NCBI RefSeq assembly: GCF_000313565.1
Contig: NZ_HE578931.1
Coordinates: 91,665-143,563 of the forward strand
Direction of reading: 5' to 3'
DNA: 51,899 nucleotides
DNA from: Dielma fastidiosa
GTDB lineage: Bacteria > Bacillota_I > Bacilli_A > Erysipelotrichales > Erysipelotrichaceae
A program made the translations under genes and the position numbers. The notes under the pieces are model-generated. The model did not search any database and had not been told where the DNA came from. It was given only the letters and a program-made list of their open reading frames with translations. Below, one piece after another: positions 1 through 51,899 of this stretch. Within the stretch, counting starts at the first letter, position 1, and every line of letters starts with the position of its first letter.

Positions 1-159
1 ACTGGAACCCAATTCTTGATATTGATTAACCCATCTTCTTACAGTTTCTACAGTGATTTCATTTTCACTTGCAAGTTGTATCTTACTTTTCTTTCCGCTT
101 AAATATTGTTCACATATAGTTACTTTTTCTTTTTCTGATAATTTATGTCTTCTTCCCAT
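1..159 (-). CDS. IS3-like transposase OrfA, N-terminal part (cut by window edge)
   Basis: The first 53 codons are visible on the minus strand, starting at ATG 159-157 and running off the window. The start is supported by a strong GGAGGTGGG ribosome binding site about 10 bases upstream. The peptide begins MGRRHKLSEKEK and continues into a helix-turn-helix (ASENEITVETVRRWVNQY). This is the layout of the small DNA-binding OrfA of IS3-family elements, which binds the IS ends. The catalytic DDE part (OrfB) would lie beyond the left edge. The element ends about 20-40 bases before the stop codon of the neighbouring SEDS gene. It could instead be another transposase with a homeodomain-like N-terminus. 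Family level is fairly sure; the exact IS is unknown. Confidence 0.7.
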   Translation of the reverse strand, partial: MGRRHKLSEKEKVTICEQYLSGKKSKIQLASENEITVETVRRWVNQYQELGSS

Positions 160-202
160 ACAAAAATCCCACCTCCATAGTTACACGTTTGTTTTTTTCG
201 TG

Positions 203-225
203 TGTCTACTTTAGTGGGATCATAT
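203..225. repeat. Candidate terminal inverted repeat of the IS element
   Basis: Read on the minus strand this stretch starts TGATATGATCCC and continues into ACTAAAGTAGACA, just outside the transposase ribosome binding site. A TG start and this distance from the OrfA start fit the left end of an IS3-type element. The partner repeat is outside the window, so the exact boundary (225, or up to about 234) cannot be fixed. Confidence 0.4.
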
Positions 226-245
226 CATTCCATGACAGATCTTTT

Positions 246-1466
246 TTAATCGGAATAAACGTAATCAGATAATTTCTTTGCTTTAGCACTGGCATTCATC
301 ACTAAACCGATAACGATGAAGTAAGAGAGCAGTGAAGAACCACCGTAAGAAATAAAGGGGAGCGTTATGCCGGTAATTGGCAGTAAACCAACGACCATTC
401 CCATATTTTGAATCTGCTGATATACCATCATGGCAAGGAATCCGCAGATCATGTATTTCTCAATTGGATTTTTAGATTGTATCGTAATCGTATACAATTT
501 AAAATCGAGCGCAAAACATAAAATCAAAATAAATAATGCGCCGATGAGTCCAAAGCTTTGACCAAAAACAACAAAGATTAAGTCAGTATGCGCTTCAGCG
601 ATGAAAATCGTGTCCGGCTGCAGACCGATGCCTGTCAAACCCGCTGATCCTAAAGCCAACAAAGCAGTATACAGCTGATGACCTTCATCGATGTAATTCT
701 TTTCCGGATAGATCCAACCGTCAAATCGTTTCAGCTTATAGGAAGCAATGAATTGTTCAAGGAACGGGCGCTGAAATAAATAGAGATAGAAAAACAGCGC
801 GCAGACAATCAGTACCAAAATCAATCCTATTGTGAACCATTCCTTGCGTACACCTGAACATAAAGTCATGATTGCGATGCTGATAAAAATAATGATACAA
901 ATACCGGTATCCGGCTGTAAAAGAATTAATAATACAGGAACCAGACATGTTTTAATGATTTTATAAAATAAATTTAAATCGCTTTCGTATGTATCATCTG
1001 TTTTATCCTTGTTATGTTCATCTATGATGAGCGCAGTTTTCACAATCAATACAATTTTCATAAATTCAGATGGCTGAAAGGTTCCAATACCCGGTATCTG
1101 ATACCAGGATACAGCACCGTTGATATCTTCAATCAACCCGCCGGGGAAGTGACGTCCGGTAATTTTCCAAAACATCATGTCCAAGAACAGAACCACCAGC
1201 ATGACAAGCAAAATCCAATAAACGATTTTAATAAAATCATAAAGCGCATCATTGCCAAAGTACATAATTACGATAATGGCAACTAAACCTACGACCGCCC
1301 ACATGAGCTGTTTCAAGATTAACCCATATCCGCCATAAGATGCCGGCACCAGCTTTAAAGAAGAATAAATAGAAAGCAAACTGGTCAGAATCATGACAAC
1401 GATAATACTAGCTAATATGAAATCAAAACGTTTGGGTTCCTTTACTCTGGATAATTCCTGCTTCAT
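246..1466 (-). CDS. rodA: SEDS family protein, RodA/FtsW/SpoVE type
   Basis: A 406-residue polytopic membrane protein of the SEDS family, which polymerises lipid II glycan strands together with a class B PBP during elongation, division or sporulation. About ten hydrophobic segments are visible. Family signatures are present: FQPSEF (about residues 130-135), QPDTG (184-188), EGHQ (261-264) followed by a Gly-rich stretch, and LPFISYGGSS (369-378). Choice of rodA rather than ftsW or spoVE is tentative, because no shape, division or PBP gene is adjacent. It lies 4 bases (ATGA) behind the GNAT gene and is probably co-transcribed with it. In the extracellular loop where SEDS enzymes carry the catalytic Asp, a simple alignment places Asn257, with Asp260 three residues later (see findings). 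Confidence 0.85.
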   Translation of the reverse strand: MKQELSRVKEPKRFDFILASIIVVMILTSLLSIYSSLKLVPASYGGYGLILKQLMWAVVGLVAIIVIMYFGNDALYDFIKIVYWILLVMLVVLFLDMMFWKITGRHFPGGLIEDINGAVSWYQIPGIGTFQPSEFMKIVLIVKTALIIDEHNKDKTDDTYESDLNLFYKIIKTCLVPVLLILLQPDTGICIIIFISIAIMTLCSGVRKEWFTIGLILVLIVCALFFYLYLFQRPFLEQFIASYKLKRFDGWIYPEKNYIDEGHQLYTALLALGSAGLTGIGLQPDTIFIAEAHTDLIFVVFGQSFGLIGALFILILCFALDFKLYTITIQSKNPIEKYMICGFLAMMVYQQIQNMGMVVGLLPITGITLPFISYGGSSLLSYFIVIGLVMNASAKAKKLSDYVYSD

Positions 1467-1888
1467 AGTTCCTTCACCATCATTCGGTGCTGGATATCCG
1501 CATCGAGAAAAATATCTCCATAAGCATGATAACCTTGTTTCTCATAAAATGGCAGTGCGTGAAGCTGCGCGCCAAGCTCGATTTTTTTATAACCTAGCTT
1601 TCGGCAATGCTTTTCTACTTCTTTAAGCATATAAGCTCCATAGCCATGGCCTCGAGCTTCCTTTAAAACAGCAACTCGGCCAAGATGTGCAACGTCACCA
1701 TGCTTCAGAACACGGCATGTTCCAACAGCTTTTCCTTCATCATCATAGAGACAATAATGAGTACATGTCTTGTCTTCTTCATCAAGCTCAAGACTGATAT
1801 CAACATTCTGTTCAATCATGAATACCCGGGATCGAATGAGCATGCATGAAAAGAAATCAGATTGGTTTTCGGCAATTTTCAGATTCAT
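1463..1888 (-). CDS. GNAT family N-acetyltransferase (ElaA/YjcF-like)
   Basis: A 141-residue acetyltransferase. Start chosen at ATG 1888-1886 (MNLKIAENQ) because AGGAG lies about 7 bases upstream; the longer frame would run into the divergent gene at 1954. The acetyl-CoA binding signature is visible as GRVAVLKEARGHGYG, followed by ELGAQLHALPFYEKQGY, a C-terminal pattern typical of the ElaA/YjcF subgroup. The N-terminal FMIEQNV also fits that group. Substrate unknown. It overlaps the downstream SEDS gene by ATGA, so translation is probably coupled. It is divergent from the PTS-like gene, with a TATAAT at 1919-1924 serving the plus-strand gene. Confidence 0.85.
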   Translation of the reverse strand: MNLKIAENQSDFFSCMLIRSRVFMIEQNVDISLELDEEDKTCTHYCLYDDEGKAVGTCRVLKHGDVAHLGRVAVLKEARGHGYGAYMLKEVEKHCRKLGYKKIELGAQLHALPFYEKQGYHAYGDIFLDADIQHRMMVKEL

Positions 1889-1953
1889 AAAACAACTCCT
1901 TTCTGTTTGATAAGAAACTATAATAATGGTATCATATATGAAGAGGTGATGGT

Positions 1954-3549
1954 ATGTCAAAATGGCATTCTTTATTAGAATTTATGCAATTTCCGTTAAA
2001 AATCCTCTTTTTAGCAACCGTTTTGTTAGGGGTCGGCAGCGCAATAATCAATCCTAATGTAGCATTTTTATGGTCAGTTACGAATCAAAACATCATTCGT
2101 GCCAGTGAAATGTTTCGATATATAGGTGCTTTCCTGATTAATATTTTTCCTGTGCTGGTATATTTAAAAGTTTTATCAAAGAAATTTGAAGACAGTGTGC
2201 CGGTTATTGTAGGTGTCATTGCCTATCTGTTGATTAATATATCCATGACTTTCTTTTTGGATACAACATTTCCATCATATTTCTATAAGGAAGTCTTAGG
2301 TATTTCAATCAACTTTGATGTTTTGCCAATCAGCGGTTCAGGGATTGTAGATCCATATAATATGGGTATTTTTTCATTAGTTATCAGTTATTTTATTACG
2401 ATGAAATGCTATCAGCATTCACGCCATCATTCAGTATATGGTATCTTTTCCTTCATTGATCATGATGCTTGGGCAGTAATCACAATTCTGATATTAAGTG
2501 TGGTCAGCGGTGTCGCACTGGCATTTATATGGCCTTATATAATCCAGGGGTTAAACCTATTCTTTGACTTAATTGCCAAGGATATTACGAATCCGATTAA
2601 CTTAATGCTGTATGGCATGTTTGAAAGAATAAGCGCTATTTTAGGACTGGTCGATATCCCAAGAAATATTTTCTGGTTTACAAGTTCTGGCGGAACATGG
2701 ATGAATGAAGTAGGGTTAAATTTCTTTGGCGATGTCGCTATCTGGACAGCCCAAAAGGCACAAGGTGTTCAGGCGACGACTACCGGTGGTTTTATTACAC
2801 CATATTATGTGATTAACCTATTTATTATTCCGGCTTTTTATATCGCGTATTATAGTTTGTGTACGAGCCGCAAAGACCGCGGGCGTTATTGGCTGTTCTT
2901 TTTACTGGCCATCTTAATATCGGTATTCTGCGGGAATCCGCTGCCGGCGGAATTTTTGATCCTGCTGCTCTCACCGATGTTATATGGTTTCTATATTGTA
3001 ATCGTTGGTTTGTTATATGCGTTCCTGCATATCTTTAATGTAATTATTGGTTATAATTTCAGCGATGCACTTTTATTTGCCAATCCGGGTGCTGGTTTAG
3101 ATCTTATTCAGTATTTCCGCAGTGCCTATGTTTTGCCAAGCTTAATGAAAATGTTGATTATCGGTTTAGGTGCCGCGATTTTATTTGTTTTCCTGACCAG
3201 AGCTTATTTTAGTAAATATGCTTTCGGCCTCTTCCAATTTGTTGATAAAGAAAAGACAACAAATGAGATTATTAATGCTTTGGGCGGTATCGATAATATT
3301 ATTGATGCCCAATCAACACCGGATAAATTAACGGTGGAACTGAAAAACCGCGAATTGATCGATTATGCTGTTCTGCAGAGTTATGGGGCTTATTTGATTT
3401 TGGAAGCGAAGGGCGGTTATCTGATTCGTTTGGGAAATATGTCAACGATTATCCGTAATGAAATATTGCACCGAAGTAAATCGGTGGCTGAATTAAATCA
3501 GCGCAAAAAGCTGCGCGTACGGAAACGTAATAAGGCTGAGGAGGCTTGA
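1954..3549 (+). CDS. Glucose-type PTS IIC-IIB protein with degenerate IIB domain
   Basis: A 531-residue membrane protein. Residues ~1-425 match the glucose-type PTS IIC fold with about ten hydrophobic segments. Residues ~435-510 match a IIB domain (IINALGGIDNII...), then a basic tail (KKLRVRKRNK). In working enzymes the IIB domain carries a phosphorylated Cys in a C-x-T-R-L-R motif. Here the equivalent site reads D451-A-Q-S-T-P-D, with no Cys in reach and no TRLR. In IIC the substrate loop usually reading G-I-T-E-P-I-E-F reads G-N-P-L-P-A-E-F, so one of the two glutamates is lost. It may be a PTS-derived transporter or sensor that no longer phosphorylates sugar. RBS GAGGTGAT is 5-10 bases before ATG 1954. 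It stands alone, with a terminator overlapping its stop. Confidence 0.75.
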   Translation: MSKWHSLLEFMQFPLKILFLATVLLGVGSAIINPNVAFLWSVTNQNIIRASEMFRYIGAFLINIFPVLVYLKVLSKKFEDSVPVIVGVIAYLLINISMTFFLDTTFPSYFYKEVLGISINFDVLPISGSGIVDPYNMGIFSLVISYFITMKCYQHSRHHSVYGIFSFIDHDAWAVITILILSVVSGVALAFIWPYIIQGLNLFFDLIAKDITNPINLMLYGMFERISAILGLVDIPRNIFWFTSSGGTWMNEVGLNFFGDVAIWTAQKAQGVQATTTGGFITPYYVINLFIIPAFYIAYYSLCTSRKDRGRYWLFFLLAILISVFCGNPLPAEFLILLLSPMLYGFYIVIVGLLYAFLHIFNVIIGYNFSDALLFANPGAGLDLIQYFRSAYVLPSLMKMLIIGLGAAILFVFLTRAYFSKYAFGLFQFVDKEKTTNEIINALGGIDNIIDAQSTPDKLTVELKNRELIDYAVLQSYGAYLILEAKGGYLIRLGNMSTIIRNEILHRSKSVAELNQRKKLRVRKRNKAEEA

Positions 3550-3566
3550 TTCCAAGGCCTTTTTTC
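3542..3566 (+). terminator. Terminator overlapping the stop of the PTS-like gene
   Basis: The stem AGGCTTG (3542-3548) pairs with CAAGGCCT (3553-3560) with one bulged G and a 4-base loop, followed by six T. The stop codon lies inside the hairpin. Confidence 0.6.
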
Positions 3567-3586
3567 TTTCATTGAATAGGTAATTT

Positions 3587-3595
3587 TGTTATAAT
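3587..3595 (+). promoter_or_regulatory. Extended -10 promoter of mutS-mutL-miaA
   Basis: TGtTATAAT (3587-3595) is a perfect extended -10 element lying 27 bases before the mutS start. The -35 region is poor, as is usual for extended -10 promoters. Confidence 0.55.
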
Positions 3596-3621
3596 AGAGA
3601 AAGTGAAATGAGGGTGTAAGA

Positions 3622-6159
3622 ATGTCAGAAGAAGTAAAATATACACCGATGATGATGCATTATCTTGAAGAAAAAAAGAAGTATCAGGACTGCATTGTTT
3701 TCTATCGGCTCGGTGATTTCTATGAGATGTTTTTCGATGATGCGAAAACAGCATCAAGAGAGTTGGATTTAGTATTAACAGGCAGAAATGCCGGTGCTGA
3801 GGAACGTGTGCCAATGTGCGGTATTCCTTATCATGCCGCGAATGGTTATATCCTGCGTCTGACTCAGAAGGGATATAAGGTTGCGGTTGTGGAACAGCTG
3901 GAAGATCCCGCAACGGCTAAAGGTATCGTACAGCGCGGCTGTATCAGAATTATTACACCAGGTACGGTGATGGATGAAAATGGCAATGAGAAGGAAAGTG
4001 TTTATCTGGCTTCATTGATTGATTATCAATATGGCATCGCTGCTGTTTATTGTGAGATGACTACCGGTGATATGCATGCGCAATTATTTGATCGCAATGC
4101 AGCGGGTATTCAGAAGATCTGTTTAAGCTGTAATGTTCGTGAAGTAATTCTGCCTAATAATTTTGATAAGAAATATATCAAGCTGATTGAGGATTTTGAA
4201 ACTGTGACAATATCTATGTTTAATGATATTCAGCTTAAGGATGAATATCGGTCACTGATGGAAGCGATTGATAACCCGCACGTTCAGCATGCGGTTGGTT
4301 TGCTTACGAATTATTTGGATGAAACACAGAAACAAAAGATGGAGCATCTGACACCAGTTGTACTGCTTGATGAGGAAGACAGCTTGCAGATGGATTTTTC
4401 TACCCGTCAGAATCTGGAATTAACGCAGACATTAAGAACCTCAAGTAAATCAGAAACGCTTTGGAGTTTTATGGATCACTGTCAAACGGCTATGGGATCA
4501 AGAATGCTGCGCCGCTGGATTGAGTATCCGCTTGTTGATCAGGCGAAGATTGAACAGCGTGAGGATGCTATCGATTATTTGAACAGCAATTTCATTCTGA
4601 AGGACGAGCTTCGGGAAGAATTATCTAATGTATATGATCTTGAACGCTTATGCGCCCGTATTGCTTACGGCAGTGCTAATCCCAAAGACTGTGTCAGACT
4701 CTTTGATTCATTGACGGCTATTCCGGCTGTTTTAAGATCATTTGCTGACTGCGCGCCTTACAGCTACCTCCAAAATCTTGATCCATGTACTGAATTAAAG
4801 ACGATGCTTGACGGTGCGTTTGTTGAAAATCCACCGATCAGTATCAAAGACGGTAATATCTTTGTGGAAGGATACAATGCTGAATTAGATGAACTGAAGC
4901 GTATCAGTAAATCCGGACAGGATTGGATTTTAGAGCTTGAAGCTAAGGAACGTGAACGGACACAGATCAAGAATCTCAAGATTGGTTATAATCGTGTGTT
5001 TGGTTATTATATTGAAGTCAGCAAGGGGAATGTTCCTTTAGTAAAAGATGAATATGGTTATATCCGTAAACAAACACTGACGAATGCGGAACGTTATGTA
5101 ACTAGTGAATTAAAAGAAAAAGAAGATGCGATCCTGCATGCTCAGGAAAAAAGTATCCGGATGGAAATCGAATTGTTTAATCAGCTGATTTCACAAATTA
5201 AAACATATCTGCCAAAGCTTCATGAACTGGCATCGGCAGTGGCGATGATTGATGCTTTGTATTCATTAGCTATTGTATCAAATGAAAACGGTTATGTTCG
5301 GCCTGTGTTCCATAAGACTCATGAAATTGACCTGGTTGATGCAAGACATCCAATTCTTGAGAAAGTATTAAAAAATAACCGTTATATCGCCAATGATTTA
5401 AAAATGAGTGAAACAAATGATATTGTACTGATTACCGGTCCTAATATGGGCGGTAAATCAACCTATATGCGTCAGCTTGCATGCATTGTCATCATGGCCC
5501 AGGTTGGCTGTTTTGTACCAGCTAAAAAAGCGCATCTGCCTATTTTTGATAAAATCTTTACACGCATCGGCGCCAGTGATGATATCATGAGCGGCCAGTC
5601 TACCTTCATGGTTGAGATGACAGAGGCAAATAATGCGCTGAAATATGCAACAAAAGATTCACTGATTTTATTTGATGAAATTGGGCGCGGAACTTCCACT
5701 TATGACGGTATGTCATTAGCCCATGCTATTCTGGAGTACATTGATCAGAAAATCGGCGCTAAAACATTATTCTCTACGCACTATCATGAATTGACCGCAT
5801 TAGAAGAAAAATATCCTTCTATCCGGAATCTGCATGTCGAAGTACACGAAGAAAATGATCATGTAACCTTCTTGTATAAAGTGAATGAAGGCAGAGCTGA
5901 TAAGAGTTATGGTATTAATGTAGCTCGTTTGGCGAAGCTTCCGGAATCAGTGCTTGAAAGAGCAAAACAGATATTGGCAGGTTTGGAATCTCAGCAGTCG
6001 CTTGATCTTGAAGCGGCCAGCGAATTCCAATTTCCTAAAGAGGAATATATTATCGAGCGTGATGTCTGCGATCAGCTGGCAGCAGTTGATTTAGATGCTA
6101 TGTCAGCGCGTGACGCATTGGCATATTTATATGAAATAAAAGCAAAATTAAAACGCTGA
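3622..6159 (+). CDS. mutS: DNA mismatch repair protein MutS
   Basis: An 845-residue MutS of normal length. It recognises base mismatches and small loops, and recruits MutL using ATP. The N-terminal mismatch-binding motif is present (GDFYEMFFDDA; the Phe-x-Glu wedge is FYE). The ATPase has Walker A GPNMGGKST, Walker B LILFDEIGRGTSTYDG and the downstream STHYHEL. The lever and clamp domains lie between, and a short C-terminal region ends at the usual place. The RBS is GAGGGTG before ATG 3622. It is the first gene of mutS-mutL-miaA, with mutL starting 13 bases after its stop. Nothing unusual. Confidence 0.98.
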   Translation: MSEEVKYTPMMMHYLEEKKKYQDCIVFYRLGDFYEMFFDDAKTASRELDLVLTGRNAGAEERVPMCGIPYHAANGYILRLTQKGYKVAVVEQLEDPATAKGIVQRGCIRIITPGTVMDENGNEKESVYLASLIDYQYGIAAVYCEMTTGDMHAQLFDRNAAGIQKICLSCNVREVILPNNFDKKYIKLIEDFETVTISMFNDIQLKDEYRSLMEAIDNPHVQHAVGLLTNYLDETQKQKMEHLTPVVLLDEEDSLQMDFSTRQNLELTQTLRTSSKSETLWSFMDHCQTAMGSRMLRRWIEYPLVDQAKIEQREDAIDYLNSNFILKDELREELSNVYDLERLCARIAYGSANPKDCVRLFDSLTAIPAVLRSFADCAPYSYLQNLDPCTELKTMLDGAFVENPPISIKDGNIFVEGYNAELDELKRISKSGQDWILELEAKERERTQIKNLKIGYNRVFGYYIEVSKGNVPLVKDEYGYIRKQTLTNAERYVTSELKEKEDAILHAQEKSIRMEIELFNQLISQIKTYLPKLHELASAVAMIDALYSLAIVSNENGYVRPVFHKTHEIDLVDARHPILEKVLKNNRYIANDLKMSETNDIVLITGPNMGGKSTYMRQLACIVIMAQVGCFVPAKKAHLPIFDKIFTRIGASDDIMSGQSTFMVEMTEANNALKYATKDSLILFDEIGRGTSTYDGMSLAHAILEYIDQKIGAKTLFSTHYHELTALEEKYPSIRNLHVEVHEENDHVTFLYKVNEGRADKSYGINVARLAKLPESVLERAKQILAGLESQQSLDLEAASEFQFPKEEYIIERDVCDQLAAVDLDAMSARDALAYLYEIKAKLKR

Positions 6160-6172
6160 GGAGGTGTTTCAC

Positions 6173-8131
6173 GTGGCAAGAATTCATACGATGAATGAGC
6201 ATTTAACGAATATGATTGCCGCCGGTGAGGTAGTAGAAAGACCGATGGGTATTGTTAAGGAATGTGTTGAAAATTCGATTGACGCGAAGGCTTCATCGAT
6301 TGAAGTCAGAATCATCAACGGCGGTTTAGACTGCATTACAATTATTGATGATGGCATCGGTATGGATTTTGAAGATGCCCGCATGGCCTTTGAACGTCAC
6401 GCGACAAGTAAGATTCAAAAAGATGAGGATCTGTGGAATATCCATACCTTAGGCTTTCGCGGAGAGGCACTGCCCTCGATCGCATCTGTGGCAGCGGTTG
6501 ACCTTTTAACAAGTGACGGAACTTCATCGACAAAGGTTCAGGTACACTATGGCAAACAGCTGATGCATGAACGTTTTGCGGCACCAAAGGGTACACAGAT
6601 TGATATTCGTGATCTCTTTCAAAGAACACCGGCTAGATTTAAGCATTTGAAGTCACCGCAATATGAATTTTCACTTATTTCTGATGTCATTCAGAAATTT
6701 GCCTTTGCGAATCCGGATATTGCTTTTCGATTGGTACATAATGATGTTGAGACATTCAGAACCAATGGCAGCGGCAATCTGCAGGAAGTATTAATGCAGA
6801 TTTATGGCCGTGATCTCGCTAAAAGTGCCATCCGCATTGAAAACAGCGATGCCGACTATACTATCAGCGGTTATGCGGCACAGCCTAATTTCAACCGGGC
6901 AACGAAGTATTACATGCTGATTTATATCAATAAACGAATGGTGCGTTCAATGCGCCTGCAAAAAGCGATTCAAGATGCGTATGCGCCTTATCTGCCCAGT
7001 GATCGTTTCCCGATTGTTGTGCTGAATATTGAAATGGACGCACAGCTTGTTGACGTCAATGTGCATCCTTCAAAATGGGAAATTCGTTTATCAAAAGAAA
7101 AACAGTGTGAAAATCTGATTTATTTATCGTTAAGTGAAGGGTTAAAAAAGGCGCTTCAGGTCAGTGAGGTTAAAACCGTAAAAGAGAAAGTCATTGCGGA
7201 AATGCCTAAATTTGATTTTGATGAGAAAAAGGAACAATCCGTACAATTAAATAAAGAGCTAGCGAATAGCTTTGAAATGAATGAGGCTGAGGCATATCCA
7301 ATCTATACCGCTGATTTCACTAAAAATGAAGCACAGAGTAAGCCGATGGTACCAAAGGATTCAGCGCCAAAGCCGGTTCAGCCAATGTTAAAAGAATCAG
7401 CCTCCATTTTTGTGCCGCTTCAGCAGTTTGCGAAAAAGGCAGAGCCTGTACAAATCGAACCAGCTTCAAAACCTTTGCCTGAACCAGAAAAAGACGCTTG
7501 TATTCCAAGTCAGGAGGATCTTGTTAAACAGGTTGATAAGGTTAATGAATCATTTCCTGAATTAACGGTTATCGGACAATTCCATAATTGTTATATTCTG
7601 GCATCGGGAGAAAAGGGCTTGTATGTTATTGATCAGCATGCGGCGCAGGAGAAATATCATTATGAACAGTTAAAAAAGAATATTTTCGCAAAGGATGTCA
7701 TGATGCAGCAGCTTTTAATACCTGAAACGATTAAATTAACACCAGCGGCTATTGTCCAGCTTGAGGATATTAACGCGATGCTTTCACCGATGCATATTGA
7801 GTTGGAATTATTTGGTGAAGACAGTGTGATTCTCCGTGAAATACCGCTATGGCTTAAGAATACAAATTTGAATTATTTTGTTCATGACCTAGTTGATTTG
7901 TTTTTAAAAAATAATGAAATATCAGAAGCGAAGCTGCGTAAATCCGCGTTAGCTTCCTTGGCATGTCATTCAAGTATTCGATTCAACCGGGCTTTAACCA
8001 TGGATGAAATGCGTCAGGTCATTGAGGATTTAAAAAAATGTGAGCAGCCGTTCCACTGTCCGCATGGCCGTCCTACAATGATCTGCATCACCGACGCTCA
8101 GTTGGAAAAGGACTTTTACCGGGTAGGATAA
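6173..8131 (+). CDS. mutL: DNA mismatch repair endonuclease MutL
   Basis: A 652-residue MutL, the partner of MutS. The GHKL ATPase is complete: AAGEVVERP, DDGIGM, RHATSKI and LGFRGEALPSIASV. After a linker of about 150 residues comes the C-terminal endonuclease domain with DQHAAQEKYHYE (the DQHA-x2-E-x4-E metal site), ACHSSIR and CPHGRP. This is therefore the nicking form found in bacteria without MutH. Start chosen at GTG 6173 because GAGGAGG ends 8 bases before it; a GTG at 6164 would sit inside the ribosome binding site. The linker is rich in Pro, Ala and Lys and looks disordered. Confidence 0.97.
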   Translation: MARIHTMNEHLTNMIAAGEVVERPMGIVKECVENSIDAKASSIEVRIINGGLDCITIIDDGIGMDFEDARMAFERHATSKIQKDEDLWNIHTLGFRGEALPSIASVAAVDLLTSDGTSSTKVQVHYGKQLMHERFAAPKGTQIDIRDLFQRTPARFKHLKSPQYEFSLISDVIQKFAFANPDIAFRLVHNDVETFRTNGSGNLQEVLMQIYGRDLAKSAIRIENSDADYTISGYAAQPNFNRATKYYMLIYINKRMVRSMRLQKAIQDAYAPYLPSDRFPIVVLNIEMDAQLVDVNVHPSKWEIRLSKEKQCENLIYLSLSEGLKKALQVSEVKTVKEKVIAEMPKFDFDEKKEQSVQLNKELANSFEMNEAEAYPIYTADFTKNEAQSKPMVPKDSAPKPVQPMLKESASIFVPLQQFAKKAEPVQIEPASKPLPEPEKDACIPSQEDLVKQVDKVNESFPELTVIGQFHNCYILASGEKGLYVIDQHAAQEKYHYEQLKKNIFAKDVMMQQLLIPETIKLTPAAIVQLEDINAMLSPMHIELELFGEDSVILREIPLWLKNTNLNYFVHDLVDLFLKNNEISEAKLRKSALASLACHSSIRFNRALTMDEMRQVIEDLKKCEQPFHCPHGRPTMICITDAQLEKDFYRVG

Positions 8132-9055
8132 ATGATGGAAAAAATATTAATATTAGCTGGTCCGACTGGTGTCGGCAAAACAAAGTGCAGCATTGAATTA
8201 GCAAAACATTTTGATGGTGAAATTATCAGCGGTGACTCGATGCAGGTTTATCGCGGCATGAGTATCGGTACCGCTAAGGTCAGTGAAGAAGAAGCTGACG
8301 GCATCGTTCATGAATTGGTTGATTGTTACGATTTTGATGAAGAATATAACGTGATGATTTTTCAAAGTGAAGCACGTAAGGCAATTCATTCAATGACTCA
8401 GCGCAGCAAGCTGCCAATCATTGTCGGCGGTACGGGCTTATATTTGAAATCACTCTATTATGACTATGAATTTCATGAAGAAGAAATTGATGAAGAATTC
8501 AGTGCATTCTTAAAAGAACGCAGTAATGATGAGGTTTATCATATGCTTTTGATTGTAGATCCAAAAGCATGCGACACGATTCATAAAAACAATCGCAAAC
8601 GGGTGGAACGAGCATTAATGCGTGCCCATCTTGGTCAGCGAAAAAGCGATGCCGAGCAACAGCAGCAGCATAAACCAATCTATGATGCGCTGGTACTTGG
8701 TTTAACCTGTGACCGTGATGAATTATATCGCCGGATTAATCTGCGTGTAGATAAAATGATTGCTGATGGACTTGAAGAGGAAATTCGTAAGCTGATTGAG
8801 CCTCGTGATGAATCAGTTTGGGATTTACAAAGTATGCAGGGGATTGGCTATAAAGAATGGAAGCAGTATTTCCTGGGAAATCAGACAGTGGAAGAAACGG
8901 CGGAATTAATCAAAAAGAACTCCAGACAATTTGCCAAGCGGCAGTATACATGGTTCAACAATCAGATGCATGTGGAATGGTTTGACATTGGCGATGAAGA
9001 TTGGCATGAGAAGCTGTTTGCCAGAGTTAAAGAATGGCTTGCGAATAAGGGTTAG
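8132..9055 (+). CDS. miaA: tRNA dimethylallyltransferase MiaA
   Basis: A 307-residue MiaA, which adds an isopentenyl group to A37 of tRNAs reading codons that begin with U. Visible signatures are the P-loop GPTGVGKT (residues 10-17), the substrate motif SGDSMQVYRG, GGTGLYLKSLYY, the insertion domain with RKRVERALMR, and the C-terminal RQFAKRQYTWFNNQ. The first ATG follows the mutL stop directly and a second ATG is the next codon, so translation is probably coupled. The mutS-mutL-miaA order is common in Bacillota. A weak terminator follows. Confidence 0.97.
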   Translation: MMEKILILAGPTGVGKTKCSIELAKHFDGEIISGDSMQVYRGMSIGTAKVSEEEADGIVHELVDCYDFDEEYNVMIFQSEARKAIHSMTQRSKLPIIVGGTGLYLKSLYYDYEFHEEEIDEEFSAFLKERSNDEVYHMLLIVDPKACDTIHKNNRKRVERALMRAHLGQRKSDAEQQQQHKPIYDALVLGLTCDRDELYRRINLRVDKMIADGLEEEIRKLIEPRDESVWDLQSMQGIGYKEWKQYFLGNQTVEETAELIKKNSRQFAKRQYTWFNNQMHVEWFDIGDEDWHEKLFARVKEWLANKG

Positions 9056-9067
9056 CATCATAAACAT

Positions 9068-9093
9068 AGGGATGACAGCCCTTTTTTCTTTTT
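9068..9093 (+). terminator. Weak terminator after miaA
   Basis: AGGG (9068-9071) can pair with CCCT (9079-9082) over a 7-base loop, followed by a T-rich run to 9093. The stem is short, so this is only a plausible terminator. Confidence 0.35.
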
Positions 9094-9139
9094 GATCATC
9101 CTATCAAAAGTGTCATAATTCGACCATTTTGTTGATTTG

Positions 9140-9148
9140 TGGTATATT
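9140..9148 (+). promoter_or_regulatory. Extended -10 promoter of the metallophosphoesterase operon
   Basis: TGgTATATT (9140-9148) has the extended -10 layout, with a weak TTCGAC-like -35 about 18 bases upstream. The gene starts at 9171 after AAAGGAAGTG. Confidence 0.4.
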
Positions 9149-9170
9149 ATATTGCAAAGGAAGTGATTGC

Positions 9171-10025
9171 ATGCGGATTGCATTTATTGCGGATGTACAT
9201 GAAGATTATAATCATCATCATGATTTTGTTAAGTGCTTTTCGGAATTTTGCGAGGATAATAAGATTGATATCCTGATCTTTGCCGGTGATACATCTACCG
9301 GGGCAGTGAAGACTTTGTATTTTTATCGTCAGCTGCAGAAATCATGCCGCGCGAAGGTAATGCAGATTCCCGGCAATCATGAACTCTATTGTGAACTGAA
9401 AAAGAATCTGGCCGGTGAGCGTATTCAGACCATGGAAGAATCACAGCATTATTTTGAACGGCTGATGCAGGATGAGACAAGTCTTGCAGCGCATCCGATT
9501 GAAACAAAGAATTGGATCATTCTTGGTGAATGCGGCTGGTATGATTTTTCCTTTGATCCAAGCTATCCAAACTTAGATTATCAAAAGCTCAGCAAGAAAA
9601 AGGTTTCGCTTATCCGCTGGCCTGACCGTAAATTTATCGACGGCAATATCGTTGATGAAAAACTAGATGTGGCACGCACTCAGGAAAGTCTTGACCGTTT
9701 GGAAAAACTGCTGGCCGCTGCCAAAAAAACCAATAAGAAAATTATGGTTGTTACACATATGCTGCCAACTCCGCAATGTATTAAAAAATGGAGGCTCCCG
9801 TATTTTAATACTGCAGCCAATTATTTAGGCAGCAGCCGCTTTTTAGAATTGTTTAAGAAATATGATGTAGAGATGAATATCTGCGCGCATTCACATATGC
9901 GGATGTCAAAAGAAATTGAAGGTATCCGTATTGTTAATGTATCGCTTGGATATAACTATCAATGGAAGCATATTTTAGATGCCAAGGCAGAAATCGCCGA
10001 AACATGTTATATATTGGAGGACTGA
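9171..10025 (+). CDS. Calcineurin-like metallophosphoesterase
   Basis: A 284-residue cytoplasmic phosphoesterase with the full two-metal set: D8-x-H10 (ADVH), GDT (FAGDTST), PGNHE, a later THM and the final AHSHM. Start chosen at ATG 9171 (MRIAFIADVH), where the fold begins and a ribosome binding site AAAGGAAGTG is correctly placed. The longer frame from 9129 overlaps the promoter. The substrate cannot be read from the sequence; the family includes nucleases, nucleotide phosphatases and protein phosphatases. It is followed after 2 bases by a tiny ORF and then tcdA, apparently as one operon. Confidence 0.85.
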   Translation: MRIAFIADVHEDYNHHHDFVKCFSEFCEDNKIDILIFAGDTSTGAVKTLYFYRQLQKSCRAKVMQIPGNHELYCELKKNLAGERIQTMEESQHYFERLMQDETSLAAHPIETKNWIILGECGWYDFSFDPSYPNLDYQKLSKKKVSLIRWPDRKFIDGNIVDEKLDVARTQESLDRLEKLLAAAKKTNKKIMVVTHMLPTPQCIKKWRLPYFNTAANYLGSSRFLELFKKYDVEMNICAHSHMRMSKEIEGIRIVNVSLGYNYQWKHILDAKAEIAETCYILED

Positions 10026-10027
10026 AG

Positions 10028-10102
10028 ATGAACAATAGCACACGATTATTGAATGCGTTAGCATGGCTTTTAGCCAATTTAAAGAAGAAAGGAAACCGTT
10101 AA
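10028..10102 (+). CDS. 24-residue peptide between metallophosphoesterase and tcdA
   Basis: ATG 10028 follows the previous stop by two bases and has GGAGGACTGAAG before it. It reads MNNSTRLLNALAWLLANLKK plus four residues, and its TAA is immediately followed by the tcdA ATG. The peptide is a basic amphipathic helix with a Leu/Ala/Trp face. The tcdA ribosome binding site (AAGAAAGGAAA) lies inside it. It may be a real microprotein or a translational coupling leader. No family recognised. Confidence 0.5.
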   Translation: MNNSTRLLNALAWLLANLKKKGNR

Positions 10103-10843
10103 ATGAATGAGGCTTTGCAGCGGGTTGAACTGCTGATCGGCGAAGCAGGTGTCAAAACGTTAAATGATGCTTGTGTATTAATCGCCGGTGTTGGCGGTGT
10201 CGGCTCATTTGCCGCGGAAAGTCTGGCGCGTTCAGGCATCGGCACATTGATTTTGGTTGATGCGGATACCGTCGCGGAAAGTAATTTGAATCGCCAGATT
10301 CATGCTGTATATACAACGATCGGAAAAGCCAAAACACAGGTGATGGCAGAACGGATTCATTCTTTTAACCGGGACTGTAAGGTAATTGAAAAACCCTTAT
10401 TCTACTCAGCGGCAGTCAATGATGAAATCTTTGATCAGCCGATTGATTTTGTTATTGACTGTATCGATACAATCACCAGCAAAGCGGATTTAATTGAAGC
10501 ATGCAAAGCAAGAAATATACCTTTTATTTCAAGTATGGGTATGGCCAACCGGTTCGATCCGACTAAGATTGAAATCTGTGATTTAATGAAAACCGCAAAT
10601 GATCCGCTGGCTAAGGTCATGCGCAATATCGTCCGCAAACGCCGCATTAAAGGTAAAATACCGGTAATCTTTTCAAAAGAACTGCCGATTACCCAAACAC
10701 GGGTGATCAATGAAGAAGGTAAGACACGAAAAGAGAAAATGCCGCCGGCAAGTACATCCTTTGTACCGGCAGCGGCTGGTTTAAGTGCCGGCAGTTATGT
10801 GGTGCGGGAGCTTATGAAAAAGGCAGAAATAAAAATAGTGTAA
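10103..10843 (+). CDS. tcdA: tRNA threonylcarbamoyladenosine dehydratase TcdA
   Basis: A 246-residue E1-like (ThiF/MoeB/HesA) enzyme. TcdA (YgdL/CsdL) cyclises t6A37 of tRNA to ct6A using ATP. The nucleotide fold is shown by VLIAGVGGVGSFAAESLARSG followed by LVDADTVAESNLNRQ, the hallmark of the family. DCIDTITSKADLI and the PASTSFVPAAAGLSAGSYVV tail match the TcdA subgroup rather than ThiF or MoeB. No thiS or moaD gene is adjacent, which supports the tRNA role. Start follows directly on the upstream TAA. A strong terminator follows. Confidence 0.9.
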   Translation: MNEALQRVELLIGEAGVKTLNDACVLIAGVGGVGSFAAESLARSGIGTLILVDADTVAESNLNRQIHAVYTTIGKAKTQVMAERIHSFNRDCKVIEKPLFYSAAVNDEIFDQPIDFVIDCIDTITSKADLIEACKARNIPFISSMGMANRFDPTKIEICDLMKTANDPLAKVMRNIVRKRRIKGKIPVIFSKELPITQTRVINEEGKTRKEKMPPASTSFVPAAAGLSAGSYVVRELMKKAEIKIV

Positions 10844-10886
10844 TGCAGATTTTATCAGTAAAATTACAGAATTTTTATTAACTTAT

Positions 10887-10914
10887 AAGAGGTGATTTAT
10901 TTCATCTCTTTTTT
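10887..10914 (+). terminator. Terminator after tcdA
   Basis: AAGAGGTGA (10887-10895) pairs with TCATCTCTT (10902-10910), 9 pairs with one G-T, over a 6-base loop, followed by a T run. Confidence 0.8.
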
Positions 10915-11170
10915 CTTACGGAATCATTTAAAAATACATGACAATCTTTTAAAAAGCTTGTAAATAGCTGATAGTCAAGGGCTTATGCTTTGAAAGGAAT
11001 TGCCTTTTTATCAGCTCTATGATAGAATTAGACCATATAAGAATGTCGCTGAATTTAATACAGAACCATGAAAATTGACAGTTGATGGACATGGATAAGT
11101 TAACTTTTTTTTCTTCAAATCCGTTTGTACTAGTATCCTGTATAATTCAAGGAACAAAGGGGGACATTGC
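10915..11170 (+). other. Intergenic region with a long-range inverted repeat upstream of the c-di-GMP operon
   Basis: No coding signal is seen. AGCTGATA (10966-10973) is exactly complementary to TATCAGCT (11009-11016); the 35-base loop could form a further small stem (AAAGG with CCTTT). A TATAAT lies at 11141-11146 and a purine-rich ribosome binding site AAAGGGGG ends about 7 bases before ATG 11171. No convincing -35 accompanies the TATAAT. Structured leader or regulator site is possible; no known riboswitch was recognised. Confidence 0.35.
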
Positions 11171-13753
11171 ATGTTTTCAAGAAGGAAGGTCTTGGTTGTT
11201 GAAGATAATGAGCTGAATCGAAGCTTGCTTTGTCAGATACTTGATTCCAATTATGATGTATTGGAAGCAGAAAATGGCGAAGAAGCATTAAAGAAGCTTA
11301 AACAATACGGTGAAGGAATTTCACTGATCCTTTTAGATATTGTAATGCCAGTCATGGATGGCTATACTTTTCTTTCTATCATGAAAGCTGATCCTTCTTA
11401 TTCTTTTATTCCTGTTATTGTTACAACACAAAATGACGGCGAATCTGATGAGGTTGCCGCTTTATCTCATGGCGCTACGGATTTTGTAGCGAAGCCATAT
11501 AAACCACAGATTATTCTGCATCGTGTAGCGAGTATCATCAATCTTAGAGAAACAGCTGCAATGATCAATCAGATTCAGTATGATCAGCTGACAGGGCTTT
11601 ACAGCAAGGCATTCTTTTATCAGCGTGTAAAAGAAATTCTGCTGCGTAACCCGGATCGTAAATATGATATTATCTGTTCGGATGTTGAAAATTTTAAATT
11701 AATTAATGATGTATTTGGTATCCCGGCCGGTGACCGCTTATTGCGCGGTATCGCTGATATGTATAAAACAAGAGTGAATAATATCGGCATCTGCGGACGG
11801 CTTAATTCCGATCGTTTTGCGTGTCTTTTAGAACATAACAATATTTATACCAATGAATTATTCAGTGAAATCAGCACTGAGGTAAATAATTTTTTAGAAG
11901 TACGCAATATTGTGATGAAGTGGGGTATTTATTATATTGAAGACATCAGTGTTTCGGTTGAACAGATGTGTGACCGCGCGCTATTGGCTGCTCACAGCAT
12001 TAAAGGTCAGTATGGTAAATATTTTGCTGTATATGATGATAAGCTTCGTAATGAATTATTAAAGGATCAGGCTATTACTGACAGTATGGAAGATGCTTTG
12101 GCTAAGGAACAGTTTTTGGTTTATTTACAGCCAAAGTATCGTATCAAGGATGAAAATTTAGTGGGTGCGGAAGCGTTAGTTCGCTGGATTCATCCTGAGC
12201 TTGGTTTTCAGCCGCCTGATAAATTTATCCCTTTATTTGAAAAAAATGGTTTTATTACGAAACTGGATCAATATGTATGGGATAAAACATGCGCTTTGAT
12301 TAAGGAATGGGATGATCGTGGTTTTACTCCGATTTCAGTATCCGTCAATGTATCAAGAGCGGATATTTATAATGCTGATTTGGCAGATATTTTAATTAAA
12401 ATTATTAATAAGTATGGTTTAGCGCCTTCACGGCTGCATTTAGAAATTACTGAAAGCGCCTATACGGAAAATCCTAAACAAATTATTGATACTGTAACCC
12501 ATTTGCGTGAGTTAGGTTTTATTATCGAAATGGATGATTTTGGCAGCGGTTATTCATCTTTGAATATGCTGAATGAAATGCCGATCGATATTTTAAAGCT
12601 GGATATGAAATTTATCCAGAATGAAACGGCAAAACCAAACAGTCAGGGGATTCTGCAATTTATTATTGATCTGGCTCGTTGGATGCATGTCAGTGTTGTT
12701 GCTGAGGGTGTTGAAACAAAGGATCAGCTGAGCCGCTTGAGTGAAATAGGCTGTGACTATGTGCAGGGCTATTATTTCGCGCGGCCTTTACCAAAACTTG
12801 AATTTGAAAAGCTTTTATCTGCGGATAGCCGCAAAGATGCTGAAAGCGAACTGGACGATGTCTGTGAAATATTGACGGAGCTGCCGGTACTGCTGATTGC
12901 TGATGAAGATAAAACTTATTGCGAGAATATCCGCAAAGCACTGCGGGGTTCTTATCAGATTGTTGATACAAATAATAGTACAGAGACCTTCGGTTATCTT
13001 GAAGATCATCCGAATACGGCAGGCCTTGTAGTGTCGTTAACTTTGCCGCATGATGATGGTTTTAAAATTATCAATTTTATACAGAGTGAGAAGCAGTATT
13101 GGAATCTTCCGGTCATTGCGTCTTCAGCAGCTAATGCTGATTTGGAAAGCCGGGCGCTGGACAGCGGGGCTGATGATTATATTGCTAAACCGCATAATAT
13201 GGACAGCTTATTAAAACGCGTACAGCGGTCTGTTCGTGACGCGGCGGCACAGCGCAAAATCCGTGAGCTGCAGGAAACCGCCTATAAGGATCATCTTACA
13301 GGTCTGTTAAATCGTCACGGTCTTGAAAATGCAGTCCGCAGCTTAAATAAAAAAGATCTGCCAGCAGCGGTATTTATTTTTGATCTTGATGATCTTAATA
13401 ATCATAATGACGAATGCGGACACCGCGCGGGTGATCAGGAATTGACTCAGTTCAGTATGATTCTTCGTGCCTGCACAAGCGAAAAGGATTTACTGGCGAG
13501 AATCGGCGGCGATGAATTTGTCATCGTGGCTACTCAGACATCCGCTGAGGGTATTGAAAAGCTGGGTCATGAAATCTGTACCGCAAGTAATAACAAGTGT
13601 ATTAAAAATGAATATACATGGTCATGTTCAGCGGGAGCTGCCGTTATGGAAGAGCTGGATATTTTTAGTGATGTTTTGGAAAAAGCTGATCAGGCACTGC
13701 TTCAGGCTAAAAAGGAAAACAGAGGCAGCTGTTGTTTTTGGAAAGAAGGATGA
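11171..13753 (+). CDS. REC-GGDEF-EAL-REC-GGDEF c-di-GMP signalling protein
   Basis: An 860-residue protein with five domains. REC1 (~5-125) has the phospho-acceptor D56 in LLDIVMP and the late KP. GGDEF1 (~137-290) is degenerate: the motif reads N212-S-D-R-F. EAL (~300-550) is intact: EALVRW at 334-339, NVSR, LEITES, DDFGSGYSSL, KLDMKFI, AEGVET and QGYYFARPLP. REC2 (~565-695) reads VVSLTLP where the acceptor Asp should be, so it is probably not phosphorylated. GGDEF2 (~705-858) has intact GGDEF at 779-783 and no RxxD inhibitory site. It likely both makes and degrades c-di-GMP, controlled by phosphate on D56. First gene of an operon with the hybrid kinase (6 bases after its stop) and the Hpt protein. 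Confidence 0.92.
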   Translation: MFSRRKVLVVEDNELNRSLLCQILDSNYDVLEAENGEEALKKLKQYGEGISLILLDIVMPVMDGYTFLSIMKADPSYSFIPVIVTTQNDGESDEVAALSHGATDFVAKPYKPQIILHRVASIINLRETAAMINQIQYDQLTGLYSKAFFYQRVKEILLRNPDRKYDIICSDVENFKLINDVFGIPAGDRLLRGIADMYKTRVNNIGICGRLNSDRFACLLEHNNIYTNELFSEISTEVNNFLEVRNIVMKWGIYYIEDISVSVEQMCDRALLAAHSIKGQYGKYFAVYDDKLRNELLKDQAITDSMEDALAKEQFLVYLQPKYRIKDENLVGAEALVRWIHPELGFQPPDKFIPLFEKNGFITKLDQYVWDKTCALIKEWDDRGFTPISVSVNVSRADIYNADLADILIKIINKYGLAPSRLHLEITESAYTENPKQIIDTVTHLRELGFIIEMDDFGSGYSSLNMLNEMPIDILKLDMKFIQNETAKPNSQGILQFIIDLARWMHVSVVAEGVETKDQLSRLSEIGCDYVQGYYFARPLPKLEFEKLLSADSRKDAESELDDVCEILTELPVLLIADEDKTYCENIRKALRGSYQIVDTNNSTETFGYLEDHPNTAGLVVSLTLPHDDGFKIINFIQSEKQYWNLPVIASSAANADLESRALDSGADDYIAKPHNMDSLLKRVQRSVRDAAAQRKIRELQETAYKDHLTGLLNRHGLENAVRSLNKKDLPAAVFIFDLDDLNNHNDECGHRAGDQELTQFSMILRACTSEKDLLARIGGDEFVIVATQTSAEGIEKLGHEICTASNNKCIKNEYTWSCSAGAAVMEELDIFSDVLEKADQALLQAKKENRGSCCFWKEG

Positions 13754-13758
13754 ATGGA

Positions 13759-16700
13759 ATGAGAAATGTCGATGCCAAGCAAACAGCTGTAAATTTTTGT
13801 ATCGCCTGGTTTCAGGAGCGCGATCTAAAGCAGGCAGCTAATTATTTATGTGAAGATGTACAGTTTATCGGTACAAGTGAGAAAGAATTCGCAAATGGCA
13901 AAGACGAAATGATGAATTATATCATTGAGGATATTAAGGAAATCAGTGAGCCATTTCATGTAAAGCTGGAATTTATTTATGATCGGCAGTTAAGTGATAC
14001 GGTTTATACACTTTCTGCACAGTTTACTCTTAAAAATTCAGTTTATGCGTGGCATTTGAATGGCTTTTTTGTGATGCGTAAAGATAAAGAGGAATGGCTG
14101 ATCTGTAATCTTCATTTCTCAGAACCAAGTGTAACCCAGCAGCAGGATGAACATTATCCGAATACCATCGTTATTGAGAATGTGATGAAACAACGGCAGG
14201 AGCTGCTTAATGATGCAATTGCCGGCGGGATGATGGGCGGCTATATTGAGCCTGATTTTCCATATTATTTTGTTAATCAATGGATGCTGAACTATTTAGG
14301 TTATGCGAATGAAGCCGAGTTTGTAGAGGATATTAAGGGCTTAATTATTAATTGTATGCATCCGGATGATCAGCAGCGAGTGGATCAGGAAGTAAGTGAA
14401 CAATTAGCTTATAAAGATGAATATATAGTAGAGTATCGGATGCGTAAAAAAGATGGCTCATATATTTGGGTTCATGATACCGGCCGTAAAATGAAAGCCG
14501 AAAATGGCAAAGATGCAATCGTATCCGTGTGCATCGATATCAGTGAACAGAAAAGAGCACAGGCAGAGATTTTAAATCTTTATAATAATATACCGGGAGC
14601 TGTTTTTCGCTGCCGCTTTGATGATGATTATTCCGTAATTGATGCCAATGACGGTCTTTTTGACTTTCTTGGCTATACCCGTGAAGAATTTAAAGCGATG
14701 GGCAATAAAATGTCGGCAGTTATCTATCCTGATGATTATAAAGTGATGAAGAATATATTAAATGAACAGCTTACCCAAGGGAATACGATACATAATGAAA
14801 ATCGTCTGATTTGTAAAGATGGTTCAATTAAATGGATTTCAATTAAAGCCCAGCTTTTTATTGAGGGAGATGAACCATGTTTCTATTGTGTATTTGTCGA
14901 CATTACCGATGAAAAGAAAGTACAGTCCAGAGTAAGAGATCTTTATGAAGAAGAGCTGGCTTATTTTACTGAGCTGTCTTCGGTAGGCGGAACGCTTCAG
15001 GGACGAATGAATGTAACTAAAAATATTATTGAAAATTATCTTGGCGCGTCTGAAGTTACCGTGGCGCATGTTGGGGATACGTATGATCAAACGATTGAGA
15101 GTCTGGCGGCTTCTGCTGTTGATATGATTGCCGGTGATCATATTCGAAAGACATTAAATCGTCAGAAGGTTCTCGCGGATTATCAAAATGGCAAAGTGAA
15201 TTACCGGCTTGAATATCTGCGCCGGCGCAATGATGGATCAACTTTTTGGGTCAGTACCAATTTAAGGACTTATCTGAATCCGGAAACTGATGATTTGATT
15301 ATATTCTTCTATACGTTTGATACAACGAAACAAAAGCTTCAGGAGCAGCTGCTTAAGCGGATTGCAGATTTAGATTATGATGTGATTGTGGATATTGATA
15401 TTATTCAGGGGACTTATCAGATGGTTTCATTCACCAATAAGCCTGAAAATATGCTGCAGCCTGAGGGTGATTTTCAAAAAAATATTCATGATTTAGCCAA
15501 GCGCTGCATGAATGAGAAAGCAAGTCAGGAATATCTTGAAAAGCTTGATTTTGAGTATATGAAAACTCAGCTGGAAAAGCAGGATGTCTATACCTTCGTT
15601 GTTGAAATGAACAATAAAGAAAATATCCCTTTAGTGAAACGTTTCCAAGTGTTTTATATTAATAAAGAGCTTGGCCGTGTCTGCATGGCAAGAACGGATG
15701 TTACGGATGTGGTGCGTAAGGAACAGAAGCAGAAAGCTGAATTAGCAGCTGCATTGGTAGCGGCTGAACAGGCTAATGCTGCTAAGACGGACTTCCTTTC
15801 ACGCATGTCTCATGAAATTAGAACACCGATGAATGCAATCATTGGCATGAGCACCATCGCGGCTCGTTCAATTGGTGATGATGAGCAGGTTCAGGACTGT
15901 ATCTCTAAAATTGGTATTTCTTCCCGCTTCTTATTATCACTGATTAATGATATTTTAGATATGAGCCGTATCGAAAGCGGAAAGATGCTGCTTAAAAATG
16001 AAAAGATACCAACAGAAGAATTCTTAAATGGTATCAATTCAATTTGTTATGCACAGGCAGCAGCTAAGGGTGTTGACTATGAATGCATCGTTGATCCAAC
16101 GCTTGATGATTATTACATGGGTGATGCAATGAAGCTTCAGCAGGTTTTAATCAATATTTTAAGTAATGCGATTAAGTTTACCAATGAGGGAGGCAAGGTT
16201 ACCTTCTCAGCTGCTCAGCATCGTAAAACGAAGAATGATGCCGTGCTGCGATTCATTGTGAATGATACCGGTGTGGGTATGGATGAAAGCTTCCTGCCGC
16301 ATATTTTTGAACCATTTGCTCAGGAAAGCACCGGTACAACCGCACTTTACGGCGGTACTGGTCTTGGTCTTGCAATTTCTAAGAATATCGTTGATATGAT
16401 GGATGGTAAAATTACTGCCCGTTCAATCAGAGGTATTGGTTCAGAATTCACCGTAGATGTGAAATTAGGAATTACTGAAGAAGAGAAGCTTCGTCATAAT
16501 CAAAAGAAGATTCATTACAATTTCTCACATTTGAAAACATTAGTCGTAGATGATGATGTGGCGGTTTGTGAAAGTGCAGTAATGACACTAGAAGAAATTG
16601 GCATCAAGGCTGAATGGGTAGACAGCGGCCGGAAAGCAATTGATCGGGTAAAGCATCTTTGGGGCAGCAGTAAATATTATGAAATGATTCTTATCGACTG

Positions 16701-17340
16701 GAAAATGCCGGAAATGGATGGTATTGAAACTGCCAGAAGAATACGTGAAATCGTTGGCCCAGACGTAACGATTATTATTATGACAGCTTATGATTGGATT
16801 GCTATTGAGCATGAAGCGAAGCTGGCAGGCGTAAATCTATTAATGAGTAAGCCGATGTTTAAATCTTCATTAATTTCAGCTTTCTCAAGAGTATTAGGTG
16901 AAAAAGAAGAAAAAGAAACATCGTCAGCCACTCAGGATTATGATTTCACAGGCAAGCGGGTGCTGCTTGTAGAGGATAATGTAATTAATACTGAGGTAGC
17001 TGTTATGCTGCTTGAAGATAAGGGATTTATGGTTGAAACAGCTGAAAATGGGCTGCGGGCGATGGAGAAATTCAGTAAATCAGAAGCTGGATATTATGAT
17101 GCAATTCTGATGGATATTCGTATGCCGTTGATGGATGGTTTAAGTGCATCAATGAATATTCGTCATTTAAGTAATCAGGACGCATCTTCAATACCAATCA
17201 TTGCCATGACGGCAAATGCATTTGATGATGATATTGAGAAAAGCAAAGCGGCGGGGATGAATGCTCATCTTGCGAAGCCAATTGAGCCTGAACGCTTATA
17301 TCAAACACTTTATGATTTCATTTTCGGCAAGGAGGCTTAA
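13759..17340 (+). CDS. Hybrid sensor histidine kinase: NTF2-like, PAS repeats, HisKA-HATPase, two REC
   Basis: About 1193 residues, no clear membrane segments, so probably cytoplasmic. In order: an NTF2/SnoaL-like domain (~1-125); at least two PAS/PAC units (~150-270 and ~280-395, each ending in an ISEQKRAQ- or TDEKKVQ-like PAC tail) plus one or two diverged ones to ~660; HisKA with H685 in SHEIRTP; HATPase with NILSNAIKF, DTGVGM and GGTGLGLAIS; REC1 with D980 (LIDWKMPEMDG); and REC2 with D1119 (LMDIRMPLMDG). Start chosen at ATG 13759, 8 bases after AAGGA; ATG 13750, overlapping the upstream stop, is an alternative. The next gene is an Hpt protein, so phosphate should pass H685 to D980 or D1119, then Hpt, then the first gene's REC. 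The signal is unknown. Confidence 0.93.
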   Translation: MRNVDAKQTAVNFCIAWFQERDLKQAANYLCEDVQFIGTSEKEFANGKDEMMNYIIEDIKEISEPFHVKLEFIYDRQLSDTVYTLSAQFTLKNSVYAWHLNGFFVMRKDKEEWLICNLHFSEPSVTQQQDEHYPNTIVIENVMKQRQELLNDAIAGGMMGGYIEPDFPYYFVNQWMLNYLGYANEAEFVEDIKGLIINCMHPDDQQRVDQEVSEQLAYKDEYIVEYRMRKKDGSYIWVHDTGRKMKAENGKDAIVSVCIDISEQKRAQAEILNLYNNIPGAVFRCRFDDDYSVIDANDGLFDFLGYTREEFKAMGNKMSAVIYPDDYKVMKNILNEQLTQGNTIHNENRLICKDGSIKWISIKAQLFIEGDEPCFYCVFVDITDEKKVQSRVRDLYEEELAYFTELSSVGGTLQGRMNVTKNIIENYLGASEVTVAHVGDTYDQTIESLAASAVDMIAGDHIRKTLNRQKVLADYQNGKVNYRLEYLRRRNDGSTFWVSTNLRTYLNPETDDLIIFFYTFDTTKQKLQEQLLKRIADLDYDVIVDIDIIQGTYQMVSFTNKPENMLQPEGDFQKNIHDLAKRCMNEKASQEYLEKLDFEYMKTQLEKQDVYTFVVEMNNKENIPLVKRFQVFYINKELGRVCMARTDVTDVVRKEQKQKAELAAALVAAEQANAAKTDFLSRMSHEIRTPMNAIIGMSTIAARSIGDDEQVQDCISKIGISSRFLLSLINDILDMSRIESGKMLLKNEKIPTEEFLNGINSICYAQAAAKGVDYECIVDPTLDDYYMGDAMKLQQVLINILSNAIKFTNEGGKVTFSAAQHRKTKNDAVLRFIVNDTGVGMDESFLPHIFEPFAQESTGTTALYGGTGLGLAISKNIVDMMDGKITARSIRGIGSEFTVDVKLGITEEEKLRHNQKKIHYNFSHLKTLVVDDDVAVCESAVMTLEEIGIKAEWVDSGRKAIDRVKHLWGSSKYYEMILIDWKMPEMDGIETARRIREIVGPDVTIIIMTAYDWIAIEHEAKLAGVNLLMSKPMFKSSLISAFSRVLGEKEEKETSSATQDYDFTGKRVLLVEDNVINTEVAVMLLEDKGFMVETAENGLRAMEKFSKSEAGYYDAILMDIRMPLMDGLSASMNIRHLSNQDASSIPIIAMTANAFDDDIEKSKAAGMNAHLAKPIEPERLYQTLYDFIFGKEA

Positions 17341-17344
17341 GCTG

Positions 17345-17704
17345 ATGGAAGATTTTAAGGAAATATTCGAAAATTATGGCGGTGATTATAATTCAACAAT
17401 GCCTCGTTTCATGAATAATGAATCGATGTATCGGAAATTTTTAAATATGCTTTTTAAAGATGATAATTTAAAAAAGTTAAATGATGCTATACAAAGCGGT
17501 GATTTAGAAAAGGCTTTTGAGGCTGCCCATACATTAAAGGGTGTTGTAGCCAATATGGGGCTGACACCGATGTATAATGCAGTTTGTGTCATTGTAGAAC
17601 CACTGCGGGCTAAACGTGAGGATGCAGATTATAACGCGATGCTGAGTGAAATTGAAAAAGAATATGAAAAAGTTCAGGAGCTTAGTCATTTGTTGGAAAT
17701 GTAA
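17345..17704 (+). CDS. Histidine phosphotransfer (Hpt) protein
   Basis: A 119-residue, mostly helical single-domain Hpt protein. The phosphorylated residue is H62 in AAHTLKGVVANMG, the classic H-x-L-K-G signature. Start chosen at ATG 17345, with AAGGAGG inside the end of the kinase gene 9 bases upstream. The frame that extends further left overlaps the kinase and lacks support. It is the obvious intermediate between the receivers of the hybrid kinase and REC1 of the c-di-GMP protein. A strong terminator follows, closing the three-gene operon. Confidence 0.93.
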   Translation: MEDFKEIFENYGGDYNSTMPRFMNNESMYRKFLNMLFKDDNLKKLNDAIQSGDLEKAFEAAHTLKGVVANMGLTPMYNAVCVIVEPLRAKREDADYNAMLSEIEKEYEKVQELSHLLEM

Positions 17705-17744
17705 AACTGAATCAGTAGTTATTGCTGAATTAAAATGCTTAAAT

Positions 17745-17784
17745 AACCGCCTGTGGATGGATGATGCCATGGGCGGTTTTATTT
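17745..17784 (+). terminator. Terminator of the phosphorelay operon
   Basis: AACCGCCTGTGG (17745-17756) pairs fully (12 pairs, two G-T) with CCATGGGCGGTT (17767-17778) over a 10-base loop, then TTTTATTT. Confidence 0.88.
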
Positions 17785-17826
17785 ATCGAGGTTATAAAGC
17801 TAATTATTCATTATAAATTCAATTAA

Positions 17827-17851
17827 TGTTGCTGTAATAGCAGCATTTTTT
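17827..17851 (+). terminator. Second hairpin plus T run ahead of the metal-resistance operon
   Basis: TGTTGCT (17827-17833) pairs with AGCAGCA (17839-17845) over a GTAAT loop, followed by six T. It insulates the metal-responsive promoter that starts 12 bases later. Confidence 0.7.
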
Positions 17852-17862
17852 CATTTTTGGTA

Positions 17863-17891
17863 TTGACAATACCTATAACCTATTCTATTAT
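17863..17891 (+). promoter_or_regulatory. Sigma-A promoter of the ArsR-ATPase operon
   Basis: Perfect TTGACA (17863-17868), a 17-base spacer, and TATTAT (17886-17891). The operator palindrome lies 9 bases downstream of the -10, over the expected transcription start, as expected for repression. Confidence 0.85.
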
Positions 17892-17900
17892 TATATTGTC

Positions 17901-17920
17901 ATATGAACAGATGTTCATAT
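17901..17920. promoter_or_regulatory. ArsR/SmtB-family operator (perfect 9-2-9 palindrome)
   Basis: ATATGAACA (17901-17909), GA, TGTTCATAT (17912-17920). The TGAACA-n2-TGTTCA core is the known operator type of zinc/cadmium sensors of the SmtB/CzrA/CadC group. It lies between the -10 and the repressor start, so metal-free repressor would block transcription. Confidence 0.88.
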
Positions 17921-17934
17921 ATTGAGGTGAAACT

Positions 17935-18291
17935 ATGACAGATGAATTAGAACAAGGATCTGGTGTGATCCATCAGGATATTATTGATAAGGTAAAAGCA
18001 GAACTTCCTGCAGATGAGATTTTATATGATCTAGCTGAATTATTTAAGGTTTTCGGAGATTCAACAAGAATTAAAATTATTTGTGCATTATTTGAAAAGG
18101 AATTATGTGTCGGAGATTTATCAGTGCTGCTGAATGTTTCTCAATCAGCGATTTCCCATCAGCTTAGAACGCTGAAACAGGCGCGTTTAGTAAAATTCCG
18201 CAGAGATGGTAAGGTCATCTATTATTCGTTGGATGATGATCATATTAAGAATATATTCGATGCTGGTTATAAGCACGTAATTGAAGAATAG
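17935..18291 (+). CDS. ArsR/SmtB-family metal-sensing repressor
   Basis: A 118-residue winged-helix repressor. The DNA-binding part is shown by FKVFGDSTRIKIICAL and NVSQSAISHQLRTLKQARLV. The alpha-5 metal site used by zinc sensors such as SmtB and CzrA is present at the expected spacing: D101-x-H103, H114 and E117. The alpha-3 site has a single Cys (ELCVGD), so the cadmium/lead site of CadC (two Cys) looks absent. This favours zinc, or zinc-like metals, as inducer. RBS TGAGGTG precedes ATG 17935. The ATPase gene starts 13 bases after its stop, sharing the promoter. Confidence 0.92.
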   Translation: MTDELEQGSGVIHQDIIDKVKAELPADEILYDLAELFKVFGDSTRIKIICALFEKELCVGDLSVLLNVSQSAISHQLRTLKQARLVKFRRDGKVIYYSLDDDHIKNIFDAGYKHVIEE

Positions 18292-18304
18292 GAGGTTTAG
18301 TGAA

Positions 18305-21046
18305 ATGAATGAGGTTAAATATTTACTTCAAGGTCTTGATTGTGCAAACTGTGCGATGAAGATTGAGAAGCAGCTTAATAAATTACCAGAAATTGAAACA
18401 GCGGTTGTAGATTTTGCTACCCTGAAGTGTGTTATTAATTATAAGACTTATTCAGAGGAGATTGAGCAAAAGGTTATTCAATGCATTATTGATACCGAAG
18501 ATGAGGTAACGGTAATAAAAAAGAATGCTTCGCATAAGCATGAGGAGCATCATCATGAAGGTGAATGCAGCTGCGGTCATGATCATAAGGAACACCATCA
18601 TGATCACCATGACCATGAGGAACATCATCATCATGAGGATGGCTGTAATTGCGGTCATGAGCATCATCATGAAAAGCAGCATGAAGCACATTATTTATTA
18701 AAAGGTCTTGATTGCGCGAACTGTGCAATGAAGATTGAAAGCCAATTGAACAAGCTGTCTGAAGTTGAAACGGCGGCGGTAGATTTTGCTACATTAAAAT
18801 GTGTGGTTAAATACAAGGAATTTTCTGAAGCGGCAGAAAAACATGTTATCGATACGATTACTGAGCTTGAGGATGAGGTTGAAGTTATCAAAAAGGATAG
18901 TCACCATCATCACGATCATGAATGCAGCTGCGGCCATGATCATGAAGCAGTGTCAGAACGTGTTCAAAGCGGTAAGCACAAATGGAATATCAGCGGTCTT
19001 GACTGTGCTAATTGTGCATTAAAGATTGAGGATAAACTTAATACTCTTGATGGTATTAAACAAGCTTCATTGAATTTCACAACCGGCGCCTTGCTGTTTG
19101 ATATTCAGGAAGGCTATGATGAAAAGCAAGTTAAGGAACTCATGAAGAAAACCATATTATCGATGGAAGATGAAGTGGTCATTGAAGAAACTGAAACAAA
19201 GTCAGTTAAGAAAGCCAGTGATGGTGTAAAGCAGCAGCTGGTTCCAATTGTAATCGGTGCCATCCTGCTGATTCTAGGTATTGTTTTCAGAGAGAATAAT
19301 GTACTGTCACTTGTATTCTATTTGACAGCGTATCTGATTACCGGCTGGAAAGTTTTAAAGAAAGCAATTAAAAATATTCGGCGCGGAGAGATTTTTGATG
19401 AAAATTTCCTGATGGGTATTGCGACTATCGGTGCATTAGCAATCGGGGACTATAAAGAAGCTATTGCAGTTTTGATTTTCTATGAGGTTGGTGAAATGTT
19501 CCAAAGCTTCTCAGTAGGCAAATCAAGGGAATCAATTGCTAATCTGATGAATATTAAAAGTGAGATTGCCCACTGCATTAAAGATGGCAAAGAAATAGAT
19601 GTGCATCCTGATACAGTAAAAGTTAATGATTTGATTCTTGTGAAACCAGGTGAAAGAATCCCGCTTGACGGCATTATTGTGAATGGCAGCGGTTCAGTGG
19701 ATACATCAGCGCTGACTGGTGAAAGTATGCCGGCTGAGGTTGAAGAAGGTAATGAAGTTATGGCTGGCTGTGTAAATCTAAACAGTGTTCTTCAGATTAA
19801 AGTAAGTAAGCCTTATGGTGAATCAACGGTATCAAGAATCCTTGAGCTTGTGGAAAATGCCTCAAGTAAAAAAGCTGTTACTGAACAAAAAATCACAAGC
19901 TTTGCGCGGATTTATACACCGATTGTCTGCGGCTTGGCATTGGCTATCGCGATTATTCCTCAATTCTTTAATACTGGCTATGAATGGACTGAATGGATCA
20001 GCCGTGCATGTACTTTCTTAGTCATCTCATGCCCATGTGCTCTTGTATTATCTGTACCTCTTGGTTATTTCGCGGGTATCGGTGCTGCCAGCAAAAAAGG
20101 TGTGCTGATTAAAGGCGGCAATTATCTGGAAGTATTAAAAGATTTAGATACAATCGTATTTGATAAGACCGGTACATTAACAACCGGTACATTCTCAGTG
20201 ACTGAAATTAATGGCAATGATGAAGATGCTCTGCTGCGCTATGCCGCTTATGCGGAAAGCTATTCTACGCATCCTATCGCGCAGTCAATCGTGAAACGTT
20301 ATGGAAAAGCGATTGATAAAGCTGAAATCAGTGATGTAGAGGAAATTGCCGGACATGGTGTCAGTGTAGTTGTGAATGGCGAGCGTATCTATGCCGGTAA
20401 TATAAAGCTGATGAATAAGTTTAATATTCAGGCTCCAACGGTGGATGCTGACGGTACTTTAGTTTATGTAGCAAAGGATAATCAATATCTTGGTTATTTG
20501 GTAATTGCTGATACAATCAAGCCATCTACCAAGAATGCATTAGCTGAACTTAAACATTTAGGAATTAAAAAGACGGTCATGCTGACGGGTGACCGTGAGA
20601 AAACAGCTTCTCATGTTGCTGAACAGGTAGGCATCGACGAGGTTCATGCGCAGCTGCTGCCAACAGACAAAGTTAATGAAATCGAAAAAATATTATCAAA
20701 CGGCAAAAATGGCAAGGTTGCTTTTGTCGGTGACGGCATCAATGATGCACCGGTACTGGCTCGCTGTGATTTAGGTATCGCAATGGGCGGCATTGGCAGT
20801 GAAGCCGCGATTGAAGCAGCTGATATCGTATTAATGAAAGATAATATTGATGCGATTGGTGATGCTATCCGAGTAGCAAAGAAAACACAGAAGATTATGA
20901 ATCAGAATATTGCCTTCGTATTGGCAGTTAAGTTTATAATCTTAATTCTAGGTGCATTTGGTTATGCTGATATGTGGATGGGTGTCTTTGCGGATGTTGG
21001 AGTGGCAGTGCTTGCGATTCTTAACTCAATGCGGATTCTTAAATAA
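18305..21046 (+). CDS. Zn/Cd/Pb-type P1B-ATPase with three HMA domains
   Basis: A 913-residue metal-exporting ATPase. The N-terminus has three HMA domains, each with GLDCANC (Cys13/16, 137/140, 234/237), the first two nearly copies of each other. Between them lie His/Asp/Glu/Cys-rich linkers (~75-125 and ~198-217), including two copies of C-S-C-G-H-D-H. The transport core has TGES, the membrane motif C576-P-C, phosphorylated D620 in DKTGT, HP (STHPIAQS), and GDGINDAP. A Lys in the seventh segment (LAVKFIIL) and Asp in FADVGVAVL match zinc/cadmium/lead pumps (ZntA/CadA) rather than copper pumps. Start at ATG 18305 follows TAGGAGG. The ArsR repressor upstream should control it. Confidence 0.93.
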   Translation: MNEVKYLLQGLDCANCAMKIEKQLNKLPEIETAVVDFATLKCVINYKTYSEEIEQKVIQCIIDTEDEVTVIKKNASHKHEEHHHEGECSCGHDHKEHHHDHHDHEEHHHHEDGCNCGHEHHHEKQHEAHYLLKGLDCANCAMKIESQLNKLSEVETAAVDFATLKCVVKYKEFSEAAEKHVIDTITELEDEVEVIKKDSHHHHDHECSCGHDHEAVSERVQSGKHKWNISGLDCANCALKIEDKLNTLDGIKQASLNFTTGALLFDIQEGYDEKQVKELMKKTILSMEDEVVIEETETKSVKKASDGVKQQLVPIVIGAILLILGIVFRENNVLSLVFYLTAYLITGWKVLKKAIKNIRRGEIFDENFLMGIATIGALAIGDYKEAIAVLIFYEVGEMFQSFSVGKSRESIANLMNIKSEIAHCIKDGKEIDVHPDTVKVNDLILVKPGERIPLDGIIVNGSGSVDTSALTGESMPAEVEEGNEVMAGCVNLNSVLQIKVSKPYGESTVSRILELVENASSKKAVTEQKITSFARIYTPIVCGLALAIAIIPQFFNTGYEWTEWISRACTFLVISCPCALVLSVPLGYFAGIGAASKKGVLIKGGNYLEVLKDLDTIVFDKTGTLTTGTFSVTEINGNDEDALLRYAAYAESYSTHPIAQSIVKRYGKAIDKAEISDVEEIAGHGVSVVVNGERIYAGNIKLMNKFNIQAPTVDADGTLVYVAKDNQYLGYLVIADTIKPSTKNALAELKHLGIKKTVMLTGDREKTASHVAEQVGIDEVHAQLLPTDKVNEIEKILSNGKNGKVAFVGDGINDAPVLARCDLGIAMGGIGSEAAIEAADIVLMKDNIDAIGDAIRVAKKTQKIMNQNIAFVLAVKFIILILGAFGYADMWMGVFADVGVAVLAILNSMRILK

Positions 21047-21058
21047 AATAAATCTAAA

Positions 21059-21101
21059 GAAAGCAAGGTATTGTGTGATATGCACGATTACCTTGCTTTT
21101 T
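21059..21101 (+). terminator. Terminator after the P1B-ATPase
   Basis: AAAGCAAGGTA (from 21060 back-paired to 21099) pairs perfectly with TACCTTGCTTT over an 18-base loop, followed by T. The opposite strand has a weaker T run, so it may serve the convergent SLH gene only partly. Confidence 0.8.
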
Positions 21102-21109
21102 ACTATTAG

Positions 21110-23989
21110 TTATAATGAGCCTTCACTGCCTAGCTGATAACCTTCAATGATTGTATTAGCTGCCATACTGCCATCCTCATAGAAGAAATACCACTTACCA
21201 TAAATAAACTTCCAACCAATTACAGCCCCGTCATTTGTCCAGTAATACCATTTTTCATTTTCTGAATCTAGTTTCCAGCCTTCATGCATCTCACCATAAT
21301 CGTTAAAATAATAGGTCAGATTATCAATAGACTGCCATCCTGTAAGAATATTGCCTGCTTGGTAATAAAGCCAATGACCTGAATCATTTCTTACCCAGCC
21401 GTTTGCTGTATCAGGATCTATCATTATTTCCACAAAGCGATGCAGCATTGCTGAACCCTCTGCACGATTAACATAAGCTAATGGATCGAATCGATTGCCG
21501 TCTTTGCCCTTGATAATACCTGCTTGATACAATGCCGTTACATCTTTTTCCGATTCTTTGCTGATTAGATTCTTGTCTATGAATGGCATTGAAACAAGTG
21601 TATCAGGAATTGTATAGCCTATCTGTTTTGCGTAATTCATCATCACATCAGCCATTTGTTCACGTGTGATTGGCGCGTTGAGATTAAATAATTCGTATCT
21701 GTTTGGAATGATGTTTTCTTGTATAGCCCAATCAATGTAAGGCGCATAAGCAGCATCAGCTTTGATATCTGTCATAGATGCTTCAAGCTGAATACCGGCA
21801 AGTTTACCCAATGCGGTTATTAATTCGGCATATGTCAGATTGGCGTTTGGGGAAAATTCATTGGTTTTGCTTACTATAAACAAATCTCTTGCAGCTACGA
21901 ATTCAATATCATTCTTTGCCCAATGATCAGTGATATCTGTATAGGTTGGTGTTGATATTTTATAAGCTATGCCATAGGTTGAGAAGTGATCGACACCTGC
22001 GACCATGAAACCATTATGATAACTGGAATGATTCAGCCATTCGATACTCTTATCGTCTATATAAACAATAAATAGGCTGCCAAGTGATTCATTTTCTAAA
22101 GGCGTATAGTTAAGCTGAATCGCGGCCGAGCCAGCCGGGAACTCAGCATTTACCGGTACATTAACGCCCTTATTGTTTTTATATGTGATAGAAAAATCAT
22201 AAGCAGGATGTGAATCGATGATTGTCTTTGTCTCAGGGGATTTACTTAAATCTGCAGGCATGGCTGTAAATGTCACCTTGCTGCCTGTTGTATTTGCCAG
22301 AATGGCTTTCAGCGCAGCCGGATCAAAGCTCATAACAACCATGTCGGATTCAAGCGTCAAGCTCTTACCAGCATTCGCAAGCCTTCTAAGGTTAGTACGA
22401 GTGATTGACTGATTGATGCTGTTTCCAGAAATTTTATAGCTGTCCTTAGGTATCGAAGGTGTATATGAACTACTTGAAGAAGTTGGTAAAATTATACTAC
22501 CTTTGCTGTCATATTCTGTACGGTTTCCGTTTTTGTCAATAATGATACAATTTTGGTAGATTGGGTTAGAGACATTGGTGCCGTTATTTTTCATTACCAG
22601 CGTGGCTCCGCCCGTGACTGACAAACTGCCGCTACTTCTGCCACCTCCTATATCGGTACCACCACGAGCGCTGCTATACGCTGTAACAGTAGTATGCGGT
22701 CCAGAAATTTTAACTTCACCTCCATTGCCACTGTTGCCACTACCGATACCTATGGCAATTCCCGTTGCGGTGACTGAGCCACCAGTGATGGTGATCTCTC
22801 CGCCATCACCGGGGTCAAAGTAAATGCCACTAAAGCTGCCGCCAATACCAGCGCCGCCATTGTTGCTTTTTGCTATGACTACGCCGCCGTTGATGATAAT
22901 CTTTCCCCCATCACCACCCTGACTACTATATCCACCACCAATGCCTGCACCATTATCACTTATTGCTGTAATTTCTCCGCCATTAATGGTAATCTCTCCA
23001 CCGTCGCCATTGTAGCCTCCACCTCCAATACCCGCGCCGTCTCTACCTGTAGCTATGACAGAGCCTTTATTGATGGTTATTTTACCTCCATAGCCTTCAT
23101 CGCCAACTCCACTACCGCCACCGATACCGGCTTGGTCACCTTTAACCTCTAGCCTTCCAGAGCCTCCTATGGTCAGTGTACCTTTACTTTCGCCGATGCA
23201 GATCACTTCTAGACCAGCACGATAAGAGCCGCTTATTAGGGTGTTATTTGAGTTGTCTGCCAGCATTATGTTGGCCGTACCACCAGGTTCAATGTAAAAG
23301 GCACAGAATCCTTTCGTGCTGCTCACGTCAATGGTTACACTGTCAAACGTTATGCTAGCATTCACGCCAGACGGTACGGTAATGACGGCTTTTTTTTCAT
23401 TCGCACTCAGACTACCGCTCCATGTACCAGAAATGATGTAGCTGCCATCCTTAGTCAGAGTGAAGCCGCTGTCCTTTGTATATGTCACCTCGCCGCCGTT
23501 GTCAAAAATGATTTTTATTCCGTCCTGTTCGATGTAATTGTTAACCGTATAAGTATTCGTACCACTAAGCAGTACCTTGACTTTAATTGCTGCCGCTTCT
23601 GAAGCGAGTGTATATCCGCTTGCCAGTTCCGCCACAAAGGTATAATCACCGATTAATGGCCAGTTGTCCTCTGCATCCTGAATGAATGAATCACAGCTCC
23701 AGCCAACGATGCCGATCATGCTTGGGGATATTTCGCCCTCAAGATAAGCATTGATTGCGGTGGGCAGCATAGCAACTACCTCATCGAAGCTGAACTGATT
23801 TTCTTTGCTTATGTTATCAAGATTAAGATTACCATTATTCAGTTGTTCATCATTTATAAACGTCCAATCAGTGATGGATTTGACAAGGGTGTTCTCTGTC
23901 TTAAAATCATCTGCCATTATCACCATTGGCAGCTGTGTAATCACAAGTGCTGTTGATAAAAGCAATGCCCTTATTCTTTTTCGTTTCAT
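21110..23989 (-). CDS. Secreted surface protein with Gly-rich repeats, SLH domains and choline-type wall repeats
   Basis: A 959-residue exported protein. A signal peptide (MKRKRIRALLLSTALVITQL...) is followed by an Ig-like unit (~60-150, GWSCDSF). Next comes a repetitive region (~290-420) where units such as G-G-E-I-T-I-N-G-G and A-G-I-G-G-G recur about every 26-28 residues, as in right-handed beta-helix or lectin-like surface proteins. Residues ~680-855 hold three SLH-type repeats (DITDHWAKNDIEF, ITREQMADVMMNYA, NRFDPLAYVNRAEGSAML). The end (~863-950) has three or four W-x-Y-Y/F-F repeats of the choline/wall-binding type. RBS AGGAGG lies 6 bases before ATG 23989. Probable role is adhesion or cell-surface structure; ligand unknown. 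Confidence 0.82.
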   Translation of the reverse strand: MKRKRIRALLLSTALVITQLPMVIMADDFKTENTLVKSITDWTFINDEQLNNGNLNLDNISKENQFSFDEVVAMLPTAINAYLEGEISPSMIGIVGWSCDSFIQDAEDNWPLIGDYTFVAELASGYTLASEAAAIKVKVLLSGTNTYTVNNYIEQDGIKIIFDNGGEVTYTKDSGFTLTKDGSYIISGTWSGSLSANEKKAVITVPSGVNASITFDSVTIDVSSTKGFCAFYIEPGGTANIMLADNSNNTLISGSYRAGLEVICIGESKGTLTIGGSGRLEVKGDQAGIGGGSGVGDEGYGGKITINKGSVIATGRDGAGIGGGGYNGDGGEITINGGEITAISDNGAGIGGGYSSQGGDGGKIIINGGVVIAKSNNGGAGIGGSFSGIYFDPGDGGEITITGGSVTATGIAIGIGSGNSGNGGEVKISGPHTTVTAYSSARGGTDIGGGRSSGSLSVTGGATLVMKNNGTNVSNPIYQNCIIIDKNGNRTEYDSKGSIILPTSSSSSYTPSIPKDSYKISGNSINQSITRTNLRRLANAGKSLTLESDMVVMSFDPAALKAILANTTGSKVTFTAMPADLSKSPETKTIIDSHPAYDFSITYKNNKGVNVPVNAEFPAGSAAIQLNYTPLENESLGSLFIVYIDDKSIEWLNHSSYHNGFMVAGVDHFSTYGIAYKISTPTYTDITDHWAKNDIEFVAARDLFIVSKTNEFSPNANLTYAELITALGKLAGIQLEASMTDIKADAAYAPYIDWAIQENIIPNRYELFNLNAPITREQMADVMMNYAKQIGYTIPDTLVSMPFIDKNLISKESEKDVTALYQAGIIKGKDGNRFDPLAYVNRAEGSAMLHRFVEIMIDPDTANGWVRNDSGHWLYYQAGNILTGWQSIDNLTYYFNDYGEMHEGWKLDSENEKWYYWTNDGAVIGWKFIYGKWYFFYEDGSMAANTIIEGYQLGSEGSL

Positions 23990-24019
23990 ATTGTTTCCTC
24001 CTTTTTTACTTTTAAATTA

Positions 24020-24313
24020 TTACTGTTTTGCATCGGTGACTGCCGTCAGAAGTTCATGGCAATCACTTAGAATAGGCTGGCTCTGCCGTTCAGTGAGATA
24101 TCCAGATTTTACTGCCATTTCCAGAATGTAGCTTATCTGTTGTAAATTATCAGCCGCTTCTTGATAATTATCTTTTCGGATAAAGATACCAGCACTGATA
24201 ACACAGTCCAGCAGCTTATCACAAAGCGGAAAACCACTGTCATTTTCCTTTAAATAGCGGACAATTTCAGCAATCCTTACGGAAAAATCATACATCCTGT
24301 CCTCAATTGCCAT
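24020..24313 (-). CDS. Four-helix-bundle protein (23S intervening-sequence protein-like)
   Basis: A 97-residue, all-helical protein without membrane segments. The layout (IEDRMYDFSVRIAEIVRYL, then LLDCVISAGIFIRKD, then QEAADNLQQISYILEMAVKSGYL) resembles the small four-helix-bundle proteins related to those encoded in 23S rRNA intervening sequences. Those often sit beside unrelated genes and have no proven function. Start chosen at ATG 24313 with GGTGAGG just upstream; the longer frame adds an unsupported extension. It lies 30 bases upstream of the SLH protein on the same strand and could share its transcript. Family call is moderate. Confidence 0.6.
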   Translation of the reverse strand: MAIEDRMYDFSVRIAEIVRYLKENDSGFPLCDKLLDCVISAGIFIRKDNYQEAADNLQQISYILEMAVKSGYLTERQSQPILSDCHELLTAVTDAKQ

Positions 24314-24404
24314 AACCTCACCACCTCTATGACCAAAGCATAGCACAGGGCTATAAAAAATAAAATCATACGGTATGAGGTTTTAGCAGCATTATTTTAA
24401 ATTA

Positions 24405-24413
24405 TGTTATAAT
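24405..24413 (+). promoter_or_regulatory. Extended -10 promoter of the MalT-like regulator
   Basis: TGtTATAAT (24405-24413), 45 bases upstream of the regulator start, with no good -35. Confidence 0.5.
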
Positions 24414-24457
24414 GAAACGATAAAGAATGTTTAATATTTAAGTGAGGCGATGATCAT

Positions 24458-27010
24458 ATGAAAGAGAAACCCATTTTTTTAAGTGATAAATTTGTTCCTG
24501 CTCAGCTTCCTGAAATTTGTGCTCCACGTAAAAGTCTATTAACATGTTTTGATGAAGCAGCAATGGATGGTTTTGTTTTTGTTTCTGCCCAAGGCGGCAG
24601 CGGCAAGACTGTGACTACATTATTATGGCTGAACAAAAACAAGCGAATCCCTGTATGGATAGGACTGGATCGTTATGATAATTCACCCTCTGTATTTTAT
24701 AAATTGCTGGCTACAGGTTTATATTCTCTTCAGCCTGATAATGAAAATATGGGACGTATTCTCACAGATATTGCTTTTTCTGCGACACCGGTTGAACATA
24801 CTGTGGAATTGCTCAGCGAATTACGTCCAGAAACGGAAAGATATGTCATTGTACTTGATGATTTTCATTTGATTACGAATAATGAAATTATAAAATCGCT
24901 GCCAATCATTTTACGTCGGCTGCCTCATACCTTCACTGTCTTTATCTTATCGAGAGGCGATGTTCCAGTTGAATTTGAGCCTTTCATCAAAGATAAAAAG
25001 AGGAATGTTATACGCCGCGAATCACTTAGGTTTACAGAGACAGAAATTCGCCAATATCTGAATAAACTGGGTCACTTTCTCACTCCCGATGAAACTAAAT
25101 TCATTTATATGGCAACCGATGGCTGGGCCATAGGTGTTAATGCCATCGCGCTTTCCGGAAAGATTGCTGATGGCAGCGGGGATGATTTTGCTCATTTTTT
25201 TAAGGACTTAGCATGGAATGCTTGGGATAGTAAGCTGCGAGATTTTTGTATGCGTACATCAATTGCCAGTGAATTTAATGCTGAATTGGCCGCGGCTTTA
25301 TCTGGCAGATGCGATGCTGCTGAAGTAATGGAAGATTTAAGCCGTTCTAATTCCTTTTTAAGCAGGCTTCATGGAGATGTTTATCGTTATCATCATCTGT
25401 TTCAGGAATTTCTTCAAAAACAGCTGAATGAATCAGGCGCTGATATTGCATCACTATATAAAACCGCAGCTCGTTACTACAAAGATCATGAAGACTATTC
25501 AAAGGCTCTGCGTTTCTGGCTGATGAGCGGTGACTACAAAGGAACAGATAATTTTCTATTTCTTTTTCTGTTTCGGGGAAATAAAAATGGCGTTGCTGAT
25601 TATGCTGATTTTCTGCATAGCTTTTTTGCTAACCCGCTGCCCGAAAGAGCCGCTAAAGAAGCACCAGTTCTGCATGTCTTATATGCATGGTATTACTATT
25701 TGACAAGCCGTTATGAAGAATATGCTAAGCATATGGATGCTATACTTTTGAACTTACCCCGCATTGCTAAGGCAGGGAATGAATTTGTAGAATTTGCAAT
25801 GTTGGCTTTTCATGTGGATTATCGGAGATCATTGAAAACTCAGGTTACTTTATTTTATCTGTTTCGCGGTGTGCTGAAAAACTATACGCAGGCAGGGCTT
25901 GCTACAAGCATTGCTTCTTTTACTCATAATCTTCCATATATGCACCGCAGTAATCGAGACTACTCTGAAATTGCTTTAAATCCAAAAATACTGGATAAAA
26001 TTGATACAACTTATGCACCGTTATTAGGGAAGGAATGGGAATATCTGCGTCCAGGTATTCTGGCATCTTTCACTTATGAGAAGAATCAGCTTGAAACCGC
26101 GTTGAAACAGAATACTGAGGTTTTGAATATGATTAAAGCAGAAAATAAGCCAGATGGCCGCATCTGTGTAATGGTGCTTCAGCATAGTATTCTCTGGCAA
26201 TTAGGTTTATACAGTGAAGCTGGAAAAGCAATGGAAAGCTTATCTTCATATATTAATGAGTCTGCTCAATATTTTAGACCTAACTTGAATGCCTATCATA
26301 CAAAATGGGCACTGTTTAATGGTGACAAATCCGCAGCGCGTGAATGGATTGATTGTTACTATGTAACGGATATTGATCATATTGAATTTTTCCGTTCTTT
26401 CCAACATTTCACCACGGCACGAGCCTATGCAGCTTTAGGCAATATGGAAAAGGCTTTGCATTATCTGCATCTGCTTCGTTCATTTGGAAGCAATCTGAAT
26501 CGCCCCTTGGACAGATGTGAGGCAGGCGCAATCCTTTCAGCGCTTTACTGGATGATGAATCGAAAAAAAGAAGCAGAAGTCGAACTAATTGAAACACTTG
26601 AGATTTTGCAGCCTTATGGATTTATTCGAGTGGTTGCCGATGAAGGTAAAGCCATTGTTCCTGTTTTGAAAAGAATTTTGTTAAGAATTGCTGAGAAGGA
26701 GTATACAGGCCCGCTTACTCGAGCCTATGTAAATGATATTCTGTTAGCGGCATATAGCTTTGGTAATAAACATGTGGGATATATAAATCAGTCAGATAAA
26801 AAGCAGGATAAACCAGTTAAGTTGTCAAAGCAGCAGACTTACATGCTGGAACTTCTTTCTCAGGGTTATAAGAATGCCGAAATTGCTGAAATGACAGGTT
26901 TAAGCATTCCTACTATTAAATCACATACTTCTCTGGCATATAAAAAATTAGAAGTGAATAATGCAATGGATGCGATACTAAAAGCAAAGGAATTAGGAAT
27001 CATCGAGTAA
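24458..27010 (+). CDS. MalT-like (LAL) LuxR-family transcriptional regulator
   Basis: An 850-residue regulator of the STAND/LAL type. An NTP-binding domain comes first: Walker A GGSGKT (46-51), Walker B VIVLDDFH (~130-137), and the SRGD motif. A winged-helix part (RYHHLFQEFLQ, ~305-315) follows, as in MalT, then a long TPR-like helical sensor region (~340-780). It ends in a LuxR helix-turn-helix (~785-850: KLSKQQTYMLELLSQG, AEIAEMTGLSIPTIKSH). Such proteins form ATP-dependent multimers on ligand binding. The ligand is unknown. It lies between two large surface-protein genes and may control them, which is an inference from position. AGTGAGGCGATGATCAT precedes the ATG. Confidence 0.88.
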   Translation: MKEKPIFLSDKFVPAQLPEICAPRKSLLTCFDEAAMDGFVFVSAQGGSGKTVTTLLWLNKNKRIPVWIGLDRYDNSPSVFYKLLATGLYSLQPDNENMGRILTDIAFSATPVEHTVELLSELRPETERYVIVLDDFHLITNNEIIKSLPIILRRLPHTFTVFILSRGDVPVEFEPFIKDKKRNVIRRESLRFTETEIRQYLNKLGHFLTPDETKFIYMATDGWAIGVNAIALSGKIADGSGDDFAHFFKDLAWNAWDSKLRDFCMRTSIASEFNAELAAALSGRCDAAEVMEDLSRSNSFLSRLHGDVYRYHHLFQEFLQKQLNESGADIASLYKTAARYYKDHEDYSKALRFWLMSGDYKGTDNFLFLFLFRGNKNGVADYADFLHSFFANPLPERAAKEAPVLHVLYAWYYYLTSRYEEYAKHMDAILLNLPRIAKAGNEFVEFAMLAFHVDYRRSLKTQVTLFYLFRGVLKNYTQAGLATSIASFTHNLPYMHRSNRDYSEIALNPKILDKIDTTYAPLLGKEWEYLRPGILASFTYEKNQLETALKQNTEVLNMIKAENKPDGRICVMVLQHSILWQLGLYSEAGKAMESLSSYINESAQYFRPNLNAYHTKWALFNGDKSAAREWIDCYYVTDIDHIEFFRSFQHFTTARAYAALGNMEKALHYLHLLRSFGSNLNRPLDRCEAGAILSALYWMMNRKKEAEVELIETLEILQPYGFIRVVADEGKAIVPVLKRILLRIAEKEYTGPLTRAYVNDILLAAYSFGNKHVGYINQSDKKQDKPVKLSKQQTYMLELLSQGYKNAEIAEMTGLSIPTIKSHTSLAYKKLEVNNAMDAILKAKELGIIE

Positions 27011-27152
27011 TTTTCAATCTATCAAAAGCCTGAAAGGCTGCACATTGATAAGGATGTCTTGCTGATACGCGAGCCGTATTTATCTATTTGTGCTTTATTT
27101 GAAATAATCAATCAACAAATTCGTAAATTAAGTGAATTAACGTTAAATATGA

Positions 27153-27180
27153 TTTACATTTTCTATATAAGAGGTACAAT
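27153..27180 (+). promoter_or_regulatory. Candidate promoter of the leucine-rich-repeat surface gene
   Basis: TTTACA (27153-27158), a 16-base spacer and TACAAT (27175-27180), 44 bases before the start codon. Each box has one or two mismatches to the sigma-A consensus. Confidence 0.45.
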
Positions 27181-27223
27181 GGACTTAACTAATATTCACA
27201 ATGAATTTACGGAGGAAATCATA

Positions 27224-30200
27224 ATGAATAGGCATTTAAAAAACTGGGCGATTGGTATTATGGCTTGTGCTTTAACTTTGAATCTCACAGGTTACACTGT
27301 TTATGCACAAGAGACTGAAGAGGAGATAAATGCAGATCAAATAACTGATGAATCTGAGGAAGAAGACTCCTTAAAGTCAAACCTAGCTTTGATTACAGGT
27401 TTTGATGTATTAGATAAGGATTATTTTATATTGAATGAAAAGCTGCCAATTGATGAAATAGGTTTTCCCGATCAATTGGGTGTTTATCTGGAAAAAAGCG
27501 ACATCAGTGAAAGTATCAATGTAAGCTGGCAGTGTGATAGTTATAATGATACTGATGAAGATGAGTATGTTTTTACACCGCTATGGGATGAAGAAGTGTA
27601 CGAATTGTCTGCGGATATAGCAGGTGATGTACCTGAAATAACGGTGGTTATTCAAAGTGTTGATAATGAAATTGAATGGATTGCATCAGAGCCGGTTAAT
27701 CTATCTGAATCAGTCATGGTAACACCTACGGAAGATGATTATACCATTAATACTGATGGGACATTGACGGGGTTATCTATCACTTATTTAAATGGATTGA
27801 GTGCTGAGCAAAAAAAGAATATTAATTTAGTTATTCCAGATAGTGTTAAGGGCACAGCAGTAACAGCTATTGGTGATAAAGCTTTTAGTCTTTGGTATAA
27901 TAACAAGTATTCTGGCTGTGATTTTGTTAGTCTTGATTTGTCTAATGCAACGAATTTAACCCGTATTGGCAATGATGCTTTTTATTATGCAAAGAATATC
28001 ACAGGTGATCTTATAATTCCTGATTCAGTAACTATAATTGGCAATAATGCTTTCAGAGAATGCACAGGCTTAAACGGTAAATTAGTTTTACCAGATGATT
28101 TGTTGTCAATAGAATCGTATGCTTTTTTTTATTGCAGATTCACTGGGCAATTAAAACTACCTTCTAAACTTGAGAAAATAGGTAACAATGCATTTAAAAT
28201 AGATCCTTCAGCAAGCTTTACTGGGAAACTTGTCATTCCAGAAAGCGTTAAAAGCATAGAAACTGTTGCTTTTTCCGGCCAACAAGGAATCACATCGGTT
28301 ATTTTTGAAGGTAATAATATAACTGCTTTACCAGATTCAGTTTTTAGATATTGTAGTGGCTTGAATGGCACAATTATAATTCCAGATTCTGTACAAACAA
28401 TAGGTAAAAATACATTTGGAGATACAGGAAAAATTACTGTGTATTTACCTAAACGTAAAGATTCAACAAATGATAAATTCATAACCAGTACTTCATTGAA
28501 ATCAATTAATTTACAAGCTATCATTTGTGACAAGGAAGATTATACTGATATAATAAAAATGCTCGGCAGTAGTCAAAGTCATTATGTTGGTTATGAGATG
28601 AAAGTAAATTTTATAACCGACGGCCCTGAGAGTTTTGATCCAATCCTTAGACTATACAACCATGCCTTCAATATGGAAAAGCAAGATGATGGCCAATGGT
28701 TAACGACAAACTATAAATTTCCTCAATTAGAAGGTAAGAATTGGGGAGTTTCAAAAACATCAATATCTCCTTTAAAAGAAACAAGTGCTGTTACTTCTGA
28801 TGTAATCTATGCGATTAAGGCATATGAGAAAGCTACTTATAAATTCAGTGCGAATATTGATAAAGTATATGATGGGCAGCCGATACTGTTGAAAGTTGAA
28901 GCCAGTCATCCGTCAGCTAAACCAATCGGATCAGCAAAAGATGGGGATGTTGTGTTTTATTATACATGGAGTTGGAGTACAATTAATTTTTCGCCTGCAG
29001 TATTATCAGGATATGATGAAAATATCTATGAGTTTAGTGATGTGAGAGAGCCAAAATATGAAATTTCGTGTGCAGTTAGAGTACAGACCTGTGTATTAAA
29101 GGATGGTAAGCCAATCGTAATCAATAGCGAAACCCATGATTTTAGCGTTTTTATTCGCCAGGCAGACCCAGTTATTCATCCACTCTATGACACTCGTCCG
29201 CAAATCATTGCCAATGGTTTACCAGAGATTCAGCTTTCTGAAGGTGATACACCCGGCACTATTGCGTGGGATGCTGGTCAGACATTAAAAACGGGTGAGC
29301 ATGAGTATACATGGACTTATATGCCTGTAGAGAATGCAGAAAATTCATATAATTACAAGACGGTGACAGGCAGTGTTAAGTTGACCGGTATAGAAAAGGG
29401 ATATAGTGTGGATTTCGGTACACCTGTTCATGGCAGTGTTATTTTAGATAAGCCTTATGGTGCAGTACAAGGTGATGACTTGTCAATAACTTTCATCCCT
29501 GATAATGGATATAAATTATATTCTGCAGTCTTAGATGGATACGATATAACAAATGATATAACCAATAATAAATATGTAATTAAAGATATGCAGGCAGACC
29601 ATCAGCTTGTGATTGAATTTACACTTATGAATGCTGCTGATGTTGAATCAGCCATTGATAAGCTGCCGGATATCAGCGATAAGGAAGTTATAAGTCAAGA
29701 GGATAAAAACAACATCTTAGATGCAAAGCTGAACTATGATGAAGTAGGCAGTGAAATAAAAAATGATTCAAAGGAAAAGCTGTATGATGCAATTTCCAAA
29801 TTAGATCAGGTTGAAATAAATGTTCCTTCAGATAAGGTAGCTGTTGCGAATCGGCTTTACCTATTAGAGAATATGGAAGCCGAAGATGCCAAGGCACTTA
29901 AGGATGATAATATAAAATTTACAGTTGATGTTAAGGTTACAGATAAGGCTATAGATGATGATGTAAGTCAAATTTTAAATACAGTATTACAGGATGCTGT
30001 TATCAATGAAAGTTTTGATATAAGTGTTGTAAAAAAATTAAGTGGTGATAATGTTAATAAAGAAATTCCACTCACAGATTTGAAAGAACCGATTCAGTTA
30101 GTTTTTGAAGTGCCGTCAGATCTTCCAAGTGTTGAAGCTGGCTTTGTCAGGGAGTTCTATATTGTAAGACTGCACACTTCAAACGGACAGACTCAGGCAG

Positions 30201-31150
30201 ATGTATTACCTAATGAGGCCGCAAGTAGTGATATTATAGTGGTCAGCAGCGATAAGTTTTCAATATATGTAATTGCTTATAAGGATGTCAAGAAACCGGC
30301 AAGTATGCCGGGAGGCTCTGGTTCGCATTCAACATCTTATGCTGTCCGATTTGTATCAGAAAATGGCAAAATTATTGGCTATATCAGCGATATACGAGCA
30401 GGCGGGAAAATCAATGAACCAATGAAACCTACAAAGTCCGGCTATACGTTTACCGGTTGGTATTTAGATAAAGAGTGTACCCAGCCGTGGGATTTCGCAA
30501 AGGATACTGTAAAAGAGAATCTGATTCTTTATGCGGGCTGGGAGAAAATTGAACCAAGCCAAAAGAACTATGTCGTAATTTTTAATTATCTAATTGATAA
30601 CGAGTATCATTCAGAATCAGTATCAGAAGGAAATATCACCGCGATGCCGGCTAAGCCATTTAAAGAGGGCTATACCTTTACTGGCTGGTATGTTGACCAG
30701 GATTGTACGATTCCATGGGATTTCGACAATCGCGTTTACAGCGATTTAACGTTGTTTGCCGGTTGGCAAGTAAATACTGAGGAATATCCATTCACAGACT
30801 ATAAGCCGAATGAACAATCATCGGTTCATTTAGAGGCAGAAACAGATAAAAAAGAGCTGCCTGAGGAACCGGTAAAAGAAGGTTATATTTTTAAAGGCTG
30901 GTTTGTTGATGAAGATTGTACGATTCCTTGGAAGCCTGAAGATGATTTCGAAGAAGATTTGAAATTATATCCGGGCTGGGAAAAGGAAGCTGATGTAAAA
31001 ACTGAGGAACCATCAGAAATTAAACCAACAGAAAATCAACCGGCACCAAAACAGAACGATTCAATGCTGCTGATGTTATCAGCGGCAGCAGCGGTAATTG
31101 TTGCTGGCACGATTCTGTATATAAAGAAAAGAAGAAAAACTAATAAATAA
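27224..31150 (+). CDS. BspA-like leucine-rich-repeat surface protein with Listeria-Bacteroides repeats
   Basis: A 1308-residue exported protein. Start chosen at ATG 27224, after GGAGGAAATC; it opens with a clean signal peptide (KNWAIGIMACALTL...). An Ig-like unit (~90-150, SWQCDSY) precedes a BspA/LRR_5 region (~170-420) with repeats of the form L-x-I-P-D-S-V-x-x-I-G-x-x-A-F. The middle holds further beta domains and a helical stretch (~800-900). Three Listeria-Bacteroides (InlB B-type) repeats of the form G-Y-T-F-x-G-W-Y-x-D-x-x-C-T-x-P-W lie at ~1072-1106, 1149-1182 and 1220-1253. The tail is hydrophobic then KKRRK, but no LPxTG precedes it. Likely adhesin, held by the C-terminal membrane segment. 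Confidence 0.85.
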   Translation: MNRHLKNWAIGIMACALTLNLTGYTVYAQETEEEINADQITDESEEEDSLKSNLALITGFDVLDKDYFILNEKLPIDEIGFPDQLGVYLEKSDISESINVSWQCDSYNDTDEDEYVFTPLWDEEVYELSADIAGDVPEITVVIQSVDNEIEWIASEPVNLSESVMVTPTEDDYTINTDGTLTGLSITYLNGLSAEQKKNINLVIPDSVKGTAVTAIGDKAFSLWYNNKYSGCDFVSLDLSNATNLTRIGNDAFYYAKNITGDLIIPDSVTIIGNNAFRECTGLNGKLVLPDDLLSIESYAFFYCRFTGQLKLPSKLEKIGNNAFKIDPSASFTGKLVIPESVKSIETVAFSGQQGITSVIFEGNNITALPDSVFRYCSGLNGTIIIPDSVQTIGKNTFGDTGKITVYLPKRKDSTNDKFITSTSLKSINLQAIICDKEDYTDIIKMLGSSQSHYVGYEMKVNFITDGPESFDPILRLYNHAFNMEKQDDGQWLTTNYKFPQLEGKNWGVSKTSISPLKETSAVTSDVIYAIKAYEKATYKFSANIDKVYDGQPILLKVEASHPSAKPIGSAKDGDVVFYYTWSWSTINFSPAVLSGYDENIYEFSDVREPKYEISCAVRVQTCVLKDGKPIVINSETHDFSVFIRQADPVIHPLYDTRPQIIANGLPEIQLSEGDTPGTIAWDAGQTLKTGEHEYTWTYMPVENAENSYNYKTVTGSVKLTGIEKGYSVDFGTPVHGSVILDKPYGAVQGDDLSITFIPDNGYKLYSAVLDGYDITNDITNNKYVIKDMQADHQLVIEFTLMNAADVESAIDKLPDISDKEVISQEDKNNILDAKLNYDEVGSEIKNDSKEKLYDAISKLDQVEINVPSDKVAVANRLYLLENMEAEDAKALKDDNIKFTVDVKVTDKAIDDDVSQILNTVLQDAVINESFDISVVKKLSGDNVNKEIPLTDLKEPIQLVFEVPSDLPSVEAGFVREFYIVRLHTSNGQTQADVLPNEAASSDIIVVSSDKFSIYVIAYKDVKKPASMPGGSGSHSTSYAVRFVSENGKIIGYISDIRAGGKINEPMKPTKSGYTFTGWYLDKECTQPWDFAKDTVKENLILYAGWEKIEPSQKNYVVIFNYLIDNEYHSESVSEGNITAMPAKPFKEGYTFTGWYVDQDCTIPWDFDNRVYSDLTLFAGWQVNTEEYPFTDYKPNEQSSVHLEAETDKKELPEEPVKEGYIFKGWFVDEDCTIPWKPEDDFEEDLKLYPGWEKEADVKTEEPSEIKPTENQPAPKQNDSMLLMLSAAAAVIVAGTILYIKKRRKTNK

Positions 31151-31154
31151 TCTG

Positions 31155-31197
31155 AAAATTCAGGAATGTGTCCTTGTGTCAATATTCCTGAATTTTT
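31155..31197 (+). terminator. Terminator after the leucine-rich-repeat gene
   Basis: AAAATTCAGGAAT (31155-31167) pairs perfectly with ATTCCTGAATTTT (31184-31196) over a 16-base loop, with T run. Confidence 0.88.
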
Positions 31198-31279
31198 ATG
31201 TCTATGACCGATCTGTTCTGATTAAGTTATTACCGGCTGATAATTCCAAGAACCTTAACTTTTTATATCAGGTCACTTG

Positions 31280-31288
31280 TGGTATAAT
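31280..31288 (+). promoter_or_regulatory. Extended -10 promoter of tmk-holB-ricT-rsmI
   Basis: TGgTATAAT (31280-31288) is a perfect extended -10. The -35 region is only T-rich. The transcript would have a leader of about 60 bases, in which no known element was recognised. Confidence 0.55.
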
Positions 31289-31353
31289 TTATAAGTCAGA
31301 ATAGGCTCTAACGCTTATTTTGAAGTTTTAGAACAAAGAGAGGATACTGATTC

Positions 31354-31980
31354 ATGAAGGGATACTTTATCACATTCGAGGGACCGGATGGCAGCGGAAA
31401 AACAACAATAAGTACAGAGGTACAAAAGCGATTAACAGCGGCAGGTTATGATGCCATCTATACAAGAGAGCCAGGCGGTATTGATATCGCTGAGCAGATA
31501 CGGCGTGTAATCCTTGATCCAAAAAATGTTAATATGGACGCTAAAACAGAAGCTTTGCTTTATGCCGCAAGCCGCCGTCAGCATTTAATTGAGAAAGTAT
31601 TGCCGGCTCTTGAAAAAGGGCAGATCGTGATTTGTGACCGATTTATAGATAGTTCATTAGCGTATCAGGGATATGCTAGAGGCTTAGGCATTGAAGAAGT
31701 GTTCCGCATCAACGAATTTGCGATTGAAGGACATTTTCCAGATGCAACCGTTTATTTGAATCTTGCCTATGAGGAAGGACTTAAACGGATTGAAACAAGA
31801 GCATTTAAAGATCGTCTTGATCTTGAAACAACTAATTTTCATAAGCTGGTTTCTAAGGGCTATGAAGAAGTTCTTAAGAAATATAAGCACCGCATGAAAA
31901 TTGTTGATGCCAGTCAAGATATTGAACATGTATTAAATGATTCCATGAACTATGTGCTGGAGCTGATTAAAAATGTTTAA
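31354..31980 (+). CDS. tmk: Thymidylate kinase
   Basis: A 208-residue dTMP kinase, making dTDP for DNA synthesis. Signatures are the P-loop FEGPDGSGKTT, TREPGG (with the catalytic Arg), DRFIDSSLAYQGYARGLG, and RIETRAFKDRLDLE in the lid. Length is normal. RBS AGAGAGGA lies upstream of ATG 31354. It overlaps holB by 8 bases, the usual tmk-holB arrangement of Bacillota. Confidence 0.97.
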   Translation: MKGYFITFEGPDGSGKTTISTEVQKRLTAAGYDAIYTREPGGIDIAEQIRRVILDPKNVNMDAKTEALLYAASRRQHLIEKVLPALEKGQIVICDRFIDSSLAYQGYARGLGIEEVFRINEFAIEGHFPDATVYLNLAYEEGLKRIETRAFKDRLDLETTNFHKLVSKGYEEVLKKYKHRMKIVDASQDIEHVLNDSMNYVLELIKNV

Positions 31981-32944
31981 AGAACGTCTGTGTAAAGAAC
32001 AGCCAATTGCTTATAAAATATTAGAAAATGCACTTATTTCAGAACATTATGCCCATGCCTACTTGTTAGTTGGTGAAAAAGGTACACCTAAAAAAGAAAC
32101 GGCGATTTTATTGGCACAAAGTCTGCTGTGTGATGAAAAAGGCTTCGCCTGTGAAGTCTGCAACACATGTCAGCGAATTGCTGAACATAATTATGCGGAT
32201 TTTATCTTTGTGGATGGTGAGAAAACCTCAATTAAGAAGCAGGATATATTGGGAATACAAGAAGAGTTTAATAAAACCTCAGTGGAAGCTAAAGGTAAAA
32301 AAATTTATGTTTTGCATTATGCTGAAAATGCAACCTTAGATGCGTTAAACAGCTTATTGAAATTTCTTGAGGAACCTGTGCAGGATGTCTTCGCGATTCT
32401 CACTGTGGAGCAGCTTGACCGCTTGCTGCCGACGATTCAGTCAAGATGTCAGAATATACCGCTGCGCAAAGCGAATGTCAGCACTTGCTATGAATATTGT
32501 ATGAAAGAGAATATTGATCCATTAGATGCCTATTTGCTTTCGCATTTATCAGGATGCTGGGAAGAGATTGTATTAAAGCTTGAGGATGAAAATTATCAGC
32601 AGGCACGAATCATGGCAATGGATACGATACAGAAATTACATATAAGTCCGGATCAGGCGTTAGTTCATTTGCAGCGTGAAGGGTTTAAAGATAAAAAAGG
32701 TTCTGATAAGCTGCAGTTTATGATGTTTTTAGATATATTAAGCATCTTCTTTAAAGATTGTATCAAGGGTAAAACAATATGTACCAGTCAATCATGGTTA
32801 AATGCTATGAAGTCATATGATGCAAAGGATTGTATTGCTTATCTAAGCGCCTGTATGGAAGCAAAAGATAAATGCGGCCGTTCGGTTAATTTAAGTTTAT
32901 TGTGCGATCAGCTGATTGCGAAAATGAAGGAGTTGAAACAATGA
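31973..32944 (+). CDS. holB: DNA polymerase III delta-prime subunit
   Basis: A 323-residue clamp-loader subunit. It has the zinc module C-x(n)-C-x2-C-x2-C (CDEKGFACEVCNTCQR) and LNSLLKFLEEP, the SRC motif (QSRCQ), typical of HolB/DnaX relatives. The P-loop position reads GEKGTPKKE, without the canonical G-K-T/S, as expected for a delta-prime subunit that does not bind ATP. It starts inside the end of tmk and ends with an ATGA overlap with the RicT gene, so all three are translationally coupled. Confidence 0.93.
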   Translation: MFKERLCKEQPIAYKILENALISEHYAHAYLLVGEKGTPKKETAILLAQSLLCDEKGFACEVCNTCQRIAEHNYADFIFVDGEKTSIKKQDILGIQEEFNKTSVEAKGKKIYVLHYAENATLDALNSLLKFLEEPVQDVFAILTVEQLDRLLPTIQSRCQNIPLRKANVSTCYEYCMKENIDPLDAYLLSHLSGCWEEIVLKLEDENYQQARIMAMDTIQKLHISPDQALVHLQREGFKDKKGSDKLQFMMFLDILSIFFKDCIKGKTICTSQSWLNAMKSYDAKDCIAYLSACMEAKDKCGRSVNLSLLCDQLIAKMKELKQ

Positions 32945-34026
32945 GTGAAGAGAATGAAAAGAAAGTGACGGAGAATAAGAAACGTCCAAATCACAACCGA
33001 CATCGTCAAAATAAAGAAAATAAAAAGAAGAATGAAGAAGCTGTTAATGAAAGTATCAAGACTGAACAGCCTAAGAATACACAAGATACGAAAAAGACAA
33101 GCCATAAGAATGAAACGAATTCTGAACCGGTTAAAAAGGAAGCTGTGAAAAAGGAAGTTCATCAGCAGGAGAACCGGCCTAGAGAAAATAAACCAGCTGG
33201 TAAGACAATTCATTATGACTATATCGCATTTGTATGTTTTAAAGAGTCTAAAAAGATTTATACTTTTGGTACGAATGACGGCAGTCTTAAGGTGAATGAT
33301 TCTGTAGTCGTAGAAACGGTTCGCGGTCTTGAGGTTGGCGAAATAGTGAAAGAAAGCCGTGCTTTCTGTGAAGTGCCGACGGATTTGGAAATCAAGCCAA
33401 TTCTGCGTAAGGCTACACCAAAGGATTTAAAAGATATTGAGAATAATGTGAAAGCGGCTAAGGAGGCTTTGAAGGTCTGTGAGGCAGCAATTAATCGTTT
33501 GAATTTAGATATGCGTTTGATTGATGCGGAATATACACTGGATCGCAGTAAAATCATTTTCGTTTATGTGGCGGATGATCGTGTTGATTTCCGTGACCTG
33601 CTTAAAGATCTTGCGACACAGTTTAAATGCCGTATTGAATTAAGACAGATTGGACCTCGTAATAAGGCAAAGATTGTCGGCGGTTTAGGCGCATGCGGAA
33701 TGGAAACCTGCTGTTCACGGTTTATGAATGACTTTGATGTAGTATCAATTAACATGGCTAAGAATCAGCTTTTAGCATTAAATGTGCAGAAGCTGTCCGG
33801 TCAATGCGGTAAATTAATGTGCTGTTTAAAGTTTGAGGATTCGCAATATAAGCAAATGCGTGAAGGATTGCCGAAAATGAATTCGCAGATTGAATATAAA
33901 GGAAATCGATATCGGATCACAAGCTTAAATGTCTTATTGAAGCAAGTAAAAATTGAAAATAAAGAAGATGTTCAATTCCTTGACTTCTCTGAGCTATGGC
34001 CTGAAATTGATTGGTCAAAACGATGA
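32941..34026 (+). CDS. ricT: RicT/YaaT, PSP1-domain iron-sulphur regulatory protein
   Basis: A 361-residue PSP1 protein. In Bacillus subtilis, RicT (YaaT) forms a complex with RicA and RicF, carries Fe-S clusters, and promotes RNase Y-dependent RNA processing and phosphorelay output. Residues ~1-85 are a low-complexity Lys/Asn/Glu tail. The PSP1 core follows, with the Cys cluster GACGMETCCSRF and QCGKLMCCLKFED near residues 255-310, both expected for cluster binding. Start chosen at ATG 32941, overlapping the holB stop as ATGA, with AAGGAG upstream. Gene order holB-ricT-rsmI supports the call. Confidence 0.93.
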   Translation: MSEENEKKVTENKKRPNHNRHRQNKENKKKNEEAVNESIKTEQPKNTQDTKKTSHKNETNSEPVKKEAVKKEVHQQENRPRENKPAGKTIHYDYIAFVCFKESKKIYTFGTNDGSLKVNDSVVVETVRGLEVGEIVKESRAFCEVPTDLEIKPILRKATPKDLKDIENNVKAAKEALKVCEAAINRLNLDMRLIDAEYTLDRSKIIFVYVADDRVDFRDLLKDLATQFKCRIELRQIGPRNKAKIVGGLGACGMETCCSRFMNDFDVVSINMAKNQLLALNVQKLSGQCGKLMCCLKFEDSQYKQMREGLPKMNSQIEYKGNRYRITSLNVLLKQVKIENKEDVQFLDFSELWPEIDWSKR

Positions 34027-34871
34027 AAAGGCAGAAAAGCTTTGAGAATGGCAAAGCGACTTTATATTTAGTAGCTACGCCTATTGGCAATCTTGAAGAA
34101 TTAACACCAAGAGCAATCAGAATCCTAAATGAAGTAGATATTATTGCTGCAGAGGATACTCGTAATACAATGAAGCTATTGTCGCATTTTGATATTAAAA
34201 CCCGCTGCATCGCTCATCATTCACATAATGAACATGAGAGTGCAAAGGGGTTGCTTAATCTTCTTGATGAAGGTAAAAATATCGCAGTTGTGTCAGATGC
34301 CGGTTATCCGCTGGTTTCTGATCCTGGCCAGGTGATTGTACAGCTGGTTATTGAAGCAGGTTACAATGTTGTGCCGATTTCAGGGGCCAGTGCCGGTTTA
34401 AACGCGTTAGTCGCGTCTGGTATCTGCGCACAGCCATATATGTTTGTCGGCTTTTTGAAGGCAAGTGAAAATGAGCGGCGTAAAGAGTGTCTTGAATTAA
34501 AGGGTATCAGACAAACTTTAATATTTTATGAAGCACCGCATCGTATTAAGAAAATGCTGGAAACATGTCTGGATGTTTTTGGGGATCGTTTTATATGTCT
34601 GGCTAGAGAGCTGACTAAAAAACATGAAGAATTTATCCGCGGCAGAATATCCGAAATTATTGAAATTGTTGATGATTTAAAAGGTGAAATGGTTATTGTT
34701 ATGGAAGGCAGCAAGGAAACAGCGATTCAGCCGGAAATCTTCCCGCCGCTTTATGAGCATATTAATTCATATATTTCACAGGGATACAGCACCAATGAAG
34801 CGATTAAAAAGGTTGCGAAAGAACGCGGTGTATCAAAAAATCAGATTTATAAAGAGTATCATGCCAGTTAG
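34023..34871 (+). CDS. rsmI: 16S rRNA (cytidine1402-2'-O)-methyltransferase
   Basis: A 282-residue tetrapyrrole-methylase-fold enzyme that methylates the ribose of C1402 in 16S rRNA using SAM. Signatures are LYLVATPIGNLEELTPRAI, AEDTRNTMKLL, HSHNEHE, VVSDAGYPLVSDPG, PISGASAGLNALVASG, FYEAPHRI and ARELTKKHEEFIRG. The C-terminal helix-turn-helix-like tail (VAKERGVSKNQIYKEY) is also typical. Start chosen at ATG 34023, overlapping the ricT stop; no strong ribosome binding site is visible there, so coupling is likely. No clear terminator follows. Confidence 0.97.
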   Translation: MKRQKSFENGKATLYLVATPIGNLEELTPRAIRILNEVDIIAAEDTRNTMKLLSHFDIKTRCIAHHSHNEHESAKGLLNLLDEGKNIAVVSDAGYPLVSDPGQVIVQLVIEAGYNVVPISGASAGLNALVASGICAQPYMFVGFLKASENERRKECLELKGIRQTLIFYEAPHRIKKMLETCLDVFGDRFICLARELTKKHEEFIRGRISEIIEIVDDLKGEMVIVMEGSKETAIQPEIFPPLYEHINSYISQGYSTNEAIKKVAKERGVSKNQIYKEYHAS

Positions 34872-34985
34872 CTTGTAAAATCTGCTGACAGGTAATATAA
34901 TAAAAAAAGGAAAAAACTGGGAACTAATTTTTTTATCGTCGATTAGGACAAATACCGACAGGTCGATGAGCGGGAAAGGGTAAAT

Positions 34986-36284
34986 ATGAAAAAAGGAAGT
35001 CTTCCAGTTATCAATGAGTATCATCCATTAACGGGGTTATATAATTTTGATGCCTTTTTTAAAAAAGCGGCAGAAATCATCGAAAAAAACGATAAGTACC
35101 CCATGTGTATTATCAGTTTAGATATTGAGCATTTTAAGATTTATAATGATTGGTATGGCCGTAAAGCAGGTGACCGACTCTTAAATTTGCTGGCAGGGGA
35201 TATTAAAAAAGCAGCTGAAAGTGCCGGAACTATTGCCGGTCATTTTGGTAATGATGATTTTGCACTGTTATATCCGGTGACCGACGATTTAGAAAAATGG
35301 TTGGCTAAACAAATTGAGGAATTTGCTAAATACACAGATGCTATCAGAGAGTTTTTGCTGAAGGTTGGAATCTGTGAAATTAATCATTCTATGAGTCCGG
35401 CTGAAGCTTATGACTGTGCGCAGCTGGCGTTAAAGTCAATTGAAGGAATTCATGACCAACGGGTTGTTAAGTATGACTGCGACATGAAAAGAAAACTGAT
35501 GAGTGAACAGTTTTTAACGCAGGAAATAAGACAGGCATTAAAAAAGAAGGAATTCACTTGTTATATGCAGCCTAAATGTCAGATTGATACAGGTGAAGTG
35601 ATCGGCTTAGAGGCATTGGTTCGCTGGCGTCATCCTAATGATGGAATTGTAGGACCCGATGTGTTTATTCCCATTTTGGAACGTAATCGAACAGTTCATC
35701 AGCTTGATCTATTCGTATGGGATCTAGTTTGCAGTCAGCTTCATGAGTGGATCAAAGAAGGTCTTCACGTAGTGCCTGTTTCGGTCAATGTATCACGAAT
35801 TGATTTTTATTCTTTGGATTTGCTGTCTATCTTTAAAGGATTATTAACTAAATATGATCTGTCGGCTGACTTAATAGAGCTGGAAGTAACCGAAAGCGCC
35901 TATATTGAGGATTATAAAATTGTTACGGATACAATTGATCAATTAAGCAAAGCGGGTTTCAGGATATCAATTGATGACTTTGGAAGTGCCTATTCTTCAC
36001 TGAATATGCTGAAGGATATTGAGGTTTCAGTGTTAAAATTGGATATTAAGTTCATTCAATTCAACAGAAAAAACCTTTTGCGGACAATGGCAATTTTAAA
36101 AGCAATTAAACAAATGGCAAGAGATTTAGGGCAGACTATCATCGTAGAAGGTGTAGAGACGCAGGAACAGGTAAATCTTTTAAAACAGCTGGATTATCAT
36201 TATGCGCAAGGTTATTATTTTTATCATCCATTGACGATTGAACAAGCGACTTGTTTGCTGAAGCCTGCAAAAGTTATGAATTAA
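34986..36284 (+). CDS. GGDEF(degenerate)-EAL cyclic-di-GMP phosphodiesterase
   Basis: A 432-residue cytoplasmic protein. GGDEF (~15-160) is degenerate: the signature reads G88-N-D-D-F, so cyclase activity is doubtful; it may bind GTP as a regulator. EAL (~170-425) is intact: E209 in LEALVRW, NVSR, LEVTES, DDFGSAYSSL, KLDIKFI, VEGVET and QGYYFYHP. It closely resembles the GGDEF1-EAL part of the protein at 11171, so the two are probably paralogues. Predicted role: hydrolysis of c-di-GMP. RBS GGGAAAGGG precedes ATG 34986. A strong terminator overlaps its end. Confidence 0.92.
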   Translation: MKKGSLPVINEYHPLTGLYNFDAFFKKAAEIIEKNDKYPMCIISLDIEHFKIYNDWYGRKAGDRLLNLLAGDIKKAAESAGTIAGHFGNDDFALLYPVTDDLEKWLAKQIEEFAKYTDAIREFLLKVGICEINHSMSPAEAYDCAQLALKSIEGIHDQRVVKYDCDMKRKLMSEQFLTQEIRQALKKKEFTCYMQPKCQIDTGEVIGLEALVRWRHPNDGIVGPDVFIPILERNRTVHQLDLFVWDLVCSQLHEWIKEGLHVVPVSVNVSRIDFYSLDLLSIFKGLLTKYDLSADLIELEVTESAYIEDYKIVTDTIDQLSKAGFRISIDDFGSAYSSLNMLKDIEVSVLKLDIKFIQFNRKNLLRTMAILKAIKQMARDLGQTIIVEGVETQEQVNLLKQLDYHYAQGYYFYHPLTIEQATCLLKPAKVMN

Positions 36285-36334
36285 AAGCTATCATTATTGA
36301 AGTTCAAAGGGATTTCAATAAGATAGCTTTTTTT
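36284..36334 (+). terminator. Terminator of the GGDEF-EAL gene
   Basis: AAAGCTATC (36284-36292) and TTATTGAA pair with TTCAATAA and GATAGCTTT respectively, a 17-pair stem with one bulged A, followed by seven T. Confidence 0.9.
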
Positions 36335-36360
36335 GTTTATAATGGCTCAGAATGTGAACT

Positions 36361-36510
36361 GTGTCAAAAAGTATACTTTATGAGACACTTGATTTATCTC
36401 TATTATAGGCTGAATTATATCATTTGTAAACTGAATTTGGACATTTTTGTACTGAAAATGGTCTAAAAAGCACTGTCTTACAAAGTATACTTTATAAGAT
36501 TTATACTTTG
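36361..36510. repeat. Repeated palindrome AAAGTATACTTT in non-coding DNA
   Basis: The exact 12-base palindrome AAAGTATACTTT occurs at 36368-36379 and 36482-36493. The first sits inside GTGTC...GACAC arms (36361-36388). The second also forms CAAAGTATA (36481-36489) against TATACTTTG (36502-36510). No coding sequence is seen. These could be binding sites of a dimeric regulator or remnants of one. Confidence 0.55.
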
Positions 36511-36554
36511 CTGACTGGCATTAACTTGATGATCTTACCCATAAGTTTATATAT

Positions 36555-36586
36555 GGAGATAATCATCTTCAATGAGTATTATCTCC
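36555..36586 (+). other. Hairpin directly before a terminator: possible small RNA
   Basis: GGAGATAAT (36555-36563) pairs perfectly with ATTATCTCC (36578-36586), loop of 14. A strong terminator begins 7 bases later. Together they look like the 3' half of a short untranslated transcript, but no clear promoter was found. Confidence 0.35.
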
Positions 36587-36592
36587 GCCGTT

Positions 36593-36636
36593 AAAAAGAG
36601 TGATGTTTTTTTCCCAAGTTCCATCACTCTTTTTTC
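36593..36636 (+). terminator. Strong terminator far from any gene end
   Basis: AAAAAGAGTGATG (36593-36605) pairs perfectly with CATCACTCTTTTT (36622-36634) over a 16-base loop; T runs are present on both strands. On the minus strand it lies just downstream of the MerR remnant; on the plus strand it is about 310 bases past the nearest stop codon. Confidence 0.85.
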
Positions 36637-36650
36637 TATACTGCAGGCTA

Positions 36651-36804
36651 TTAAAAGTTGAATACACTGGCCCAATCAAATTCAGCGGATGCCTCATAGC
36701 TTTTCGGCCACTTCTGACACCATTAAACAAACCTCATCATAATAACGAAGCATGCGTACAAAAACCTGAGTCAGTTTTGAAAATTCACTGATTTTAAACA
36801 TCAT
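36651..36804 (-). pseudogene. Remnant of a MerR-family regulator
   Basis: On the minus strand ATG 36804 opens MMFKISEFSKLTQVFVRMLRYYDEVCL, which matches the N-terminal helix-turn-helix of MerR-family regulators (usually FKIGEFSKLTQVSVRTLRYYDEIGL). The frame stops at 36694 after only 36 residues. In the next frame a tail reads KWPKSYEASAEFDWASVFNF and ends at TAA 36651. An internal deletion has apparently joined the first ~27 codons to the last ~20 of a gene normally of 120-280 codons. The strong terminator 36593-36636 sits just past the tail. The original regulon is unknown. Confidence 0.65.
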
Positions 36805-36812
36805 GAATTTCA

Positions 36813-39260
36813 TTATAATGTCTGTTCCTTAATCAATGGAATAAAAATTTCAGTAATATATGCTAATTCCGAAGGCGGAATTTGAATGCCAAAGGTTTCA
36901 TTCACATAACGCAGGTGATTTTCAATCAACTGAATCAGCTTGCTGTGTTCCTTAGTGAAGCGTTTTAATTTCTGATAATCAAGCGGTTCTTTGCGGATTA
37001 CCCTTTCCAGCATGCTGGTTGTATGAGTGATAAACTTTACTAGAATTGATTCATCCGATTGAATATGCAGTTCATCAAGGATACCGTTTAATGAAACCAA
37101 TAAAGTATCCACTGCCTTCTGCGGATTGATAAAGGTTAATATTTCGCCAAGAAAATCATCTGTCAGCCTTTGAATAAATTGAGAGTTGCTGGCCTCATTT
37201 TCGATGGCCGTGTTTTCAAAATTCTCAAAAGCATCAAGTGAAATCGTATAATTAGCATCACTGCTGCGTAATTCATCAACAATTTTTATCAGCATTGGCA
37301 GATTTAAGCCGGTCATGACTGCGGTTTTTATCCCCGTTGCTTCATATACTGCGCTTTGTAAAGAAGTGAAGGGCATCATATCCGTAAGAATCAGTACCCC
37401 AGAGCCTTGATTGACAAAGTGTGCCCGATCATAAATCTTAAGCAAGAATGCTTTTAATGATTCTTCATAGCCATAATCAAGCGCTTCAATTCTGAATTTA
37501 TCCTTTTCCGTTGGATTGATAAAACGCACCATTTCTTTCGCAATGCAGCTGCCATGACTGATTACTAAAACACCGATCGGTTTTTGATATAAGACCTGAT
37601 AGATGGCTGATAAGAAATCACAGATACCTTCTTTTTCAATTTGACTGATCTTAATATTATAGATAGCATTCATGCTCTGTACGATATCATTGCTTAATTC
37701 AGTGAATAATGGCTGAGTATGTTCATTTACTTCTGGGGTGAAAGGTGCCGGTATATTATTTTTAGTACGCTTGATAGCATTGGCTACCTGTAAGATTAAC
37801 CCAATAAATAAATTAGAGTTCAGGCTTAAATTGGTAAAAATCATTTCCCGGGTGATTATTTCATAGATTGTATCAACAGCGATGGGTGTAAGCATTGCTT
37901 TAATAGCGATCTGCTGACGCTTCGGCATGACTTTTAAAAGGGATAAACGCTGGGCTGTATATTCAGACAAACCGATATTGTCCTCGTTATCCTCTAATAA
38001 TTGTACGTTATTCTCATCATGATATAAATACTGTGTATCACTGCAACTACCATTTTCATCAAAGAAGATATTTTCATTAGGAAACTGATTCAGAATCAGC
38101 GAAATTTTCTTTTTGCTGTCACCATTATAAGTGCGGTTAAGCAGATCGTTTGATAGATGCTGGAAAGAAATTGTTAAGATCCTAGAATGGCTTTTTAGAA
38201 TATCCAGATAAGCCCGTGAGCATGCGAGTTTGATCTCACTGCGCAGCTGAGTAATATTTGTCTTGTAACGCGCTTGAACAAAACAGAATAAAACATCTTT
38301 AGAGAACCGAATCGGTAATTTAATATTTTTAGCTTCTTTACTGAAATAGCTTAATATTAATTCAATCTTTTCTTTAATATCACGCTGATCAATATCCGGC
38401 AGACTGATTATGACTGGGAAGTATTTAGAAACAGAAATAATATTATCTGAATCAGCTTCTTCAGTTGTTGAGGCTAATATCATCGCGTTAACATCACGAA
38501 GATGTGACTCGCCCGGTTTAGTATATGTACCTTTATGAATCAGATCAATCAGCAGTTCTTTTCCTTTGCTGTCAAGCTTCTGTACTTCATCAAAGAATAA
38601 AATACCGCCATTAGCTTGTTCAATTAAATTTTTAGTCCGTTTTTCTAAGCTGCCAAATAAGCGCAGCCGCAGCCGCTGAGCATTGTTTGCATAGTCCATA
38701 CAGTTAATAATCACAAAATTAGCATTATGAGAAAACTTACCGGTTTCCATCGCGTAGTCGTACATGTCATGGGCAAACTGCATTTTACCTATGCCAAGAT
38801 TTCCGCACAATAAGGTAGGCAATCCATAAGGCGGGTAATTAATAGCTGCTTTTGCTGACAGAATTTGTTCAACCAGTGATCCGCGGGCGCCTACTTGCAT
38901 ATCGAATGAGGAAGCCTGATGTTTTGTTTTAGTTGGTTCATCACCAGCTTCCAGATAATCAGAAAGCTGCTTACCCTTAGGAATAAAGGTAGGTATATAT
39001 TTAATAGGATATGCATTTACAAAATCCTCTAATGACAGATAAAGAATCGGTCTGCCTTGTATTTTAATTAATCGGCCTTCACGCCATAAGTCATTCAGCT
39101 CTTTGGAAGCATTGGAACGCTCGATTTTTAATATGATGGAAATGACATAAGCATCCATACCGATATTACTGTAATTCTTAGCGGCTATTGCTTTTTTGGT
39201 CAGATCCTGTACTACCTGATAGACTCTTTCTTTTCTTGAACTCTTAGTATCCATATACAT
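36813..39260 (-). CDS. LevR-like PTS operon regulator (AAA+, PRD, IIA-Man) without GAFTGA
   Basis: About 815 residues in the LevR layout: N-terminal helix-turn-helix (~10-80); AAA+ domain (~125-400) with Walker A GNLGIGKM (Met where Ser/Thr is usual) and Walker B GGILFFDEV; PRD1 (~430-540); a IIA-Man-like domain (~550-680, VLVISHGS); and PRD2 (~700-810, FITHTTSMLERV). In LevR, the loop between LFG and the A-D-G-G box carries GAFTGA for sigma-54 contact. Here that stretch (LFGSLEKRTKNLIEQANGG) is about seven residues shorter and has no such motif. PRD1 has Gln where its phospho-His is expected (GLILQVANAI); PRD2 keeps His. Divergent from the mannose-family PTS operon it should control. Start at ATG 39260 after AGAAAGG; ATG 39254 is possible. 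Confidence 0.85.
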   Translation of the reverse strand: MYMDTKSSRKERVYQVVQDLTKKAIAAKNYSNIGMDAYVISIILKIERSNASKELNDLWREGRLIKIQGRPILYLSLEDFVNAYPIKYIPTFIPKGKQLSDYLEAGDEPTKTKHQASSFDMQVGARGSLVEQILSAKAAINYPPYGLPTLLCGNLGIGKMQFAHDMYDYAMETGKFSHNANFVIINCMDYANNAQRLRLRLFGSLEKRTKNLIEQANGGILFFDEVQKLDSKGKELLIDLIHKGTYTKPGESHLRDVNAMILASTTEEADSDNIISVSKYFPVIISLPDIDQRDIKEKIELILSYFSKEAKNIKLPIRFSKDVLFCFVQARYKTNITQLRSEIKLACSRAYLDILKSHSRILTISFQHLSNDLLNRTYNGDSKKKISLILNQFPNENIFFDENGSCSDTQYLYHDENNVQLLEDNEDNIGLSEYTAQRLSLLKVMPKRQQIAIKAMLTPIAVDTIYEIITREMIFTNLSLNSNLFIGLILQVANAIKRTKNNIPAPFTPEVNEHTQPLFTELSNDIVQSMNAIYNIKISQIEKEGICDFLSAIYQVLYQKPIGVLVISHGSCIAKEMVRFINPTEKDKFRIEALDYGYEESLKAFLLKIYDRAHFVNQGSGVLILTDMMPFTSLQSAVYEATGIKTAVMTGLNLPMLIKIVDELRSSDANYTISLDAFENFENTAIENEASNSQFIQRLTDDFLGEILTFINPQKAVDTLLVSLNGILDELHIQSDESILVKFITHTTSMLERVIRKEPLDYQKLKRFTKEHSKLIQLIENHLRYVNETFGIQIPPSELAYITEIFIPLIKEQTL

Positions 39261-39283
39261 CACAGCCTTTCTAAATAAAATTG

Positions 39284-39321
39284 TATCAAACTTTAATCAT
39301 GAATAATACACAAGTTTGATA
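39284..39321. promoter_or_regulatory. Operator candidate: TATCAAACTT / AAGTTTGATA inverted repeat
   Basis: TATCAAACTT (39284-39293) is the exact reverse complement of AAGTTTGATA (39312-39321), centres 28 bases apart, just upstream of the LevR-like gene. It shares the TATCAA/TTGATA core with the sites further right. Confidence 0.55.
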
Positions 39322-39346
39322 ATATTTAAAAATATTTTATCTTATG

Positions 39347-39371
39347 TATCAAAATTGATAAAAAATTGATA
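39347..39371. promoter_or_regulatory. Operator candidate: TATCAA-AA-TTGATA plus an extra TTGATA
   Basis: A perfect 6-2-6 palindrome at 39347-39360 is followed by another TTGATA at 39366-39371; a further TATCAA lies at 39427-39432. With the 39284-39321 pair this gives six half-sites in 150 bases between the regulator and the PTS operon. Confidence 0.55.
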
Positions 39372-39469
39372 AAAATATGTATTTATTTCAAGGTTTATCA
39401 TTATAATATCGCTCATAAGCCTAAAATATCAATAATACACTTTAAATCTGTATTGCTTGTTTTGTATTT

Positions 39470-39498
39470 TTGACATGGATGTATTATGCTCATATAAT
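39470..39498 (+). promoter_or_regulatory. Sigma-A promoter of the mannose-family PTS operon
   Basis: Exact TTGACA (39470-39475), 17-base spacer, exact TATAAT (39493-39498), 21 bases before the first gene. No TGGCAC-n5-TTGC sigma-54 element was seen in the intergenic region. Confidence 0.85.
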
Positions 39499-39519
39499 GG
39501 TGTCAAAGGAAGTGGAAGA

Positions 39520-39927
39520 ATGGCAAACTTATTAATTGTCAGTCATGGCAACCTGGCTAAGGAGATGACGGCGACAGCCAGAATGATTATGGGGGATTTT
39601 GAAGGTGTTCATGTACTTGGGCTTCAGGCTGATGATCACATTGAAACATTTTACGAAAAGATTAAAAAGGAATGTGAGCAGGCGTCTGATGGTTTGCTGA
39701 TACTCACTGATTTAGCTGGCGGAAGTCCTTTTATTCAGGCTTCAAGATGTTACTATGATATGTTTGAAAGAAAAACAATTGAGGTGGTCACGGGTACAAA
39801 TCTCGCAATAGTAATTGAGTGCATCAGTCAGAGAGCCTATAAAAATGTGCATGAATTAAAAGAGCTTGCACTGTCCGTAGGAGCAGGATCAATAAAATCT
39901 TTTGAAATTAACAAGGAGGTGAAATAA
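39520..39927 (+). CDS. PTS IIA component, mannose family
   Basis: A 135-residue cytoplasmic IIA of the mannose/fructose/sorbose family. It takes phosphate from HPr on H9 (LLIVSHGNLAKEM) and passes it to IIB. The later GGSPF (LTDLAGGSPFIQAS) and VTGTNLAIVIE are family hallmarks. Start chosen at ATG 39520, with AAAGGAAGTGG upstream; the longer frame begins inside the promoter. First gene of the operon. IIB starts one base after its stop, with AAGGAGGTG as ribosome binding site. The sugar cannot be read from this protein. Confidence 0.92.
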   Translation: MANLLIVSHGNLAKEMTATARMIMGDFEGVHVLGLQADDHIETFYEKIKKECEQASDGLLILTDLAGGSPFIQASRCYYDMFERKTIEVVTGTNLAIVIECISQRAYKNVHELKELALSVGAGSIKSFEINKEVK

Positions 39928-39928
39928 C

Positions 39929-40402
39929 ATGAATTTCACATTAGCAAGAGTTGATGAAAGACTGGCACATGGTCAGATCATTACATCCTGGACAAAGTAT
40001 TTAGGTGTATCAACGATATGGATCGTTGATGATCAGATCTGCAAGGATGATTTTATGAAACAGGTGCTGCAGCTGTCTGCACCTTCCGGCATTAAGATTG
40101 AGATTTACAGTGTTCAGCAGGCCGTTGATAAAGCTGAACAGGAAAAAGATTCATCCGCTAAAGTATTATTATTGTTTAAGCGCATTCAGTATGTTTTAGA
40201 TGCTGTGAAACAGGGGCTTGACATCAAGGAAGTGAATCTGGGTAATTTAGGTTCATTAGCTGGCCGTAAATCAATTTCAAAGAATGTAAACTTAAATCCC
40301 GCTGAAATTGAAATGGTTAAAGAATTAATGGAAAAAGGCCTGACCGTTTATCTCCAGATGCTTTATACAGATTCTAAAGTAGATATCAAAAATATGATAT
40401 AG
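39929..40402 (+). CDS. PTS IIB component, mannose family
   Basis: A 157-residue cytoplasmic IIB. The phosphorylated residue is H14 in VDERLAHGQIITSW, where most relatives read D-x-R-L-I-H-G-Q-V; Ala13 is a small change. WIVDDQ, the SAPSGIKIEIYSVQQA stretch and the NLGNL loop match the family. It phosphorylates the sugar during transport through IIC and IID. The IIC start codon lies 16 bases after its stop. Full length. Confidence 0.93.
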   Translation: MNFTLARVDERLAHGQIITSWTKYLGVSTIWIVDDQICKDDFMKQVLQLSAPSGIKIEIYSVQQAVDKAEQEKDSSAKVLLLFKRIQYVLDAVKQGLDIKEVNLGNLGSLAGRKSISKNVNLNPAEIEMVKELMEKGLTVYLQMLYTDSKVDIKNMI

Positions 40403-40418
40403 AAAGGTGGTAGAGTTT

Positions 40419-41168
40419 ATGTTGCTGGTTTATGCAGTTATTGCAGGGTTGTTGTGCTGGATTATTTCATCTGGTGCGCCAATGTGGTCAAGATGGTCAT
40501 TGTATTTTGGTGCTCCAATCATTGCAGGTGCATTCTGGGGACTTGTTCTGGGGGATTTAGGTTATGGTTTAGAAGTAGGTGCCACAATTATGATGGCATA
40601 TCTTGGTTTAGTAGCTATAGGCGGCAGTATTCCAAGTGATCTCGCTTTAGCAGGCTATCTTGGTGTATTAATGACAATGCTTTCAGGTGCTGACGCATCA
40701 GTTGGCTTGGCAATAGCTGTGCCGCTTGGTGTTTTAGGATCATTATGTTCAACAGCCAAAATGTCATTAAATCCAATCTGGGTGCATATTGCGGATAAGT
40801 ATGCGGCAAAAGGCGATACCCGCGGTGTTATTTTAATGAATCGCGTAGGTTCACAAGTATTTCCATTCCTGACTTATTTTATTCCAGTATTCTTATGCGT
40901 CTATTTTGGTGCGCCGGTATTGGAAACATTAATGAATAATATACCTGCGAAATTATTAACGATTCTTTCTTTAATGGGTCATATGATTCCAGCCTTAGGT
41001 TTAGGTATGTTGTTTAATTCTATTTATAAGAAATCAATTCTGCCTTATTTGCTGATCGGTTTTGTATTTGCTTCATATTTTGGCGCTAATACAATGTCAT
41101 TAGCAATCTTAGGTGTAGCAGGCGGCTTGCTGCATCTGTACTTCAAGAAGAAAGAGGAGGCGGCTTAA
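40419..41168 (+). CDS. PTS IIC component, mannose family
   Basis: A 249-residue membrane protein with several hydrophobic segments, the IIC channel half of a mannose-family permease. Typical segments include the opening GLLCWIISSG, the Gly-rich GLVLGDLGYGLEVGATIMMAYLG, and SIPSDLALAGYLGVLM. Start chosen at ATG 40419 after AAAGGTGG; a GTG at 40407 would lie in the ribosome binding site. IID begins one base after its stop. Sugar specificity is not readable. Confidence 0.9.
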   Translation: MLLVYAVIAGLLCWIISSGAPMWSRWSLYFGAPIIAGAFWGLVLGDLGYGLEVGATIMMAYLGLVAIGGSIPSDLALAGYLGVLMTMLSGADASVGLAIAVPLGVLGSLCSTAKMSLNPIWVHIADKYAAKGDTRGVILMNRVGSQVFPFLTYFIPVFLCVYFGAPVLETLMNNIPAKLLTILSLMGHMIPALGLGMLFNSIYKKSILPYLLIGFVFASYFGANTMSLAILGVAGGLLHLYFKKKEEAA

Positions 41169-41169
41169 T

Positions 41170-42006
41170 ATGGAAGAAACAGTTAAAACTGAAAATCAGA
41201 TTACTTTATCGAAAAAGGATTTGAATAAATCTTGGTGGTATTGGGTATGCTGGGGTCAAATCTGTTATAACTATGAGCGTATGATGGGACTTGGTTTCTG
41301 TCAGTCAATGATTCCCGTATTAAAGGGATTATATGGTGACGATAAAGAAAAGCTCGCGGAAGGTATGACGCGGCATCTGACGTTCTATAATACTGAAAAT
41401 ACATGGGGTGCGGTGATTCCAGGCATCGTAGCTTCTCTTGAAGAAGGAAGAGCTAACGGTCAGGATATTGATGATGAAACAATCGATAATTTGAAAACAG
41501 GTTTAATGGGACCGCTGGCAGGCTTAGGTGATTCAATCACGCAAAGCTTAGTTAAGGTTATTCTGCTTTCAATTGCTATCGATATGGCTGTGCAAGGTTC
41601 AATTGTTGGCGTTCTGATTTTCGTTTTAGGCTTCTCAGCGTATGCGTTGGGTGTCAGCCACTTTGTATATTTCCAGGGTTATAAATTTGGTAAGACAGCA
41701 ATTATGAAGATTCTTGGCAATGGCATGATTAAGGATATGACAGAGGCATTAGGCGCTCTGGGTATGATGATCCTCGGTGGCTTGATTGCGAATAATATTC
41801 CAGTAAAAACCGCTTTAACCTATTCTTTGCAGGGAATGTCAACAGAAGTTCAGGGCATGCTTGATTCAATTCTGCCTAATTTATTATCAGTTGCAACTTT
41901 TGGTGTTGTGGTCTATATGCTGAGAAAAGGCTGGAAACCGACTAAAATCATGATTTCTTTAATGCTCGCGTCGGTTGTGCTTGGCTTCTTTGGTATCTTA
42001 GCATAA
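41170..42006 (+). CDS. PTS IID component, mannose family
   Basis: A 278-residue IID membrane subunit that pairs with IIC. Signatures are the N-terminal LSKKDLNKSWWYWV followed by NYERMMGLGFCQSM, then FYNTENTWGAVIPGI, LMGPLAGLGDSI, and the C-terminal hydrophobic segments. RBS AGGAGGCGG ahead of ATG 41170. Completes a full four-subunit transporter with the preceding genes. Confidence 0.93.
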   Translation: MEETVKTENQITLSKKDLNKSWWYWVCWGQICYNYERMMGLGFCQSMIPVLKGLYGDDKEKLAEGMTRHLTFYNTENTWGAVIPGIVASLEEGRANGQDIDDETIDNLKTGLMGPLAGLGDSITQSLVKVILLSIAIDMAVQGSIVGVLIFVLGFSAYALGVSHFVYFQGYKFGKTAIMKILGNGMIKDMTEALGALGMMILGGLIANNIPVKTALTYSLQGMSTEVQGMLDSILPNLLSVATFGVVVYMLRKGWKPTKIMISLMLASVVLGFFGILA

Positions 42007-42021
42007 GAAAGGATTCAATCT

Positions 42022-42837
42022 ATGAACTATTTAGAAGAACACAAGAAAATATTCGGATGTGATAAACCAATTATTGGCTGTCTGCATCTGCTGCCTTTAC
42101 CTGGCACCCCTTATTATAATGAGGAAACAACAATCGAAAAGAATATCGAACGTTTAAAGCATGATGCGGCGATTCTAATGGAAAATGGCGTGGATGCGGT
42201 AGTCTTTGCGAATGAGGGTGACCGTCCTTATCTGACATCAGTCGGCCCGGAAGTCATCGCTGCCTATGTGCGTGTAGTTACTGAGGTATTACCGATGATT
42301 CATGTACCATATGGCTGCGGATGTCTTATTGATCCGATTGCTACGCTTGCGATTGCGAAAGCAATTGGCGCTAAATTTATTCGTACTTATGTAACAAATA
42401 GTTATGAGGGTACGTTTGGTCATCAAGAATTCTGTCCGGCTGAAGTATTCAGATACCGTCATCAGATTGATGCTGATGATGTACATGTTTATACTTATTT
42501 TGATGCACACGCTGGAGTATGCTTGGATACACGCCCAATTGAAGCTCAAATTTCCAGTGGCTTAGCTGCGCTGCCGATTTCTGGTATTCTCGTTGGCGGG
42601 CCGCGGGCTGGATTACCGCCGGAAACAAGTGCATTTGCAAATGTAAAAAAAGCATTCCCAGAGATTCCATTGATTCTAGGAAGCGGTGCAAATAAAGACA
42701 ATATTGCTGATTTAATGCCTTATTGTGATGGTTTGATTGTTGGCACAACAACGAAGCGTGATCAATATCTGTATAATGAAATGGACCCAGAGCGGGCAAA
42801 GGAATTCATTGCAGCGGCTAAGGCAGCAAGGAAATAA
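42022..42837 (+). CDS. BtpA/SgcQ family protein
   Basis: A 271-residue TIM-barrel-like protein of the BtpA/SgcQ family. BtpA was linked to photosystem I assembly in cyanobacteria. SgcQ lies in an Escherichia coli operon with PTS genes and has no proven reaction. Signatures visible are IIGCLHLLPLPGTP, DAVVFANEGDRPY, VPYGCGCLIDP, FIRTYVTNSYEGTFG and the phosphate-loop-like GLIVGTTTK near the end. It is the last gene of the PTS operon, 15 bases after IID with RBS AGAAAGGA, so it probably acts on the imported sugar phosphate. No dedicated kinase, aldolase or isomerase accompanies it in the operon. Confidence 0.88.
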   Translation: MNYLEEHKKIFGCDKPIIGCLHLLPLPGTPYYNEETTIEKNIERLKHDAAILMENGVDAVVFANEGDRPYLTSVGPEVIAAYVRVVTEVLPMIHVPYGCGCLIDPIATLAIAKAIGAKFIRTYVTNSYEGTFGHQEFCPAEVFRYRHQIDADDVHVYTYFDAHAGVCLDTRPIEAQISSGLAALPISGILVGGPRAGLPPETSAFANVKKAFPEIPLILGSGANKDNIADLMPYCDGLIVGTTTKRDQYLYNEMDPERAKEFIAAAKAARK

Positions 42838-42843
42838 CAAAAT

Positions 42844-42878
42844 GAGGAGATCTGCAGTTAAATGCAGACCTCCTTTTT
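42844..42878 (+). terminator. Terminator of the PTS operon
   Basis: AGGAG-A-TCTGCA (42845-42856) pairs with TGCAGA-C-CTCCT (42863-42874), 11 pairs with one A-C mismatch, followed by five T. Confidence 0.9.
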
Positions 42879-43035
42879 AGTACGATTTTTAATTATTTTA
42901 TTTTGCAGGTGCTGAAGGGCAGCAATCATTGCAACTGGCAATATCTTGTTTAATTTCGTATACTATTATAAATAGCCATATTTGTTTCCTTTCTTTAAAA
43001 AATATGCACGAGAATATGCACCGATTAAAAAAAGT
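42879..43035. other. Non-coding stretch between the PTS operon and the prophage junction
   Basis: No supported gene. On the minus strand a ribosome-binding-like AAAGGAAAC precedes ATGGCTATT, which stops after nine codons, while the next frame stays open as a Cys-rich tail ending at 42898. This may be a decayed small gene or chance. Confidence 0.4.
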
Positions 43036-43063
43036 AACAAAAAAAGCCTTAAAATAAGGCTTT
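43036..43063 (-). terminator. Terminator of the interrupted tRNA gene
   Basis: Read on the minus strand: AAAGCCTT, TATTT loop, AAGGCTTT, then seven T. It lies about 10 bases after the CCA end of the tRNA fragment, as expected for the original tRNA transcription unit. The hairpin could also work leftward only; the plus strand has a poor T run. Confidence 0.7.
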
Positions 43064-43072
43064 ATGTTTCAT

Positions 43073-43089
43073 TGGTGCAGAAGAAGGGA
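43073..43089 (-). other. Prophage attachment site: 3' end of a tRNA gene
   Basis: On the minus strand TCCCTTCTTCTGCACCA reads as the T-arm edge, acceptor strand and CCA of a tRNA, followed by a terminator. No cloverleaf can be built from the bases upstream, so only the 3' end is here. The integrase gene lies 131 bases away. This is the usual layout when a prophage enters the 3' end of a tRNA gene; the restored tRNA should be at the other prophage end, beyond the window. Confidence 0.6.
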
Positions 43090-43189
43090 CGAACGATTAT
43101 TCTTACAAAGTATCATAATAAGCTATATTTAAGCATTATTGGATGCGAATATATACCATTTTTAGCGCAAAATTTTACTGAATGATATT

Positions 43190-43210
43190 TTTTGTAGGAA
43201 TTTTGTAGGA
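43190..43210. repeat. Tandem TTTTGTAGGA repeats, candidate integrase arm sites
   Basis: TTTTGTAGGA at 43190-43199 and 43201-43210, 11 bases apart, between the attachment core and the integrase stop. Short direct repeats beside the core are typical integrase arm-binding sites. Confidence 0.4.
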
Positions 43211-43220
43211 GTATCAGTAA

Positions 43221-44330
43221 TTAAATATTATTAAACGCTGATACTATAAGCTCTTTACTTTCTTTTAGTAAATGGCCATAAGTATTATTAACCATCTCAG
43301 GGGTATCACCTATTTGCTTTGCTATTGCAAATGCACTTATTCCTTGACTTAGCAGATAAGTAACATGTGAATGTCTGAAATCATGTATGCGTATTTTCTT
43401 TAAGTTAGCTTTTTGAGCATAATTTTTATTGGCTAGTTCAAGAGGAGTTAAACCAAAAGGAGCGAAGTAGCCAAAAACAAAGCGATCCATGTCTTTGCTT
43501 TTTATTTTATAGTAATATTTTAGTTCTTTCAAAGCCTCTAAGCATCTTTCAGGTATAAGCACAGTTCGATAACTATTATTTGTTTTTGGAGTAGTAACGA
43601 TACGGTTTCGAGAGTCATATGTTTTTTCTATTTTAATACATTTATTTTTGAAATCAATATCATTCCATGTTAGAGCTAAGGCTTCACCTTTTCGTAAACC
43701 ACAAAAGTATAAAGTAAGAAAGAAAGCTTTATATTTCAATGTGTCGGCTGCATCTATAAATGAATTAAATTCTTCAGGTGAATAAAATTTCATTTCTTTC
43801 TTTTTTTCTGATCTGAATTTAATCTTTTCAAAATTAATGTTTTTATCTATGAAACCATGTTTTAAACCATAATTTAAAGGCATTTTAAATAACGATTGTA
43901 TTTTATCAAGATATGAATTAGAAAAATGAGTGCCATCTTTTTTAGTTGTCTCTAATAGTGATTGCTGCCATATCCTTATTTTTGCATTTGTAATAGCTGA
44001 TATTTTCATATTTCCAAAATACTCTTTAATTCTATTATCATATAATTGTTGAAAATCTTGATAAGTTCTTAATTTTCCATCTTTTTGATAATCTTCAAGA
44101 TATAAATTAAATAAATCTTCATAAGTTATTTCGTTGTTTATATCAGCTCTAGCTTTTATTATAAGGTTATTTTCATAACTTCTGGCAGCTTCATCACTGG
44201 TGAAACCAGCCTTATAATAATCTATACGTTTTCCATCAATAGTGATTTTCCCTTTAGCGTACCAGAATTTAGTTTTTCTTTTTCTTCCGGTTGCGGGATT
44301 TACTATTTCTTTATAATATTGTTTGATCAT
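43221..44330 (-). CDS. Prophage tyrosine integrase
   Basis: A 369-residue tyrosine recombinase that inserts and excises the prophage. The N-terminal part (~1-60: YYKEIVNPATGRKRKTKFWYAKG) resembles the arm-binding domain, followed by a core-binding domain (~65-170). The catalytic domain has the Arg in YFCGLRKGEALALTW, the HDFRHSHVTYLLSQG box (His-x-x-Arg), and Tyr in NTYGHLLKE. Start chosen at ATG 44330 (MIKQYYKE), with AAGGAGGG upstream. It faces the attachment site as in most temperate phages of Bacillota. No excisionase was recognised nearby. Confidence 0.93.
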   Translation of the reverse strand: MIKQYYKEIVNPATGRKRKTKFWYAKGKITIDGKRIDYYKAGFTSDEAARSYENNLIIKARADINNEITYEDLFNLYLEDYQKDGKLRTYQDFQQLYDNRIKEYFGNMKISAITNAKIRIWQQSLLETTKKDGTHFSNSYLDKIQSLFKMPLNYGLKHGFIDKNINFEKIKFRSEKKKEMKFYSPEEFNSFIDAADTLKYKAFFLTLYFCGLRKGEALALTWNDIDFKNKCIKIEKTYDSRNRIVTTPKTNNSYRTVLIPERCLEALKELKYYYKIKSKDMDRFVFGYFAPFGLTPLELANKNYAQKANLKKIRIHDFRHSHVTYLLSQGISAFAIAKQIGDTPEMVNNTYGHLLKESKELIVSAFNNI

Positions 44331-44472
44331 TTGAAACCCTCCTTGTCTTAATTTTTGATATGTAGTACAATTTGGGTACAATAAAAGGAATGTTCGCCAA
44401 AACACTATTTTATTGTACCAAAGCAATATTACTAGTATTGCTTATTATCTCCTGTTACCAGCGGGAGATTTT

Positions 44473-44937
44473 TTATTGAAGAAATTTGTTGGGTATTTCT
44501 ACTCCATTCTTTTGTAAAAGTAGCAGATACTCTTTGTTACTTAATCTATTAAGTGATTCTTGATAATCTGTTTTAGCTTTTGCTAAGTTGATTTTATAAG
44601 TGTTTCTTTGATCAAGTGTATTAATTACTGAATGAATTGTTAGAATTATGAGTATAGAGCCTATTAAATATTCTAATGGGTGAAGATACGGCATATTATA
44701 ATCATAAGCAACAAATAATCCATCAAATATAAATAATGTCCAATTCCAAGAAAATGTTTTATCTGGATAATTAGCGCCTACAATACGAAGTCCGGGTTCT
44801 ATATAATCCTTATCAAAAAACTGTTGACCACAAGATTTGCATGTGATAACAGGACAGCCATATATTTTTTGATTCTTAGGTATTCTAACCAAGTATTTAT
44901 ATTTACAATACGGGCATCTTTTATCCACATATTCCAT
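44473..44937 (-). CDS. Zinc-ribbon membrane protein of the prophage lysogeny region
   Basis: A 154-residue protein of unknown function. The N-terminus has a zinc ribbon (C8-x2-C and CKSC, with a C-P-V between). It is followed by two hydrophobic segments (~65-80 and ~90-110) and a cytoplasmic coiled tail (AKAKTDYQESLNRL). It lies between the integrase and the repressor on the lysogenic strand, 12 bases after the repressor stop, so it would be expressed in the lysogen. Genes in this place often alter the host or exclude other phages, but that is only positional reasoning. Confidence 0.65.
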   Translation of the reverse strand: MEYVDKRCPYCKYKYLVRIPKNQKIYGCPVITCKSCGQQFFDKDYIEPGLRIVGANYPDKTFSWNWTLFIFDGLFVAYDYNMPYLHPLEYLIGSILIILTIHSVINTLDQRNTYKINLAKAKTDYQESLNRLSNKEYLLLLQKNGVEIPNKFLQ

Positions 44938-44949
44938 AAATATATCTCC

Positions 44950-45666
44950 CTAAATTTTCCCTAGTACTCTACCAATGCAAATAGTACTTTCAGTTAAATT
45001 AATATCGTTAAAAGATTTGTTATGACTGATAAGTACTCCATCACCTAACTCTTTAATATAACCGCTACCATCTATCATGAATACACCGATTTCACCTCTG
45101 CTAATGCAGGGGCTTTTTTTAACGGCGACTTTATCTCCATTATAATATGTAGGCTGCATACTGTCACCAGACACACCAATAACAAAATCAGCCTCCTTGT
45201 ATTCTTCAGGAACATTAATGACCTGAGTAGGAATATCATCAAATACAAACAAACCTGTGCCTGCTGATAGACCTGTAAGATATTCCGTCTTGGTATAAAG
45301 ATAAGGTGCTGGTACTTCATCTAATTGTAAAGATTGTTCTACTATGCGCGTATATTCGACATCAAGTAGTTGATCTATTGCTTTTTTTCCGTGCCTATCA
45401 AGGGTGCGGTATTTTTTTATATGTTCTTGTTCATAAGGTGTTACCTTAAATTCGTTTTGTTTCTTACTTACTCCATCTTGAAATAGATAATTCGCATCGC
45501 ATTCTAATACATCTATTAGTTTATATAACACGGATTCTTTAGGACCACTTAAGTCTAATTCATAGTTTCCGACAGCAGATTTTGTGATTCCGAGTAATTC
45601 TGCAAGTTGGCTTTGAGTTAATCCTTTTGATTCGCGCAGTTCGCGTATTCTTTTTCCAATGCTCAT
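44950..45666 (-). CDS. CI-like repressor: XRE helix-turn-helix plus S24 peptidase
   Basis: A 238-residue phage repressor. XRE domain (~1-65: SIGKRIRELRESKGLTQSQLAELLGITKSAVGNYE) and a C-terminal S24 LexA/CI-like domain with the nucleophile in VSGDSMQPT and the Lys partner in YIKEL. Self-cleavage after RecA activation is expected to trigger induction. Start chosen at ATG 45666, about 8 bases after AAAGG; ATG 45675 is too close to that site. Transcribed from the minus-strand promoter at 45691-45719, divergent from the Cro-like gene. Confidence 0.9.
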   Translation of the reverse strand: MSIGKRIRELRESKGLTQSQLAELLGITKSAVGNYELDLSGPKESVLYKLIDVLECDANYLFQDGVSKKQNEFKVTPYEQEHIKKYRTLDRHGKKAIDQLLDVEYTRIVEQSLQLDEVPAPYLYTKTEYLTGLSAGTGLFVFDDIPTQVINVPEEYKEADFVIGVSGDSMQPTYYNGDKVAVKKSPCISRGEIGVFMIDGSGYIKELGDGVLISHNKSFNDINLTESTICIGRVLGKI

Positions 45667-45690
45667 TTTATCCATCCTTTCTATAACTAT

Positions 45691-45719
45691 ATATTAGGTA
45701 AAAAAACTGTGTATGTCAA
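45691..45719 (-). promoter_or_regulatory. Repressor maintenance promoter (leftward)
   Basis: On the minus strand: exact TTGACA (45719-45714), 17-base spacer, TAATAT (45696-45691). It drives the repressor gene. Confidence 0.8.
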
Positions 45720-45727
45720 GAAAAAAA

Positions 45728-45749
45728 TACAGAAAAAGTGTTCTGAAAG
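45728..45749. promoter_or_regulatory. Phage operator copy 1
   Basis: TACAGAAAAAGTGT followed by TCTGAAAG; the core is an inverted repeat CAGAA-n6-TTCTG (45730-45745). It sits directly upstream of the -35 of the rightward promoter and 8 bases behind the -35 of the leftward one. Confidence 0.65.
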
Positions 45750-45751
45750 TC

Positions 45752-45780
45752 TTTACAGACAATAAATAATGTGCTAATAT
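45752..45780 (+). promoter_or_regulatory. Early rightward promoter
   Basis: TTTACA (45752-45757), 17-base spacer, TAATAT (45775-45780), followed by operator copy 2 over the expected start site. It would drive the Cro-like gene and early genes. Confidence 0.75.
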
Positions 45781-45787
45781 ATCGGTG

Positions 45788-45809
45788 TACAGAAAAAGTG
45801 TACAGAAAG
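45788..45809. promoter_or_regulatory. Phage operator copy 2
   Basis: TACAGAAAAAGTGT followed by ACAGAAAG, 20 of 22 bases identical to copy 1 and exactly 60 bases downstream. It overlaps the expected transcription start and the ribosome binding site of the Cro-like gene. Confidence 0.65.
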
Positions 45810-45821
45810 GAGTTGATTAAT

Positions 45822-46055
45822 TTGTATATGAGTTATATTGCTTTGAATACGAAGAGATTAATTCAAAGCAAGGGGTTAAAACAAAAAAGGGTTGCAGAAA
45901 AAGCTGGTTATAATCCAAAAAAATTCAGTGATATGTTGAATGGCAGAAAACTCATTACTGCGGACGATGTTTTACCTATTGCGGAAGCATTAGAAGTTAG
46001 TGCTAATGATTTATTAAAGAGACCTAATGATATTGTAATCAAATCAGAAGATTAG
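45822..46055 (+). CDS. Cro-like XRE-family repressor
   Basis: A 77-residue (from TTG 45822) or 75-residue (from ATG 45828) helix-turn-helix protein: LNTKRLIQSKGLKQKRVAEKAGY, KKFSDMLNGRKLITADD, LPIAEALEVSANDLL. AAAGGAG ends 9 bases before the TTG and 15 before the ATG, favouring the TTG. It is the first gene rightward of the divergent promoters and probably counteracts the CI-like repressor at the shared operators. Confidence 0.8.
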   Translation: MYMSYIALNTKRLIQSKGLKQKRVAEKAGYNPKKFSDMLNGRKLITADDVLPIAEALEVSANDLLKRPNDIVIKSED

Positions 46056-46070
46056 AAAGGAGGTGAATAC

Positions 46071-46403
46071 ATGTGTAAGAAAAATGATTACTCTACTAGC
46101 AATATTGAAAAAGAGCAAATCATCCTAAAGTGTTTTATTACAAAGGAGGATATAAAAAAATTGCGTAATAGCAGTAATCATGACAGCGCAATAGAAATAT
46201 TCAATTTAGCAAATAAAATGAATGAAGAAAATGACACTTATGTTGATTCAAAGTATGTGCAGGTTTCCAATGTCCTTAAAGTACTAGGAATCAAAGAGAA
46301 GGATATTTTCCGTAATGCTGCCATTGAGAGAAAAATATTGTTTGAAAAAGAAAATCAAAAAAGAGACGTTCCCACAGTGCGAAGTGAAACGTCTCAAAGT
46401 TGA
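46071..46403 (+). CDS. Unknown phage early protein, 110 residues
   Basis: Not recognised. Charged, mostly helical, no membrane segment (CFITKEDIKKLRNSSN, SKYVQVSNVLKVLGIKEKDIF). AAAGGAGGTG ahead of ATG 46071 is a very strong ribosome binding site. It follows the Cro-like gene by 15 bases and probably shares its transcript. The last codons and the stop fall inside two tandem hairpins. Confidence 0.65.
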   Translation: MCKKNDYSTSNIEKEQIILKCFITKEDIKKLRNSSNHDSAIEIFNLANKMNEENDTYVDSKYVQVSNVLKVLGIKEKDIFRNAAIERKILFEKENQKRDVPTVRSETSQS

Positions 46404-46425
46404 TAACTGTAGTAAATTATCAACT
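46363..46425 (+). other. Two tandem hairpins across the end of the early gene
   Basis: GAGACGTT (46363-46370) pairs with AACGTCTC (46388-46395); AGTTGATAA (46398-46406) pairs with TTATCAACT (46417-46425). Neither is followed by a T run. The stop TGA (46401-46403) is in the second stem. They may be an RNA processing, antitermination or stability element. Confidence 0.6.
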
Positions 46426-46457
46426 AAATTATAGCACACAAAAGGAAAGGAGGAAAC

Positions 46458-46592
46458 ATGAATCCTGAAGAAATGTACTGGCGATTTGTAAATGAATTAC
46501 TAATTGCTTTAAAAATTAACCGTTACTTAATTATCTTGAATATCCTTATGTCAATCATGATGGTTGCACTGGTGATCCGATATGGAAGATAA
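46458..46592 (+). CDS. Small phage membrane protein, 44 residues
   Basis: ATG 46458 follows AAAGGAGGAAAC. The peptide opens MNPEEMYWRFVNELLIAL and has one strong membrane segment (LIILNILMSIMMVALVI) ending in RYGR. No family recognised. It overlaps the next small gene by 11 bases in another frame. Confidence 0.6.
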   Translation: MNPEEMYWRFVNELLIALKINRYLIILNILMSIMMVALVIRYGR

Positions 46593-46734
46593 AGAATTAT
46601 TCAATTTACTCTACAAGCAAATTGAAGATAGATCAGAAATTTTAAAGGCAATCTTACATATAAGTTTGCTTATGAATTTACTGCTACTAATCATCACAGG
46701 CTGTTTGATCCTATTACATATCCAATTAGTATGA
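46582..46734 (+). CDS. Small phage membrane protein, 50 residues
   Basis: ATG 46582 (MEDKELFNLLYKQIEDRSEI), an acidic N-terminal helix followed by a membrane segment (LLMNLLLLIITGCLILL). Same layout as its neighbours at 46458 and 47087 (short acidic helix, then one membrane helix). No strong own ribosome binding site, so it is probably coupled to the preceding gene. Its end overlaps the minus-strand gene by 41 bases. Confidence 0.5.
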   Translation: MEDKELFNLLYKQIEDRSEILKAILHISLLMNLLLLIITGCLILLHIQLV

Positions 46735-47032
46735 GAACTATTGCCCACATACATTGAAAAATGATATTGGTTAACTTAAGTCTTAATTCATGATAGTATT
46801 TCCAACCTTCGTCAGTCCCAATAAAGGATTGATTCTTGTAATCATCTGAACCTTTTAAATATCCCATCTTAGTTAAAATAGCTAGATGTTTAATAAGGGA
46901 TTTTGCAGATAAACATATAAGCTTTATCTCTGATAATGGAATCTCTATTGAAGAAGTTGGATAAAAACCTATTTTAGAATGCATGAATAAGACACATTTA
47001 AGCACTCGGTAATGATTAAATAAGTAAATCAT
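46694..47032 (-). CDS. Winged-helix-like membrane protein, opposite strand
   Basis: A 112-residue protein on the strand opposite to its neighbours. GAGGTGATT lies 3-10 bases before ATG 47032. Residues ~15-75 look like a winged helix (IEIPLSEIKLICLSAKSLIKHLAILTKMGYL, then TDEGWKYYHEL), and the C-terminus is one membrane segment (MWAIVLILIGYVIG). Function unknown. Lying against the early operon, it would be expressed in the lysogen rather than during lytic growth. Confidence 0.55.
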   Translation of the reverse strand: MIYLFNHYRVLKCVLFMHSKIGFYPTSSIEIPLSEIKLICLSAKSLIKHLAILTKMGYLKGSDDYKNQSFIGTDEGWKYYHELRLKLTNIIFQCMWAIVLILIGYVIGSNSL

Positions 47033-47086
47033 ACAATCACCTCAAAAAGATTGTAGCACAAGGAAAAGAAAAGGCAAGGTGAACTA

Positions 47087-47260
47087 ATGGAAATTGATAA
47101 AGTACAGAAAGAACTAGAACGATTGAACAAAATGAGTGCGGTTAGTATTATTACAGAATTATTATCTAAAGAAAACGTTATTCTAAAAAGGTGTCTATTA
47201 TTATCAGCACTAGTAAACATTGCTCTAATAGTTTTTACATTTATTGCTTTATTTTCCTAA
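47087..47260 (+). CDS. Small phage membrane protein, 57 residues
   Basis: ATG 47087 follows AAGGCAAGGTG. An acidic coiled N-terminus (DKVQKELERLNKMSAV) is followed by a membrane segment (LLLSALVNIALIVFTFIALF). No family recognised. Third small protein of this kind in 800 bases. Confidence 0.55.
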   Translation: MEIDKVQKELERLNKMSAVSIITELLSKENVILKRCLLLSALVNIALIVFTFIALFS

Positions 47261-47272
47261 AGTGGAGGAAAA

Positions 47273-47557
47273 ATGGACAAAATTAAAACCCGTTTTAAGT
47301 TGGAGACATTGCCTACAACAACGTTGATAGACATGTGGAACAATTTCAATCTAGCACCTTATCATTGTGGTTATTGGGATGAAAGATTTCCTGATAAACC
47401 ATATTTGTTTGACCTGCTGCCATTCGATTGTAAAAGGTTTAAAAGATTCACAAAATTCCATTACCTTATCGAAGCGATGAAAATGATTGAAATGGTGGTA
47501 GGACAAAGGAAAATCATTGAGGAATTAAACAAGAAACAATCTAGCATTAATACCTAA
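47273..47557 (+). CDS. Unknown phage protein, 94 residues
   Basis: ATG 47273 follows GTGGAGGAAA. A soluble protein rich in aromatic residues (NNFNLAPYHCGYWDERFPDKPYLFDLLP), then a helical tail (EAMKMIEMVVGQRKIIEEL). Not recognised. It is spaced 12 and 18 bases from its neighbours and clearly part of the same operon. Confidence 0.65.
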   Translation: MDKIKTRFKLETLPTTTLIDMWNNFNLAPYHCGYWDERFPDKPYLFDLLPFDCKRFKRFTKFHYLIEAMKMIEMVVGQRKIIEELNKKQSSINT

Positions 47558-47575
47558 AAAGGCAAGGAGAAACCA

Positions 47576-47782
47576 ATGATCAAATACATAAGAAAACCAA
47601 TCTGGAAGAACTGGGTTATTTTAGGACTTGTGATTTATTCGGTGGCGGTTACAGTGCAAATTTATAATTGCAACCGTTTAGCCGAGGAACAAACCGAAAA
47701 GATAGCGCAGCTGCAAAGCGAAAAAGCAGAGCTGCAGGTGCTAGGTGAGATTATCACACCAGTAATTGAAGAAGATTACTGA
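47576..47782 (+). CDS. Membrane-anchor half of an interrupted cell-wall hydrolase
   Basis: A 68-residue piece: one N-terminal membrane segment (WVILGLVIYSVAVTVQIY), a coiled coil (RLAEEQTEKIAQLQSEKAELQ), then EIITPVIEEDY and a TGA at 47780. AAGGAGAAAC precedes ATG 47576. The same frame continues open after the TGA into the glucosaminidase-like domain at 47789, so the two pieces look like one 207-residue gene broken by a single stop codon. Confidence 0.6.
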   Translation: MIKYIRKPIWKNWVILGLVIYSVAVTVQIYNCNRLAEEQTEKIAQLQSEKAELQVLGEIITPVIEEDY

Positions 47783-47788
47783 ACACCT

Positions 47789-48193
47789 ATGAGTAGTGCT
47801 GAAACTCGTATAGACGAGAATCACACACCATTAGATGCAATCAGCAGCCGTCTCACTCCTCTCTCGGGATTAGAATTTTATGAGATGGCTACTGATTATG
47901 GAATAGATGCATCGTTTGCACTTGCCACCTGGGCGTGGGAAACGGGATGGGGCACAAGCGAGTTATGGCTCAATAGTAATAACCCAGCAGGCATTACTTG
48001 CGGTGATGTTTATTGCTCGTATGACAGCCAAAAACAAGGCTTACAGGCTATGTTTAATCTCATGCGATATTACGTCAATGAGCTAGGCAGAAATACGGTA
48101 GCAAGCGTGCGTGAAAAGTGGAGTGAGAGCGAAGATGCAGAAATGATCGTACAGATCATGGAGGAAATACATGGACCTAACAAATCTAGTTAG
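47789..48193 (+). CDS. Glucosaminidase-like domain, second half of the interrupted hydrolase
   Basis: A 134-residue lysozyme-like domain of the glucosaminidase type: FALATWAWETGWGTSELW with the probable catalytic Glu, then NSNNPAGITCG and YCSYDSQKQGLQAMFNLM. It is in the same frame as the preceding anchor and separated from it by TGA and two codons. No ribosome binding site is seen before ATG 47789, and the piece has no export signal of its own. An intact version would be a membrane-anchored wall hydrolase. Its place in the early region, not with the holin and lysin genes, is unusual. Confidence 0.65.
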   Translation: MSSAETRIDENHTPLDAISSRLTPLSGLEFYEMATDYGIDASFALATWAWETGWGTSELWLNSNNPAGITCGDVYCSYDSQKQGLQAMFNLMRYYVNELGRNTVASVREKWSESEDAEMIVQIMEEIHGPNKSS

Positions 48194-48413
48194 CGACTTT
48201 TTTAAGACACAATCAGTGATTTCGAAAGAGTCGCTAAGAGCAGAAAGGGAATTACAGGACTATCATGACAGTTTAGTTGATTGCGACAATTTTCCGACCT
48301 GTGACTGGTGCGGTGAAGCAATCACAGAAGATTGGTATGAAATAGATGCAGGAAAAACAGTTGATATTGTTTGCCCTGAGTGCATTGAAATGTGCAGAAA
48401 GGAAAGAAAATGA
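48171..48413 (+). CDS. Small zinc-finger-like phage protein
   Basis: An 80-residue protein with two Cys pairs, CDWC and CPEC, about 27 residues apart, plus a further Cys (MC), suggesting a zinc-binding treble-clef or ribbon. ATG 48171 has GGAGGAAAT upstream, inside the end of the preceding frame. It overlaps the next gene as ATGA. Function unknown; small Cys-pair proteins are common in phage early regions. Confidence 0.6.
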   Translation: MDLTNLVSDFFKTQSVISKESLRAERELQDYHDSLVDCDNFPTCDWCGEAITEDWYEIDAGKTVDIVCPECIEMCRKERK

Positions 48414-49381
48414 GTGATAAAACATTAAAAGAAATCAGTGCAGAAGCTAACACACTGACTGATTATAATAATGTGTTCGCAGTGTTAAACGCAATCAATG
48501 TGAATGATAAGAAAGAAGAAAAGAATGGTTTATCTTACTTATCTTGGGCGTGGGCATGGGGCGAAGCTAAAAAGATTTATCCTGATGCCACTTATACAAT
48601 TTATGAGAATGCAGCAGGTTGGTGTTACCACACAGACAATCTGACATGCTGGGTTAAAACAGGAGTAACGATCAATGGTTTAGAACATATCGAATACTTG
48701 CCTGTCATGGATTACAAGAATAAATCAATACCAGCAGATAAAGTGACGTCTTTTGATGTAAATAAAGCTATCCAGCGATCCTTAACCAAAGCGTTAGCAA
48801 GACATGGATTAGGACTTTATATCTATGCAGGTGAAGATTTGCCAGAAGTAGATAAAGGCAAAGAGATTGCAAAACGTCAAGAAGAACAGATGCTTAGATG
48901 GAGTGAATATCGGTCAAAGTTAACTGACTTGAAGGTTGATTTTAGAGAAGATGAAGAAACAGTAAACTACATACTTAAAAATGCGAAGGTTAAAAGTCAA
49001 GATTTAGACAAACTGACGGTTGATGAGACTGATAGGCTGCTTAACGTTTATCTTGGTATCATACAAAACAAAGAGAAATCTAAAGAAGTGAAACAAGGAA
49101 ACGAAAAGCCAGAAGTCAAACCTGAGCAGACAGAAACAAACAAGCAAGACAACATCAAAGCTTGCATGGCTTATCGTGATGAATTAAAAAAAGTTGGTAT
49201 TGATTACTTATCATCAAAGGTGGTTGAGTGGTGTAAAAAGAATACAAGAACCGGCATTACCACAATGGACTTAACGAAGCTTAATAATGAGCAGATCATT
49301 GACATGATAAATCTATACGCAAGATTACACGCCGAAAAGAAGGCTAAAGATCATGAAAAGCAAGCGCAAAAAAAGGCATGA
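48410..49381 (+). CDS. Single-strand annealing protein, Sak3/DUF1071-like
   Basis: A 323-residue protein. Residues ~20-150 match the DUF1071 (Sak3-type) annealing proteins: NVFAVLNAINVND, LSYLSWAWAWGEAKKIYP, LPVMDYKNKSI, DVNKAIQRSLTKALARHGLGLYIYAGEDLP. These anneal homologous single strands during phage recombination. The C-terminal half (~160-323) is helical and Lys/Glu-rich, with two similar segments (WSEYRSKLTDLKVDF and MAYRDELKKVGIDYL). Start chosen at ATG 48410, overlapping the previous stop, with AGAAAGGAAAG upstream. Neighbours are other recombination genes, which supports the call. Confidence 0.8.
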   Translation: MSDKTLKEISAEANTLTDYNNVFAVLNAINVNDKKEEKNGLSYLSWAWAWGEAKKIYPDATYTIYENAAGWCYHTDNLTCWVKTGVTINGLEHIEYLPVMDYKNKSIPADKVTSFDVNKAIQRSLTKALARHGLGLYIYAGEDLPEVDKGKEIAKRQEEQMLRWSEYRSKLTDLKVDFREDEETVNYILKNAKVKSQDLDKLTVDETDRLLNVYLGIIQNKEKSKEVKQGNEKPEVKPEQTETNKQDNIKACMAYRDELKKVGIDYLSSKVVEWCKKNTRTGITTMDLTKLNNEQIIDMINLYARLHAEKKAKDHEKQAQKKA

Positions 49382-49667
49382 GATATTTAACTCTCTACTT
49401 CAAGATGAAAAAGTATGCTATAGAACACAATCAACGATAAATCTACATAAGCATCACATCTTTGCAGGTAGTCACAGAAATAAATCAGAAAAATATGGAC
49501 TTTGGGTATGGCTGCGAAACGACTGGCATAATGGAGCGTCTTATTCTGTACACGCTGATCCAACAGGTGAATTAGCTGTACATCTAAAGCAAGAAGCACA
49601 GCGTAGATTTGAAGCTATCTATGGGCATGAGAAGTTCATGAAAGAATTCGGAAAGAACTATTTATGA
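49353..49667 (+). CDS. HNH-type nuclease, P1 Ref-like
   Basis: A 104-residue protein with an HNH-like pattern: HKHHIFAGSHRNKSEKYGLW, then NDWHN and SVHADP, ending KEFGKNYL. This resembles the RecA-dependent nuclease domain of phage P1 Ref and its short relatives in Bacillota phages. It starts at ATG 49353 inside the annealing-protein gene and overlaps the next gene as ATGA. Role in recombination is inferred from neighbours. Confidence 0.65.
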   Translation: MKSKRKKRHEIFNSLLQDEKVCYRTQSTINLHKHHIFAGSHRNKSEKYGLWVWLRNDWHNGASYSVHADPTGELAVHLKQEAQRRFEAIYGHEKFMKEFGKNYL

Positions 49668-50173
49668 AGCTAGTAGGAGTATATAAGAGAAAAGTAACTG
49701 ATGAGGATAACAACCTTGAGGTTACTTTCTCTTTTCAAGGTTACGATTCTAAGCGTGATTGTGAAGAATTGGAAAAGGAAAAGAAGTACACGCTTGAAAT
49801 AAATGAATTGAAGTCCAAACGTACAGGTTTGCAAAATCGTTATTTTTGGAAATTAGTTGATGAAATAGATATTAAAATCAATGGTCATAGAAAAAATAAA
49901 ATGAATTTATACATTCAGCTACTAGAAATGGCAGATGTGAAATCAACATATCTGCAGGTGTTAGAGGAAGCTCTTGAAATAGTAACTAACAATTTCAGAA
50001 CATACAAAATCATTGAACACCGTATTGTTAACGGAAAAGATACGGTAATGGTTAAAGTATGGGATGGGCAATCGAAATTTAACACTACTGAAATGGCATC
50101 ACTTATAGACGTAACCCTTGATTACGCAGAACAAGTAGGTGTACCAACTGCATTTTATAGGGAGGTGCTTTAA
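49664..50173 (+). CDS. NinB-like recombination protein
   Basis: A 169-residue protein. The segment LKSKRTGLQNRYFWKLVDEI resembles the core of phage NinB/Orf proteins, which help load recombinases at single-strand gaps. The C-terminus (TTEMASLIDVTLDYAEQVGVPT) also fits the family, which ends in a helical stretch before the stop. ATGA overlap with the preceding gene and TAATG overlap with the next. Family call is moderate. Confidence 0.6.
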   Translation: MKLVGVYKRKVTDEDNNLEVTFSFQGYDSKRDCEELEKEKKYTLEINELKSKRTGLQNRYFWKLVDEIDIKINGHRKNKMNLYIQLLEMADVKSTYLQVLEEALEIVTNNFRTYKIIEHRIVNGKDTVMVKVWDGQSKFNTTEMASLIDVTLDYAEQVGVPTAFYREVL

Positions 50174-50538
50174 TGGAATGGTATGACAATATATACGATA
50201 TAGGTTTACCGATTGACCTCAGACAATGGAAAAAGAAGCATGAAATCGTGAAAGAACTGCGTGAAAAAGGCGTTAAAGTATCAGATGATGCCCGTGAATT
50301 TAGACTGCATGTAGAAAAGTACAATGAAGGCTTTTATGAGCATCAGCAGTCAACGTATATAGCTCACAGTACGTCTAAAGGCTACATTGTTACCCAAGAT
50401 ATAAACCTTATCAAAAAGTCGTTAGACGATTACGGAAAGCGGCCATTCAATCAGCTTAGAAAGCGTGCTAAAGGTATGAAAGCGATTGATGAGAATTATA
50501 ATTTGCGTGTTGATTTAGAGAGAGAAAGTTTATGGTAA
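50173..50538 (+). CDS. Unknown phage protein next to RusA, 121 residues
   Basis: Not recognised. Basic, soluble, helical N-terminus (LRQWKKKHEIVKELREKGVKVSDDAREFRLHVE with aromatic residues after it) and a C-terminal KRAKGMKAIDENYNLRVDL. RBS GGGAGGTG overlaps the end of the previous gene. Close packing (1-base and 7-base overlaps) ties it to the recombination module. Confidence 0.6.
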   Translation: MEWYDNIYDIGLPIDLRQWKKKHEIVKELREKGVKVSDDAREFRLHVEKYNEGFYEHQQSTYIAHSTSKGYIVTQDINLIKKSLDDYGKRPFNQLRKRAKGMKAIDENYNLRVDLERESLW

Positions 50539-50897
50539 AGTTTGTGATTAAAGGTCGTTTAGCTGGACTTAATGAATATACAGAAAGCAACCGCTCTAAC
50601 CCTCGCAAGGGTAATAGAGTAAAGCACAGGGAACAACAAATAGTCACTACGGCAATCAGAAGCGCTCATCTCACGCCGATACATAAACCGGTAGTAGTTT
50701 ACATTGATTGGTTTGAAAAAGACAACAGAAGAGATGTAGACAATATCACGGCAGCCAAGAAATTCATTATGGATAGTTTAGTTGATACTGGCATCTTAAA
50801 AGACGACAGCAGACGTTATGTAAAGCAGATCGTAGATTGTGTTTTTACTGATACCAAGAATCCACGGATTGAAGTTGAATTGGTTGAGGTGGGTTGA
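50532..50897 (+). CDS. RusA family Holliday junction endonuclease
   Basis: A 121-residue RusA-like resolvase, which cuts Holliday junctions formed in phage recombination. The acidic catalytic set is visible: DNRRDVDNITAAKKFIMDSLVDTGILKDDS, with Asp residues at about 61, 67-69 and 87-88, matching the family pattern P-D-x-D-N and D-D-x-x-V. The N-terminal GRLAGLNEYTESNR also fits. It overlaps the previous gene by 7 bases. Confidence 0.88.
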   Translation: MVKFVIKGRLAGLNEYTESNRSNPRKGNRVKHREQQIVTTAIRSAHLTPIHKPVVVYIDWFEKDNRRDVDNITAAKKFIMDSLVDTGILKDDSRRYVKQIVDCVFTDTKNPRIEVELVEVG

Positions 50898-50898
50898 T

Positions 50899-51639
50899 AT
50901 GGCAGAAGGATATATCAAGTTATTTCGCAAGTTTGTAACATGGGAATGGTATGACGATATAAACACATCAAGGCTTTTTTTGCACCTATTATTAACTGCA
51001 AATTGGAAAGATGCTGAGTGGCATGGAATCATAATTAAACGTGGTTCCAAGCTCACTTCACGGTCAAGATTAGCAAAAGAGACTGGTTTAACGGAAGATC
51101 AAATTAAGACCAGTCTAAATAAGCTGATTTCCACCAACGAGATTACCAAAGAAAGCACCAACAAATACACAATCATAAACATTGTAAAATACGGCGATTA
51201 TCAAATTTCAAGTAATGATGATACCCAGCAAAACACCCAACAAGATAACCAATCAATGCCAAACAATTACCCCAACGAATGCCAATCAAATGCCAATCAA
51301 ATCCCCACAAATAAAGAAATAAAAGAATTAAAAGAATTAAAAGAAGATAATAATACTTCTTTAAAAGAAATAAATAAACAAATAAACAATCAAGAAAAGC
51401 CGACACTTTTTGAATTGTTTGAAGATGAATTTAAACGGCCATTAACCCAAATCGAAATCAAAAGGTTATTTGATTGGCAACAAGAGCATGATGAGCAGTT
51501 AGTTGTGTATGCTTTGCGTGAGGCTTCAATCAACAAGAAATGGAACTTTAATTACATCGGTCAGATTTTATATGAATGGCAGCGCAATGGCATGACGGCT
51601 GAAATGTACGAGGAGCGTGAAGATAATGGAAATCAATGA
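50899..51639 (+). CDS. DnaD-domain replication initiation protein
   Basis: A 246-residue protein. The N-terminal ~95 residues are a winged helix (YIKLFRKFVTWEWYDD, LTSRSRLAKETGLTEDQIKTSLNKL), a Gln/Asn/Lys/Glu-rich linker follows (~105-170), and the C-terminus is a DnaD domain (PLTQIEIKRLFDWQQEH, ALREASINKKWNFNYIGQILYEW). Such proteins open the phage origin and recruit the helicase loader. Start chosen at ATG 50899, where the fold begins, with GAGGTGGG just upstream. It overlaps the next gene by 14 bases. Confidence 0.85.
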   Translation: MAEGYIKLFRKFVTWEWYDDINTSRLFLHLLLTANWKDAEWHGIIIKRGSKLTSRSRLAKETGLTEDQIKTSLNKLISTNEITKESTNKYTIINIVKYGDYQISSNDDTQQNTQQDNQSMPNNYPNECQSNANQIPTNKEIKELKELKEDNNTSLKEINKQINNQEKPTLFELFEDEFKRPLTQIEIKRLFDWQQEHDEQLVVYALREASINKKWNFNYIGQILYEWQRNGMTAEMYEEREDNGNQ

Positions 51640-51899
51640 AATATACAAGCAAGCCATAGAAACTTATGGCAAAGATGCACAGCTAAAGATGGCGATTGAA
51701 GAAATGGCAGAGTTAACACAAGCCATCTGTAAAAGCTTTAGAGGTAAGGATAACACTGACAATATCGTTGAGGAGATTGCGGATGTTGAAATCATGCTTG
51801 CACAGCTAAAGCTGATTTATGGCATTGAGCAGTACAAAGTAGACATGCATAAAAGTTTAAAGCTCTTTAGACTTACTCAGAGGTTGAACAATGTTGATG
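51626..51899 (+). CDS. MazG-like NTP pyrophosphohydrolase, partial
   Basis: The first 91 codons are visible, open to the window edge. The metal-binding signature of all-alpha NTP pyrophosphohydrolases is present: AIEEMAELTQAI (EExxE) and NIVEEIADVEIML (ExxD), about 26 residues apart. Phage members cleave non-standard or excess nucleotides. Start at ATG 51626 with GAGGAGCGTG upstream, overlapping the DnaD gene. The C-terminus is missing only because the window ends. Confidence 0.8.
   Translation, partial: MEINEIYKQAIETYGKDAQLKMAIEEMAELTQAICKSFRGKDNTDNIVEEIADVEIMLAQLKLIYGIEQYKVDMHKSLKLFRLTQRLNNVD

Follow-up and report, generated by a model that had tools for sequence, protein, structure and literature searches.

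The window analyzed here is a stretch of 51,899 nucleotides from Dielma fastidiosa in which a gene for a regulator of 816 aa on the reverse strand (positions 36,813–39,263) is divergent from an EIIABCD-BtpA operon on the forward strand. The operon encodes a mannose-family PTS EIIA (39,521–39,927; ATG start probable), a sorbose-subfamily EIIB (39,929–40,402) that is the presumed phosphate donor to the PRD2 domain of the regulator, EIIC (40,407–41,168), EIID (41,170–42,006) and a BtpA/SgcQ family protein (42,022–42,837). For the regulator, ATG codons at 39,260 or 39,254 are possible starts in place of GTG at 39,263. Between the two transcription units lies an exact sigma-A-type promoter, TTGACA-17-TATAAT (39,470–39,498, forward strand), which had been pointed out in an initial annotation and which proved to be the sole exact copy in the window. 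Upstream of it is a predicted operator, AATACA-N9-TGTATT (39,434–39,454, forward strand), a perfect 6+6 dyad, and the composite reads AATACA(9)TGTATT(15)TTGACA(17)TATAAT. The promoter spacer holds an extra half-site, TGTATTAT (39,480–39,487, forward strand). The initial annotation had seen no -24/-12 element at the operon, and our promoter scan likewise found none upstream of the PTS genes; a loose scan of the whole window gave 226 matches versus 234 expected, which is the chance level. A literature search on BtpA-PTS associations yielded nothing useful.

Regulators of the LevR family normally switch on sugar-uptake genes via sigma-54 and an ATP-driven motor. The window regulator shares with LevR of B. 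subtilis and CelR of B. thuringiensis and C. acetobutylicum the domain order HTH-AAA+-PRD1-EIIA(Man)-PRD2, the regulatory histidines of EIIA and PRD2, and a neighboring PTS operon. It had been described as having the whole LevR layout; the order holds, but the layout is incomplete, since the EIIB(Gat) domain expected between EIIA and PRD2 is absent. Unlike LevR and CelR, it also lacks GAFTGA and the arginine fingers, is divergent from its operon, and faces a sigma-A promoter rather than a -24/-12 promoter. EIIB is likewise absent from GAFTGA-intact regulators of Thermoanaerobacter (L136, L141), Pelosinus (L143) and Enterococcus (L148, L149). Pfam assigns the protein to Sigma54_activat (PF00158) at 54.9 bits, above the cut-off, together with two PRD stretches and EIIA-man. 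The EIIA-domain His570 (37,554–37,556; this and all following regulator features are on the reverse strand) is the counterpart of LevR His585, and PRD2 His747 (37,023–37,025) that of LevR His869. PRD1 carries Gln492 (37,788–37,790) at the His position. The initial annotation had drawn attention to this Gln, which is indeed present but carries little weight: the PRD1 His is retained in just 20 of 41 GAFTGA-intact relatives and its mutation in B. thuringiensis CelR is without effect (PMC10864463), so we rejected it as a key change.

The AAA+ domain is altered more severely. The L1 region, LFGSLEKRTKNLIEQANGG (residues 202–220; 38,604–38,660), is shortened, and the distance from LFG to NGG is 7 residues less than in canonical paralogs; this bears out the earlier reading of a missing GAFTGA loop, and a search across the entire protein found no GAFTGA-like motif elsewhere. 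Walker A, GNLGIGKM (residues 154–161; 38,781–38,804), ends in Met instead of Thr/Ser, as had been stated. Walker B, ILFFDE (residues 221–226; 38,586–38,603), is retained. Both Arg are gone from the arginine-finger site, SKYFPV (residues 279–284; 38,412–38,429), which reads LRRIP in the canonical paralogs. The loss of the fingers had escaped mention in the initial annotation, as had the kept Walker B FFDE, His570 and His747. An AlphaFold model (pLDDT 78, 8 sequences) still predicts the AAA+ fold of bacterial enhancer-binding proteins (bEBPs), with PspF, NtrX, FleQ and VpsR as best structural matches. Because this scaffold has neither the arginine fingers nor the loop that contacts sigma-54, the protein very probably cannot perform the function of an ATP-driven remodeling motor. 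Nucleotide binding is possible, as the Walker A Lys and the Walker B FFDE remain.

We read 94 LevR-type ORFs from 146 Erysipelotrichaceae genomes, a family that here includes Merdibacter, Faecalicoccus, Amedibacillus, Longicatena and Breznakia. GAFTGA-intact ORFs occur almost exclusively in genomes with rpoN (47 of 48; the other is in G138, an rpoN-negative genome that is 75% complete), versus 27 GAFTGA-less ORFs in rpoN-positive and 19 in rpoN-negative genomes (Fisher p = 2e-6 over related, hence non-independent, sequences, with the near-canonical variants L036 and L065 scored as GAFTGA-less). In a quickly built LG+G4 tree, some of whose branches are long, the window protein falls in clade A (25 rows, 100% SH-aLRT), from all members of which GAFTGA and EIIB are absent. 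Clade A matches are carried by 20 genomes of the family, 12 of them without detectable rpoN (e.g., Merdibacter massiliensis); among 397 genomes of the family of Mediterraneibacter, we found no further members beyond one already known. GAFTGA-less proteins form at least three separate clades (four changes, three of them forced by starred branches), which points to loss of GAFTGA on at least three occasions. Clade B (15 rows) consists of GAFTGA-less regulators of 830–900 aa, including L044, L077, L083, L086, L087 and L090, and no PTS genes were found within the 3–6 kb loci that were read for it.

The motor residues follow the same division. Among GAFTGA-intact relatives, the Walker B Glu and each of the two fingers are present in 42/42. 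The corresponding counts for the Glu, finger 1 and finger 2 are 3/25, 4/25 and 0/25 in clade A, 0/15, 3/15 and 5/15 in clade B, and 3/13, 0/13 and 0/13 in clade C. Such losses, along with the low identity of the members (~30%), would also be expected of a decaying gene without function. We regard this explanation as scarcely credible: reading frames are full-length, R, N, S and N of the HTH core RSNASKELN (residues 49–57; 39,093–39,119) are invariant in all 25 rows of clade A, the PRD2 His is kept in 23 of 25, and the divergent synteny and the operator are conserved across several families, in over 20 genomes.

The D. fastidiosa genome itself (3.6 Mb, 98.5% complete) contains two intact rpoN genes, and we therefore rejected the idea that it has no rpoN. 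The presence of an rpoN gene had been proposed as a check on sigma-54 independence; it turns out to be non-discriminating and no argument against independence, because each rpoN lies near a GAYTGA LevR-type regulator of its own, on contigs C7 (909 aa) and C4 (938 aa). At C7, the -24/-12 site of the PTS genes is perfect, TGGCACGCTTTTTGCT, and at the C4 operon it is a variant, TGCCACGATTCTTGCT. The second rpoN closes an IIA-IIB-IIC-IID-peptidase-rpoN run behind its GAYTGA LevR-type gene (L012:3074–8048), and many rpoN genes of the family adjoin a LevR-type gene. Three LevR-type paralogs of this genome are GAFTGA-less: the window protein, a protein of 824 aa on C1 that is divergent from PTS genes accompanied by two BtpA genes, and C4b (909 aa; L011:6845–9574), a clade C protein in which EIIB is retained and whose gene runs in the same direction as IIB-IIC-IID and IIA genes.

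For the promoter comparison, the region upstream of each PTS operon was scanned for TGGCAC-N5-TTGCW, allowing up to 2 mismatches but none in GG or GC. With near copies included on both sides, such a site is present at 27 of 29 GAFTGA-intact loci versus 1 of 22 clade A loci (p = 5e-11); the exception, L055, has a site with 2 mismatches. For clade C, none was found on the sense strand within 500 bp at the same mismatch limit. The comparison extends to the same target genes: the GAFTGA-intact regulators of L141, L144 and L158 (a Clostridia MAG) adjoin the same IIABCD-BtpA operon as the window regulator, and there the -24/-12 site is retained (the L158 protein is truncated by a contig edge). The EIIB-less, GAFTGA-intact relatives differ from the window protein in that the GAFTGA loop, Walker B and the fingers are intact and the promoter is of the -24/-12 type.

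The initial annotation had proposed a former sigma-54 activator re-purposed for sigma-A. We find descent from a sigma-54-dependent LevR-type activator and re-purposing for sigma-A strongly supported by the comparisons, because the motor has decayed, GAFTGA and the -24/-12 site have been lost jointly, and the clade occurs in rpoN-less genomes. Independence of the window regulator from sigma-54 is in our judgment highly likely. Because the genome carries two copies of rpoN and also two GAYTGA paralogs of LevR type, the regulator might still use sigma-54, e.g., in mixed rings with one of these paralogs, but this seems very unlikely given relatives in rpoN-less genomes, targets without -24/-12 sites, and operator arms that differ between the window and C1.

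What clade A loci have in common instead is a dyad, WACACA-N9/10-TGTGTW, with a sigma-A -35 element ~15 bp downstream. Counting words without tuning in the intergenic regions of clade A puts ACACAC and ACACACTA/TAACACAC at the top. In the GAFTGA-intact set TGGCAC is the top word, yet TAACACAC is enriched as well, and for this reason the DNA-binding specificity looks ancestral; TAACACAC-like sites are common to the EIIB-less GAFTGA-intact regulators and the window clade. Each arm of the window dyad departs from the clade consensus, and as the changes match one another the dyad is preserved; the genome contains its exact form at 4 places. TATCAAA-type inverted repeats close to the start of the regulator were dropped as candidates for the main operator; they are not among the words common to relatives.

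The composite of dyad and sigma-A promoter was spotted by eye, after most of the loci had been inspected, and scored afterwards, and at up to 6 mismatches it was recovered in 16 of 21 clade A loci, leaving five without it, compared with a mean of 2.0 (maximum 5) in shuffles and 1 of 29 in the GAFTGA-intact set. Among hold-out loci that had not been used in finding it, four of five pass (L137, L142, L154, L210) and L128 fails; L137 and L142 are closely related, and L236, a near copy of L137, was left uncounted. The offset of the -35 element from the dyad peaks at 12–15 bp (9 loci), with 5 loci in the 16–19 bin and at most 3 in any other. At L137 and L142, where the composite is present, the genes divergent from the clade A regulator are three BtpA genes and one HAD-like gene, and no PTS genes were found at these two loci.

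If transcription is taken to start 7 nt past the -10 element, the predicted operator of the window is centered at ~-61. This position, the poor -35 element in most clade A relatives and the retention of the LevR histidines lead us to favor a sugar-induced sigma-A activator. In LevR, phosphorylation of PRD2 by P~EIIB in the absence of sugar renders the protein inactive, and phosphorylation of EIIA by HPr stimulates it (PMC10864463). The window regulator would most likely bind AATACA-N9-TGTATT at 39,434–39,454 and act as a class-I activator of the sigma-A promoter that lies 15 bp further downstream. When sugar is absent, PRD2 would be phosphorylated by P~EIIB and the regulator inactivated; with sugar, PRD2 would be dephosphorylated and the EIIABCD-BtpA operon induced, while HPr-dependent phosphorylation of the EIIA domain may tune the response. 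A sigma-54-independent, PTS-sensing, class-I sigma-A activator is the best explanation overall and a probable one; taken by itself, the claim that the regulator is mainly an activator is somewhat less secure. The window promoter, being perfect, may work unaided.

The opposite sign had been suggested in the initial annotation, namely a repressor that blocks TTGACA-17-TATAAT and is relieved via PTS phosphorylation; a dual role, as in TyrR, belongs to the same alternative. The perfect core promoter, the TGTATTAT half-site in its spacer, and a TGTGT word that overlaps the -35 element in L014 and L049 (the latter also showing the composite) are all compatible with repression. However, the -35 element is poor in most relatives, and the conserved dyad precedes it at a fixed distance that fits class-I activation. 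A repressor would moreover require reversed polarity, because the kept PRD2 His, when phosphorylated, inactivates LevR without sugar. We thus consider repression possible but rather unlikely, and less likely than activation.

Re-purposing of this kind has precedents outside the LevR class. Among GAFTGA-less bEBPs, TyrR, DhaR and HupR, and probably VpsR and YplP, act at sigma-70 promoters (PMC3162934), as do the GAFTGA-less NtrC proteins of Rhodobacter and Caulobacter (PMC10274813). Like TyrR, DhaR, HupR, VpsR and NtrC, the window protein has a sigma-54-activator AAA+ domain from which the L1 motif is missing, and on sequence grounds it faces a sigma-A promoter with a predicted operator nearby. 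These five differ from it in being without PRD/PTS control. For Caulobacter NtrC, a requirement for ATP hydrolysis has been reported (PMC10274813), which is unlikely for the window protein. A 2025 survey noted that Erysipelotrichia tend toward EBP absence, and retained only GAFTGA-bearing proteins (PMC12316311). Our literature search, with most subscription journals outside its coverage, found no PRD/LevR-type GAFTGA-less sigma-70 case.

On balance, we lean slightly toward a broader reading in which LevR-type activators of Erysipelotrichaceae abandoned sigma-54 on three or more occasions. In this reading, the window clade became a class-I activator that is under PTS control but built on an AAA+ scaffold whose motor is dead, its specificity kept, its -24/-12 site swapped for a sigma-A promoter at a fixed distance from the operator, and its members persisting without rpoN. 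Such rewiring would be common to many gut bacteria and would mean that sigma-54 can be dropped without losing control of sugar operons, with regulator and promoter changing jointly and the operator and sensor being retained. Since the window protein passes the Pfam cut-off for sigma-54 interaction, the size of sigma-54 regulons in gut Firmicutes can be overestimated. The switch lends itself to direct tests, as clade A has GAFTGA-intact sisters at the same operon.

As to the surroundings, a gene for a GGDEF-EAL protein (34,986–36,284) lies between the regulator gene and an RsmI-like methyltransferase gene. After the PTS-BtpA operon, a phage-type integrase and a phage-repressor-like gene (43,221–45,675) suggest an integrated element that reaches the contig end.
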